Under the pieces are notes generated by a model. That model searched no databases. It was given only the letters and a program-made list of their open reading frames with translations, and was not told the DNA's origin. From positions 69,226,734 through 69,290,733 of the forward strand of contig CM057462.1 of NCBI GenBank assembly GCA_030035585.1: a stretch of 64,000 bases of DNA. The letters run 5' to 3'. Position 1 is the first letter of the stretch; every line of letters starts with the position of its first letter. Source of the DNA: Dugong dugon. Lineage: Eukaryota; Chordata; Mammalia; Sirenia; Dugongidae. A program made the translations under genes and the position numbers. This document shows positions 1 to 64,000 of the stretch, one piece after another.

Positions 1-982
1 CCAAGGTGGATGAACCCTTGTGTTGTCATCTGGGCTGGACAGCCTCCTTCAAAGTCACCATCAGACTAGCTTTAGCCTAGAGATGGGGGAGCAGTGGGAC
101 TCCGGAGATGAGCTGAGCCCAGCTGTTATAGCTGGGGCCCTGACAGGGCCATCTTTCCTCCAGCCCTGGGAGCACCCCTGTGTATGGGACCCCACTGTCT
201 CCACACTTGGGTGTGATCAGGCAGGACTCTATTGGCCTCTGCCGTGGCCTGTCCCCACCCACCAGGTCTTTCTGAACCGCCTTCCTAGCTCCATTCCCAT
301 AAGCCTTTTTGGCAGGGAATGTGGGAGTTCTTTCTGTTCCAGTCCCACTCACCAGGGCCTCTAAAACAGGCTTTTCCAGCCTGGCCTCTATTGACACACA
401 AGCGTGTACACACATACACACACACTCCTGTGGACCCTGGTGTCTATAGATTAGCCGCAAGCCTCCATCTCCAGGACTTGCCTTATATCCAGGCCCTGCT
501 TGAACCTAGATCTGCCCCAAGTTATTGAGCGCAACCTGCCTTATGGCCCCAGGACAGGCCCTACCGACAAGACTTCTGAACACCTGAAAAGCCCTGCTGC
601 CTGGAACTCTTGCCTCTGGTGTCCACACCCTCCTCTCAGACCTGGCAAAGCCCCTGCCTTCTATCCCCAGCAGACTGAGGGCCCATCAGCCCCAGCTCTG
701 GCTGGACCTTCGCAGCCATGGCTCTTCTGGGGCAGCCTCTGCCATGCTGGCCACCAGCTCTGTATCCTGAACCTGCTGTGGACAGAGAACCAATAAAAAT
801 ACCCCCGGAGGGCCAGGCCTGCCTGTAAGCCCGGGCCCCATGCATCTCCCAGCAGCTTCAAGGCTTCCTTTCAGCAGGCTCCTGTTACGCTCCAACTCTG
901 GGCTCCACATGGCTGGGACTGCTGGACTCTAGCTCTGTCAGGGCCAGGGCCCCAGCATCCAGATTGGAATGGACTCTAGGCC

Positions 983-1192
983 AGGATTTCTCAACTTCAG
1001 CACTAGGACAATTTGGACTGTATAGGTCTTTGCTGTGGGTGGTGTCCTGTGAATTTTTTAGTGTTTAGCAGCATCTCTAACCTACTAAATGCCAGTGGTG
1101 CCTCCAGTTGTGATGACCAAAAATGTCCCTAGACAATGCCCTGTGTCCCCTCAGGGGACATCACTCCTGTGAGAACACTGCTCTAGACCAAC
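983..1192 (-). repeat. MER20-like hAT DNA transposon relic
   Basis: A block of about 210 bp opens with 'gatttctcaactt' and closes with 'gagaacactgctctag', so its ends are roughly inverted. In between it has the 'gcagcatctctaacct' and 'ccaaaaatgtccctagaca' stretches typical of MER20 in reverse orientation. It is recognised from memory of the consensus and is diverged. Confidence 0.65.
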
Positions 1193-2279
1193 AGCTTCCC
1201 ACAGCATTGGTCTTCGTCTATCTCTGACTCTCCTCCCTCTCTGTCCATTGTCCCCGAGGCCTGTCTCCTCCTCAGATTCAGCTTCAGTGCCTACCGCACA
1301 CCTCTCTTCTGTCCCCCAAACTCTCAGGGCTTCTGCTGCCTCTCTGAGACCCTGTGGTTGCTGCATTTCATGGGACAAAGTATAAAGCCTCAGCGCCCAG
1401 GTACGTGGGAGGTACGTGGTAATCAGTAGCTGTTGCTGCTGTCGTGAAAGCGTTATCCAAGAAGATGGATCATCCGGTTACTTCTAACTTTGCTCACTGT
1501 TGTCCGCAGCTCCACCCACAGTCTGGCAGGCCCAGGCATGCTGAGTGGACCAGCCTCTTTCTCCGTCACCATCTGACATCCTTCCCAAGTGACTCATTCT
1601 CTCCTTCCATCCACAGTGTCTCTCTCCTCCAGCTCTCAGGGCGCATAGCTGCCAGGGGCCAGGGCGGTGCCCAACCCTTCTCAGAGCCTGGCCTACGTGC
1701 ACCAGAGCCACCAGCCTTCCCCCTTCTCTTCAGGGACCTGACTGCTGGGCCACAGCGGTCACTAAAATGAGGGTGATGTCTCCCCAGTCTTTCTCCTCCC
1801 CACAGGTCCCAGGCATGCCCTCACACTGTGATGTTATGCAGCGTGGGGCATTCTCAAGGTGGCGGGGTTCTAGTGGCTCGTGTGCCTTGGTGGGTTTGTG
1901 GGCTGGGTGGGCCCTGACCCTAGAGCCCACTTCTCTGGGCCTGCCCGAGCTGTGGGGTGCGTGTGAGGCGTGGGGGCCTGCCTTGCCCCACTCCCACCCT
2001 TCCCTGTCCTGCCCTTGGTGTCCCTGGCACCTGCCAGTGAGACCCACCCGTCCACCATGTCCTCCATGAGTCCTGAGTCTTTTGTGAGCGGCGTGGTCCG
2101 TGCGCACCTGTGTGCACGTGTGTGTGTGGGGGGGCACAGGAGCCTTGTCTTGTTTCCGTGCTGTGTGGGCAGATGAAGGTTGGCCTGTTTTTACTCTCTC
2201 TGTGTTTCTCCTTGTCTTTTTTTTATTCCCTCCTCATCCTCATCGCACTCTGCCATCAACCCAAACTCTCATCTCTCAG

Positions 2280-2291
2280 ATCAGCGAGAAG
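2280..2291 (+). CDS. PTPRF: Candidate 12-nt microexon (meB type) between Ig2 and Ig3
   Basis: Twelve nucleotides, ATCAGCGAGAAG, lie between a pyrimidine-rich acceptor ending ctctcag (2279) and a donor gttggt (2292). The following Ig3 exon begins with the last two bases of a codon, so the previous exon must end with one G. In that phase the microexon reads D-Q-R-E and is followed by V-R-R-V. PTPRD and PTPRS carry a four-residue optional insert, ELRE (meB), at exactly this junction. Length, phase, position and the shared RE-V-R-R-V context all fit. The donor is weak, as in regulated microexons. A UGC motif lies about 30 nt upstream of the acceptor. Usage cannot be seen from DNA. Confidence 0.65.
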
Positions 2292-3579
2292 GTTGGTCCT
2301 TTTCACTTCTTATCCATCTACAGTCCGCCCATCGATGGGATTCTCCTGTCAGCAGGGACCAGCAGGCTCAGGCAGCTCCCTCGGGCTCACTCAGCCACGC
2401 CTGCCCGCCAGCCGGGCTCCGCTGTCCACTGGCGGCGCAGCAGGCGGGCAGGACCAGGAGTGGGTGGGCAGGCCCTTGCCCTGCATGTTTCTGCTGCTTG
2501 GGTCCTTGATGTACCATATGTCTGCATGTCCCTCTAGGGGTTCCCTTGCTGGGGCGGGAGGGCAGGCATGGTGCATGGCACGAAACGGCGCCCCACCTGT
2601 GTGCCCAGGCCAGGCTGTCTGTTCCAGGTGGAGCTTAGGAGTGGTTGTGGTCAGAGGGGGATAGAAGAGCTGTAATGCCTTGTGTGTGTCTGTGGGGCCT
2701 TCTTCCGCCCCTTCGTTGCCTAAAATCCACGTTTGCCCCAAGCTTAGCTGAAACCACTGGGAAAATGAAGGGTAAAGGTAGATGGGCTGTCCCTGCAGAC
2801 TGTGCAGCATAAGACAAAAGTCCTGCAGTGTTCACCCGGTCTTTGAGGCTCCAGGGTCCCCACCAAGGCTAGATGGGGCAGCTAGCCCTGGTCTGCCTCA
2901 GGTAAGCTTGGCATTCGTGGCTTAGGTTGGGTGGGGAAGTCTTAGTTCACAAAGGAAGTTTTCTACAGTGATTTTTCATGTCCAACCAGATCCAAATTAA
3001 GTATCTTCCCCCAACCCCAGCCCCTCTGCCCGAGCCCCCCATATCTGTCCGAGGACAGCATTTATTTGGCTAGCGGAGCAGCTAACATTCCCTAACCCTG
3101 TGCTGGTTGCTGGGCCTTCAGACTCAGGGAGCTCACACCTGAGGTGATAGGTGGTCAGTTGCGACTTAGTGAGGCCATACTCTAAGGAAGAAACAGGCTG
3201 TGGGAGCCAGGAAGGGGCCCCAGGTTGGGAAAGGCTTTGACTCCCCTCAAGCCCATTCCAGAGTCTTCCCATATGGGGCTCCATTTTCAGCCCACCCTTG
3301 GGGCTGTTCCCTACCCTCAATGCTGTGTCCAGCAGCCGGGTCTAGCTGTCATTCTTGTGTCACGTGGTCTGTGTGGTCAGAGGAGGCTCACCATCCACTG
3401 AGCAGAAGCGTGGGACAGGCTGAGCCCCAGGGAGCTGGCCTGGGCCGCCTGGTCCCCTGTGCATCTTCGTCACTGGCTTGAGTTTCCTCCATGAGGGAGT
3501 AGAGCCAGTTGAGAGGAGAGCTGCGGCCATAGCTCAGATATCAGCCCTGAGCATCCTTCCATATGGACTTAGGAGCTCT

Positions 3580-4330
3580 GGGGCATTTTGGGTTTCACCA
3601 TTTCGCTGACCAGGCGGATCTGCTGGGTGTTCAGGAAACAGTCATCAGCAGAGACTGAGCCCAGCCCGCAGCCACCTCCCCCATGCTCCTTCCCCCACCC
3701 TCCTGGTCCCTTGTCCCTTCTTCCCCACTGTGGTCCCACGAAAAATGAGCACATACACAAATATTTAATGGGAAGGCAGAAATGAGTTTCTAAATATTCT
3801 GGGGGGATTTGCCAGGCTGGTAATTTGTTTGGCGCTGATAATTACATCTTACGTTTTTCCAGCTTTACTTAAAACTGTGTGCCGGGTATGCTGGCATTTA
3901 ATTACTGCTCTGCGGCAGCCACAAGGTTATTTATTAAAGAGTTATTTTGTCTTGATACAGTGGATCCTGCCCCTTCTCCCCTCCTTGGTGTCGTGTTATT
4001 TTCATCAAAGAAATTTCCTCGAGTGAATGCAGATTGCAGGGCTGCCTCCCCCTCCTGATTCGGCTGTCACTCCGCTGAACGCTGATGCCTCTGGGCGCTA
4101 TGCCGCCCCTTTATAGGGGGTTGTCAGCGCAAATAATTAACTTAAAAGTTACAGCTGAAATATAATCCAGAAATGGCAGGGCCCTGTTTTGAAAATTGTC
4201 TGTAAAATGTCAGCACTAAGGATGCACAGGAAACGGTAATAGACCGGCATTGTTGGAGTGCAAGATTAGACTCTAAGTGCATCCTTCCCAGTTCCAGTTT
4301 TTCCTTCCCCACCGCTGCTTCTGTCAATAG
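3580..4330. promoter_or_regulatory. Candidate intronic enhancer, AT-rich and homeodomain-motif-rich
   Basis: This unique block contrasts with the GC-rich intron around it. It holds repeated TAAT-core sites: 'tggtaatttg', 'gataattaca', 'tttaattact', 'aaataattaactt' and 'atttaatggg'. It also has TTTAT and TTTATTAAAG motifs and shows no transposon signature. This composition is typical of deeply conserved developmental enhancers. Function is inferred from composition only. Confidence 0.4.
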
Positions 4331-5199
4331 GCAGAGTCCAGGGTGAGTCCCGCTCCTGTCGAAGGCCCTGTGTCTGTGACTGTGGGGGAAGGACGGCGAG
4401 GCTGCTGCAGGGAGGTGCCAGCCACTCCTGGGTGTGGGGATGGGGGTAGCTGGCTGGGTAGTCAGGGAGGCAGGGCCCCAGTGGTGCTTGGGATACCAGG
4501 AGGTTGTCTCTCCCCTCTCCCCACCCCCACCCGAAGGGTATAGACATGTGATGACCTCTTCACACTGCAGGGAGGATGTCTGAGATGCAGGAAACCCTGC
4601 TTGGCTCGAGGACTCCTTGCAAGTGACTGAGGCTCAGTGTCCTTGTGAATGAGTGAAGGGTGCAGTGTCTGGGAGCTTCGGGTATAGGGGTGGCCTGGTG
4701 CGAGAGATGCCCTTTGTGTCACGTCTGACCTCCTGAACTCTGAAGGAGTGAGTTCTCTGAAGGACCGCCGTTTTTTTTATATTGACTGAAGTTTGAGGCT
4801 TTTGGAAATGGTGACTGGGGGATTGATGTGACCTCCAAGGCCAATCTGTGAGGAATGTATCTTGGCTTGAAGACCCTGTCTTCCCGGGACTGTTGGGGAG
4901 TAAAGTCCAGTCAAGTTCTGGGCTGTTTAGGTTAAGGTCCAAGATTTACTGGCCCAAGACCCACTTCCTTCTATTGGGTCTCTATTTTCCGGCATCCAGG
5001 GACCCAGTCAGTACCCTGGATTCCACTGCCTACCAGAGTCAGACTTGGCCATGACCTCCACCCGGCAAAGGCTCTTGAAGTCCCATCCTTTTGCCAACTG
5101 GAGCAGCCTCCTCTCCTGCCAGCCTTGGCTAACCCAGAATTTTCTCCCAGAGCCGTCAGCCAGGGCTGTCAAAAGGAAAGGCATCTTCCATCCCATAGA

Positions 5200-5340
5200 C
5201 CTCCTCTTACTACGTATACAAATGTGGGCATGTCACTTGAAGGATCAGTGTGGAATCAGTTCCCTTATATGTAATTGGGAGAGAACATTTACAGCCACAA
5301 AACCTTTGGCACATAGTAGGTGCTCAAGAGTGGTTTCCCT
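5200..5340 (+). repeat. MIR-like SINE fragment
   Basis: It contains 'gggcatgtcacttgaag' followed about 90 bp later by 'ggcacatagtaggtgctca', which is the usual order in the 3' half of MIR. It is diverged. Confidence 0.5.
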
Positions 5341-6379
5341 TCCATGAACCTGTTTTGACACTCACAAACGAGGAGTGGGGGCAGCCCCTGGCTCAGATAG
5401 CAGGAAAAACTTGGTCACTTAAGGCTACTCCCCTTGGCCTTTCTTCTTGAACCAGGCTGTGCCAGATACTCCTTTCAGGACAGGCCTGGGCCTGATCTGC
5501 AAACAGACCTGCCTGCTTGTACCTCTCCTCCCATCACCGCCCCTAGGGCTCAGCCCTGGAGTCCAGGGAGTGCCTGCACCACCAGGCTGGGCAACATTTC
5601 TCTCTGTGCCCCCTGGCCTCACCCTTGTGCCATTTTGGGGGGAGTGCTCAAAGGGGGCTCTTTGTTGTGGCTTCCTCTTGCCATCTGTGCCCCCAGGACC
5701 CTCCTCCTCTCTGCCACACAGAACCCTCTGCCTGTGATATACTGTTATCTGGTGTAGACTCCTAGCATTAGGACAGACACAGAAGCCCAGCTTACACCAG
5801 TACCGATCAGACAAGGAAACTCTTGTCTTACAAAACTAAAAAACGCAGAAGTGGGCTTGGCGTCGGGCAGGGCTGGGTGCAGATGTTTAAACAGCCTGGT
5901 TGGGCACCTGTCTGTTTTTGTCCGTTAACTCTGCCCTCCTCGGCACCGACTTCTTTGTTCTCAAGCAGGTTCTCCTGCATGTCGGTAAACGGGGTCCCCA
6001 GCCACTCCAAGCTTTCATCTCTCAACTTAGCCACCTGAATAGAGAGAGAAAGTTGCTTTTCTAGTAGTTTTTGCAAAAAGTCTCAAGGTTGTTTCTTGTT
6101 AGCCAGATCTGGGTCACATGCCCCACAGGCCAAGAATGGGGAGAGAGGTGGTTCCCCTCAAGAAAATAGGGATGCTGGTTCTGGGAGAAGGCAACAAAAC
6201 TAGATGTCCATGAGATACCCTGCCACCCCTGGTGAGCCTGGGGACGCAGGAAGTAGACCCAGCCCATGACACCAGTCATACCTGGCACACTCGGTACTGC
6301 CAATATTTTGGTTCTGTCTGGGGGACTTGGAGTGAGGCAGGGCCTAGGTAAGGTGCGGTCTTATAGGCTGGGCTGAGCA

Positions 6380-6620
6380 GCTTGGACTTTTCCATGTAAG
6401 AGCTTTAAACAGGGAAGTGAAGCGGTCAGATTTGTGCTATTTGTGGAGGGCCAGTTAACAGGAGCAGGGGCGTGGAGGACAACAAGGCTGGAAGACCAGT
6501 GAAGAACCTACTGCAGTGATCCAGAGAAAGATGATGATGGCTTAGACTTTGGTGGTGGCAGTTGCCCATAGGGTTTGGAGCAAAATGAATGGGTTTGGAA
6601 GGTACTTTAGGTGATGACAT
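6380..6620 (+). repeat. Old interspersed repeat, family not named
   Basis: The order of phrases ('aagtgaagcggtcagattt', 'ctactgcagtgatccaga', 'gatgatgatggctta') is shared with copies near 33780-34000, 39030-39200, 59800-60060 and 61860-62110. It is an ancient mammalian repeat that I cannot name with confidence. Confidence 0.5.
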
Positions 6621-6639
6621 TTACAGGACCAGGTGACTT

Positions 6640-6745
6640 CCTGGATGTCTGGTCTCTGGGCCTCAGCCTTGTCACCTGTGCAGTGAGGTCAGAGGTTGGA
6701 CCAAGTGGTCTCTGCAGTTGCTTCTGGCTCTGATTCTATGATTTG
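6640..6745 (+). repeat. MIR-like fragment
   Basis: The core 'gggcctcagccttgtcacctgtgcagtgagg' region (about 6658-6690) resembles the MIR phrase 'cctcagtttcctcatctgtaaaatggg'. It is short and diverged. Confidence 0.45.
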
Positions 6746-7960
6746 GAGGTGTGCAAACAGCAGAGTCTGATGTCGACAGAGGAGGTGCTCCTGACGTGGT
6801 GCTGTGGGTCCTTTGCATGCTCAGGCTCCCTAGCAAGGGTCCTCAGTGACCAGTGCTCCCAGTGGTGCCGTCTGGTTATTTAGCCTCGCTGCCTGCCTTC
6901 TCTGGCCCTGTCTGTAAGGGTGTCCTTGTAGGACATACTCTGGCTTCTGCCCACCAGCTGCACGCCCCGTCTGCATGCTGAGCATGCCTGCCCATGACTA
7001 GGTCTCGCCTGCCTTCCCTCCCTCTGCATGCTCCAAATGTCTGTGCCAAGCTTGCAACTTTCAGTGGCTGGTTCCAGGCTGTACCCCTGGACTGAGAAGC
7101 CAGAACAGCTTCTGACCAGGGGAGCCCAAGGCTGGAGGTCACGGTCAGGCACAGCCGCCCTCCCCCCTGAGACCCTTGTTCATTGGCGCAGAGCTGTCTG
7201 CTCAGTGCCCTCATCATGTCACTGCCATCCTCATGCCCGTCTTGCCCGTGGACCACGTCCCTGGCCGCCCTATCCCATTGCCCCCGCCCAGCCACTCTCC
7301 TCAGGGTCAGCCCTCTCCTCTTGGGTTCCCAGGCTGAGCCTTGAGCATGGCTGAGGCCCAGGCAGGTGGTCGTGTCACTTCCCCTCGTCTCTTCCCCTCA
7401 GGCCATGGCCTAGAAGGGGAGGCATTGACCTTAGAGGTGGCTTTGTCATGTCTGGAGTGACCCTCTGCCCTTCCCCAGCCATGCTCTGAGGACCCTCCAC
7501 CACACGGTGCATGGGTTTCTCCCACTGGTGCCCCCACTTGTCCATCTGGAGACCCATGGGAAGGGGAGTAGGGCCTGCAGGGGTAAGCACAGGAAGGCAG
7601 GCTGGGTTGTGGCCCTGACCAGGCCTGGAGTGTAGACGTGAGGCCTGGACCTTGCACAGAGTCCCTGGGTGACCCTGGGCAGACAGGACCTTTCTGGGCC
7701 TCAGTTTCCTGGGCTGTCAGGTGGGAGCTTGGTTGTGAAATCTCTTGTAAAGTAAGATGCTGCATTCCAGACAGTCCCTGAGTGCAGGGGCTACTTCTAG
7801 TCCGAAAGTGGGGTGGGAGAGGGTGAACTGGGACCCTGGGACTTTACTCCTGCTGTCTCTGAGCTCTGACAAGAGGGGTTCCTGGATGAGGGGCCCCCGC
7901 CCTTCTGACCCCCAGCATGTCCTGCCTGACCTGTGAGTGCCTCTCTCCCTCCTCCCGCAG

Positions 7961-8230
7961 TGCGCCGCGTGGCTCCTCGTTTCTCCATCCCTCCCAGCAG
8001 CCAGGAGGTGATGCCAGGTGGCAGCGTGAACCTGACGTGTGTCGCCGTGGGTGCGCCCATGCCCTACGTGAAGTGGATGATGGGTGCTGAGGAGCTCACC
8101 AAGGAGGACGAGATGCCCGTTGGCCGCAATGTGCTGGAGCTCAGCAACGTTGTACGCTCCGCCAACTACACCTGCGTGGCCATCTCCTCGCTGGGCATGA
8201 TCGAGGCCACGGCCCAGGTCACTGTGAAAG
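7961..8230 (+). CDS. PTPRF: PTPRF exon: Ig-like domain 3
   Basis: This 270-nt exon encodes the third Ig C2-type domain, starting V-R-R-V-A-P-R-F. The two disulfide cysteines are in N-L-T-C and N-Y-T-C, which also carry N-glycosylation sequons. The domain has the W-M-M-G core and ends V-T-V-K. The acceptor is cccgcag and the donor is AAAG|gtcagt. It enters in phase 1, completing V from G|TG, and leaves in phase 1. Confidence 0.97.
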
Positions 8231-11200
8231 GTCAGTGCTCATGGCAGGTGAACATGGCTGCTGTGGGGACAGGCAAGGCTGAGGTGTGAGCACTCTCTCC
8301 TCGGTGCCCTAGCTCTGGAGTCCTCCTGGCCCTTAGTGGTGAGGGAGGGGTTTCAGTTATTAATAGCCTTAGTAAGAATACCACAAAACCGGTAGTCGTC
8401 AGGACAACTCATGGTAACCTCCTGTGTGTTAGAGTAGAACTGTGTTCCATTCCATAACCTTATGGGTTTTTTTTTTAAATCGTGCTTTAGGTGAAAGTTT
8501 ATAGCTCAAGTTAGTCTCTCATACAAAAATTTATACGCACATTGTTATGTGACCCTAGTTGCTCTCCCTATACTGTGACCAGCACGCTCCTCCTTTGCAC
8601 CCCAGATATCCCGTGTCCATTCATCCGGCTCCTGACCCTTTCTGCCTTCTCATCTCACCTCCAGACAGGAGCCGCCCACTTAGTCTCATGTATCTACTTG
8701 AGCCAAGAAGCACTCTTCATGAGTATCATTTTATGTCCCGTAGTCCGGTCTGATCTTTGTCGGAAGAGTTGGCTTCGGGAATGGTTTTAGTTCTGGGTTA
8801 ACAGAGAGTCTGGGCGCCATGTCTTCTGGGGTTCCTTTGTCTCAGTCAGACTGTTAAGTCTGGTCTTTTTACTAGAATTTGGGTTCTGCACCCCACTTTT
8901 TTCCTGCTCCATCAGGGACTCTCTGTTGTGTTCCTTGTCAGGGCGGTCATTGGTGGTAGGTGGGAACCATCTAGTACCTTATGGGTTTTTAATGGCTGAT
9001 TTTTCCGAAGCAGATTGCCAGACCTTTCTTCTGAGGCACCTCTTGGCAGACTCAAACTCCCAGCCTTTCAATTATCAGCCAACTACATTACCATAACCAT
9101 TTGGGCCACCAAGAATAGCTGATAGGTATTGAGTTCCTAGGTGGCAGACGCTATGCTAGTAAGCACAGATTATTTTGTTTAGTCTTCATGTAACACTAGG
9201 AGGTAGGTGCTCTTATCCTCATTTTACAAATGAGGAAACTGAGGCACAGAGAGGCTACATCATTTGCCCGAGGTTGCACAGAAGTAAATGACGGACAGGG
9301 ATTTGAACCTTGGGTGATCTGATTCCCAGCTTACCCCCCAACACAATGCAGTACCAGACCCTTCAGGTTTAATGGCCTTTCAGCAAGAAGGATGTGATAA
9401 AATAGTAACCAAGAGGGGAAGTGGGTTCTCTCTGCCTCATCTTCATGTCCAAGCCCAGAGCCCTGGGAACAGGCACACACGTGTAACAGACTCTTCTCTG
9501 GTGGCCCTGCCTCTAACTCTGCCTCCCTCTGACCTACCTCCATTCTGCAACTCACATGATCCTTTAAAAATGTGACCGGGGATCATGTCACTCCCTTTCT
9601 TAACACCTCTCAGCAGCTCCCGATTGCTTGTCAGAGAAAGAGCAGGCAGCCAGCCGCCTGCTCCATGCAGGCAGCTCGACCTCTCGCTCCCTGTGCGCCC
9701 GCCACACTGACTTTGATGGTCTAGGTTTTACCCCAGTTCTCACCCACCTTGCCCATTGCTCGATCCGTCTCACCTCCCAGTTCTCAGCCTTGTGGGGCCT
9801 GCCCTGGTCACCCCATCCAGGGAGATTTCTGTGTTTTTCTCCATCTCAGCTGCTGCTTCCTTCTGCCCTTCCGTATGATTATTATTGACTCATTTAATCA
9901 ATCTCCCTCCTCCTGGAATAAAAACTCCCTGAGAGCAGGGACCCAGACTGTCTGTGTAACATTGTGTCTCCGGGCCCTAGCATGGTGCCTGGCACCCAGT
10001 TGTTATTGTTAGTTGCCATCAAGCTGATTCTGATTCATGGCAACCCCACGTGTACAGAGTAGAACTGCTCCATGGGGTTTTCAAGGCTGTGACCTTTCAG
10101 AAGCAGATCACCAGAACTATCTTCTGATGTGCCTCTGGGTGGGTTCAAAAGGCCAGCTTTTCTGCTAGTAGTTGAGCACTTAGCCATTCGCACTACCCAG
10201 GGTCTCCCTGGCACCCACTAGGCACTCAGTAATCACTTGTTGAGTGGCTGACTGGCTGTGAACCTGGAACTTCTCTAGTTTCCCTCTGAGCCAAGCTACA
10301 GGGTCAGTGAGGTCAACAGCACCATCACTCCTTTTAATAGCCAGGCAATGTAGAAATTGTTGAATGGTATCTGTTATGTTGTGTATATTTTCACCGAAAG
10401 AAAAGAAGCCAGGACAGCCTCTTAAGAAATCTCTTCATCTGCCCTTTCCCCCCTGCACCCTGTTACACAAACCTGCCAACAAGTGAGCACACGTGAGCTT
10501 TGCAGGCAGCTGCCTGTCACCCAGCCCCACGTGCTTTCTATCTGCGTGGGAGCCTGGGCAGGTCATGCCACCCTGGTTCTGTTTGTTCAGTGAGCCCTTG
10601 CTTGTCACATAAGCTGATGTGGGGACCCATTGAGTCCCGGAAGTGGTGTGAGTAGAGACTAGATGGCCCACAGGTGCCCTCAGAGGTCACTGCATGCTTT
10701 TCAGGCTGTTCTTCACGGTGGGCTATCGATGTCAGCCACACTCGCTGGCCACACTGCTTGGCCAACCTGTGAACCACACCGAGGGTAGGGTTGGTTCTTG
10801 GGGTCATGACCTTGGGCCGCCCTGAACTTCTCTTTTTCTTTATTTTTTCAACTTTTTTTTTTTTTTTTTTTTTAATTGTACTTCAGGTAAAGGCTTACAG
10901 AACAAATAGTTTCTCATGAAACAGTAGTACACATATTGTTTTATGACATTGGTTAACAACCTCACATGTCAACCCTCTCCCTTCTTGACCTTTTTTTTTT
11001 TTTGGTGAAAATATACATAGCCAAAAATACACCATTTCAAAAATTTCTACATGCGCAGTTCAGTGACATCGACTATGCTCTTCCAGTTGTGCTGCTATTC
11101 TCACTTAAGATGAAGGCTTACAGAACAAAATAGTCTCTCATTTAACAGTTAGTACACATGTTGCCCTATGACAATGGTTAATAACCTCATTATCAACACT

Positions 11201-13284
11201 ATCCTTACTCAACCTTGGGTTCCCTATCACCAGCTTCCTTGTCCCCTTTTGCCTCCCTGGACTGCAGTACCTCATTAGTCGCATTTGGTTTTATGGGGCT
11301 GTCCACTTCCAGGCTGAACGGTGAACCTCGGAGATGACTTCACCACTGAACTAAAACGGTGTCTGGGGACCATACTCTCGAGGTTTCTCCAGTCTCCTTT
11401 AGGCCAGTAAATCTGGTCTTTTTTTTCTGGGTTAGAATTATGCTCTACATCCTTCTCCAGCTCTGTCTAGAACCCTCTGTTGTGATCCTGGTCAGAGCAG
11501 TCAGTGGTGGTAGCCAGGTACCACCTAGCTGTACTGGACTCAGTCCGGCGGAGGCCTTGGTAGCTGTGGTCCATTAGTCCTTCGGACTGAACCTTCTCTT
11601 TTGCCCCCAGCTCTGCCTAAGCCTCCGATTGACCTTGTGGTGACAGAGACAACTGCCACCAGTGTCACCCTGACCTGGGACTCTGGGAACTCGGAGCCTG
11701 TGTCCTACTATGGCATCCAATATCGTGCAGCGGGCACAGAGGGCCCCTTCCAGGAGGTGGACGGTGTGGCCACCACTCGCTACAGCATTGGCGGCCTCAG
11801 CCCTTTCTCAGAATATGCCTTCCACGTGCTGGCGGTGAACAGCATTGGACGAGGACCACCCAGTGAGGCCGTGCGAGCCCGCACGGGTGAGCAGGCGCCC
11901 TCCAGCCCGCCACGCCGTGTGCAGGCACGCATGCTGAGCGCCAGCACTATGCTGGTGCAGTGGGAGCCGCCTGAGGAGCCCAACGGCCTGGTGCGGGGAT
12001 ACCGCGTCTACTATACCCCAGACTCCCGCCGCCCGCTGAGCGCCTGGCACAAGCACAACACAGATGCAGGGCTTCTCACCACAGTGGGCAGCTTGCTGCC
12101 CGGCATCACCTACAGCCTGCGTGTGCTCGCCTTCACCGCCGTGGGCGATGGCCCACCCAGCCCCACCATCCAAGTCAAGACACAGCAGGGAGGTGAGTGC
12201 ATAGGAGCATGAGTGTGGTGCACAGCCCAGGGCGGAGCCAGGGCTGTCCTCCTGCCCCAGCCTTTTAGGGTTGGCGCTCTGGGAAGATGAGGGCCCCAAA
12301 TCAGTGGGTGCATTGTCACTGGGATGCAGGGCAAGGGTGTGAGGGTGAGGATCTACCCTCCCCTGCTCCTTTTCTCTGGGTGCCCCTGCCCTCAAGGGGA
12401 ATTGGTGAGACTGATGATGCCTGGGATGGGGGTGTTGCAGTGCCTGCCCAGCCAGCGGACTTCCAGGCTGAGGCGGAGTCAGACACCAGGATCCAGCTGT
12501 CGTGGCTGCTGCCCCCTCAGGAGCGGATCATCAAGTACGAGCTGGTGTACTGGGCAGCAGAGGACGAAGACCAGCAGGTGAGCGCCAAGGCGGGGAGAAG
12601 GGAGGTGGAGGAAGGGTCCTCTTGGTCTCTAAGGTCTGTGATGGGCTCACCCAGGCAGGTGAAGCCCCTGGGGTTTCTCCTTGGGGCTTTGTGGCTCATG
12701 AGTGCCATGTGGCTCGGGTGGCCTGTATGTTTTTATAGTCTTTGTCACCTTGTGCTGGTGACAAAGTCCTTAGGTCTATTCTTGGGTCTTATAAGCTGTT
12801 TGGCTTAATGGCACCACAGAGCCCTAAAGTTTCTCCTTGGGCCCGTATAGCCCATGTGGTCTTTGAGGTTCCTGTGGTGTGGGCAGGGCCCTGAGTTCCT
12901 GGTGTGGTTGTCGTGGCCCATGTGGTCCCCATGGTAACCATGTGGTGTGGTCAGAGCCCTGGAGTCAGTCCCAGGACCATGGTGGGTCCAGAGGGGTCAG
13001 AGTGCAGTCCATGTTGGGGAATGACCTCTAAGTGACTTTCGAGGTCAAAGTAGTGAGTGAGTGCTCCCTGCTCTTCCAGCACAAGGTGACCTTCGACCCC
13101 ACCTCCTCCTACACTCTAGAGGACCTGAAGCCCGACACACTGTACTGCTTCCAGTTGGCTGCTCGCTCAGATATGGGGGTGGGCGTCTTCACCCCCACCA
13201 TTGAGGCCCGCACGGCACAGTCCAGTAAGTGTCTCCTGAGGCCACTGCCTGTTACAGCTGGGATAGGGCACACGGGTGCACGTG

Positions 13285-13327
<43 letters not shown>

Positions 13328-16300
13328 CCCCCATCGACCAGGCGGGTGGTCAGGTCTGCTGGGCCCTAGACTGGACTCTGGTCTAGGCCCTGGGTCTGGA
13401 CCCGGAGAGAGGGACAGGTAAGTGCCCTCCAGTCTGTCCAGGCGGCTGCTGCCCTAACTACTCCTTGCTATCTACCCAGCCTCCCACCCCTCCCTCCCAC
13501 CCATGCCCCCCACACCCGTTCAGGTAAGTTCTGTGTCTGCGACTCACTCCCATTCCTCCATCTCCCTGTGGCTGGGCCGGGCCATCCTCAGCAATGGGAC
13601 CACATCACTTGCCACACCCCAGACCTGCTTTGGCAGTTGTCTTCCCTCCCCATCACCCGTGTTCCCTACTTCATACCCCCACCGCGAGGATTATGTGTAA
13701 GCCACGTAACTGTACTGAGCAGATTACACACGGGCCCAAGTCTGAGAATGTGTGCCCACAGGCCTGTGCATGGCCATGATGCCACATGTGTGACTGTCTG
13801 TAAGGCTGTTTGGATGACAGCTCTATGGTGTTGTGTGTTACTGTATTCCCACCTGTGTGAGACCCTGATGCCGTGACTGTGTGTGTGGACTGCCTGTGCA
13901 ACTGTGTGTGGCAATATCTGACCACCTGCCTGCCAGCAGCACCTGTATGTGTGAGGCAGTGAGTCTGCGACCGTGGGTGATGATGTCTGTAAGACAGCCC
14001 CCAGGACAGTGGCTCGGTGAATGTGTCTGCGAGTGACCCTGTGGCCTGACCACACCACCATGTCTGGGTCTCTGTAGCTGTCCACAGGAGTGGCTGTGGG
14101 GGTGTGGGTGTTATTCTTCGACTGTGGGTGAGACTGAGATCACAGGCAGTAGCTGGGAGACCTGCTTGTGACCGCACAACCATACTGGGCCACTGTCTGT
14201 GAGGCCTGTGTGATAAGGTGGGTGTGACTGTGGCTGTAGCTGTGTGTGACAGTGTGCAATCAGGTGACTGAGACAGCGCCTGCATGACCATAAACACAGC
14301 AATGTCTGTGAAGTCCTCCGTATGACACTGAACTGTGTGTGAATGTGCTATGATGTCACAAGGCTGTGGGCACCCCTCTGTTCACTCGTTCATTTTACAA
14401 GTACCCACTGCTCTCCTCCTGGGAACCAGGCATCTTGCACAGTATAAGGCCAGCAGCATGAACGGACGATATGGCTGCTGCTCACGGGGATGCTGCAGTC
14501 CAGTGGGACAGACAGACCTTAAACACAATTACCTGCGTGTAAGGTGCTGGGAGGGCAGTCCTTGGGTGGTACAGTTGATTAAGCACTTGATTACTAGCCA
14601 AAAGGTTGATAGTTTGAACCCATCCAGAGGTGTCTAAGAAGAAAGGCCTATGGATCTGCTTCTGAGAGGCCACACCCTTGAAAACCCTGTGGCACACAGT
14701 TCTACTCTGACACACATGGGGTCACCATGAGTCGGAGTCGACAGCAACAGGTTTGGTTTTTATTTATTTATTTTTATTGTACTTCAGGTGAAGGCTTACA
14801 GAACAAATAGTTTCTCATGAAACAGTAGTACACATGTTGTTTTATGACACTGGTTAACAACCCCACAACATATCAACCCTCTAACTTCTCAACCTTTTTT
14901 TTTTTTTTGGTGAAAATACACATAGCCAAAGATATACCATTTCAAAAGTTTCTACATGCACAGTTCAGTGACATTGACTACGCTCTTCCAATTGTGCTGT
15001 TATTCTCACTTAAGATGAAGGCTTACAGAACAAAATAGTTTCTCATTTAACAGTTACTACACATGTTGCCCTGTGACAATGGTTAACAATCTCACAACAT
15101 ATCAACAATATCCTTACTCAACTTTGGGTTCCCTATCACCAGCTTCCTTGTCCCCTTCTGTCTTCTGGCCCTTGTCAGTGGACTCCTGTACCTCGTTAGT
15201 CTGATTTGGTTTTACAGGGCTGTCCACTCCCAGGCTGAACGGTGAACCTCGGAGGTAACTTCACTGAGCTAAAAGGGTGTCTGGGGGCCATACTCTCGAG
15301 GTTTCTCCAGTCTCCTTTAGGCCAGTAAATCTGGTCTTTGTTTTTTTTGTGAGTTAGAATTATGCTCTACATCCTTCTCCAGCTCTGTCCAGAACCCTCT
15401 GTTGTGATCCTGGTCAGAGCAGTCCGTGGTGGTAGCCGGGCACCATCTAGCTGTACTAAACTCAGTCCGGTGGAGGCCTTGGTAGCTGTGGACAATTAGT
15501 CCTTCGGACTAATCTTTTCCTTGTACCCTGTTCTCTTTATTCTCCCTTGCTCCCGAAGGGATGAGACCAGTGGACTATCTTAGATGGCCGCTCACAGGCT
15601 TTTAAGACCCCAGACACTACTCACCAAGGTAGAATGTAGAGCATTGTCTTTATAAGCTGTGTCATGCCAGTTGAGCTAGATGTTCCCAGAGACCATGGTC
15701 CCCACAGCCCTCCGCCCAGCAATTCAGTCCCACAGGGAGTTTCGATGTGTCTATGGGACTTCCATGACCTTTACTTGTACAGGTTGTGCTAGTTTCCCCT
15801 GTATTGTGTACTGTCTCACCCTTCACCCAAGATACCACTTATCTATTGCCTATTTAATATTCCCCCCCCACCCCTCCCATCCCTGGTAACCAACAAAGAT
15901 TATTACATTTTGTGTGTGAGCTTTTTCATGGGTTTTTACAATAGAGGTCTCATACAGTATTTGTCCTTTTGTGATTGACTTATTTCACTCAGCAGAATGT
16001 CCTCCAGTTTCGTCCGTGTTAGGAGATGGTTCACAGATTCATTGTTCTTCCTCGTTGCATAGTACTCCATTGTGTGTATGTACCATAGTTTGTTTATCCA
16101 TTCATCTGTTGATGGGCATCTAGGTTGTTTCCATCGTTTTGCTATTGTGAACAATGCTGCCATGAACATAGGTGTGCATATGTCTATTCGAGTGACGACT
16201 CTTATTTCTCTAGGATATATTCCTAGGAGTGGAATTGCTGGATCGAATGGTATGTCTATTTCCAGCTTTCTGAGGAAGCGCCATATCATTTTCCAAAATG

Positions 16301-19300
16301 GTTGTATCATTTTGCATTCCCACCAGCAGTGCATAAGTGTTCCGATCTCCCCGCAGCCCCTCCAACATTTGTTATTTCCAGTGTTTTTGATTCGTACCAG
16401 TAATGCCAGGGTGAGATGGTATCTCATTGTGGTTTTAATTTGCATTTTTCTAATGGCTAGTGATCGCGAGCATTTTCTCATGTGTCTTTTGGCCATTTGA
16501 ATGTCTTCTTTGGTGAAGTGTCTTTTCATTTCCTTTGCCCATTTTTTAATAGGATTATTTGTCTTTTTGTTGTAGAGGTGTTGGATTTTCTTGTAGATTA
16601 TGGAGATTAGACCTTTGTCTGACTTGGACTGTCCAAAAATTTTTTCTCAGTCTGGAGGTTCTCTTTTCACTCTTTTGGTGAAGTCTTTTGAAGAGCATAG
16701 GTGTTTGATTTTTAGAAGATCCCAGTTATCTAGCTTATCTATTGGGGTTTGTGCGTTGATGGTTAGGTTTGTATCCTGTTAATGCCACGTATTAAGGCCT
16801 GAAGTGTTGGTCCTATTTTTTCTTTTATGAACTTTATGGTTTTAGGCTTTATATTCAGGTCTTTGATCCATTTTGAAGTAGTTTTTGTATATGGTGTGAG
16901 GTATGGGTCCTGTTTCATTTTTTTGCAGATGGATATCCAGTTTTGCCAGCACCATTTGTTAAAAAGACTGTCTTTTCCCCCTTTGATGGACTTTGGGCCC
17001 TTGTCGAAGATCAGGTGACCGTAGGTGGATGGATTTACATCTGGGTTCTCAATTCTGTTCCATTGGTCAATGTATCTGTCATTGTCCCAGTACCAGGTTG
17101 CAGGTTTGGTTTTTAAAGAGCTATGAAGGAGACAGGCAGGTTGGTGAGACAAGCAGGGAACCTCACCTGGCCTGAGGGGTCAAGGAGGGCTTCCTGGGGA
17201 AAGGTGATGCTTCCACCGAGGCCTGAAGAAGGGTAGCGCTGGCTGAACAGGAGTAGGACGCGCAGGGACCTCAAGCAGGGGTTCAGTGTGGCCAGAGCAG
17301 CCTCCAGAGTTGCATCAGCCAGGGCCTTCTGGGCAGAGGCTGTGCAGGAGGGATGTCTCCAGCTGCTCTTTAGAGAATGTGTGGAGCAGCCTGAAAGGAA
17401 GCTGGGAGACCAGTTAGGAGGTCTTGCATCAGTCTGTGCAGAAGATGGTGCTCAGATGAGTGTGGTGGGGGGTGGGGGGGTGGTTTGAGAACTGTTGGAG
17501 ACGTCAGCTGGACAACACTTGGTGATGGCTGGGGTCCAGGGGCAGAGGGAGAGGGAAGCGTCAGGATGAATCCCGTGTTTCTGTGTATAGATCTGGGAGG
17601 AGAGTGGTGCCCTTCCCCAGTGTAGGAAAATAGGGCAGAAGCAGGTGTGAAGGACGTACCTGGGTTTGGACACACAAGTTCAAGGTGCCATCCACATGGT
17701 GATGCCTTGGAGGCTGCTAAGTACCATGGCCTGGGCTGGAGGCAGAGGGAGTGGGGGGCCCTGAGAAGGAGGACTGGAGATAGAGGAAATCCAGGAGAGG
17801 GGAGCATCTTGGAGGTTGGAAGTAGAGTTCAGATCCTGCTGGCCGAGTGGTGTCAGAGTAGAGGAACGCAGGAGTATGCATTGGATTTAGTGGTGTGGAG
17901 GAGTGACTTGGACAAGTGTTTTGGTGGTATGATAGGGACTGAAGCTAGAGTGGTGCTTTACGAGGTGAGTTTGGGAGGTGAGGAAGTAGAGATGGAAAAA
18001 TCAGACATTTTCAAGAAGTTTAGCTGTCGGGGCTGGGGGCCTATGAGTCTGAGGGTAGGATTTTTCTTTTAAGATGGGAAAATCTTGAGCATATTTAGAT
18101 GCCGTTGGGAAAGAGTCAGTAGAGAGGGGAAAGTAGAAATATGGAAAAGAGAAGGATAACTGGCAGAGCCTGGGCCGAGGGTGCGGAGCTCAGCCTTGGG
18201 CAGGAGGGTCACGCCTCTCCATCCTCATGGGAGGGAAGGAGAGAATGGGTGCAAACGCAGGTAGGTTGGTGGGTTTGGTAGCAAGAAATGAAGGGAGTTG
18301 CTGTTGGTTTTTCTCTGCAAAACAGGAGACAGGGTCATGTGCTGAGAGGAAAAGAGGCGAAGGGAGCTGGAGGTTTGAAGAGCTTGGAGAAGGTTCCAAG
18401 TATGCTATTGTGCAGAGGGGGAGAGTGAGCTGGGCAGAGAACAGAGACAGGCAGCACAGAGTGCCCCGACTGAGGCTCTTGGCGATGTGTTCATAGGACA
18501 CCCACTTCCCCGGGAGGCAACTTTTCTTCTAGCTGCCCCGTGCTGCCTTGGAGAGGGAGGAGACTTGGATTCATTCAGGGTTTGGTGTGTGCCAGGCAGG
18601 AACAGGGAAAGATAAAGAGGTGAGGGAGTTTGGGATATTGGTAAAATAGTGGTGAGGTGAGGGACCTTGGAGTATCAGCTGAATATTGAGGGTGGTAAGG
18701 ACAGCGGGGTTGGAGGACGGAGGTTCTGATGGGTGAGAGTGGGTGCAGTGTCTTGAGCAGCTGAACTGGGGCTAGAGATGAGGGTCTTTGAGGGAATGTT
18801 GAAGACTACAATGTTGGAGGCAGCCGTTCCCAGCAGTGGTAGTGTCAAGAGTATGACCAGTGGGTGCAGTGGAGAAGGAAGTCGTGGAGATGAGAGGCTG
18901 GGCCCAGTGAGTTGAGGGGGTTGCTTAAGTCACCTGGGCAGGGGGCGTTGGCAGAACTGGTGATGGAGAGGAAGCCCATGCATTGGCAGCAGAGTCCTCA
19001 GTGGGAATAGGATCTGAAACTGTCAGTGGGGAACTGAGAGGGCACAGACCTTGCCTCCTAACCCGCAAGGTACCTGCAGAGTGACAGTACCTCTGTTGGG
19101 CACTTTTTCTCCAAACCATGGAGACTTTCTCTGCTAGGCAGCTTGATGGGTTTGGTTATGCAAATTTGAGTATAAGCACAGGCCCCAGGAACCGTAGGCC
19201 TCCTTCGGGTCCAGCCACTGGCCTCTGGTTACCTGTGGCCCATGCACAGTCACCCTGTCTAGGCAGGCACAGGCCAAGGCAGCCTCACACCAGAAGAGCT

Positions 19301-22300
19301 ATTGGGTCCACCTGTCCTCAGAAGAGAGGCGCTGTGGGCACAGCAGGTGCCAGGAGCTTCCTCGTATGTGGTCATGTGTGTGACCCAGGGGTAAGGGGTG
19401 GGATGGGATGGCCACATGCTTGTTTGCATCCAGTACTGTGTATGTTTTGTGCAAGACAGCATACGTGTGGGAGAGACTTCGTGTGTGCATGAGAGACGCT
19501 GTGTTAGAGCACCATATGTGTGAGAGATGGCATATGTGCATGTGGGAGACCCCATGTGTGGGTGTGTGTGTGTGTGGAGACCCTGTGGTTCGGAGGGAGT
19601 TGGGCTGTCTCCACATCGGTGGAGACAGCCTGCCCAGAGGGGCCCTGGGATGGCCATTGCAGTACTCGGGGAGTAGCCTGCCTGGGTGAGTCTCCAGCCC
19701 ACTGTGACTCAGTTGCTGTGCCTGTGATCCCCACCCTCCATCTGCCTGCTTCCTCCCATTTGTCTTCCCCAGCCCCCTCCGCCCCTCCCCAGAAGGTGAC
19801 CTGTGTGAGCGCGGGCTCTACCACGGTTCGGGTAAGTTGGGTCCCGCCGCCAGCCGACAGTCGCAACGGCGTTATCACCCAGTACTCCGTGGCCTACGAG
19901 GCGGTGGACGGCGAGGACCGCGGGAGGCATGTGGTGGATGGCATCAGCCGTGAGCACTCCAGCTGGGACCTGGTGGGCCTGGAGAAGTGGACGGAGTACC
20001 GGGTGTGGGTGCGGGCACACACAGACGTGGGCCCCGGCCCCGAAAGCACCCCGGTGCTGGTGCGCACCGACGAGGATGGTAGGCGGCACCACAGGAGGGG
20101 CAGGGGAGGGCGGCACCCAGCCTCGGCCACCACCCACTTCCCACCCTAGGGCCTTTGCCTCTCCACATACCCAGACAGACTCATCTTTCTGGTGCAGGCT
20201 TAACTGCTCAAACTGGGGAGGTATGGCTTATGGGACAATCTCTGCTTAAATCCCAGCTCTTGAGCTATCTCCAGGGGAGCTGGAGCCTTCCAAGGCTAGG
20301 GAGGGATAAGCAGCCCACCTAAGAATTAAGAGGTCAAGCTTGGAAAACTGGTGCAAGAGACACTCTGAAACGAGCACCTTGGTTAGGCATTGGCGTGATA
20401 TGGGGACCCAGGAGGAGACAGGATAGGTTGTGCTGACTTTCAGGTGGTCAGAGGCCTGGTGTTCCATCTCCACCTGTTCCCCCACCTCTGCCCTCCCACT
20501 AGGGAGGTAGCCTGGGCCAGGGGCTTGGCGGGGCCAGTGCTGGGCTCTTCCCTGTGGCAGGCAGAGGGAGCCCACCAATTCTTCACCAGGGACAGTCTAA
20601 GGAAACTACGTCCAGTACTTTCCTGGGGGGAGGGGAACCGAGGCAAGGCCCTGGAGTTTGCTGTGCCCACCCAAGCCAGCATCGATACCACTAGGCCTGA
20701 CTTCCTTGTCTACCTGGCCCCCAGTGCCCAGCGGGCCACCGCGGAAGGTGGAAGTGGAGCCGCTGAACTCCACCGCTGTGCGAGTCTCCTGGAAGCTGCC
20801 CGTCCCTAGCAAGCAGCACGGCCAGATCCGAGGCTACCAGGTCACCTACGTGCGGCTAGAGAATGGCGAGCCCCGCGGCCAACCTGTTATCCAGGACGTC
20901 ATGCTGGCCGAGGCCCAGGTGTGTCATCGGAGAGTGGTGGGACAGAAGGGAGGCTGTCGGGAAGAGTGGGCAGACACCAGCGGGCACCATCTTCTCTTTA
21001 GAGCCTAGATTGGCTCCACCTCCCGTGCCTGCCCTCAGAGGCATTTATGGCTGCCTTTCTTTCGTCATGACACCAGAGAGGCTTCACTGCGTCAGGCTGG
21101 GAGGCACTGAGGTCAGGAGGTTAGGGCCAGGTTCCAGGAGAATCCCCCTTCTGCCTTGGGTGTGCCCGAGCTGTGCCAGCCTAGGCCCTGGCAGCCACAT
21201 CTGCCCTGGTGACAAGCCCCAGCCTGTGTCATCTCTGTGGCTCAGCCACCAGCAGAGCAGTGAGATCTGTTCCTTCAGACCCAGACCTCATTGCCACCCC
21301 CTGCCTAGGCTTGAAGCCCCTGCCCCATGTCCCCCTTTGTGGTTTGCAGGAAGCACATTCACTGTCACAGGGAGGTCGGCTTTTGAGACATACCGTCCTG
21401 CTGGAAAGCTCTGGGCTGGGCATCCCTCCCCGCCTAGTGAGAGGGCAGGAAAGCACTCCTGGGCTGTCTGCTTGCTCTCCGTGGCCATTGGCCATTGCAG
21501 AGCTCAGCAAATGGCCAAGCTCGGGTACTGCTCTGTCCTGGCCCCAGAGAGGATGGCTCAGCCCTGATGTTTACTGTCAAGGGCTGGGCCTGCAAGCCAG
21601 CCTCACACTTCCCTCTATGCTTCTGTCCTCCCAGGATGGTAATATTGCTCATGAGGTTAGGCTATTCTGTTCACTGGTTTGCTATTCTGGTGAAGAACCT
21701 CGGGTGTTGAGAGGTTATGTGAGTTGTCCAGAATCACCCACAAGTGAGTGAGTGGCTAAGCTTGGATGAGAAGTCTCTGGACTCCTGGGAAAGGGTTGTA
21801 ATTTCATGAATCCCCTTGCAAAATACTCTGCTGAAGAATCATTACACCTGCTGAGATCTACGCTCAAGGTCCCCCCATCCAGAATCATGGCCTCGGGGGC
21901 ATCCTCAGGGGCCAGCGCTGAGCCAGCCCCGGGGAGGAGCCCAAGCTCCCTCCAGAACCCGCATACCTTCCCCTTCCAGCTTTTCACCCCTACCTGTACT
22001 GGGCAGAGGTACAAATATATACCCAGTGTTCTGTGTGCTATGCTTAGGGGTGCACATACCCACATAGACAGGCAAACAGGCCTTCATGCCTCTGGCTGGC
22101 TTCAGCCCTCAGAAGCAAAATTCCTTTCTGCCCAGCGGGTGCCCTTTTCCTCCTCTTGGCCTGCCCAACACTGAGAGGACAAGGGGGCGGAGGAGGTGGG
22201 TGTGCGGACTCTCCTGCATTCCTGGGGCAGGTTAAGGGCTCCTCATGGAGCCTCAGCAGACACACCCACCCAGAAACATCCTGGCAATGGGCTCCCTCAA

Positions 22301-25300
22301 GCCCCTTCCATCATAGGCGGCCAGTGGCTGCAGCTGTGGCCAGTACGATTCCAGAAAAGCCATTTTGGGTGCCCCCTTCTGGTCCCAAGTGGTTTGGGAG
22401 GTGCTGGGCCACAGGCTCAGGGACTCTGACCTCTTAGCCTCAGACATCCCATGTGCCCACGCTCCAGGGAAGCCAGCTGAAGATGCGGGGCCTGCCCTTG
22501 TGGCTTCTTGGGACTGGGTCATTCTGCTCCAACCCAGTAGGCCCAGCTGTCCCATGAGTTGCCCTGTCAAGGACACCCACAGCTTGTCCTTCACCCAGCA
22601 GCAACATCTGCTCAGCTCAGGGCCTCATTAGTTCTGAAAGAGCCATGTGATCTGTCGCTCTACCCTGAACCACCCCGTCAGGGGCCTGTGTAGAGCCAGA
22701 CCAGTCTCCTTCCTTTGTCTCCATCTCAGGTTTGTCTCTGTTTTTCATGGTCTCTGACTCCGTCTCCCTGTCTATCTCCTTTTATCCCTTTCTCGTGTCT
22801 CTGGTTTTTCTTTGTTTCTGCCTCTTCCTCTCAATGGCTATGTTTCCAGCTGTCTCATTCTCTTCTCTCCTCTCTCCTTTCTGCCTCCCTTGCCACCCCT
22901 CTGACCCCTTCCTTGTTTCTCTCCCTCTATTTGGTTTTACTCTGTCCCTTTTTCTCCCTGGCTCTGTCTCAGACCCAGGAGAGGTACCGCATGAGAGAGC
23001 CTCCATGCCCAGCCTGGCTTGGGCATCCTGTATCACTCCCTAGACAAGGAAGCTAGAGAAGAGATGGTCCCAGCCACACCCTAGGAAGTGGCCACAGCCA
23101 CAGGGGCCTGTTGATGGCCTCTGCCATATTCTGTTCCACACTCCTTGCAAGGACTTTGAACAGAGCTACCCAAACAGGAGGGACTGAGACCGTATGGACA
23201 GAGGCTAGACCAGTGGACAGCACTGAGGGTGGTCTGGCCACATGACCCCTCAGTCTCCCTAGCCTGGAGATGTCATGGACCATTCCCCTGTGCTGCTTGA
23301 CACTGACCAGTCCCCAGCCCCCAAGTGCCATAGGGCCTTGTATGGAGACCTCGTTCCCTCCACCTGTCCAACTAATACCCCTACACCCACCAATGGCCCA
23401 AAGGAGAACTTAACAAGAAACAGCCCTGAAAGCTGCTTTCCTGTTTTGATTCTCAGGCATCCCCAGGAAGGGACAGAGGTCTAAGTGGATCCCCGTGCCT
23501 ACAGGACAAGGCCCCGGCTCTGAACTTGGCATTCGAGGCCTTCATACTCTTGCTGGCTAGGTGGCCCCTTGGCCTGCCCCAGCCACGATATAGTTTTTAG
23601 TGTTTCTGGGATATTCCTAGGCTTAGTGTGACTCTATAAGTTATTGTCTCAACTGGGATCCTTTTGAAAGTAAATAATCATACCGTAACAACACGTGTAG
23701 GCCAGGACCATCCCAGGCAAACAGGGCATGTGATCACCTAGTCATCCCTTGTGGGTCTTCCCTTCTGCCTGAGCTGTCAACCGTCCCCATGTCTGGCCCC
23801 CTCTCCCCTGAGGCACCTCCAGGTGGCGCTCTCTGATTCCCCTAGTTTCAGCAAACTGTCTTCCCTCTGACCGTTGGCATGGGTGCCTGCCCTCAGGTTT
23901 CCCCCTATCCTCCTCGGTCCTGGCACACAGTCAGTGCTTGGTGAGGCAGAGGATGGGGAATGGGCCTGGGTGCTACGCCTATGGATACTTCAGAGGCCAA
24001 GCCCTCCATCTGTCCTCCCCAAGCCCCCTCCGGGTTAGACCGAGTCCTTCATCCTCTCTCCCTTTCTCTCCCTCTCCGCGGTCAGTGGCGGCCAGAGGAG
24101 TCCGAGGACTATGTAAGTAACAGGTGTGCGAGCACGGGCAAGTCCTGGGTCAGGCTGGGCTCTTGGGACATTCCCCCTCTCCTGCCTTTCCTCCCAGCCT
24201 GAGCTGCCTAGATCTGCAGGGCACCAGCTACATCCAGAGAAAATTGGCGTTTAGACGCAAGCACCGAGCTGAGCAGTGACTGGCATTGCCTCTAATCTTT
24301 CTTTCTCGCCTGTCGAGCAACAGTTTGAGGCCAATGTTCATGATCGACCAGGGCCCAGCCCCTGCTCCGGCCAGACAGGGATGGAGTTAAATCTGATCCT
24401 GATCGTTAGGGCTTATTGATTCCTGGAGTGAAAAATCACCTGCTTCTGGACTCAGGTTGGGAGGGGAGTCTGGGGAGCTGGGTTCCAGCGTTGGTGTGTT
24501 CTGGAGCCCCAGCCCTGGGAGACCCTCCAGCTGGGCAGGAGGGAGCCTGTGAGGGGTTGATGGTGGCAGTATGGGCCCCAGCCAAGGCTCAGAGCTGGAG
24601 GGACAACAGGGCTGGTGGTGACAGCTCTGGTCTCACTGCACGGTGGTCCCCCTCCCTTCCTACTCTTCCCTCTGTGGGGCGTGGCTTGGCCTTCTGTGGT
24701 GGTTTTCCGCATGTCTGGAAGGGATGCCTTTGCTGTAGGTGGGTTTATGGGCAGGTCCTGCCAAGGCAGGAGGACACTGCCCTGGCTGGCCAGCATCACT
24801 GGGAACCAATGGGGACATCCATTTCCAGGTGTGGGGGGCTCCTTGTCCTCCTCCTTGTCTCTCCTCCCTACTCAAGGCCATGTTCAAATGAGAAAGCTGA
24901 TACTGCAGGAATAAGGTGTTTTCTGAGCCAGAGGCCTGGGTGGGGGTCCGGGGGCGGGGGGCAGGCCTGGGCCTCCAGGGTGGTGCCTTGGCTTCCCCGC
25001 CTTACTCCGTGTGTGTGTATATGTGTGCATGTGTATGTGTGCGTGGCCGGAAGGGGCTGTGTGCATGTGAGGCACTGTGCCCTGTGTGTGCCTGTGTGCA
25101 CCAAGCTCACGAGGTGGCATTCACTGCACAGTGGAGTGAAGGAAACTGTGTGGCCCTTTGTTCTTGCCTGAAAGGAAGAATGAGCTGCCTGCCCAAGGCA
25201 TGCAGCTCCTGGGACGGGTGGGTCCTCCTGGGTATACATCCCATCCACCTGCCCTGCCTCCAACAGAGTCCAGCATGGCACCGCTCCCACCTCCAGGACC

Positions 25301-28300
25301 TCTGGCAGCATATGCCCTGGGGGCTCCCTGAGGCTAGGGTCCGAGGTGGCAGACATGGTCTCCCCTTGCTCTCCTGTGATGGGAACAGGCCCTTCCTCCT
25401 CCCTCACAGGAAACCACCATCAGCAGCCTGACCCCGGAGACCACCTATTCCATTACCGTAGCTGCCTACACCACCAAGGGGGATGGTGCCCGCAGCAAGC
25501 CCAAAATGGTTACAACTACAGGGGCAGGTGAGTGAGGGGTCAGGGATAGAGCAGGGTGGGGGTGCAGTGAGGAGGGCAGCGCCAGAGCCCCGTGCATGGT
25601 TGTTCAGTCCCAGGCCGGCCCACCATGATGGTCAGCACCACAGCCATGAACACTGCGCTGCTCCAGTGGCACCCACCCAAAGAGCTGCCTGGCGAGCTGC
25701 TGGGCTACCGGCTGCAGTACCGCCGGGCGGATGAGGCCCGGCCCACCACTATAGACTTTGGCAAGGATGACCAGCACTTTACAGTCACTGGCCTGCACAA
25801 GGGTGCCACCTACATCTTCCGGCTGGCTGCCAAGAACCGGGCTGGCCTAGGCGAAGAGTTCGAGAAGGAGATCATGACCCCTGAGGACGTGCCCAGCGGC
25901 TTTCCCCAAAACCTGCACGTGACAGGGCTAACCACATCGATCACAGACCTGGCCTGGGACCCACCGGTGCTGGCGGAGAGGAATGGGCGCATCATCAACT
26001 ACACCGTGGTGTACCGCGACATCAACAGCCACCAGGAGCTGCAGAATGTCACCACTGACACCCGCCTCACACTCTCGGGCCTCAAGCCGGACACCACTTA
26101 CGACGTCAGGGTCCGCGCACGTACCAACAAAGGCGCTGGCCCACTCAGCCCCAGCATCCAGTCCCGGACCATGCCCGTGGAGCAAGGTGTGTGCTACGGG
26201 GCATGTCAGCACCAGCCCATGCGTGGCTGCACCTGGGAACCTCTGCTCTCCTTGACCCACTGACTTCTGGTGACTGTGATCCACCAGCCTCTGGTGTGTG
26301 ACCCTCCAATCTCTCATGACCATGACTCACTAATCTCTAGTAAGCGGGCGCGCCATGTTCTTGGGTCTGTAACCTCTGACCTCTGCTGTCCTTGACCTAC
26401 TGGCCTCTGCTGTGTGACCCTCCAGTCTCTTGTGACCGTGACCCACTCATCTCTTTTGACTGTATCACTATTTCGGGGTGCGTAACCTACTGGCTTTGGG
26501 TGTGCAACACTAATCTTTCGGGGCCATGACCCACTGACCTCTAGTGAACGAGCTCCACTGTACTCTGGTGTGCGACCCACAACTTCTCACGACCGTAATC
26601 CACTCTCCTCTGGTAACTCTGACGTGGTGTCTATGCACTTGATCTTTACCAAGCACTGCAGGAGATCCGACTGTGGACCCTGTGGCATCCTCGCTGTCTC
26701 TGTGTGCTGCTCACTATGTGGAAGAGCTTGGGCTGGGAGTTGAACTGCGATTTGAAGCTGGCTGGGAGCGGGGGTGCTTGGTACTCTGCAGCCATTTCTG
26801 AATCCCCTGCCCCCCAACCAGTGTCTCATTCTGGTGGGGAACCCTTCTGGCCTGTTCAGCCCACCCTAGCACCCAGCCAGAGCTGACTTCCCTCTTTATG
26901 TCTCCACAGTGTTTGCCAAGAACTTCCGGGTGGCAGCTGCAATGAAGACATCTGTACTGCTCAGCTGGGAGATCCCTGACTCTTACAAGTCTGCTGTACC
27001 CTTCAAGGTGGGTAAGGGCCACTGACAGCAGAACCCAGCACCCACATGGGCCTGGTGTGTGCTGTCATTCCAACCCCAACCCGTGTGTGTGCACATGAGA
27101 CAGGGTCCTAGTTAGAGGTGTATGTGTGTGTATGTGTGCGGGCTCACAGGTGCATCCTGCCCTGCAGGCCTGTGGTGGGGAGCCTTGCTACCCTGTCACC
27201 CCCACCCTGCCCCCTGCAGATTCTTTACAATGGGCAGAGCGTGGAGGTGGACGGACACTTGATGCGGAAGCTGATTGCAGACCTGCAGCCAAACACAGAG
27301 TACTCGTTCGTGCTGATGAACCGTGGCAGCAGCGCAGGGGGCCTGCAGCACCTCGTGTCCATCCGCACGGCGCCCGACCTCCTGCCGCACAAGCCACTTC
27401 CTGCCTCTGCCTACATAGAGGATGGCCGCTTCACCCTCTCCATGCCCCTCGTGCAGGAGCCCTCGCTTGTCAGGTGTGCAGATGCGGCCTCCAGGAGGAG
27501 GGGCAGTGCTGGGTGATGGTGGTCCTAATTCCTGCTCTGCCTTGCCCAGGTGGTTCTACATCGTGGTGGTTCCCATCGACCGTGTGGGCGGGAGCATGCT
27601 GACGCCCCGGTGGAATACACCCGAGGAGCTGGAGCTGGATGAGGTACCCAGGGAGGGGACAGGGCAGCACTCGCCACTCAGCCTCATTGCAGTGGTGACT
27701 CCCCAAAAAATACCTGCTCATAGTTGAAGTCACTCTCTTGGCTCCTCTGGCTGGCAGCCTGCCCCCTCTCTGGGGAGAGGAATTCCAAGGTAGCCCCAAC
27801 GAGAGGATTGGCAGAGAACCCCCTGGGAGTTTTCAGAGAATTCCTCGAAGGCTTACAGAGAATCCCCTGGAGGTGCCTGCTGAGATTCCCCTGGGTGGAA
27901 AGTGGCAGAGGCGTCTCTGCAGGTCTCGAGAATCCCGAGTCCCACAGACTTTGGAGAGTCCCTTGATCTAAAGGCCATGAAGGGGGCTCCAGTGAGGGAG
28001 CCCGATAGCCTTGTCATCCCCTGTTGTTGTTGTTAGGTGCTGTCGAGTTGGTTCCAACTCATAGCGACCCTGTGTACAGCAGAACAAAACACTGCTCGGT
28101 CCTGCACCATCCTCATGATTGTTGTTATGCTTGAGCCCACTGTTACAACCACTGTGTTAGTTCATCTCATTGAGAGTCTTCCCGTTTTTCGCTGACTCTC
28201 TACTTTACCAAGCATGATGTCCCTCTCCGGGGACTGATCCCTCCTGATAACATGTCTAAAGTACATGAGATGAAGTCTCACCATCCTTGCTTCTGAGGAG

Positions 28301-31300
28301 CATTCTGCTATACTTCTTCCAAGACAGATTTGTTTGTCTCCTAGAACATTTGAAATCCTTCCATCCTCTTCTTGCAGACAGTGTGGACAAGCCCTCTCTA
28401 GTTAGCATGAGAGGCAGATTACCCACAGGGCTTCTTATTGGGCTGGTGGGGAGTTGTGCATTGCATTTCCGGTGTCCCGCGTTATTCTTCAAGGGCAGTG
28501 GGCTGGGCCAGACTTGGCCCCTTGCACAGAAGGTGGGCTTCCATCCATCTCAGCCCAGGGAGCTGATGTCCCAGGCCACGGGTCCCAGAGGCCCGCGCTG
28601 ACTCCTGTGCTCTGCTCTGCAGCTTCTGGAGGCCATTGAGCAGGGCGGCGGGGAGCGGCGGCGGCGGAGGAGACAAGCAGAGCGGCTGAAGCCATACGTG
28701 GCCGCTCAGGTTGACGTGCTCCCCGAGACCTTCACCCTGGGGGACAAGAAGAGCTACCAAGGCTTCTACAACCGGCCCCTGTCTCCAGACCTGAGCTACC
28801 AGTGCTTTGTGCTCGCTTCCCTGAAGGAGCCTGTGGACCAGGTCTGCCTGAGCTGGCTTGGCATTCAGCACCCTGAGACCCCATGCCCAGATCAGCACCA
28901 GGGAACTGATGCTCTAGGTCCGGTTAGTCCAGCACCCACAAGGTTCCCCAAGTCTAGGCTAATCTCAGACACCCTGAGATCCCAGGTCAGCCACAGAGAC
29001 CCCACATCTGCTCTAAAGATCCCAAGACCCCAGCTCCCAGGGCCCAGGAGGCCAGGCCTAATCTAGTTTCCAGGACCCAGGCCAGCTGACCAGGTACAGG
29101 TTAACTTCTTAGGGTCCAGGAGACCAGGCATCACCCTGTCCCAGAGCCATTCCCCCAGATTGGAAGGCAGGGGGTGGGGGAGGCTCTCACACTGAACTCA
29201 CAGCCCATGTTGTTCCTTCACTGGGCTGCAGAAGCGCTATGCCTCCAGCCCCTACTCGGATGAGATTGTGGTCCAGGTGACGCCAGCCCAGCAGCAGGAG
29301 GAGCCCGAGATGCTGTGGGTGACAGGCCCAGTCCTGGCAGTTATCCTTATCATCCTCATTGTCATCGCCATCCTCCTGTTCAAAAGGTGAGTGCTGTGCC
29401 CAGAACTCCAGGGGACACCACCTGCCCCTCCCTGGGCACAGTGCATGCGGAGAAGGGGACGGCCACACTGGCCCGGCCCCAGCCCCAGGTTCAGTGGGAA
29501 GCCAGGAGGAGCAGAAGCAGTGTGTGCACACATGCATGTGTTTGTGTACCTGCGCCCACACACATGCCTGTTTGGGTGGGAGACCCTCTGAGTGTGCTCC
29601 CCTGAATGTATGGAGGAGCTTCACAGAGGGCTGTTCCACACACGTCCTGGGTGTATCTGTCTGTCTGTCTCTGCGTTTCAATGGATGTGAGTGTGTCTGT
29701 CTTCCTCTTCACCTCCAAGATACCATCTCCTGGTCTTTCCTACTCAAGCACCTTCCTCTGCCACCATTTCTAGATGACTCCCACAGAGATCCAGACCCAG
29801 CCCACCTGCCCATGGACATTCACTTAGCAGGTGTTCACTCAACACCTGCTGTGACCACAGCAGCCACAGCTGCCTCAGACTCCATGTGTCTTTAACAATG
29901 AACCATCACCCTCCCCGCAGCCCTCCTCTCCCCTGCTCCCTGTCACAATGGATGGGGCCCCATCCACCAGGTGACCAGCCGGAAATCCGAGTGTCACTCT
30001 TCCAATCTGCCCCCCTCTCCCTGTACACCCAATCTTCCCTGAGTCCTCGCCTAAATATGACTGAAGTATACCCTCCTCCCCCTCCTGCCAAGCCCCCCGC
30101 AAGGTTATGCCCGTGTAGGGCATAGCTGGGGACCTGGTCTCACTAAGTCTCAGTCTTCTCTCTCGGGTAGCTGCAGCAACCTGCCCTTGGAGTCTATCCA
30201 TCTACCTCCCAGTCTGAAAGGTATTTTCAAAAGATTTAACCTTGTCACTCTCAGTTAAACCTTTTGGTGTCTCCCAAGATGCAGCCTGATCTCTATAGCC
30301 ATCAAATGCCCAGGCAGTCTGGTCCTGCCACCACCCAACGTCATCACACTCCACTTCGTGCGGTTTCCGGGGGCTCAGTCTGTGCCTTCCCGCTCTGCAG
30401 CTCGCCCTGTCCCTGCCTACCTGGCACCTGCCATCTCATCCTTCAAGACTCAGCTCCAAGCTCTGATGTCCCGTGAGGCTTTCCCCAGGCTCACCCCCTC
30501 ACCATCCTATCCTCCGTCTGCCCCTGGGATGCTTCAGAGAAACATCTTGGGTTCTGTGTCTGACTCCACCATCTCCAGCCCCCAACATGAGACTGAGCTC
30601 CTGAGGCATGTCAGTGGACGCTTGTCAGATGGATGCATGTTGGTCTGTATGTCTGATTACGTCTGCACGTATGAGTTCCTGTATCCTGTGCCCCGGCTCT
30701 CTCCCCAGCCCCTGGCCTGGACCCAGTGCCTCTTTCCTGAAGAGTTAGCTCCCTCCTCCCAGGGAGGGCCTCTCCCTGGGCCCAGGTGTGAAGACCTTGA
30801 GTAGGACCCTGAGTAATGTTCCGCACACTCACTCATCCTCCTTCTCACACCCCTGTGGATCCTGGTGTCTAGGGGAGGCAAACCCTCTCTGTGAATGTCA
30901 GGTGGTGCCATATACGGGTCCTCAATGTCCCCTTGTCATGAGAGGGTCTGAGTGCTTGGCGGAAACAATGACCATTCCTTTCTTCTGTCCTTGCCTGTCT
31001 TTCGGGATCTAGTAAACAAGAAAGGTAGGAGTCATTCCTTCTTTCTTCACACGTCTCCCGCTTCACTTCTCCCTGTGCACATTTTGGGCGCTCAGCGGGG
31101 AGGGATGGTGCTTCTACTGGAAGCCTCCTGGTCTACGGCTTTAAGCAGCAAACAGTCCAGATAGCTCAGTTGGATCCCAGGTTGGGACTGAGTCCTCACT
31201 GGAATGAGGGACAGGCTGTGTCACTGTCTCTCCAGTTTGACTCTGTGCCCTCCATAGGGGATGCTCCCTCTCGGTTGCACAGGCATAGTGCAGACTTCAG

Positions 31301-34300
31301 ACACTTCCCCAAGTACAGAGACTAACTGGGCTCCCCGGGACCCTCCTCCACTCCCTGTTCTCTGAGAAATTACCTCAGTGCTGCAGGGACAGAGGCCTAT
31401 GGATGTGCAAAGTGCACTCACTGCAGAGCAGCTGGGAGGCATGTCCGATAACACACGCTCATGCACATTCACACAAGCCAAGGGAGATGAGGCCAGTAAA
31501 GGAGGACTCTGCCCAGCTAGGGTGACACCTTCCTGGTCCCTCCCCTGCTGCTCTGGGCATTTAACCTGAAACCCTGGTGGCCAGACAGCTGGGGCCCTGC
31601 CCCCTGTGATGTTTGTGTATTTTACGTGTCATTTGCATGTTTACTTCTGGCGGCTCCTGCTGCCCTGGCTGTGGTAGTCTCGGGGATGGTAGCCACTGCC
31701 CAGCAGTGACCTGCCTTCTCTCCAAAGGAACCCAACCTCTGCAACCCCTTCTCCCTCGCTACACCACCCCCGTCCATGCCGCACTCCTGCTGTCTCCCCA
31801 GCCCACCCCACGCCTACCCTGTGTTGTCTCATGTTGAGGCTGCTCTGCCACTGGCTCCCCCGCGCTCAGAGACCCCAGGATGAGGTGGGGTATGGGGGTA
31901 GAGCCATGGACAAGGGGGTCTGGTAGCCGGCTGCTCCATGCATCACTGTCCTCTGCCCGAACCACAGGTTCTTACCAGTCTCCTTTCTGCCTCTGTAGGA
32001 AAAGGACCCACTCCCCATCCTCGAAGGACGAGCAGTCCATTGGGCTGAAGGACTCCTTGCTGGCCCACTCCTCTGACCCCGTGGAGATGCGGAGGCTCAA
32101 CTACCAGACTCCAGGTAGGGCAGCTCCCATGGGCTGCTGGCCCCCAGCCCAGGCCACTGGAGTCTCCACTGAGGGCACAGGCTGCAGGCCCCCATTTCCT
32201 GCTCCTCTTCCTCCTTGTGGCCCTTCTTTATTTGCTCTTCCACTTTGGACTAATAACAGCTGGACAGGTGTCCCAGGTCCCTGGAGCCTCTGGTGGAGGC
32301 ACAGCTGCTTAGGTCTACCTTGTGTTTGCTCATGGCCTCTGAATACAGGCCTAAGGACCCCTACGGAGCCCACATCTCCATGACAGTGATGGGGGGTGGG
32401 GACGACAGGTCTGTGCCTGCACCTGGTCCCTCTACACAAAAAAGGATGGCATTTGGGGTGTTTGCAGTGGAAACTGCCCCAGCAGACACATGGGGGGCAG
32501 GGTGCCTGCATCTGACCCTTCCTGGAGGCTGACCCCAGCACAGGGCTTGGTGCCTGCCGTAAATCCCCAGCCACTCTCACGTGGCATGAAGGGTCATTGT
32601 TTCCCCTGTCCCCAGCAGACAGCGCAGACCTCTCCTCCTGGGAGAAGCTTCCAGACTACTCCAACCTCCGGGCAGGCTGGGTGCCCTCTCAGGACCCAGA
32701 GCCCCTCTGCCTCTCTCACTGTGGCTCCTCTCACACTGGGCTGGGAGTGCCTTAGTTGCAGTCTTGGAGCTTTCCGGCACCAGGAACTGTGTCTTGTTCA
32801 TGTCCCAGTCCCCTGAATTCTGCACACGGTGGGTTCTTGCTGAATGTCTGTGCAGTGAATGCTCAAACGAATGAATGCATGAACTAATACATGCATACAG
32901 AGAGTTTGTAGATGTAGCTATTGCTGCATATTAAATTACCGCAGAACTTAGTGGCTTAAAACAATAATTGTTTATGATCTCTCACAGTTTTTGTGAGTCA
33001 GGAATTTAGACAGGGGCACAACAGGAACAGCTTGTGTCTGTTCTAGAATGTCTGGGCCCTCAGCTAGAAGACTTGAAGGCTTGCGGCTAGAATCATTTAA
33101 AACCGTGGTTGGCAAACTGGCCCATGAGTCAAATAGTGGCCCACCATCTGGTTTTCTAAATAAAATTTTGTTGGAACAGAGCCATGCTCATTCATTTTTG
33201 TAGTGCCCATAACTACTCTCATGCTACCAAGGCAAGGTTTAGCAGATGCAACAGACACTGTAATGTCTGCAAAGCCTAAAATATTGACTATCTGGCCCTT
33301 TACAGGAAAAGTTTGCTGACTCCTGAATTCTAAAGGCTCATTTATTCATGTATCTGGTGGTTGATGCTAGAATCAGCTGGGAGCCTCTTCATGTGGTTTG
33401 GGCTTCCTTACAACATGGTGACCGAGTTCCAAGGGCAAGTGTCCTGAGAAAAAGAGAGCAAGAGCCAGGCAGACCTAGCCAGCAGTCACAACCCAGCATG
33501 ATCAGATCCGTGAGAAGTGAAACCACTGGGATGGTAGAGACTGGGGGGCAGAGAAGCTTCCTCCTGGAGGGGATGACGAGCCATGTGGGCATTGACCAGG
33601 CAAAGAGGAGATGAAAGGGAGCTTCTTTTGGTGGAAAGAGCGTGTGTAGAAGCTCAGAGGCATTGCATGTACATCAGATTACAAGTACTTTGGTGTTTCT
33701 GCAGCATTAGAGTTGGGGGCTGGAGGGATATTGAGAGCCAGGAGAAGAGACTGGAGGGTTAAGCAAAGGTTCAGCTACAGAGGGCCTTGTGTGCCAGGCT
33801 GAGGGTTTGGGCTCCATCTTGAGATTAACAGGGAAGCATTGAAGAGTTTTCAGCAAGGGAGTGACATGGTCAGAATTTAAGAAATACCACTGTGGCTTCT
33901 GTGTGAAGAATGGATTGGAGGAGAAGAAATTGGGGCAGGGAGACTATTTAAAAGGCCACCAAGAACCTGGACAGGGATGGTAGCATGGTGTTGGAGGGAA
34001 GGGCAGACTCAGAACATTAAAGAGGCATGGTCAGCCAGGGGGAGGTGAGGAAGTAAAGGGACGGAAGGATGCTGCATGGTCGCTGGCCCAGTAGCGGAGT
34101 GGGAGGATCTGAGATGGGTCCTGAGGTGCAGAGGTGGAAGTCTATGGGTCAGGAGCTCTGCACTGACACCTGGCCAAAACCCCAGTGTGGGAGACACCAT
34201 GATGCAGGTGGTGGTCAAAGCTCAAGAATAGATGGGCTCTCCGAGGAAGGGAGCAAGGATGAGAGGATAAGAGGCCGGGGAAGGAGGTGAAATTTTAAGG

Positions 34301-37300
34301 AAGAATGAATGGGTAGTCAGGAAGATTAAGGAGCAGCAGCCAGTGAGAGAAGAAGAGTGTAGTGGTGTCCCTGATGCCGAGGCAGGGGAGAGCCACAAGA
34401 GCCAGTGATTTAGAGCGGCAAGGAAACCACAGAAGGACTTTGGCTTTGGCAGGTGGTAAGCTGCTGAGGACCTTGGAGGGAGAGTGGCAGCAAGTCTAGG
34501 GTGGAGTGTTCGGTGGTAGAGGCGTGATGTGGGGGTGAGGCCTGGAGAAGCCTCTTTCGGGGGCCAGAGTGTGACGGGCATGATGGGCAAGTGCACAGCA
34601 AGAGAGGGGAGAGGAGCGAGGCATCAAGAAAGGCGTTTTCTTTTTTCCAAAAGGGAAATTGTTTATGGACAGTGGTCAGGGAGCATCTCAGGTGTGGGGA
34701 TGGGATGCTGACTGGCTGGCAGAGCAACAACCTGGGAGGCTGGGATCCAGAGCACTAGGTGTGGTGTGTGATTGAACCTGGGCTGGGGAGTGGGTAGGGA
34801 TGCCTCTCCTCTGCGTTCTAGGCCAGGACAGGATGGGAGGTGGATGGAGCTGTTGGTGAGAAGTGACTCCATGTCACTGGAGTCCTCGCCCACTGGCCCC
34901 AGGTATTTCCGGGCTGAGAAGGAAGTGGTTAGAGCAGCTGAGAAAAGCGGTGGCCTGGGTGTGGGTGCCGAACAGCGTTAGGGCCCAGGGAAGAGACCTT
35001 GAATCCGTGACTCGGGGAAGGGCTGAGACTGAGTCGGATGGATGGGTGGTAAATCCTAGTGCTCAGGATGCATGGGAAAGAGGTGAAGACATGGGAGGAA
35101 GAACGGCAGTGATTGGAAAGAAAGACCAGGGATGGTGGATAGCAGGCCTTTGGTGCTGGTCAAGGCCACGTGTGGAAGGAGGGAGCGGGGAGGCAGGAGG
35201 ACAAGAGGCTGTGGCCCCGGTTCAGGGGACGGACATGGGGAGGGTCACTACAGGTACAGAGATGAAAGAACTCAGAGGCCACTGGCAGGGAGAGGCATCC
35301 CTGTGGCCGTGGACAGCCCAGGTGACGGCAGCACTCGGCAGAGGACACACCTGCCAGCTACCACCAGAGTGTTCAGTGAACCAGTGACCAGAGGGGACAG
35401 AGGGAAGGGCAGTGGACATGGCAGCACTCTCCCAGTCTGAGGATTTCATTTGTATTTTTAAGTTTGGCAAATATTTTTTCCTTTGTAATTTAATTTTTGT
35501 TCTGAATCTTTTCAAACCCACAGAAAAGCTGAAAGAATAGTGCAGTTAGCATGTGTATATCCCTTATGGTGATTAATCTGTAAGAAATTGCCACTTGGAA
35601 GAAATTTCTTTCCGTTTACCAAATCATTCTAAAATAGCCAAGGCCAGATTTGATACCAGAGGAGACGAGGATTGGTTTGGACCTCGTTTTCCATCATACA
35701 CAGGCCCCACAGTGGTGGCAGCACCCCCTCTGGAGGGGGGCGATCCGGCCATGTTATTTGGGAGGCAGAAGGGGCTGGTGGATAGGACTTGCCCCGTAGC
35801 CCCAGGCCCCTTATACCCCTTCCTTCCTCCTGCCAGCCTCTCCTGAGCCTTTTCAGCCCTCTTCCCTGCCTAACCACCCCCAACACACACAACACACACA
35901 GACACACAGACACACACACACACACACGCACACACACGCACACGCACAGTGTCTAATAGCGACAGCGCAAAAAGGTTAACAGGCTCTCTTCTCTTGCCCC
36001 CGTCGTATTTTGTTTTGTTTTTTCTCTGCAGGTTCCAGTGCCCCCAGTTGCCCGAATATCTCAAGTTAGTTTTCAAAGTTCCCGTGTTTGGGAGATACTT
36101 TGGCTTCTGTGTCTGTTTCCATCCTCTGCTTCTTTTTCCCCCTGGCCTCCCTCCATCCTTGACATCTTCTCTCCTCCTCCCTCTCCCCTTCTCACCGTCT
36201 CCTTACCGTTTTCTTTCTCCGTCCTCCTCTCTCCCCATCTTGCTTCCTCCACTGCTGTCAGTTTTCTCTCCTGCTGGCCCCTATCTCAATCTCTTTGCCT
36301 TTCTTACCTGTGGTCTCATTCTGACACCTCTTCTTTGTGCTCTCCTGTCCTTTTGTCTGTCTCTCACTTCCCTCCTGCTCTCTGTCTTCTCTGTTTCTCG
36401 CCGTTGTTCTGCCATGGTCTCTACTGTCATGAAGACTCCATCCACACATGGGGCCTGGGACCATGATTTTACCAAGTCTCTCTCATGACCACTGGCGCCA
36501 GTGAGGGGCAGGAGGGCTGTGCACAGGTCAGGCAGTGGAGCAGGTGCAGGCTGAAGAGGCCCACCACCCCCGACCCCAGAGTGACAGGAGATCAGCTCCT
36601 GTCCTGCCTCAGCCTAGGAGGAAGGAAGCCTCTCATCCTTGTTGAGCTGCACCTGCCAGGCGGGCCCTGGTGCCCCCACTCAAGCGCCGTGTCCAGGACC
36701 TGGTCCTTGTCACATGCTCACAGCACACACACTTTCCCATCCTCTCCCCACCCGCCAGCCACTGTGTGCTCCGCCACCCCTGTCGCCGCATGTGCTGCTG
36801 TCTCCATGCCACCAGTGCTCCATGGTCACACGTGTTCACATGTGCGCATACATGCATTGGGGCTGGCTTTGCCATCCCCCTTGAGCTGCACGCTGTGCCC
36901 ACTAATGCTGCCTATGTGTGCCCCATCCTCCCCAGGTATGCGGGACCACCCGCCTATCCCCATCACTGACCTGGCAGACAACATCGAGCGCCTCAAAGCC
37001 AACGATGGCCTCAAGTTCTCCCAGGAGTATGAGGTGAGATGTCCCCACCCCTGCCATGGCCTGGCCCAGGTCTAGCACCATGCCAGCTCCTGTCATGTCT
37101 CAGGTCTAGGGACTCATCAGGTCCAAGCTGTTGGTGGGGGGCTCTGGGCTTCCCCAGAACACAGAGGAGGGGTCAGCAGTGGCCAGATCCAGCTGGGGAC
37201 TGGGCTCCTCAGGTGCTGGGCCTAGGCGAGGCCCTTCTGAGCACCCTCTGGTGGCTGCCTCAGGAGATGCTTGAAAGGCTTTGAGTGCCCTGGGTCCGGA

Positions 37301-40300
37301 CGCTCAGACACATGCCTGAAAGTTAACAGAGGCACAGACACAGAGTGACAGACACACAGACACTGATCAATAATAATAGCTGTAATACCTGGCATTTGTC
37401 AGGCACTGACTGAGCTAGCACTGAGCAAGGCGCTTTGCATGTATCATCTCGTTCAGTCCCCTACAGCCCTATGAAGTGAGCACTGTTATGATCCCGTCTT
37501 AGAAATGAGGAAGCTGAGGCTCAGAAAAGGAAAGTGACTTGCCCAAAGTCAAACAGCTAATAACTAGTGGAGCCAGGACTCAGACCCAGGCCTGCCTGAT
37601 GCCTTGTGGCCTGCACATGCGTGTGTTCATGTGTGTACTCAGATCGGCACAGTGTAGGCATCATAGAGGTGGGGAGTCAGAGAACTCCGTGAGTGGAGGT
37701 CCGGGCTCGGACCTTGACTGCTGCCTGCCCAGGGCTGAGACATCAGAGCTGTGCTCCCTCGGCCTGGGTTCTGAGGGCTTCTGTCCCACCACAGCATGAC
37801 TCAGATGTCCCCAAGCCACCCACTCAGCCAAGGAAGTGCTTTGTTAGAGAAGGAGATGATAAAGCAGAGACCACCCCCCTGTCTTCTCAGAAGCACACGT
37901 GGGATGTCTCTGCCTCGTCCACAGCTGTTTCCTAACTCCTCACACAGGCTTGGCACAGGCTTCCCCTCCGTGGGTGATTGATGGACAGAGGACTGATGGG
38001 TCATTTGCTCCTCTTCTAGTCAGATGTCCACCCTCAGCTGTGTTTGGGGGATGCATCACTAGGGACCAGGATTCCCCTTCCAAGGAAGGGCTGTGAGCCA
38101 GGTAGGTTCCAGCCCAAAGAGGAAATTGAGCTTGGCAGGCAAATTGATGACCGTGTCTGCCATGAGGAGACCGTGCTGCCTTCACCTATAGAGCACCCAC
38201 TGGGGCCTGCTTTGCAGAAGGGTGTGCTGCAGGGGTAATGAGGCTTGTAAGTTGGGCTCCCTGCCTTCTTTTATCTGGCAGGGAAGGCCTTCCATGGTCT
38301 TCTGCCCAGACTCACCCAGTCCTGTCTCCCACGCCTGCCTATCCATCAGACAAGAGTGCCGCAGCCCACAAGCCTCTACACTGTGCCTCACCATCTAGGC
38401 TCCTGTCAGCCTTTGCTCACAGCATTCCCCCTTCCATCTTCTACCCACTTCTCCGCTCCTACCTGAACTATCGGTACAACACCCTTCGCCTCCAAGAAGC
38501 CACCCAGGCCTGCCATGGGCTTTCCCACGCCAAGATCCTGGCGCTCCATCATCTTTAACATTCAGTCATCCACACACATTTCTTGAGCACTTAACTGTGT
38601 CTCATTCCATGTGCCAGGTGCTGGGGTTATGGAGCCAAATGTCACCTCCACCCCGGCATGTTGGTGGGGAGGCACACATGCATACAGATCATTAACATGG
38701 AATGTTCTACTGTGACAATACGTGTAAGAGGTAGGCTGGCAGCATGGAAGCGGGAGGAGGAGGGGTGGGGTGTGCCGGTGGATCTCATGGCGTCAGTGAT
38801 GCTGGTCCTCTGGAGAGTCGTGAGGCTTGGGCCCAGATATGAGGGCACTGTGTGCTATGCTGAGAGCTTTAGGCTGTATCCATCTGTAAAATGAGGACAG
38901 TGACAGGACCTATCTTATATGAGGGTTAGATGAGGGAATACATGCAAAATGCTTAGAGCAGGGCCAGGCACGCAGTAAGTTCTCACTAAGGCTTAGCTAT
39001 CGTCATTATTATTGCAGGCGATGAAGAGTCATGGAAGACATTTAAGCAGGAAATTGATACTCAGATCTCTATTTTAGAAAGGTTGCCCTGGCTGCTGGAC
39101 AAAGAGTGGGTCAAAGTGGGGCAAGAGGGAAGAGGTAGGGAGATGCAAGCAGTGAGTTGGGGTGGCCTGGACCAAACAGTGACAACAGGTTGGAGGAGCC
39201 GAGTGGTGTCTAGTCATCTGTCCATCAGTCATTTAACTGAGGGGGAGCCTGTGCCAGGCCTGTGGGAGGAGCTGGGAAACAGCGGTTGATGAGGCAGACA
39301 TTCCACATGTTCTTCTGAGAGGATGGGGTCTCTACTTTTTTACCTCTGTCTCTAACAATGCCTCTTCTCACTGGGTGGGTGGCTTGTGGACATTCTGAGA
39401 CACCAGGACATGGAGAATGGTTGGATAGGGGCACCGAGGGGTTATTGAGGACTTGTAGGTTCTGCCTTGGCCTTCTGGGTGGATGGGCAGTGGTGCCATT
39501 CACGGAGATGGAGTCCTGGCAGGAGAGGAAGGGAGAGCTGATAAACTCAGCTTTGAAAGGGTTGAGACTGAAGGACCTGTGGACCTCCAGGTGGAGGCAT
39601 CCAGGGGGCTGTCAGGTATTCAGATCTGTAGCTCAGGGGAGAGCTATGGGCTGCAGCTGGGTTCTGGGCAGCTCCAGCATATGGATGTAAGAATCCTGGG
39701 AGCAAATGCGGTCGTCCTGAGAAGGCTGTAGAGCGAGGAGAGAAGAGGCCCTGGAATGAGCCCTGGGGGAGCTCTGTGTCCTGCCTACGGGAGGGGCAGG
39801 GGAGAGGAGAGGAGACAGAGAAGGGACAGCCAGGAGGGAGGAGGCATGCCGGGCAAGGTGGAGCAGTGGTGTCCAGAGCCCTCGCAGTGTCTGTGGCTGC
39901 AGAACTGTTTGCCATTGCTTCCGCCTTGTTCTGTGCTCCTGTTTCCTTAGATGGGTGTAGGGCTTGAGGGACCTTTCCCTGCCCCTACCCCACCTCAGAC
40001 CACTCTATTGGGAAGGTGATTTGGTACCATGGTCCATTGCCTTCTGGACAGGCAGTGGTCCGAGGTGTGGCAGCCTCTGAGCCCCATGGCTGGCCAGGGA
40101 GGTGGTGGTCACCCTTCACTGGCATTGGGGGACAGAGGAGCTGGCTGTGGCCTGAGTGGCCAAGGCAGGGTGTGAGCACCACCTGAAAGGCCGGGTCCCC
40201 ACAGGAGAGGTAGGTAGACCTCACCTCTGATGCCACGCCACCTGCCCTCTCTTCCCATGCAGTCCATTGACCCTGGACAGCAATTCACGTGGGAGAATTC

Positions 40301-43300
40301 CAACCTGGAGGTGAACAAGCCCAAGAACCGCTATGCAAATGTCATTGCCTACGACCACTCTCGAGTCATCCTCACCTCCATCGATGGTGAGCTATCCCCT
40401 TGCTGTCCTCCCCCTTGCTGGCTGGGGTAACATTTCACCCTACAGAAGGGACCTTCGAGTCCCAGGGCTGCACTGCGGGGCGGTGGACTGAGCTGGGGGC
40501 TCCGGGATAATGCCTTCCTACATCCTTTCCCGTCCAACAGGTGTCCCTGGGAGTGACTACATCAATGCCAACTACATCGATGGCTACCGCAAGCAGAATG
40601 CCTACATTGCCACACAGGGGCCCCTGCCTGAGACCATGGGTGACTTCTGGCGGATGGTGTGGGAACAGCGCACAGCCACTGTGGTCATGATGACACGGCT
40701 GGAGGAGAAGTCCCGGGTAAGCCTGCAGGGCCCTACCAGGAGGCAGGCTGAGAGCTACTCATCTTCCGGGTGATTTTGGGCACCTCTTCTGTCCCTGGGG
40801 AAAGAGGTTCCTTAGGGTATTCCCCAAGTGCTGTTGTTTTCCTGGGGTGTTAACATGGTCCCCGGATACTGGAGTGTTCCTGGGTGTTAGTATGTTCCCC
40901 AGATACTTGAATGTTTTAGGAGTATTAGCATGTTTCCCAGATACTGGTATACTTCTGGGATGTTAGCGTGTTCCCCAGATACTGGAGTGTTCCTAGGGTA
41001 TTAGCATGTTCCCCAGACACTGGAGTGTTCCTGGGATGTTAGCATGTTCCTCAGGCACTGGAATGTTTGTGGGCTATTAGCGTGTTCCCTAGATATTTTA
41101 ATGTTTCTGGGCTATTAGCATGTTCCCCAGATACTGGGGTGTTGCGGGGATGTTAGCATGTTCCCCAGATGCTAGTGGGCTCCTAGGATGGTAATATGAT
41201 TTGCCAGATGCTGTCATTCTCTGGGAATGTTAATATGTTCCCCAGCTGTTGGTATGTTCCCGGGATGTTCACATGTTCCCCAGATGCTGATGTGTTCCTG
41301 GGGTACTAATACATCTCCTAAGTTAATCAGTGGAAAGAGCTGCTGTATCTGCTTTTGTACTGCAAAGCATTGACTGGAACGTAAAATTTACATAGCTTGA
41401 AAATGACACATAAATGTTATGGGTAAATTTGGCAGAAAATGTGCCTGGTGCGATCCGGTCATGAATAAATAAATTTCAATTACGACCGTCATTCCACAAG
41501 CTAGGGTGGGGGTGGGGACATAGCACAAGGACCTGGTATGGCGTGTTTTTGGGTAGGAAGACAGTGGATCTGGGAGTTCAGGGCTGGGACCTTGCAGCCA
41601 GGTAGGCTATACCCTCTGACCTTCTACCCCTGGGTCCCTTACCATCTGACCTATTGGGCACCCTCTAAACGTCATCACCCTCAACCCTGCCCCTGCTTGT
41701 CCCTTTGCAGGTAAAGTGTGATCAGTACTGGCCGGTTCGTGGTGCTGAGACCTATGGCCTCATTCAGGTGACCCTGCTGGACACAGTGGAGCTAGCCACC
41801 TATACGGTGCGCACTTTCGCACTCCACAAGGTACGCTTCCCCCCACCCCCACCCCCCTGCCGTGCCCACACCCTGCCCCTGGTCATGTAAGGGCAGGGGC
41901 CTGAGCATGGTATGCTGGTGAAAGTGGGAGCCCCGTGTGTTAGAGGGTCAGTGGCTTGGAAGTGTTTGAATCAGTGTGGGCGGCCTTTGGCTTGGGTGGA
42001 ATGTGTGAGGACAGCAGTGCAAGCTCCTTCAAGCTGCCTCATGTCATTTCTGAGTCTATCAGAGGGCAGTGGGTCTGACCTCAGAGGTCAGGTCATTGTG
42101 GCCTTAGTCTGTAGCAGGGAGACTCCTAGTTACACCGTCTCTCTGCACCTTCCTCCCCAGAGTGGCTCCAGTGAGAAGCGGGAGCTGCGTCAGTTCCAGT
42201 TCATGGCCTGGCCAGACCACGGGGTCCCCGAGTACCCAACCCCCATCCTGGCCTTCCTGCGGCGGGTCAAGGCCTGCAACCCGCTAGATGCAGGGCCCAT
42301 GGTGGTGCACTGCAGGTGAGGGGTACAGTGCCCCCAAAGGGAGTGGGTGGGTGGGGTGGACCTGCGCTCAAGCTGAGCTCGTGTCCTGCAGCGCGGGCGT
42401 GGGCCGCACAGGCTGCTTCATCGTTATTGACGCCATGCTGGAGCGGATGAAGCACGAGAAGACGGTCGACATCTACGGCCATGTGACGTGCATGCGATCA
42501 CAGCGGAACTACATGGTGCAGACGGAGGACCAGTACGTGTTCATCCATGAGGCGCTGCTGGAGGCTGCCACGTGTGGGCACACGGAGGTGCCTGCTCGCA
42601 ACCTCTACGCCCACATCCAGAAGCTGGGCCAAGTGCCTCCTGGGGAGAGCGTTACTGCCATGGAGCTTGAGTTTAAGGTGGGGCCCTGGGGAGGGCCTGG
42701 CTGGGCTCCAGGGGCCTGGACTGGGTCATGGGACTATCTCCCAGGCAGCTGTGCCTGACCAGCCCTTCCCTCTCACCAGTTGCTGGCCAGCTCCAAGGCC
42801 CACACGTCCCGCTTCATCAGCGCCAACCTGCCCTGCAACAAGTTCAAGAACCGCCTGGTGAACATCATGCCATATGAGCTGACCCGTGTGTGTCTGCAGC
42901 CCATCCGTGGCGTGGAGGGCTCTGATTACATCAACGCCAGCTTCCTGGATGGCTATAGGTCAGCATGTTTGTGACTGCCCACCACGCCCGGTGGATACCC
43001 AGGCCTGCGCCTGGTCTGCTGGGGGGCCCAGCAGAGTAGGGCTAGTCCAGAAAACCAGAGTGGGCTGGATAGAGCAGTGAGAGCTTCCTGGAGGAGGGGC
43101 GACTTGCCAGTCTTAGGGGAGGGCCTGTGGGCAGCAGCAGCTTCAGCATGTACAGTCTTGTGTCCTCCCCCAGACAGCAGAAGGCCTACATAGCCACTCA
43201 GGGGCCTCTGGCAGAGAGCACCGAGGACTTCTGGCGCATGCTCTGGGAGCACAATTCCACCATCATCGTCATGCTGACCAAGCTTCGGGAGATGGGCAGG

Positions 43301-44876
43301 GTGAGCCCTCCCCTTCCCCAAAGAGGCCCTATCATTGCCTGGGAAGGCCTCCCCACTGGGAGAACACCAGCCACCCTTGGGAGAGATGCCCTTTTCATTA
43401 GTCTCAGCCTCCCACCAGCATAGCCACCATCCCCCACTATCACTACCTGGGGCATCCCATTCAAGAATTCTCTGGAACCTGGAGGCCCCCAGCCCCTTCC
43501 TTCCCACCTGAACGTGGTGGCTGGGCCTTCTGTCCACAGGAGAAGTGCCACCAGTACTGGCCGGCAGAGCGCTCCGCTCGCTACCAGTACTTTGTAGTCG
43601 ACCCGATGGCTGAGTACAACATGCCGCAGTATATCCTGCGTGAGTTCAAGGTCACGGACGCCCGGGTGAGTGTTGGCAGGACAGCATGCGTGTTTGCACA
43701 CCCCAGTGTGAAATGGCTTGAGCACACGAGGGGGAGGGGCAGGGGCTGCCTGCATGGTGCCTTAGCTCAGGCCGTAGGATCCTGAGTCAGGTGTGGGGTA
43801 CAAACACATTGCCCGGGTGCCTCGAGTGTATGACTTCATGGGTGCATGGCTGTCACTGTACGAGTTCAGCCTGGCCTGGTGGGGCTGCAGCTTCAGGTAG
43901 TAACCCTAACCCTGTCCGCAACCCACCTCTCCCAGGATGGACAGTCAAGGACTATCCGGCAGTTCCAGTTCACAGACTGGCCAGAGCAGGGTGTGCCCAA
44001 GACAGGCGAGGGCTTCATCGATTTCATTGGGCAGGTGCACAAGACCAAGGAGCAGTTCGGGCAGGACGGACCTATTACGGTGCACTGCAGGTGGGCCTGT
44101 CCCCAAGCAGGGCTGGAATGGTTGGGCCCGAGGGGCTGGCAGACCTACTGCCTGAGGTGGGCAGGACTCCTGACCTAACCCTGTCTTTGAGCAGTGCCGG
44201 CGTGGGCCGCACCGGGGTGTTCATCACTCTGAGCATAGTCCTGGAGCGGATGCGCTACGAGGGCGTGGTCGACATGTTCCAGACTGTGAAGACCCTGCGC
44301 ACACAGCGTCCTGCCATGGTGCAGACAGAGGTACACAGAGCTCGCCAGAGCCCTCCACCAGCCCAGCTGCCTGCTGCAGTTAAGACACACAAAGGGATAT
44401 GTGTTCCCTTAGGCTGCCAGTGTTTCACAGGTGCTCAGGGCAAAGATGAGCAAGATGCATCAATTCATTCAGCAGCTCTCAGTGGAGCCCCAGTTCTGAG
44501 GGGCATGCCTGGCACTGGGCTAGGGACTAGACATAGCAGTCCACATGGGGTGCACAGTCTAGGACGAGAGATGATAAAATATTACACAGATAAACATGAC
44601 TGGGGTCGAGGCAAAGGCAGGTAGCTAGCGGGGGCCTAGGAGGGGCAGGGAGAGAGATGAGCCTTCTGAGGTTCCTTCAGGCTCCCTCAGGACAGTTGTC
44701 TGGGTCCAGTACCCGGTCTTGGCTGCATTCTGGACGCTCTCCGCAGAGTGGGGTGGGTGTACCCGCTGGTGCTGCCCATACTGACTAGCCCCCACCCATC
44801 CTGGCAGGACCAGTACCAGCTATGCTATCGCGCAGCCCTGGAGTACCTCGGCAGCTTTGACCACTATGCAACGTAA
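7961..44876 (+). CDS. PTPRF: PTPRF (LAR receptor tyrosine phosphatase), 3' part of the gene, 27 coding exons
   Basis: PTPRF is a type I membrane cell-adhesion receptor of the LAR family. Its Ig and FN3 ectodomain binds synaptic and matrix ligands, and its cytoplasmic D1 domain dephosphorylates tyrosine. The spliced product reads in one frame from Ig3 through eight FN3 domains, a six-arginine processing site, a transmembrane helix, D1 with WPD and [10 protein letters not shown] motifs, and D2 with the WPE variant, ending in TAA at 44874-44876. Exons: 7961-8230, 11611-12192, 12441-12577, 13080-13224, 19773-20078, 20725-20918, 24086-24112, 25410-25527, 25608-26186, 26910-27007, 27220-27473, 27550-27643, 28623-28841, 29232-29386, 31999-32114, 36936-37033, 40263-40386, 40541-40716, 41711-41830, 42161-42315, 42392-42677, 42780-42958, 43174-43300, 43540-43665, 43936-44090, 44195-44330, 44808-44876. 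They total 5,045 nt. The signal peptide, Ig1, Ig2 and promoter lie upstream of the window. The paralogues PTPRD and PTPRS are less likely because the residues match remembered human LAR almost throughout. Confidence 0.97.
8380..9115 (-). repeat. AfroSINE, split by an L1 insertion
   Basis: The halves 8380-8471 and 8976-9115 together make one reverse-orientation AfroSINE. The 3' part has 'catggtaacc' and 'agagtagaactgtg'. The body has 'aatggctgatttttcc', 'agattgccagacctttctt' and 'gaggcacctct'. The SINE is tRNA-derived and spread by L1 or RTE machinery. It is diverged from younger copies in the window. Confidence 0.85.
8472..8975 (-). mobile_element. 5'-truncated L1 (3'UTR only) inside an AfroSINE
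   Basis: It starts with the complement of a poly(A) tail (t-run at 8466-8476). It then reads an older version of the L1 3' region also present at 10855-11586 and 14770-15530: 'ttaggtgaaagtttatagctc' here corresponds to 'ttcaggtaaaggcttacag' there. It is flanked by a perfect 15-bp duplication, ACCTTATGGGTTTTT, at 8457-8471 and 8976-8990. No coding part remains. Confidence 0.85.
9125..9335 (+). repeat. MIR SINE
   Basis: The characteristic MIR order is clear: 'cattttacaaatgaggaaactgaggcacagagagg', then 'gcccgaggttgcacag', then 'ggatttgaacc'. The evidence is spread over 9220-9310. Confidence 0.85.
9480..10260 (-). repeat. L2 LINE fragment interrupted by an AfroSINE
   Basis: Phrases of the L2 3' end in reverse are present: 'gatcatgtcactcccttt', 'ctcccgattgctt', 'ctccctgagagcagggac' and 'agcatggtgcctggcac'. 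The sequence resumes after the SINE with 'ggcactcagtaatcacttgttga'. It is diverged and non-coding. Confidence 0.75.
9999..10206 (-). repeat. AfroSINE with an 11-bp target-site duplication
   Basis: It reads from 'gttgttattgttagttgccatcaag' through 'agagtagaactgctccat', 'cttttctgctagtagttgagc' and 'cactacccagggtc', i.e. the complement of a whole AfroSINE. It is flanked by CCTGGCACCCA at 9988-9998 and 10207-10217. Confidence 0.9.
10839..11586 (-). mobile_element. 5'-truncated L1 abutting a splice acceptor
   Basis: A long T-run (10853-10873) is followed by 'aattgtacttcaggtaaagg' and then the L1 3'UTR, colinear with 14770-15510. It stops at 'cttcggact' (11586), where similarity to the other copy ends. 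The flanks are near-identical: CTGAACTTCTCTTTT (10822-10836) and CTGAACCTTCTCTTTT (11587-11602). The right flank is the polypyrimidine tract of the exon at 11611. No ORF2 remains. Confidence 0.85.
11611..12192 (+). CDS. PTPRF: PTPRF exon: fibronectin III domains 1 and 2
   Basis: This single 582-nt exon encodes two FN3 domains (about residues 1-92 and 93-194 of the exon). FN1 has T-W-D-S and Y-G-I-Q-Y strands and the R-Y-S-I-G-G-L-S-P turn. FN2 begins A-P-S-S-P-P-R-R and contains V-Q-W-E-P-P and G-Y-R-V-Y-Y. The acceptor is ttttgcccccag, and its upstream tract is part of an L1 target-site duplication. The donor is GGAG|gtgagt. It enters and leaves in phase 1. Confidence 0.97.
12441..12577 (+). 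CDS. PTPRF: PTPRF exon: FN3 domain 3, first half
   Basis: The 137-nt exon starts V-P-A-Q-P-A-D-F and has the L-S-W-L-L-P-P and Y-E-L-V-Y-W-A strands of an FN3 fold. It ends E-D-Q-Q in phase 0 at CAG|gtgagc. The acceptor is gtgttgcag. The preceding intron is only 248 nt. Confidence 0.96.
12578..13079 (+). other. Intron with degenerate GTG-rich repeats
   Basis: This 502-nt intron holds recurring phrases such as 'ccatgtggt', 'ggtgtggtcagagccctgga' and 'ggtgtgggcagggccctgag' (12840-12970), suggesting an eroded minisatellite. No other element was recognised. Confidence 0.6.
13080..13224 (+). CDS. PTPRF: PTPRF exon: FN3 domain 3, second half
   Basis: The 145-nt exon reads [10 protein letters not shown], then [15 protein letters not shown], and ends R-T-A-Q-S. 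Human LAR has R, as I remember it, where this sequence has C after L-Y. It leaves in phase 1 at TCCA|gtaagt. The acceptor is ctcttccag. Confidence 0.96.
13288..13322. repeat. (CA)n microsatellite
   Basis: About 17 uninterrupted CA dinucleotides lie 60 bp downstream of the FN3 exon donor. Confidence 0.95.
13700..14350. repeat. Degenerate TGTG-rich minisatellite region
   Basis: Imperfect units built from 'tgtgtgactgt', 'gtctgtaaggc' and 'gtgaggcctgtg' recur with irregular spacing of about 40-50 bp. This gives long but meaningless open frames on the - strand. Confidence 0.6.
14556..14762 (+). repeat. AfroSINE
   Basis: It has the tRNA-like 5' part with 'ccttgggtggtacag' and 'ttgattactagccaaaagg', the body with 'agaaaggcctatggatctg', and the 3' end with 'atgagtcggagtcgacagcaac'. 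An L1 is inserted in its T-rich tail. Confidence 0.9.
14763..17100 (-). mobile_element. 5'-truncated L1 with C-terminal ORF2 relic
   Basis: It runs in reverse. The 3'UTR spans about 14763-15935, and the C-terminal part of ORF2 (15936 to about 17100) encodes the zinc-knuckle-like segment with K-C-W-R-G-C-G and M-H-C-W-W-E-C and the downstream H-T-M-E-Y-Y motif. At least one frame break splits the ORF2 part (near 16530-16780). Its upstream part with N-K-W-C-W-Q-N-W is in another frame. It is flanked by a perfect duplication, CAGGTTTGGTTTTTA, at 14748-14762 and 17101-17115. It cannot be mobile. Confidence 0.93.
17150..19100 (+). repeat. Purine-rich old repeat tract, family not named
   Basis: G/A-rich sequence with phrases such as 'gaagggcttcctgggg'-like openings, 'gttggagacgtcagctgg', 'gaagcgtcaggatgaatccc' and 'gggagttgctgttgg'. 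Similar phrases occur in the other unnamed copies. It is non-coding. Confidence 0.4.
19370..19580. repeat. TG-rich degenerate array
   Basis: Units such as 'gtgtgagagatggcatatg', 'gtgggagaccccatgtg' and a (TG)n run at 19558-19576 form an imperfect short tandem array. Confidence 0.6.
19773..20078 (+). CDS. PTPRF: PTPRF exon: fibronectin III domain 4
   Basis: The 306-nt exon encodes one whole FN3 domain: [29 protein letters not shown] and R-T-D-E-D. The acceptor is cttccccag and the donor is GATG|gtaggc. A consensus-quality donor, CGG|gtaagt, lies inside the exon at 19832. It enters and leaves in phase 1, so it could be skipped in frame. Confidence 0.97.
20079..20724 (+). other. Intron, no element recognised
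   Basis: 646 nt of mixed composition. I see no repeat family or further exon in it. The acceptor is ggcccccag. Confidence 0.7.
20725..20918 (+). CDS. PTPRF: PTPRF exon: FN3 domain 5, first part
   Basis: The 194-nt exon begins [11 protein letters not shown] and has V-S-W-K-L-P-V-P and [10 protein letters not shown]. It ends L-A-E-A-Q in phase 0 at CAG|gtgtgt. The next coding piece is either the 27-nt cassette at 24086 or, when that is skipped, the exon at 25410. Confidence 0.97.
20919..24085 (+). other. 3.2-kb intron before the LASE-c cassette
   Basis: Mostly unique GC-rich sequence. A pyrimidine-rich tract lies at 22690-22990 (repeated 'gtctctg', 'ttctccctg'). I recognise no transposon, and none of the open frames here resembles a known protein. 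The end, from about 24010, is a strong C/T-rich tract before the cassette. Confidence 0.75.
22690..22990. repeat. C/T-rich low-complexity tract
   Basis: About 300 bp are dominated by 'tctc', 'ctgtct' and 'ttcc' words on the + strand. The long frames crossing it are artefacts of composition. Confidence 0.7.
24086..24112 (+). CDS. PTPRF: PTPRF 27-nt cassette exon (LASE-c) in FN5
   Basis: Twenty-seven nucleotides encode W-R-P-E-E-S-E-D-Y, between acceptor gcggtcag and the strong donor TAT|gtaagt. Both ends are phase 0, so inclusion and skipping both keep frame. The peptide is the known nine-residue optional element of LAR FN5, which differs between the two main protein isoforms. A C/T-rich tract precedes it, but its acceptor is interrupted by purines (gcggtcag), consistent with regulated inclusion. 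Confidence 0.95.
24113..25409 (+). other. Intron after the LASE-c cassette
   Basis: 1.3 kb. The first 300 nt (about 24225-24420) are less GC-rich, with 'gttaaatctgatcctgatcg' and 'gcttattgattcc', and could hold splicing or enhancer elements. A (TG)-rich stretch lies at 25010-25045. No transposon was recognised. Confidence 0.6.
25410..25527 (+). CDS. PTPRF: PTPRF exon: FN3 domain 5, second part
   Basis: The 118-nt exon reads [17 protein letters not shown] and ends T-T-T-G-A in phase 1 at GCAG|gtgagt. The acceptor is ccctcacag. It completes FN5 with or without the nine-residue insert. Confidence 0.97.
25608..26186 (+). CDS. PTPRF: PTPRF exon: fibronectin III domains 6 and 7
   Basis: The 579-nt exon encodes two FN3 domains. 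FN6 has [10 protein letters not shown] and Y-R-L-Q-Y. FN7 has [13 protein letters not shown] and Y-T-V-V-Y-R-D-I-N. Sequons N-Y-T and N-V-T are present. It ends M-P-V-E-Q at CAAG|gtgtgt in phase 1. The intron before it is only 80 nt. The exon is symmetrical and could be skipped in frame. Confidence 0.97.
26187..26909 (+). other. Intron carrying a minisatellite
   Basis: Of its 723 nt, 26255-26620 are a degenerate tandem array described separately. The rest shows no recognised element. The acceptor tract is tatgtctccacag. Confidence 0.85.
26255..26620. repeat. Degenerate minisatellite of 'gaccyact-ctctggtgtg' units
   Basis: Short units of roughly 20 bp ('gacccactgacttctggtg', 'ctccaatctctcatgacc') recur. 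A higher-order period of about 117 bp is visible where 'gtgtgaccctcca' and its following 40 bp repeat near 26295 and 26412. Confidence 0.8.
26910..27007 (+). CDS. PTPRF: PTPRF exon: FN3 domain 8, first part
   Basis: The 98-nt exon reads [12 protein letters not shown], then [11 protein letters not shown], and ends P-F-K in phase 0 at AAG|gtgggt. The acceptor is ctccacag. Confidence 0.96.
27220..27473 (+). CDS. PTPRF: PTPRF exon: FN3 domain 8 end and linker
   Basis: The 254-nt exon starts [10 protein letters not shown], has the [10 protein letters not shown]3 turn, and continues into the membrane-proximal region (Y-I-E-D-G-R-F). It ends in phase 2 inside an Arg codon at TCAG|gtgtgc. The acceptor is cccctgcag. 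Confidence 0.97.
27550..27643 (+). CDS. PTPRF: PTPRF exon: membrane-proximal ectodomain
   Basis: The 94-nt exon reads [17 protein letters not shown] and ends E-L-E-L-D-E in phase 0 at GAG|gtaccc. It is part of the region that keeps the two receptor subunits together after processing. The intron before it is 76 nt. Confidence 0.97.
27644..28622 (+). other. Intron with an RTE fragment
   Basis: 979 nt. At 27780-27950 'gagaatcccctgg'-type phrases recur a few times at about 25-30 bp spacing. An RTE 3' fragment occupies about 28022-28350. The rest is unremarkable. Confidence 0.8.
28022..28350 (-). mobile_element. RTE (BovB-like) LINE, 3' fragment
   Basis: The reversed RTE 3' end 'tgttgttgttgttaggtgctgtcgagt' is followed by the complement of the ORF2 C-terminus, colinear with 49413-49720. 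It is a truncated relic. Confidence 0.9.
28623..28841 (+). CDS. PTPRF: PTPRF exon: proprotein processing site
   Basis: The 219-nt exon encodes [11 protein letters not shown] followed by six arginines (codons 28656-28673) and Q-A-E-R-L-K. LAR is cut at this polybasic site by a furin-type protease into an extracellular E subunit and a membrane P subunit that stay associated. It then reads F-T-L-G-D-K-K and F-Y-N-R-P-L-S-P-D. It ends V-D-Q at CAG|gtctgc, a weak donor, in phase 0. Confidence 0.97.
28842..29231 (+). other. Intron, no element recognised
   Basis: 390 nt with repeated 'agacccc', 'ccaggcc' phrases but no clear tandem unit or transposon. Confidence 0.6.
29232..29386 (+). CDS. PTPRF: PTPRF exon: transmembrane helix
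   Basis: The 155-nt exon reads [15 protein letters not shown], then an acidic stretch Q-Q-Q-E-E-P-E, then the 17-residue hydrophobic helix [17 protein letters not shown] (29331-29381). It ends at the stop-transfer lysine AAAAG|gtgagt in phase 2. Confidence 0.98.
29387..31998 (+). other. 2.6-kb intron after the transmembrane exon
   Basis: Mixed sequence. The middle (about 29800-30500) has phrases such as 'tcctccctgcagcc', 'ctcccaagatgcagcctgatc' and 'ccttcaagactcagctc' that suggest an old L2 in reverse orientation. No further exon was identified. Confidence 0.6.
31999..32114 (+). CDS. PTPRF: PTPRF exon: juxtamembrane segment
   Basis: The 116-nt exon reads [26 protein letters not shown], and ends N-Y-Q-T-P in phase 1 at CCAG|gtaggg. 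The acceptor is cctctgtag. It joins either LASE-a at 36032 or the exon at 36936. Confidence 0.97.
33095..33335 (+). repeat. MER5-type hAT DNA transposon relic
   Basis: It has 'ggttttctaaataaaatttt', 'ggaacagagccatgctcattc', 'gcaaagcctaaaatattgac' and 'ctggccctttacaggaaaag' in order, as in MER5A. The outer ends 'ggttggcaaactgg' and 'gtttgctgactcc' are roughly complementary. Confidence 0.8.
33740..35400 (+). repeat. Old interspersed repeat, family not named
   Basis: Purine-rich sequence with 'gggagtgacatggtcagaa', 'gtgtgaagaatggattgg' and 'gagactatttaaaaggcc' matches, in the same order, the copies near 59830-59960 and 61920-62040. The right end is poorly defined. Confidence 0.5.
35881..35948. 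repeat. Interrupted (CA)n microsatellite
   Basis: CA repeats with 'gacacacagac' and 'cacgcacac' interruptions lie about 90 bp upstream of the LASE-a cassette. Confidence 0.95.
36032..36064 (+). CDS. PTPRF: PTPRF 33-nt cassette exon (LASE-a), juxtamembrane
   Basis: The 33-nt exon sits between acceptor tttttctctgcag and donor CAA|gttagt. In the phase set by the exon at 31999 (one carried G) it reads [11 protein letters not shown], then S-M-R-D-H across the next junction. Length, position and phase match the described optional 11-residue cytoplasmic element of LAR between the membrane and D1. It is phase 1 at both ends. A long C/T-rich tract (36100-36420) follows in the intron and could bind PTB-type splicing repressors. 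Inclusion level cannot be read from DNA. Confidence 0.92.
36065..36935 (+). other. Intron after the LASE-a cassette
   Basis: 871 nt, dominated from 36100 to 36420 by a C/T-rich tract. After that there is unremarkable sequence with 'cacatg'-type words. The acceptor is atcctccccag. Confidence 0.75.
36936..37033 (+). CDS. PTPRF: PTPRF exon: D1 N-terminal wedge region
   Basis: The 98-nt exon reads [14 protein letters not shown], then [13 protein letters not shown], and ends Q-E-Y-E in phase 0 at GAG|gtgaga. This is the helix-turn-helix (wedge) that opens the first phosphatase domain. Confidence 0.97.
37360..37600 (+). repeat. MIR SINE
   Basis: It has 'ggcactgactgagctagcac', 'ccctatgaagtgagcactg', 'aaatgaggaagctgaggc' and 'gacttgcccaaagtcaaac' in MIR order. 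Confidence 0.88.
38870..39015 (+). repeat. MIR-like SINE fragment
   Basis: 'ccatctgtaaaatgaggac', 'gggttagatgaggg' and 'cttagagcagggccaggcac' follow in MIR order. Confidence 0.8.
39030..39760 (+). repeat. Old interspersed repeat, family not named
   Basis: 'tttagaaaggttgccctggctgctg', 'caagcagtgagttgggg' and 'ggaggcatccagggggctg' match the order seen in other copies of the same family in the window. Confidence 0.5.
40263..40386 (+). CDS. PTPRF: PTPRF exon: D1 with KNRY motif
   Basis: The 124-nt exon reads [11 protein letters not shown] and [16 protein letters not shown]. The KNRY tyrosine (codon 40332-40334) packs against the phosphotyrosine substrate in active PTP domains. It ends in phase 1 at GATG|gtgagc. 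Confidence 0.98.
40541..40716 (+). CDS. PTPRF: PTPRF exon: D1 core
   Basis: The 176-nt exon reads [15 protein letters not shown], then [10 protein letters not shown], and D-F-W-R-M-V-W-E-Q. These are the classic PTP motifs 2 to 4. It ends K-S-R in phase 0 at CGG|gtaagc. Confidence 0.98.
40840..41315. repeat. Minisatellite, about 37-bp unit, roughly a dozen copies
   Basis: The unit is approximately 'tgttccccagatactgg' + 'agtgttcctggg' + 'atgttagca'. 'tgttccccaga' recurs about every 37-38 bp across the whole block, with substitutions and small indels that increase toward the right end. Confidence 0.95.
41325..41505. promoter_or_regulatory. AT-rich unique block, possible conserved element
   Basis: Words such as 'taagttaatcag', 'aatgacacataaatg', 'gaataaataaatttcaatta' and the CpG-containing 'cgaccgtcattcc' sit in an otherwise GC-rich intron. 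No transposon match was recognised. A regulatory role is only inferred. Confidence 0.3.
41711..41830 (+). CDS. PTPRF: PTPRF exon: D1 middle segment
   Basis: The 120-nt exon reads [16 protein letters not shown], then [11 protein letters not shown]. It is phase 0 at both ends. The C-x-Q-Y-W-P motif is typical of PTP domains. Confidence 0.98.
41831..42160 (+). other. Intron, no element recognised
   Basis: 330 nt. It opens with a C-rich tract (41841-41865). Nothing else was recognised. Confidence 0.7.
42161..42315 (+). CDS. PTPRF: PTPRF exon: D1 WPD loop and catalytic cysteine
   Basis: The 155-nt exon carries the WPD loop in [10 protein letters not shown] (general-acid Asp codon 42215-42217). 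It ends V-V-H-C in the signature loop, with the nucleophilic Cys at 42311-42313. The exon ends in phase 2 inside the following Ser codon at TGCAG|gtgagg. The same split position is used in D2, which fits an ancient domain duplication. Confidence 0.99.
42392..42677 (+). CDS. PTPRF: PTPRF exon: D1 P-loop end, Q-loop and D1-D2 linker
   Basis: The 286-nt exon completes S-A-G-V-G-R-T-G (P-loop with the invariant Arg) and carries the Q-loop Q-T-E-D-Q-Y. It continues into the linker P-A-R-N-L-Y-A-H-I. It ends E-L-E-F-K in phase 0. The acceptor is gtcctgcag. Confidence 0.98.
42780..42958 (+). CDS. PTPRF: PTPRF exon: D2 start with KNRL
   Basis: The 179-nt exon opens the second phosphatase domain. At the KNRY position it reads F-K-N-R-L (Leu codon 42855-42857), then [11 protein letters not shown]. 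Loss of this tyrosine is one of the two known reasons why LAR D2 is nearly inactive. It ends in phase 2 at TATAG|gtcagc. Confidence 0.98.
43174..43300 (+). CDS. PTPRF: PTPRF exon: D2 core
   Basis: The 127-nt exon reads [17 protein letters not shown] and D-F-W-R-M-L-W-E-H. It ends E-M-G-R in phase 0 at AGG|gtgagc. The acceptor is tcccccag. Confidence 0.98.
43540..43665 (+). CDS. PTPRF: PTPRF exon: D2 middle segment
   Basis: The 126-nt exon reads [15 protein letters not shown] and [11 protein letters not shown]. It is phase 0 at both ends and is the D2 counterpart of the exon at 41711. Confidence 0.98.
43936..44090 (+). CDS. PTPRF: PTPRF exon: D2 WPE loop and signature cysteine
   Basis: The 155-nt exon has the same length and split as its D1 counterpart. 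The WPD aspartate is replaced by Glu in [10 protein letters not shown] (codon 43984-43986), while the cysteine of V-H-C is kept (44086-44088). The D2 domain serves mainly as a docking and regulatory module, for example for liprin-alpha. Confidence 0.99.
44195..44330 (+). CDS. PTPRF: PTPRF exon: D2 P-loop end and Q-loop
   Basis: The 136-nt exon completes [10 protein letters not shown], reads [12 protein letters not shown] and ends A-M-V-Q-T-E in phase 0 at GAG|gtacac. The acceptor is ctttgagcag. Confidence 0.98.
44331..44807 (+). other. Last intron, no clear element
   Basis: 477 nt. Words such as 'ctggcactgggctagggac' and 'aatattacacagataaac' hint at an old degraded repeat, but no family can be assigned. 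Confidence 0.6.
44808..44876 (+). CDS. PTPRF: PTPRF last coding exon and stop
   Basis: It reads [17 protein letters not shown] and ends D-H-Y-A-T followed by TAA (44874-44876), the normal LAR C-terminus. The exon continues as 3'UTR. The acceptor is atcctggcag. Confidence 0.98.
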   Translation, partial: DQYQLCYRAALEYLGSFDHYAT

Positions 44877-46470
44877 CTACCGCTCCCCTCTCCTCCACTG
44901 CCCCCGCCTGGGGGCTCCGGAGGGGACCAGCTCCTCTGAGCCATACCGACCATCGTCCAGCCCTCCTGCACAGATGCTGTTGCTGGCAGAGCACAGTCCA
45001 CCGGGATCACAGCATTTCAGGAACATCGCCACACCGAATGGAGAGTTCAGAACACCCGGGCAGTGGGCAGCAGGCCGGCAGGCAGCGCTGTGTCTGCCTC
45101 CATCCTCCAGACTCACTTGGAGCCCGCTTGAAGCTCTCTGTTCCGCTGCCGCATTTCTCATGCTTCTTCTCACGGGGTGGGGATGGGGCAAAGCCCCCTT
45201 TTTTATACAGTAAGTGAGATAGACCGAGGGATTGTAGCCTCTTCCCTCTGATTTTTCCTTTTGCAAATCCTTAACTGCAGAATGGGCCACTGTGGGAGTT
45301 GGGATTTTTGTTTGTTTTCTTGAGTTCACTGTGGATCCTCTTCTTGTATAACTCTTACCGGTGAAGGACAGAACACGCCCTCCTTGGGGTGGGGCTGGGC
45401 AGAGGCCTGCTGTGGGCCTGGGAGGCCGCGCTGTTCTGCTGCTCTTCAGCCCTTCCGAGAAGATCCTATTTTATCCAAATGCAGGGAAACCCACCTTTTT
45501 TTTTTCTAATTTTGTTTTGTTTTTCCTTCAGAGCCTTTTTTTAGGCCCCACAGACAGTGGTGGGTGGGGAGGATGTAGGAAACACTCCCAGTCGTCTGTT
45601 CTAGTATGTGTCTGACAGTCACAGCCCAGAACCGGAGACGTGTCTGGGGGAGCCCGTCAAGGAGGTCTTCATCACCATCGTGTTTGCAAAGCTTAAAAAA
45701 AGCAACAAAAAAAAAACAAAAACACACACACACAAAAAAAGAGTCATCCCCTGGCCTCTTCTTCAAACCCCTGAGAGCAAGGAGGCCCGGCACCTGGGCT
45801 TCTGTCCTCAGGGCCACAGAGCCTTGCTTTTCTTCCCAGTATTGCGGTACTACGTCGTGGTATTTGGAGGCTGCAGGCCTGGCGACATGGCCCAGGCGAT
45901 TGGCACACATGGGGTTGTGCCACACCCTGCGCACCTCAGGGCCCAGGCAGGGGCGTGGCCAGCCCTTCTGGTCCAGGCCAGTGGGCCTGGTAGCACATGT
46001 CTGTCCTCAGAGCTGGGGCCAGATGACTTCCCTCCCTGGTTTGCAGCTGTTTGCAAAGCCCCTGAGAATCGCTCTTTTCCACTCCTTTGAGATGCCCTCA
46101 AAACCAATGTGGCAAGACTACTGGACTTCTCTTAATGGTACTATAACCAATCCCTATTATCTCGGCTTGCTGAGGGGCAGGGAGAGGGCCTCTCCTCTGG
46201 GCAGCGCTATCTAGGTAGGTGAGTGGGGGCGGGGAAGGGTGCATAGCTGTTGTAGCCAAGGGGTGTGATACAGACATCCCCAAATCTAGGTGGGGTCAGC
46301 CAAGATCAACAATCCAGGGTTGGTAATGTTGGATGAAACATTCATTTTTACCTTGTGGATGCTAGTGCTGTAGAGTTCACTGTTGTACACAGTCTGTTTT
46401 CTATTAAGAAAAACTACAGCATCATTGCATAATTTCTTGATGGTAATAAATTTGAATAATCAGATTTCTT
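44877..46470 (+). other. PTPRF: PTPRF 3'UTR
   Basis: About 1.6 kb from the stop codon to the AATAAA at 46445-46450. It includes an A-rich stretch with CA repeats (45688-45740) and T-rich stretches (45497-45545). No transposon was recognised in it. The end is estimated as about 20 nt after the signal. Confidence 0.85.
46445..46450 (+). promoter_or_regulatory. PTPRF: Polyadenylation signal AATAAA of PTPRF
   Basis: A canonical AATAAA lies in 'tggtaataaatttgaataatc'. It is followed 30-50 nt later by the T/G-containing 'ggcctctgtctcagctctttctg'. Cleavage is expected near 46465-46475. The 3'UTR length fits that of LAR transcripts. Confidence 0.85.
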
Positions 46471-46582
46471 ACAAACCAGGCCTCTGTCTCAGCTCTTTCT
46501 GAATCAGAATCTGGGCTTTAGAATCCAGTAGCTAGGGATTGTTTGGTTCTAGGTATTTCCTGCTCCTTAAGGAAAGTAAGGA

Positions 46583-46783
46583 GCCCTCGTAGTACGATGG
46601 TTAAGCACTTGGCTGCTAACTGAAAGGCTGGCAGTTTGAACCTACGCAGCAGTTCCAAGGGAGAAAGGCCTGGCAACCTGCTGCTTTAAAGATCACAACC
46701 AAGAAAAACCTATGAGGCAGTTCTAGTCTGTTACATGGGGTCTCTATGAATGGGAATCAACTTGACAGCACCAAACAACAAGA
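46583..46783 (+). repeat. AfroSINE
   Basis: It has 'ggagccctcgtagtacgatgg', 'ttggctgctaactgaaaggc', 'agaaaggcctggcaacctg' and an 'atgggaatcaacttgacagc' end. It lies just downstream of the PTPRF poly(A) site. Confidence 0.9.
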
Positions 46784-46793
46784 AAAGAGTAGG

Positions 46794-46982
46794 AGTCCCT
46801 GGTGGTGCACACAGTTAAGCCCTTGGCTGCTAACTGAAAGGTGTGAATCCACTAAGAGGAAGAAAGACCTAGTGATCTACTTCCGAAAAATCGGCCATTG
46901 AAAACCCTATGAAGCACAGGTCTACTCTGACACATGGAGTTGCCATGAGTTGGAATCAACTCTTTGGCACTGGGTTTTTTAA
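46794..46982 (+). repeat. AfroSINE
   Basis: It reads 'ggagtccctggtggtgcac', 'ttggctgctaactgaaagg', 'cgaaaaatcggccattg' and 'gagttggaatcaactc'. It directly follows another copy in the same orientation. Confidence 0.9.
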
Positions 46983-48240
46983 GGAGAGAATGAGGCTGCA
47001 AAGCTATAGAACCCTCTCCCCTCCCTGCCTTGGGTCCTATTTGTGACAGGGCAGGCTCCTAGCACGGCTACTTTAAAAAAGGAGCGCTTACAAACTCTGA
47101 AGACTGTGCCACCAAGGGCTGAGCCTGAGCCACTAGTGCGTGTGAAGATCACCCTATACGGGACCAGCACTCAGGCCGAGCAACACACCATTGCCTCTCC
47201 TCACCCTTAGGATGCTCTGTGTTGCCATGTCAGGGCCACTGCCCCCACCCCGGAGCTTCACTCCCCCTTTGCCATCACCCCCTCTCCTCCCCTGCTCTAA
47301 AGAGAGGGTGGCCTGTATCTTGCTCTCCACCTTCCCACTATGGCAATTAGTGCTGTGACAGTGGATGTTGGTTAGTAAGGAAAGGACTGTTGTAACGTTT
47401 GCAAGGTGGATACTAGACACTAAAAACAGTGTGGCCATCTGACTCCTGGACACAGCAACATCAGCTCACTGAGCCCTGTGGCCTCTCCACAGACAAGTCC
47501 TAGCAGGTTGTCAAAACATGGAACTTTGGGAGATAGGTGAACAAGACCAGGTCCTTAACACTCAAAGATTCAGAGCAAATAGAGAAAAATACTACATAAA
47601 TCAGCAATCCTCACACCGTGGAGTATTGTGACAGCCCAACACAGAGGTGCAGTGGGTGCACTGAGGCAGCACCTGGTGCGTGGAGAGGCCAGGGAAGGCT
47701 TCCCAGAGGTGGTGACAAACTGAATTATGAGTTTCATGGAGTGAGTAGTGGCTGGTTATCAAAGTGGGAATGGCATATCCTATGGAGAAAATAGCATGTA
47801 CGAAGACTTTGAAGCATGGAACAGATTTTTTTTTTAAAAAGAAACTGTAAGTGCAGCAAGACCAGCGTGGTGAGACACAGGGCTAGAAAAGCTGCTGGGA
47901 GGAACCAGGTCATGCGGCTAAGGAGTCTGAATGACTGTGAAAGGGATGCAAGTGTCCTTGGCTGGCAAGGTGCCTCTCATCTGTAGCCTTGTGTGTCTGC
48001 CTCTGCCATGGTCCCACCATCTCCAGTCATATTAGCAACTGTCGGGGGCTGTGGGCAATCAGGCCTGGAACCAGGTCTCCTCCCACTTTGTATCCCAGCA
48101 TCTAGTTCAGTGCCTGGCATATTTCAGTTTGTTCTGAAAACATCATTGCATTATTCTTGATAGTATTAATTTTGAATAATTGGTTGCTAAATGAAAGATT
48201 GAGCCATTAAACATTTTCAAGTGAGGGATAAATACCAGAT
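46983..48240. other. Intergenic, few recognisable elements
   Basis: No gene is seen. From about 47520 the sequence resembles the unnamed old repeat family ('ggaaggcttcccagaggtgg', 'gggaatggcatatcc', 'ctagaaaagctgctggg'). The segment 46990-47500 shows nothing recognisable. Confidence 0.5.
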
Positions 48241-48244
48241 TTTC

Positions 48245-48450
48245 ACTTTAGAAACGCCATTAGGAATTGTACCAGGCAGACTGCTAAGTGCTTTATGGAC
48301 ATTCTTACTAATCCTCAAAACAACCAAGCAGAGCAGAGCCTCTCCTACTTCCTGAATAGGGAAACAGTTTCATGGGGGTTAACTTGTCAAAGACTACGGG
48401 GCAGTTAAGTGGCAGAGCTGGGGCCCACACCCATTTGTCTGCTCCAGAGT
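48245..48450 (+). repeat. MIR SINE
   Basis: 'gcagactgctaagtgctttatgg', 'aatcctcaaaacaacc' and 'gcagttaagtggcagagctggg' follow in MIR order. Confidence 0.8.
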
Positions 48451-48599
48451 GCCTGCCCTTTCCACCGCTCAACGTCAGCCCACCCTCCCTTTCTTGTCGC
48501 CCCCACTGCACCCCCTACCTCCAAGCCCACTCTTCCAGGGCCCCCTTGGAGGACATCACAATGCCTGGCACCGCATCCACCCCGGTTTCTAATCGGGCG

Positions 48600-49400
48600 T
48601 CTTTTCCTCCTTCACCTCCACCTTGAACTAATTCCCAAACCCACTCATTCTACCTCCCCTCCCGTGCACTTCTTCATTCTCTACTTTTCCACTGCTCTGA
48701 CCCAGCCACTCTCTGTTGCCTAGGCTACAGCCAAGCTTTCTAACTGTTCTCTGCCTCTAGCCTTGCCCTCTTCCACCCATTCTCAACACAACAGCCAGAG
48801 TGATTCTTCTAGCAGGGCAGAAGTGACCATGTCACAGCCCTAATGGGATCCCTGCCAGGTGCTCGCAATCAGCCCAAGCCCCTTCAGAGGTTTCCAGAGT
48901 TCTGAGGACCTGGCCTCACCAGGCCTCTGCAGCCTCATCTCTCCTCACCCCTCAGCCCTGCCCTCCAGCCATGACAAAATCAATTCTTCAAGTTTTGTAC
49001 CTGCCTTGTCATTCTGTCTCAGCTCCAGGCCTTCCCACAAGCTGTTCTGGAACATTCTCCCTCACCTCTCTAGCTGGGTTTTTTGTTATTAGCAGCTGTC
49101 AAGTCAGCCCCCTGACTTACGGCGACCGCATGCACAACATAACGAAATGCTGCCTGACTGTGCCATCTCCATGATTGGTTGTAGATCAGACTGTTGTGAT
49201 CCATAGGGTTTTCACTGGCTGATTTTTAGAAGTAGATCACCAGGCCTTTCTTCTTAGTCCATCTTAGTTTGAAAGCTCCATTGAAACCGGTGTAGCATCT
49301 TAGCAACTCTAGCTTCTAACTCCTGCTTATTTTTTAGGTCTCAGCTGAAATATCGTTCAGAAGCCATCCTTTGCCACCCTAAATGAAGTTAGGTGACCTT
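48600..49400 (-). repeat. L2 LINE fragment, interrupted by a SINE
   Basis: It holds the L2 phrases 'ccagagtgattcttctag', 'gaccatgtcacagccc', 'ccatgacaaaatcaattc' and, after the SINE, 'ggtctcagctgaaatatcg' with 'gaagccatcctttgccacc'. It is diverged. Confidence 0.75.
49087..49310 (-). repeat. AfroSINE-like element, diverged
   Basis: 'ttattagcagctgtcaagtc', 'cttacggcgaccgcatgcac', 'tagggttttcactggctg' and 'gtagatcaccaggcctttc' match the complement of the AfroSINE and RTE-tail family. It is inserted in an L2. Confidence 0.75.
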
Positions 49401-49412
49401 GCTATGTTAGTT

Positions 49413-52400
49413 GTTGTTGTTAGGTGCTGTCGAGTTGGCTCCAGCTTGTAGCGAGCCTATGCACAACGGAATGTAACACTGCCTGGTCCTGCGCCATCCT
49501 CACAATTGTTGCTGTGCTTGGGCCCATTGTTGCAGCCTCTGTGTCAGTCCATCTCGTTGAGGGTCTTCCTCTTTTTCGCTGACTCTCGACTTTACCAAGC
49601 ATGATGTCCTTTTCCAGGGACTGATCCCTCCTGATAACATGTCCAAAGTATGTGAGATGTAGTCTCGCCATCCTTGCTTCTAAGGAGCATTCTGGTTGTA
49701 CTTCTTCCAAGGCAGATCTGTTTATTTTTTTTGGCAGTCCATGGTATATTCAATATTCTTCGCAAACACCACAATTCAAAGGCACAAATTCTTCTTCCAT
49801 CTTCCTTATTCATTGTCCAGCTTTCGCATGCATATGAGGCTATTGAAAACACCATGGCTTGGGTCAGGCGCACTTTCGTCCTCAAGGTGACATCTTTGCT
49901 TTTCAACACTTTAAAGAGGTCTTTTGCAGCAGATCTGCCCAATGCGACAACATCTTTTGATTTCTTGACTGCTGCTTCCATGGGAATTGATCGTAGATAG
50001 AAGCAAAATGAAATCCTTGACAACCTCAATCTTTTCTCTGTTTATCGTAATGTTGCTTATTGGTCCAGTTGTGAGGATTTTTGTTTTCTTTATGTTGAGG
50101 TGTAATCCATACTGAAAGCTGTAGTCTTTAATCTTCATCAGTAAGTGCTTCAAGTCCTCTTCACTTCAGCAAGCAAGGTTGTGTCATCTGTATAATGCAG
50201 GTTTTTAATGAGTCTTCCTATAATCCTGATGTCCCATTCTTCCTAATATAGTCCAGCTTCTCGGATTATTTGCTCAGCATACAGATTGAATAGGTATGGT
50301 GAAAGGATACAACCCTGACGCACACCTTTCCTGACTTTAAACCCCGAAGTATCCCCTTGTTCTGTTCAAACAATTGCCTCTTGATCCACGTACAGATTCC
50401 TTGTGAGCACAATTAAGTGTTCTGGAATTCCCATTCTCCACAGTGTTGTCCATAATTTGTTATGATCACACAGTCAAATGCCTTAGCATAGTCAATAAAA
50501 CATAGGTAAACATCTTTCTGGTCTTCACTGCTTTCAGCCAGGATCCATCTGACATCAGCAATGATATCCCTGGTTCCACATCCTCTTCTAAATGCGGCTT
50601 GAATTTCTGGCAGTTCCCTGTCGATATACTGCTGCAGCTGCTTTTGAATGATCTTCAGCAAAATTTTGCTGGCATGTGATAGTAATGATATTCTTCAATA
50701 ATTTCCACATTTGGTTGGATCGCCTTTCTTGAGAATAGGCATAAATATGGATTTCTTCCAGTCAGTTGGCCAGGTTGCTGTCTTCCATATTTCTTGGCAA
50801 AACGAGTGAGCACTTCCAGCGATGCATCCGTTTGTTGAAACATTTCAGTTGGTATTCCACCAATTCCCAGAGCCTTGTGTTTTGCCAATGCCTTCAGTGC
50901 AGCTTGGACTTCTTCCTTCAGTACTATCAGTTCCTGATCATATGTTACTTCCTGAAATGGTTGAATGTCAACCAATTCTTTTTGGTATAGTGACTCTGTG
51001 TATTCCTTCCATCTTCTTTTGATACATCGTGCGTCGTTTAATATTTTCCCCATAGAATCCTTCAGTATTGCAACTTGAGGCTTGAATTTTTTCTTCCATT
51101 CTTTCAGCTTGAGAAATGCTGAGTGTGTTCTTCTGTTTTGGTTTTCTATCTCCAGAGCTTTTCACATGTCATCGTAATACTTTGTCTTCTCTAGCTGCCC
51201 TTTGAAATCTGTTCAGCTCTTTTAATCATTTCTTCCTTTTGCTTTAGCTATTCAACGTTCAAGAGCAAGTTTCAGAGTCTCTTCTGACATCCATTTTGGT
51301 CTTTTCTTTCTCTCCTGTCTTTTTAATGACCTCTTGCTTTCTTCATGTATGATGCCCTCGATGTCATTCCACAACGCATATGGTCTTCAGTCATTAGTGT
51401 TCAACGCATCAAATCTATTCTTGAGATGGTCTCTGAATTCAGGTGAGATATACTCGAGGTCGTACTTTGCTGTCATGGACTTGTTCTAATTTTCTTCAGT
51501 TTCAGCTTGAACTTGGATGTGAGTAATTGATGATCTGTTCCACAGTTGGTCCCTGGCCTTGTTCTGACTGATGATACTGAACTTTTCCATTGTTTCTTTC
51601 CACAGATGTAGTCGATTTGATTCCTGTGTATTCCATCTGGCAAGGTCCATGTGTATAGTCACCGTTTATGTTGGTGAGAAAAGGTATTTGCAATGAAGAA
51701 GTCGTTGGTCTTACAAAATTCAATCATGTGATCTCCGGCATCGTTTTTATCACCAAGGCCATATTTTCCAACTACCGATCCTTCTTCTTTGTTTCCAACT
51801 TTCACATTCCAATCACCAGTAATTATCAGTGCATCCTAATTGCATGTTCGATCAATTTCAGACTGCAGAAGTTGGTAAAATCTTCAATTTCTTCATCTTT
51901 GGCCTTAGTGGTTGGTTCATAATTTTGAGTAATAGTCGTATTAACTGGTCTTCCTTGTAGGCATATGGATATTATCCTATCGCTGACAGCATTGTACTTC
52001 AGAATAGATCTTAAAATGTTCTTTTTGATGATGAATGCAACGCCATTCCTCTTCCAGTTGTTATTCCCAGAAGAGTAGACCATATGATTGTCTGATTCAA
52101 AATGACCAATACCAGTCCATTTCAGCTCACTAATGCCTAAGATATTGATGTTTATGTGTTCCATTTCATTTTTTATGATTTCCAGTTTTCCTAGATTCAT
52201 ATTTCGTATAGTCCAGGTTCTGATTAGTACTGGATGTTTGCAGCTGTTTCTTCTCATTTTCAGTCGTGCCACATCAGCAAATGAAGGTCCCAAAAGCTTG
52301 ACTCCGTCCATGTCATTAAGGTCAACTCTACTTTGAGGAGGCAGCTCTTCCCCAGCTGTATTTTGAGTGTATTCCAACCTGAGGGGCTCATCTTCTGGCA

Positions 52401-52626
52401 CTATATCAGATAATGTTCTGCTGCTATTCATAAGGTTTTCACTGGCTAATTCTTTTCAGAAGTAGACCGCTGGGTCCTTCTTCCTAGTCTGTCTTAGTCT
52501 GGAAGCTCAGCTGAAACGTGTCCACCACGGGTGACCCTGCTAGTATTTGAATACCAGTGGCATAGCTTCCAACATCACAGCAACACACAAGCCCCCACAG
52601 CACAACAAACTGACAGACACATAGGG
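49413..52626 (-). mobile_element. Full-length but inactivated RTE (BovB-like) LINE
   Basis: The element spans 3,214 bp in reverse orientation and is flanked by a perfect 12-bp duplication, GCTATGTTAGTT (49401-49412 and 52627-52638). From its 5' side it encodes an AP-type endonuclease (52431-51826, with I-L-G-I-S-E-L-K-W-T-G), a linker, and a reverse transcriptase (about 51050-50100, with C-F-I-D-Y-A-K-A-F-D and a degraded Y-x-D-D box near 50190). The C-terminal region (50029-49420) has K-R-G-R-P-S-T-R-W. Open frames are broken into at least six pieces in different frames, so it codes for no working protein. The 3' end is the family's TGTTGTTGTTAG-type tail. Confidence 0.95.
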
Positions 52627-52639
52627 GCTATGTTAGTTA

Positions 52640-52860
52640 GAAATACGTTATTTCATGTAATCCTCACAACAACATGGGAGGTGGGTCCTATTATTATGCC
52701 CATTTTATGGATGAGAAAATTAGGGCTCGTCCATTCGTCCCACAAATGCTTAATGAGCATTTGCTGTCTGCCAGTCACCATTCTAGGTGCTTGGAATACA
52801 TCAGTGAACTGAACAAAGATTTCTGCCCTTGTGGCATTTATACTGTAGCAGGAGGAAACA
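52640..52860 (+). repeat. MIR-like SINE fragment
   Basis: 'catgtaatcctcacaacaac', 'attatgcccattttatgg' and 'gatgagaaaattagggc' follow in MIR order right after the RTE insertion site. The part after 52735 ('cattctaggtgcttgg') may be a second fragment. Confidence 0.65.
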
Positions 52861-52899
52861 GATGACACATAAGAAAAATAAACAAATGTATACATAGTT

Positions 52900-53390
52900 T
52901 GTTAAATGGTGGTAAGTGTTACAAGAGGGAAAAAGTACAATAAGAAGGATCAGGCACGTGGGAAAGGTTTTGATATTAATTATAGAAGTCAGGGGAAGCC
53001 TCACTGAAAAGAGGATTTGAGGAAACACTTGAAGCTGGTAAGGAGTTTCCCCTAAGCATCTTCAAGAGGAGCATTCCAGGCAGAGCAGCTGGAGCAAAGG
53101 CCCAAGGCAAGAATGGGCCTGTCGTGTTGTAGCTGAGACCGTGAAGCTGTGACACTGAGCAAGGGGGTGAGAGAGAGAGATGAGATCAGAGAGGCAATAG
53201 GGGCCAGCTCTTAGGCCACTGGAAGAACTTTGGCAGAAATCCAGGTGGGGTGAGAAATGGCCAGATTCTGATCATATCATGAAGACAGCTGATCGAATTT
53301 GCTGATGGATTGGATAAGAGAAAGAGAGAACCCACGGTTGACCCCACAGTTTTTGGCCTGAGCAACTGGAAGGGTAAAGTTGTCATTAAT
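52900..53390 (+). repeat. Old interspersed repeat, family not named
   Basis: 'gaggaaacacttgaagctgg', 'gagcattccaggcagagc', 'gcaaaggcccaaggcaagaatg' and 'gccactggaagaactttgg' form the usual order of the unnamed purine-rich family seen elsewhere in this window. Confidence 0.5.
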
Positions 53391-53403
53391 TGAAAAGGAG
53401 AAT

Positions 53404-53600
53404 GGAGTCCCTGGGTGGTGCAAACACGCTCGGCTGCTAACCAAAACGTTGGAAGTTCAAGTCCCCCCAGAGGCTCCTTGGAAGAAAGCCTGGCAAGCTA
53501 CTTCTGAAAAATCAGCCATTGGAAACCCAATGGAGCACAGTTATACTCTGACACACACGGGGTTGCCATGAGTTGGGGATGACTCCCCAGTAACTGGTAA
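53404..53600 (+). repeat. AfroSINE
   Basis: It reads 'ggagtccctgggtggtgc', 'ctcggctgctaaccaaaacg', 'gaaaaatcagccattgg' and 'gccatgagttggggatgac', a whole copy. Confidence 0.92.
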
Positions 53601-53639
53601 GAGAGGTTAGGTGACCTCCTCAAGATCTGCTTCCTGCCT

Positions 53640-54300
53640 ATAGCTAGAAATAGAGTCAGATACATAGGAAAAATATTTGGAAGGAAATACACAAAAAGGC
53701 TTGTGAAGGATGGGTAAATTTTTTCATAATTTTTCAAATTTTCTCTAAAGAGTTAATATTACTTCAATTACAAAAAAGACATATTTTAATTGTATAAACA
53801 ATACTTCCTGATTGCTAAAAACTGTAAAAACCTTCCAAATAGAATAAAGGTGTAAAATGTTAAAAGTCCCCCGTTCTCCCCTGCCTCCATATCCCTGGAG
53901 GGAGTCACTATTAATAGTTTAGTGGATAAACTTTCTGACAGTTTCAATTAATATGCAAACATGTATATAAGATTTTATACAACCAGAATCATATTGTTCA
54001 TATCTTTTTGCAAATTGCCCTTTTTATTTAAATATATTGTAGGCTTCTTTCTATGTCAGGGCTACATACTATTCTGTTATGGATGTACCATAATTTTTAA
54101 ATGATTATTAATATAGCTTTTTTATTAAGAAGAAATGGGTACACATGCTTAAGTAGATAAAATAATTCAAACTGTCTTGAAGGGTACAAAATAAAAGGTA
54201 AACTTCTCCCTCCTCTCCTCAACTCCAGTTTTATTTCCTGGAGTTAAGTTTCTGATTTTAGTTCTTTGGGTGGTTGGTAGGCATCCTACCTTTAAACAGT
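53640..54300 (-). repeat. AT-rich ancient LINE fragment (probably L1-type)
   Basis: 'caaccagaatcatattgttc', 'ttttgcaaattgccctttt' and 'ttatggatgtaccataattt' are phrases of an old L1-like 3' end in reverse orientation. No coding capacity remains. Family assignment is tentative. Confidence 0.5.
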
Positions 54301-54325
54301 AAGTCACCCCTTAGCAGATAGTGGA

Positions 54326-54475
54326 AACCCTGGTGGTGTAGTGGTTAAGTGCTACAGCTGCTCACCAAAAAGTCAGCAGTTTGAATCTACCAGGTGCTCC
54401 TTGGAAACTCTATGGGGCAGTTCTACTCTGTCCTATAGGGTCGGTATGAGTCAGAATCTACTCGACCCCAGTGGG
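54326..54475 (+). repeat. AfroSINE, short subfamily
   Basis: It has 'aaaccctggtggtgtagtgg', 'ccaggtgctccttggaaac', 'tatggggcagttctactctg' and an end at 'cgaccccagtggg'. Its tail has become a (TATGG)n array. Confidence 0.92.
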
Positions 54476-54520
54476 TATGGTATGGTATGGTATGGTATGG
54501 TATGGTATGGTATGGTATGG
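54476..54520. repeat. (TATGG)9 microsatellite
   Basis: Nine uninterrupted TATGG units lie directly at the SINE 3' end. Confidence 0.98.
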
Positions 54521-55975
54521 CAGCAGGTAGTATCCGCTGACTCCTGGCTGTAAAATGTGTGAGAGGTAAGTCAATTTACGTGACCTCCCATCTCTACTCC
54601 CTGATTTTGTGAGATGCCACAGTTTGTCCTCATGACTTTAAACAGTATATTTAAATGCCTATTTCTTGATTTATCACCTCCAGGTGATCTATTGACTATC
54701 CTTTATGAAGAATGAGGAAATTAGCTCACTTACCTCATTCCCCGTCCTCCCTCCTCTACCTACCATTTTCTGTTATTTCACATTGTGTGTTCTATAAATG
54801 ATTCAGTCCTTCATTCTAAAAATTGAAAACCAATAAACAGCATTTTAATTTTATGTTTATGAAAAATCTTTAAAGCATTAATTTCAAACAAGTCCTCTTT
54901 CAATTGTTTCTTAATTCCCTTCAATTCTTCTGGATCATACTCTACTGCCACCATTTCTTGTATAACACATCTCTTTCTTGGGATCTTTTTCATTTTGGTG
55001 GAGTACTCCCTCAAGTAATTTTTCTACATAGGATTATAAACTTTTGGCTTCTTGCATGTCTGAAAATATCTTTCCTTTACACTCACACTCTAAGTTTACC
55101 TGGTGGGCTTCCTTATCGAAAAACAATTTTCCCAAGAACTCTTTAAAGATATTGTTTCTAGATCTGTATTAACCAGTTGTTGAAAGAGGAGGGTTGTATG
55201 ACAACTATTGAGGCTTTCCTAATGCATTTCTTTATCAAATTACCCTGATGTTTTCCCCATGGCCCACTGTAATATTTTTATTTGTAGACGCTGGCCTTAA
55301 AAACAGTTCAGGCCTCTCTTGGGAAGAACAATACTTGCCTTTGGTATCTTGGGCTGTGGTTTTCTCGGCTCTGATTTCTCCATCAGTCATTACTATCTTT
55401 CCGAATTCTTATTTTCAAGAATTTGGTATATGGTGATGTGAGTGTCTACACTGATTTTTTTTCTAAGTAACTATTTGTTAAGTCACGTTTCTCCCTCCAC
55501 TGATTTGTAATGCCTCTTTTTTTTTTCCACATACAAAGTTATTATATGTACAGTCTACTTCAGGATCGTCGAGTCTGTTTCATTCATCTATCCACCTAGT
55601 CTAAGCCAGAACTACTAATTTAACTTTTGTTGCTTTGTTTTATTACCTGACACAGCTAGTCCCCATCATTATCTTTTTACTTTTTCAAATTAATACTATT
55701 TCCCTGTTTTTCTTCCAAACGGACATCAGATTATTTTTGGAAATTCTCCTCCCCTCATATTTGATTGCAGATTTTTATCGTAACTCAATTAAATTGGTAC
55801 GTGAAGAGTGTGTGTTAATGTAAAGAGGAGCTGGCTGGAGCCTAAACGAAGCTTATAATTTGGTTTCCCTTATCAAAAGTAAGCTGTGTTCGCCCAGCTC
55901 TGCATAAAGAGGAGGAAATGCTGTTTGTTCTATGTGACCATCCTAGTTTCTAGAGAGGAAGCTGCATTGTAATTC
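54521..55975. other. Intergenic AT-rich DNA, no gene
   Basis: Low-GC sequence with many short frames. It is probably made of old, decayed LINE pieces, but I cannot assign a family. No exon or RNA gene was recognised. Confidence 0.5.
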
Positions 55976-55981
55976 AAGGAT

Positions 55982-56140
55982 GCTTCTTGGTGGTGCAAGT
56001 AGTTTGGCTGCTAACCAAAAGGTCAGCAGTAGGAATCCACCAGCTGCTCCTTGGAAACTCTATGGGGCTGTTCTACTCTGTCCTACAGGGTCGCTATGCA
56101 TCAAAATCCACTCAACAGCAATGGTTTGGGTTTTTTTTTG
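55982..56140 (+). repeat. AfroSINE, short subfamily
   Basis: 'cttcttggtggtgcaagtag', 'tttggctgctaaccaaaagg', 'gctccttggaaactctatgg' and 'aaatccactcaacagcaatgg' give a whole copy with a T-rich tail. Confidence 0.9.
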
Positions 56141-56285
56141 GTTCTGACCTTCAGTGCTTCCCCAATAGTGAGAAGGCTGGTACTTCATGCTGGTCTTTCC
56201 AGCCTTAGGCACTTGTTCCATCTCTCCTTGAACCCTTTACCCCAATTTAAAAAACCAAAACACATAAACAAATAAACAAAAACAG

Positions 56286-56480
56286 TTGCCATCAAGTAGA
56301 TTCTTACTCATAGCAACCCCATGTGTGTCAGAGTAGAACTGTGCTTCACAGGGTTTTCAAGTGCTGATTTTTCAGAAGTAGATAACTAAGACTTTCTTCT
56401 GAGATGCCTCTGGTTGAGCTCTAACCTCCAGCCTTTTGGTTAGCAGCCCAGTGCGTTAACCATTTGCACCACTCAGGGAC
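56286..56480 (-). repeat. AfroSINE
   Basis: 'gttgccatcaagtagattc', 'gagtagaactgtgcttcac', 'gtagataactaagactttc' and 'catttgcaccactcagggac' give the complement of a whole copy. Confidence 0.92.
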
Positions 56481-56499
56481 TTGTGGTTCCTTCAACACA

Positions 56500-57230
56500 C
56501 CATGCTAAACATTTGTAATAATCAAAGGGTTAAATTCCCAGTATATGACTTCTTTTAAATCAGTAAGAACAAAAGAAACACTTAATAGAAAAATGGGGAT
56601 GGACAGAAATAGGCAATTTATAAAAGAAGAAATAGAAATTCTGATAAAATATGAAAAATATCCATATTCATTTGATAGAATCAAAGAAGTGCAAATTGAA
56701 ACAATGAGACACCATTGTCTGACTACCAAATTGGCAAAAGTTGTCATTAGGTGCCATCGAGTCGGTTCCAACTCATAGCAATCCTGTGTACAACAGAACA
56801 AAACACTGCCCAGTCGTGGGCTATCCTCACAATTGGTGCTGTTTCAGCCCATTGTTGTAGCCACTGTGTCAATCCCTTCGTTGAGGGTCTTCCTCTTTTT
56901 TGTTGACCCTCTACTTTACCAAGCATGATATCCTCCAGGGACTGGTCCCTCCTGATAATATGTCCAAATTAAGTGAGACGGGGAATTGGGCACTCATTTG
57001 TGCTGGTGGAGGTGTAAACTGGTTCTACCTTTTTGAGGAAAATTTTCAACATCTATCAAAAGCCTTATGCTTTACCTTTGACCCAGCAATATACTTTTAG
57101 GAATTCATACAAAGGAAACAATCAGATAAATAACTTAAAAATGTATGGGCAAAGATATTCACTGCAGTATCATTTATAATACTGGAAAATTGGAACTTAA
57201 TACAAACACACACACGCACACAATACATAT
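56500..57230 (+). repeat. Old L1 ORF2 3' fragment interrupted by an RTE piece
   Basis: 'gacagaaataggcaattta', 'tgcaaattgaaacaatgag' and, after the RTE piece, 'gtgtaaactggttctacc', 'cccagcaatatacttttagg' and 'gtatcatttataatactgg' follow the order of a mammalian L1 ORF2 end in the forward direction. Confidence 0.8.
56738..56982 (-). mobile_element. RTE (BovB-like) 3' fragment inside an L1
   Basis: 'gttgtcattaggtgccatcg', 'cagaacaaaacactgcccag' and 'ctactttaccaagcatgat' are colinear with the 3' end of the element at 49413. It is truncated. Confidence 0.9.
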
Positions 57231-57321
57231 ATGATCTACAACCCTGAAGTAAATCCAGAGACCATCAGTATCTGTATTACCTGGGGGCCTTTTAGATACT
57301 CAGAACCTCAGGCCCCACCAG

Positions 57322-57508
57322 AAAACCAAACCTGGTGCTGACTCACAGTGACCATGTAGGACAGAGCAGAACTGCCCCCTAGGGTTTCCAAGGCTGTAAT
57401 CTTTACGGAAGCAGACTGCCACCTTTCTACCATGGAGCAGCCGGTGGGTTCGAACTGCCAACTTTGGGTTAGTAGCTGAGTGTTTAACCACTGCGCCACC
57501 AGGGCTCC
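57322..57508 (-). repeat. AfroSINE, short subfamily
   Basis: 'gcagaactgccccctagggt', 'cggaagcagactgccacc', 'gagcagccggtgggttcg' and 'cactgcgccaccagggctcc' give the complement of a whole copy. Confidence 0.93.
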
Positions 57509-57509
57509 T

Positions 57510-58625
57510 TAGGCCCCACCTCAGACCTACTGAATCAGAATTCACGTTTTGACAGTTCCTTACAGTATTTGTGTGAGCATTAAAATTTGAGAAGCACCGG
57601 CAGGGATCTACATCCAAATGTTAGCAGTGATTTTTCCTGGATGGTGATGCTTTTGTTTCTATTTTAAATGCATCTTTAGTTTTTCTACCACTGGCATGCA
57701 TTTTTTTCATAACCACATGTCAGTGGTAGAGAAACACACCATGCTATGGTGGCATATATCATTCCCCCTTCCTGGCACACCTAACCAACTACTCATCCAA
57801 GGTCAAGTCCTTAGCTCCTTCTTCCCCCACCCTCTGCCAGACAGTCTTAAGTCCACTTGTGGTGTTGGTCTAGTAACTGTAGCACTGTGCTGAAATGATT
57901 ACTCTTGCTTCTTCATCTGTTCAGATACTAAAATCAGGGGAAACAATACCAAGAAAATTAGCCAGCCTCCAGTGCAGAAATGAAATGCAAATTGGCACTG
58001 TAATTATGATTAAGACAGTTATTCATCTGTCTCCTCCACTGGACTGTGAACTTCTTGAGAGCAAAGGACCATAACTTACTCACCTCCCAGCTTAGAGTCT
58101 GACCCCAAGTAGGGACTCAATAAATGTTTGTTAAATGTATGGAAGTGGAGGTGTTTTACCTGGCACTGAAGCGAGCAGTAAATCTGGTTGTCAGAAGGAG
58201 TTAGGGCTGGGGGCCTCCACTCCCAGTCCGCACAAGCCCTTCCTTTTGTTCCCACCCTGACTCAAAGCCTAGGCAGGTCCAAGAGGGACTTCCCATTCCC
58301 CAACCTCCTCCAGTAAGAAGGGATTTACAAGGACCACACCCAAACTCCACCCTCTCTCTAATGAGCTGCTTTCCTCCCCATCGCCCACACCAACCCTAGG
58401 AAAGGCTCACGTGGAGATTTATCAAGAACCACCACCAACAATAATAATGGTCACCCAGGGCTTAGGCTGGACTTTGAGCCTGGGAGGAGATTTTTGGCCC
58501 CCAGAACTGGGGTGCTCCTCTGTCTCCTCCAAAGGCCTTGTGTCCCAGAGCCCTCCCCAGAAGCTGCCCCAGTCTGAGCTCCTCCATGTTCCTAAAAAAT
58601 TAAATTCAACAAACATATGGGATAC
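57510..58625. other. Intergenic, no gene recognised
   Basis: 'aggccccacctcagacctac' with 'gaatcagaattcacgtt' at the start resumes the flank of the preceding SINE ('cagaacctcaggccccac') and may be an old DNA transposon or L1 piece. Near 58040-58140, 'tgtgaacttcttgagagc' and 'actcaataaatgtttgtt' suggest an L2 3' end in reverse orientation. Nothing further was recognised. Confidence 0.5.
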
Positions 58626-58629
58626 AGTT

Positions 58630-58890
58630 ATGTGCTATTATGACACCTGTTAGCATTACTAAGCACTTAAATATGACAAGCTTTACCTGCATTGTTAAAA
58701 TTTAATTCACCCAATAGTACTGTACAGTAGCTTATAATTTCCTTCTGCAGTGAAAGACTCTATGGTTCAGAGAAGTTAACTAACTCACTCCAAGTCACAC
58801 AGCTAGCAAGCAAGCAGAACCTAGATTTGCACCTGGGTCTGTCTGACTCCAGAGCCTGAATGTTTAACTACTATACAGACTGCAACTCAT
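58630..58890 (+). repeat. MIR SINE
   Basis: 'cattactaagcacttaaatatg', 'ggttcagagaagttaactaac' and 'caagtcacacagctagcaagc' followed by 'ctgactccagagcc' are in MIR order. Confidence 0.88.
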
Positions 58891-59016
58891 CTGGCTTCAT
58901 TTATCCATTCTTTCCACAAGCAATATTCCAGGAATATTTTTTGAGCACTTACTATGAGCCAGGTATTGTATAAGGTGATGGGATTCAATGATGAGAAAAC
59001 CAAATACCCGCACAGG

Positions 59017-59217
59017 GTCCCTGAATGGTGCAAACTGTTAACACACTCGGCTGCTAATCAAAAGGTTGGTGGTTTGAATCCATTCAGAGGCTCTTTGGAA
59101 AAAAGGCCTGGCAGTCTACTTCCAAAAAATTAGCCATTGAAAACTCTATGGAGCACAGTTCTAGTCTGACACGCATGGGGTCCCCATGAGTCAGAGTCAA
59201 CTCCATGGCAACTGGTT
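59017..59217 (+). repeat. AfroSINE
   Basis: 'ggtccctgaatggtgcaaac', 'ctcggctgctaatcaaaagg', 'ggcctggcagtctacttcc' and 'gtcagagtcaactccatgg' give a whole copy. Confidence 0.93.
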
Positions 59218-59227
59218 TACCCCTGTG

Positions 59228-59478
59228 CACTGCCACCACCCATCTGTCAGTGGAGGCTTGTGTGTTGCTATGATGCTGAACAGGTTTCAGCAGAGCTTCC
59301 AGACTAAGATGGATTAGGAAGAAAGGCCTAATGATGTACTTCCAAAAATGAGCCAATGAAAACCCTATAGATCACAATGGTCCCATCCAAAACCAAAGCA
59401 AACGATCATCCCCGCAGGCAGCATTTCATTCCGTTGTGCGTGGGGTCACCATGAGCCGGGGCCAACTCTACAGCAATT
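59228..59478 (+). mobile_element. Internally deleted RTE derivative (non-autonomous)
   Basis: The left half ('ctgtcagtggaggcttgtgtg', 'gctatgatgctgaacagg', 'cttccagactaagatgg', 'ccaatgaaaaccctatag') matches the 5' end of the RTE at 52626-52430, read in its own direction. The right half ('gcatttcattccgttgtgcg', 'gtcaccatgagccggggcc') matches the RTE 3' end. The 3-kb middle is missing. It is a short element that would depend on RTE enzymes. Confidence 0.85.
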
Positions 59479-59509
59479 AACACCACCACCCTTAGAGAGC
59501 TTAGTCTAG

Positions 59510-60280
59510 TGGGAAGACAGACACAGTCAAGGGAATCTCACAAACATTTGTAATTACAAACTCTCATAGATGTTCTGAGGGGAAAGTGCAGCATACACTG
59601 AGAGCACATAACAGGAGCCAGCCTGCCCTGCAGCAGGGGGAAGCATAGTTCCTTCAAGCAGCATTTTAGAAAAACAGAGCAAAGGCCAATGTGGCTGGAG
59701 CCCAGCGAGCAGCTGAGCGAGCAAGGGAAGGGAGGTATGTTGGGGAAGAGAGTGGGTAGGGCCAAGTCACTCAGGGCCTTGGACTAGGCCAGGCGCTGGG
59801 GATTCATGGAGAGGGTAAAGGAAGCTTTTCAAGAGTTTTAAATAGGACAAGGAATTCATCAGATTTGCTTTTCAGAAAGATCACTCTGGCTGCTGTTTGG
59901 AGAATGGATTGGGGGGGACGAAGAGTGTAGGCAGGGAACCAGTTAGGAGGCTGTTGCAGTGGTCCAGGTGAGAGATGACAGTGGCCTGTACTGGGTGGTA
60001 GTGAGGGAGGAGGGAGAGTAGGATTCAGGATGTTGTTTGGAAAAGAAGGCCGATAGGACCTGCTGAGGGGTTCAGTGTGGGCTATGAGAGAGAATGATGC
60101 TGAGATTCTAGCTTTGGGCACCTAAATGCCCTACCGCTGCTTTTACTGAGATGGGGAACCCTGAGGGAGGAGCAGATCTGGGGGAGAATCAAGAGCTTTC
60201 TTTGCTTCAGTTTGAGGTCCCCAATGTCATCTAAGTGGAGGGGTACCGTTGTCCTCATCTCTGTATCCCGAGTTGGCACA
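59510..60280 (+). repeat. Old interspersed repeat, family not named
   Basis: The best-preserved copy in the window: 'agatttgcttttcagaaag', 'cactctggctgctgtttgg', 'agaatggattgg', 'ccagttaggaggctgttgc' and 'gtggtccaggtgagagatg' occur in order. Confidence 0.6.
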
Positions 60281-61094
60281 GAACAGGTGCTTATAAAAGG
60301 AAAAAAAAAAAAAAAATCTTAATAGAAGAATACACAAATGGGCAGAACTGGAACCAAGTCTTTAAGAATGGATAGGATTTGGCCTGAGAGGGAGATATTT
60401 TTGATGCCTGAAAGAAAAAGCAAATAGACCTGCTGGTTGAGCCACAGGATAAAGGAATGAATGTGATGTAGACATGGCCCATGGGAGGCCTGTTGCTGCT
60501 GCCTCACCAAGGCTTTTTGTGCCCTTTGCCAGTAACCCTGAGTCTCCTCTGTAGAGCAGGGAGAATAAATCGGACTAGGAAGTAAAGCAGTGGAGTTTTT
60601 TTTTAAACACAAGAACTCAGAGTGTATGTGTGTGTCTGCCTTTAAGCATTCTTGTATTTGTATTTTTATATTTCATGGGTCATGGAGACCCTGGTCTTTC
60701 TAGCTGACTTTGTCTGCAAGGCTGAATTAAGGCTGAATCCTCTTTCTTATCTACATGGACTGAACCCCACCCCCACTCCCCCTCAGTGGACCAGCAACTA
60801 CCCAGTGAACCAGGCTGAGCAGGTCAGGTCAGGCTTCATCAACATGTTCAGGTGCTTACTGGTCACGGCTTCTTTTCCGACCAGCTAGCGTCAGGCTCTT
60901 TGCCCAGAGCCTCCAGAAGTACCAGAGAGTTCTTACATTCAGCAGCTAGTGTCCACAGGCAGGGCTTGGGATGTGACTGACCCAGAGGTCAAGGCCAAAG
61001 GCATTATTGGTATATAAATACAGTCTTCCTGTTTGTTTGTTCGTTCAGTTCATCATTCATTTACTTATTCAGTAAATATCCTTGGGTCCGTTGC

Positions 61095-61275
61095 GCATTG
61101 CAAATTACTTCACCTCCCTGCGCCCCAGTTTCCCCAGCTGTAAAATGGGTATAGTGATAACACTTTCCTCAAAAGGCTACTGTGAAGATGAAATTAAGGA
61201 ATATCATTCATTCAACAAATATTTAGTAAGCACATACAAAATGCTAGGCCCGTACTGTTCTAAGTGCTGAGGTAT
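61095..61275 (+). repeat. MIR SINE
   Basis: 'cttcacctccctgcgcccc', 'agtttccccagctgtaaaatgg' and 'tactgttctaagtgctgagg' are present. An L2-like or second MIR fragment may be joined in the middle ('ttcaacaaatatttagtaag'). Confidence 0.75.
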
Positions 61276-61287
61276 GTTGCCGCTGTC

Positions 61288-61462
61288 GTTAGTCGACGTT
61301 AAGTACATTCCATCTCACGGCGACCCTACATGTGCAGAGTAGAATTGCTTCATAGGGTTTTCAAGGCTGTGACCTTTCAGAAGCAGATCGCCAGGTCCAT
61401 CTTCTCAGGTGCCTCCGGATGGTTTCGAACTGCCAAATTTTTGGCTAGTAGTTGAGCACCCA
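61288..61462 (-). repeat. AfroSINE
   Basis: 'cgttagtcgacgttaagtac', 'ctcacggcgaccctacatg', 'tgacctttcagaagcagatc' and 'ctagtagttgagcacccag' give the complement of a copy that closely resembles the one at 9999. Confidence 0.9.
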
Positions 61463-61654
61463 GAGAACTGACATTCTAATTAGAAGAAGTAGACAGTCAA
61501 CCAATAGAGAGTGGTGGTCAGGGAAGGCTTCACTGAGGAGGTGGCATTTCCACAGGGCTCTGAAGGAGGTAAGGAAGCAAGCCATTCAGACAGGGGTGGA
61601 ACAGGGAACTGGAGAAGTGAGCTGGGGGAGGAGGAGTTACACTGAGATCCTGTT

Positions 61655-61839
61655 GCCATTGAGTAGATTCCAACTCATAGCGACCCTGTATGACAGAGTA
61701 GAACTGCCCATAAAGTTTCCAAGGCTGTAACTCTTTACAGAAGCAGACCGCCGCATCTCTGAGGAGCGGCTGTGAGTTTGAACAGCTGACCTTTCGGTTG
61801 GCAACAGAGCAATTAACCACTGTGCCACCAGGGCTCCTT
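61655..61839 (-). repeat. AfroSINE, short subfamily
   Basis: 'gttgccattgagtagattcc', 'cagagtagaactgcccataa', 'gaagcagaccgccgcatc' and 'ccactgtgccaccagggctc' give the complement of a whole copy. It lies inside an old repeat that resumes at 61845. Confidence 0.93.
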
Positions 61840-61844
61840 TATAC

Positions 61845-62130
61845 AGGGATGGGAGAGGGGAAGGATTGACTGCAGGCCATTTTAAGGACTTTGGCTTCTC
61901 TCCTGAATGAGATGGGAAGTCATCTGATGGTTTTAAGAAGAGGTGTAACGTGATCCGGCTTCTAGTGTTAAAAGTGTCACTCTGCTGCATTGAGAAGACT
62001 CCAGGGGGCAAGGGCAGAAGCAGAGAGACAATTAGGAGGCTGTGGCAATTATCCTGTCCAGGCTACAGATGACAGCGGCTTGGACTGGGGTGGAGGAAGT
62101 AGAGGGAAGTGCTGGATTCTGGATATATTT
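61845..62130 (+). repeat. Old interspersed repeat, family not named
   Basis: 'aggtgtaacgtgatccggc', 'agagacaattaggaggctg' and 'gacagcggcttggactgggg' match the same family as 59510-60280. Confidence 0.55.
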
Positions 62131-62700
62131 TGGAGGCAGAGCAGAACTATGTAAATGTTAATATCAATGAACTAAAGGTACAATTCATAAAAGAAAAAAA
62201 TTGCTAAATTAGACTTCATCAAAATTAAGAACTTTTGCACTTCAAAAGACTATTAAAAAAATAAAAAGACAAGCCACATACTGAGAGAAAATATTTACAA
62301 AGCCTGTATCTGATAAAGGACTTGTATCCAGAATATATAAAGAACTCTTATATCTCAATAATAAGAAGACAAACAACCCAATTCAAAAATGGACAAAAGA
62401 TTTTAATAGTCATTTCACCAAAGAAGACACATGAATGGCTAATAAGCACATGAAAAGATGCTCAACATCATTAGTCATTAGGGAAATGCAAATTAAAACC
62501 ACAATGAGACACCATTACACATCCACTAGAATGGCTATAATCAGAAAGATAGACAATAACAAATGTTGGCAAGGATGTAGAGAAATAGGAACCCTTGTAT
62601 ATCGCTGATGAGAATGTACTTGGGAGAATAGTTTGGCAGTTTCTTAAAAAGATAAAAATAAATTTAGCATACAACCCAGCAATTTCACTTCTAGTTACCT

Positions 62701-62903
62701 AAAACCAAAACCAACTCATTGCTGTCAAGTCAATTCTGACTCATAGCAACCTTGTAGGACAGAGTAGAACTGCCCCATAGGGTTTCCAAGGCTGTAAATC
62801 TTTATGGAAGCAGACTGCCACATCTTTCTCCCACGGAGCAGCTGGTGGATTCAAACCATCATCCTTTTTTGGTTAGCAGCAGAGAGCTTAACCACTGCAC
62901 CAC
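62701..62903 (-). repeat. AfroSINE with a 10-bp duplication, inside L1
   Basis: The complement of a whole copy ('tgctgtcaagtcaattctg', 'agagtagaactgccccat', 'cacggagcagctggtgg'). It is flanked by CTAGTTACCT at 62691-62700 and 62904-62913. Confidence 0.95.
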
Positions 62904-63216
62904 CTAGTTACCTACCCAAGAGAAATGAAAACACACGTTCTCACAAAGAAATTCTTGCAAATGTTCATAGCAGCACTATTCACAATAGCCAAAAAGCAGA
63001 GATAACCTAAATATCAATCAAAATACAGAATTCTACAATGGAATACTGTAATACAATAATACTATAATAAGGAATGAAATACAGATGCATCTTACAACAT
63101 GGATGAATCTCAAAAACATTATGGTCAGTGAAAAGAAGCCAGATACAAAAGACTACATATCATATGATTCCATTTAAAAATGAAATTTCCAGAAAAGACA
63201 AATCTATAGACAGAAA

Positions 63217-63429
63217 TTGTAAGAAGCCCTGGTGATGCAATGGTTAAGCACTTGGCTGCTAACCAAAAGGTCGGCAGTTTGAACCCATCCAGCGGCTCTT
63301 TGGAAGAAAGACCTGGCGATCTGCTTCCATAAAGATTACAGCCAAGAAAACCCTATGGGGGGGCAGTTCTATTCTGTCACATGGGGTCGTCATGGTTGGA
63401 ATTGACACAACAGCTCCCAATAACACAAC
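63217..63429 (+). repeat. AfroSINE with an 11-bp duplication, inside L1
   Basis: 'agccctggtgatgcaatgg', 'ttggctgctaaccaaaaggtc', 'gacctggcgatctgcttcc' and an 'aattgacacaacagc' end. It is flanked by ATAGACAGAAA at 63206-63216 and 63430-63440. Confidence 0.95.
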
Positions 63430-63751
63430 ATAGACAGAAAGGAGACTAACAGTGGACTGAGGCTGGGGCTGGGAATGGAGATTCATTGTAACCAGGCAAG
63501 AGGGATCTTACTGAGGTGATGGGAATGTTCAAAACTGGATTGAGTGATGGCTGCACAACTTGGTGAATTTATTAAAAATCATTACATTGTTCACTTAAAA
63601 TGGGCAAACTATCCTATGTAAATTATACCTCAATAAAATTTTTTTAACAAGAAAAAATGTTAATGATATATCTAAATGTAAACAATCTTTTTGTATGTAA
63701 GACATTTAGCACAGTGTTTGGAACATAATGAGGGCTCAATAAATGTAGTTA

Positions 63752-64000
63752 ACTTTTTTTTTTTTTCTGGCAACTTCTTAGCTTTTGCTTTGGTCCAGTT
63801 GTACTGACTTCCCCTGCATTGTGTGTTGTCCTTCCCTTCATGAAAGATCTTTGTCTACTATCTAGTGAATTTCCCTCCCCCTCCCTCCCCACCCTCATAA
63901 CTGTCAAAGAATGCTTTCTTCTGTGTTTAACCTTTTCTTGAGTTCTTACAATAGTGGTCTTATACAATATTTGTCCTTTTGAGACTGACTAATTTCACTC
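63752..64000 (-). mobile_element. L1 3' part, cut by the window edge
   Basis: After a T-run (63752-63766) the sequence 'tccagttgtactgacttccc' to 'tttgagactgactaatttcactc' is colinear with 15770-15990 in the L1 at 14763. It continues beyond the window. Confidence 0.85.

Follow-up and report, generated by a model that had tools for sequence, protein, structure and literature searches.

A target-site duplication beside an antisense L1 at the PTPRF FN1-FN2 splice acceptor of the dugong

Introduction

How might a splice acceptor survive the arrival of an L1 element only 24 nt upstream of its exon? Most of the retroelement insertions known at acceptors are disease alleles. An initial sequence-only reading of a Dugong dugon locus proposed that an antisense L1 had entered the polypyrimidine tract in front of an exon coding for fibronectin domains FN1-FN2, and that the resulting target duplication restored the acceptor. 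We followed up this proposal in a window of 64 kb (the whole stretch of DNA analysed, 64,000 nt, to which all coordinates refer). The insertion is known from one assembly.

Results

The FN1-FN2 exon of PTPRF

The + strand of the window carries PTPRF (LAR). The 193-residue translation of 11613-12191 includes two fn3 stretches and is closest to PTPRF (PDB 6tpw), followed by PTPRD and PTPRS. As 188 of the 192 aligned residues (counted on the alignment) are identical to PDB 6tpw, the proposed 582-nt FN1-FN2 exon is confirmed (Table 1), and it is intact. The exon ending at 8230, when joined to it, gives an open frame with zero stops. Further PTPRF exons extend up to 44873, according to a tblastn search with a human PTPRF sequence as the query. 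The next PTPRF exon has a nearly tract-less acceptor (12421-12440), with a pyrimidine fraction of 0.35 and the lowest crude matrix score of 19. The elephant origin assumed in the initial reading is probably wrong, judging by globin and myoglobin comparisons: among four beta-like exons, the best shares 60 of 75 residues with mammoth (3vre_B); an alpha-globin exon reaches 122.4 bits against mammoth and up to 129.9 against alpha subunits from other mammals (tandem-alpha constructs excluded); and elephant (1emy) comes 14th for a myoglobin exon.

Table 1. Features at the 3′ end of the PTPRF intron
Feature	Coordinates	Strand	Basis
PTPRF intron, Ig exon to FN1-FN2 exon, 3380 nt	8231..11610	+	GTCAGT after 8230; joined frame open
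TCATGAC, putative branch site of the ancestral intron (-37 without the L1)	10804..10810	+	branch scoring
Left copy of the target-site duplication, CTGAACTTCTCTTTT	10822..10836	+	sequence, match search
5′-truncated L1 3′ end, 750 nt	10837..11586	- (antisense to PTPRF)	repeat family, siblings, ORF2 pieces
L1 poly(A) tail as degenerate poly(T)	10837..10873	-	21 T at 10853-10873; T runs in siblings too
Top-scoring decoy acceptor in L1 (150 nt with a stop added if used)	11441..11460	+	matrix, frame test
GACTGAA, best-scoring candidate branch heptamer; putative branch A 11590 at -21	11585..11591	+	score 3.7; function inferred
Right copy, CTGAACCTTCTCTTTT, serving as polypyrimidine tract	11587..11602	+	match search, sibling comparison
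GCCCCCAG, intron end; the putative nick precedes it (TTTT/GC)	11603..11610	+	sequence; nick inferred
PTPRF FN1-FN2 exon, 582 nt	11611..12192	+	PDB 6tpw identity; GTGAGT next

The antisense L1

The segment 10837-11586 is a dispersed repeat with at least 41 scored matches, itself and a 71-nt fragment included (40 of 10,878 first-look candidates were scored). The full-length scored matches of the 750-nt repeat are 88-91% identical. Among 20 sibling copies, 19 extend beyond the base equivalent to 11586, the exception (L027) ending about 6 nt before it. The 5′ ends of the siblings are scattered, which fits the expectation for truncation. One longer copy, L030, encodes on the matching strand parts of a reverse transcriptase (RVT_1, 7.5e-33), which is nearest to human L1 ORF2p, and of an endonuclease (Exo_endo_phos, 2.9e-19). 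Sibling homology was followed to about 1.37 kb, short of the reverse transcriptase, so that the link of the latter to the 3′ end is based on order and orientation. Judged from these comparisons, 10837-11586 is the 3′ end of an L1, antisense to PTPRF. The proposed antisense L1 within the polypyrimidine tract is supported. It had also been claimed that everything upstream of the last 24 intron nucleotides is L1-derived; the L1 does end there, but it accounts solely for 10837-11586, beyond which lies host intron.

The own branch of the PTPRF L1 was estimated at 0.038 substitutions per site (0.029 without CpG sites), assuming a star-like L1 family and with siblings chosen by similarity. Substitution rates are in the range of 1-2.2e-9 per site and year, at which the insertion would be, very roughly, 15-40 million years old.

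Several other repeat features were observed. In a later PTPRF intron, another antisense member of this L1 family, with 89% identity to the first, occupies 14776-15508 and beyond and continues past the truncation point of the first. There, the antisense L1 reads CTAATCTTTTCCTTGT...CTCCCGAAG (15508-15558; also siblings L009-L026 and L028), that is, a branch-like motif, a long pyrimidine tract and an AG, amounting to a ready-made antisense acceptor in the longer copies. The L1 3′ end contains an internal imperfect duplication (10880-10992 and 11103-11216, 80%), shared by all four siblings checked. In the same intron as the first copy, a 61-nt fragment (10348-10407) is 80% like part of the PTPRF L1 in reversed orientation. 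The region 8461-8990 looks by eye like a diverged L1 3′ end of unchanged orientation, but blastn of the L1 against this region found no match at 1e-5.

The duplicated flanks

The two flanking words, CTGAACTTCTCTTTT and CTGAACCTTCTCTTTT, match in 15 letters and differ by a single extra C. They directly abut the L1 tail and the truncation point, respectively. No third match to the right copy within 2 edits is present on either strand of the 64 kb. Flank pairs were also compared for 16 of the 20 siblings, the other four being without a resolved 5′ end. A duplication scoring 10 or more was found in 7 of the 16 compared to 3 of 240 mismatched pairs, while nine of the 16 had none. The seven sibling duplications are 10-19 nt long; five end in TTTT, one in TTTTA and one in neither. 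The flanking words are therefore a true target-site duplication, as the sequence-only reading had held, on account of both the missing third match and the sibling control.

With CT common to L1 and target at this point, the junction cannot be placed exactly, and three of 19 siblings even have CTGA. By the sibling comparison, the right flank from 11587 onward is not L1. As proposed, pyrimidines were kept beside the acceptor.

Branch site and acceptor scores

Candidate branch sites were scored with bovine frequencies for the nnyTrAy motif (T 91.56%, A 98.64%; distance 28.8 +/- 11.2), as given in PMC8531310. The best candidate, GACTGAA, takes GA from L1 and CTGAA from the duplication, with CT or CTGA common to both. 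In the empty site obtained by joining the flanks, CCCTGAA (-21) and TCATGAC (-37) are level at 3.7; when the empty site is built with the left copy instead, TCATGAC scores 3.8 and CCCTGAA 3.6. The insertion shifted TCATGAC 765 nt away. The best score is 3.7 for both the present and the empty site and drops to 1.1 for a construct lacking the duplication; by these scores, one of the two equal branch candidates owes its survival to the duplication. The predicted U2 pairing of the branch heptamer is -0.3 kcal/mol before the insertion and -2.1 kcal/mol now. The proposal that CTGAAC is a branch-point core holds insofar as its CTGA scores best. However, the heptamer is degenerate, the branch A being followed by another A in place of a pyrimidine. 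It ranks 13th of the 18 PTPRF acceptors scored (of 19; the one at 40541 was left out here and included in the matrix ranking), and the equal candidate TCATGAC had been overlooked. In the homologous exons of two paralogues (PTPRS-like and PTPRD-like by label), the AG is at the same place and the best branch candidates are at -20 and -22.

With a crude matrix (18 training sites), the FN1-FN2 acceptor ranks 13th of 19. It is outscored by 11 of 220 other AGs, namely 4 of 39 in L1 and seven in host intron. Since the matrix fails to separate real acceptors from decoys, these scores support relative statements only. Each of six L1 decoys tested brings a stop, and skipping of the FN1-FN2 exon is in frame and stays open. 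The decoy junction CCAGCTCTGTCTA (11457-11469) differs in one letter from the true junction CCAGCTCTGCCTA (11607-11619), 150 nt downstream; this similarity is probably coincidental.

Alternative explanations

Both CTGAACTTCTCTTTT and CTGAACCTTCTCTTTT are C/T-rich, and one might take them for chance pyrimidine-rich words. Yet of 20,000 random 60-nt sequences modelled on the left flank (first-order composition), 2 held a match within 1 edit, as did 17 of 20,000 modelled on the acceptor itself. Together with the exact abutment of the copies on tail and truncation point, this leaves the idea with practically no credence, and on the random-sequence trials a chance repeat was rejected. Another idea is that the right flank is decayed L1, which would have supplied the branch site, the pyrimidines and perhaps the AG. 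The antisense L1 is indeed pyrimidine-rich at the same point (CTAATCTTTTCCTTGT...), besides the CTGA shared with three of 19 siblings. Against this, identity between the window and 19 siblings, taken in 8-nt blocks, is 0.79-0.99 for the six that run to 11585 and falls to 0.64, 0.61, 0.38 and 0.61 for the four that follow; the copy from 14776 onward continues as L1 with letters unlike the PTPRF right flank; and the left copy agrees in 15 letters with one extra C. We consider a decayed L1 flank very improbable. It had been named beforehand as one finding that would overturn the proposal, and it did not materialize, as 19 of the 20 siblings carry other letters beyond the junction. The right flank as L1 was rejected on this count. 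An acceptor derived from the transposon, with both tract and AG inside the element, was rejected as well, given that the last 24 nt diverge from the 19 siblings.

Two further explanations accept the duplication and concern its consequences. The branch point might now be an L1 adenine (A11573, A11576 or A11586), the intron end having been rebuilt from L1 parts. Although the retained CTGA motif is degenerate and L1 offers scored candidates, CCATTAG (-35, 1.4), the runner-up at the present site, and GGTCCAT (-38, 0.1), both fall below GACTGAA (3.7), and A11586 has a branch score of -3.0; we therefore hold an L1 branch point to be quite unlikely. It is also conceivable, if on balance rather unlikely, that the insertion is partly harmful, with some transcripts skipping the 582-nt exon or taking a decoy AG in L1. 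The two NF1 insertions of like geometry (see Discussion) led to exon skipping in both cases, skipping here would leave the frame open, and four of the L1 AGs outscore the true acceptor. Antisense L1s are furthermore described as attracting splicing repressors and being selected against near exons (PMC6108849). On the other hand, the 0.038 substitutions per site estimated for its own branch imply that the insertion has lasted long, and six of six tested L1 decoys yield a stop.

Discussion

Proposed insertion mechanism

In target-primed reverse transcription as described in PMC3219598, priming occurs from a T-rich end at the nick, which pairs with the poly(A) tail of the element, and a short stretch by the nick is duplicated. 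Its hallmarks are found in PTPRF: a poly(A) tail (21 T), a duplication abutting both ends, variable 5′ truncation and, in one longer relative (L030), ORF2 endonuclease and reverse transcriptase. We propose that the L1 endonuclease nicked the PTPRF coding strand 8 nt ahead of the exon, at the point in the polypyrimidine tract marked by the slash in CTTCTCTTTT/GCCCCCAG. The putative nick reads TTTT/GC, so that the T run of the L1 nick consensus, TTTT/AA, is present and its AA is absent. Reverse transcription would have started from the exposed TTTT with the L1 poly(A) tail as template, which fixes the antisense orientation, and the 16 nt preceding the nick would have been duplicated. By the strand logic of target-primed reverse transcription, the T-richness of the coding-strand tract means that priming there would force an antisense element and that the duplication would take in the tract. 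With the tract duplicated, the exon would have retained its own last 24 intron nucleotides (CTGA, pyrimidines and CAG), the 750 nt of L1 lying just upstream. Splicing would continue at the old AG via A11590 (-21) in the retained CTGA, the first two letters of its heptamer being supplied by L1. The empty site is expected to carry a single CTGAAC-TTCTCTTTT directly before GCCCCCAG, without L1. We consider this scheme as a whole, from the nick in the tract to the continued use of the old AG and A11590, to be probable.

The initial wording that the duplication restored the acceptor is thus only partly apt. The tract was duplicated, but the AG and the last 24 nt were never lost; the wording is loose because, when priming from the tract yields an antisense element, the tract itself stays next to the exon. 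What the duplication seems to have left, judging by the sequence, is a usable splice site.

A more specific proposition is that PTPRF has a chimeric branch site, part host and part L1, which has endured for millions of years, such an insertion being survivable when the duplication passes the branch adenine. One ancestral branch candidate would have been displaced and another kept, its heptamer completed by L1 letters. We put this forward tentatively and think it somewhat more likely to be wrong than right.

Comparison with known systems

LINEs are depleted within 50 bp of exons in human and 100 bp in mouse (PMC3088655), and strong negative selection has been reported for young antisense L1s near exons (PMC6108849). 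The PTPRF L1, 24 nt from the acceptor, lies inside the LINE-depleted zone of PMC3088655. In view of this depletion and selection, its persistence is unusual, its fixation being presumed. A literature search, mainly of open-access papers, found no fixed L1 of such kind and no report of this PTPRF insertion; PMC8675739, PMC7969005, PMC10284601 and PMC11219930 yielded nothing decisive. The insertion is apparently tolerated, and the kind of event is already known from merle dogs and NF1.

In canine merle, a reverse-oriented SINE is located at the PMEL intron 10/exon 11 boundary with a 15-bp duplication, and shorter tails permit normal splicing (PMC7349775). As far as that account goes, the likeness to PTPRF consists in an antisense retroelement at an acceptor, the original acceptor on the exon side and a branch point pushed off; PTPRF, too, has an antisense element and an exon-side duplication ending before the acceptor. 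Merle, however, involves a dog SINE, a phenotype governed by tail length, plus a cryptic acceptor inside the element, whereas in PTPRF the element is a longer L1, apparently tolerated, and a candidate branch site lies inside the retained copy.

In NF1, two de novo antisense Alus, full or nearly full, are inserted in polypyrimidine tracts, and the exon is skipped; the poly(T) is 121 bp in one and was not estimated in the other (PMC3219598). The duplications reported there, TTGTCTTTCTCTTTTTT (-28 to -12) and TGTTTGTTTGTTTTTT (-20 to -5), have no adenine in either. A third tract Alu in the same source, associated with a 71-bp deletion and without a duplication, causes exon skipping too. PTPRF shares with the two duplicated alleles a putative L1-endonuclease nick after a T run, the antisense orientation, a duplication of 16-17 nt and a tract and AG on the exon side. 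It differs from them in that its retained stretch has a TNA motif; the tails and the element differ as well. Since the NF1 duplications lack an adenine and the exon is skipped, the retained adenine may be what separates PTPRF from the NF1 outcome, an analogy drawn from very few alleles. An old, apparently tolerated insertion with a legible duplication offers a natural contrast to the NF1 alleles, and suggests a rule by which whether the duplication spans the branch adenine would predict which insertions break a gene.
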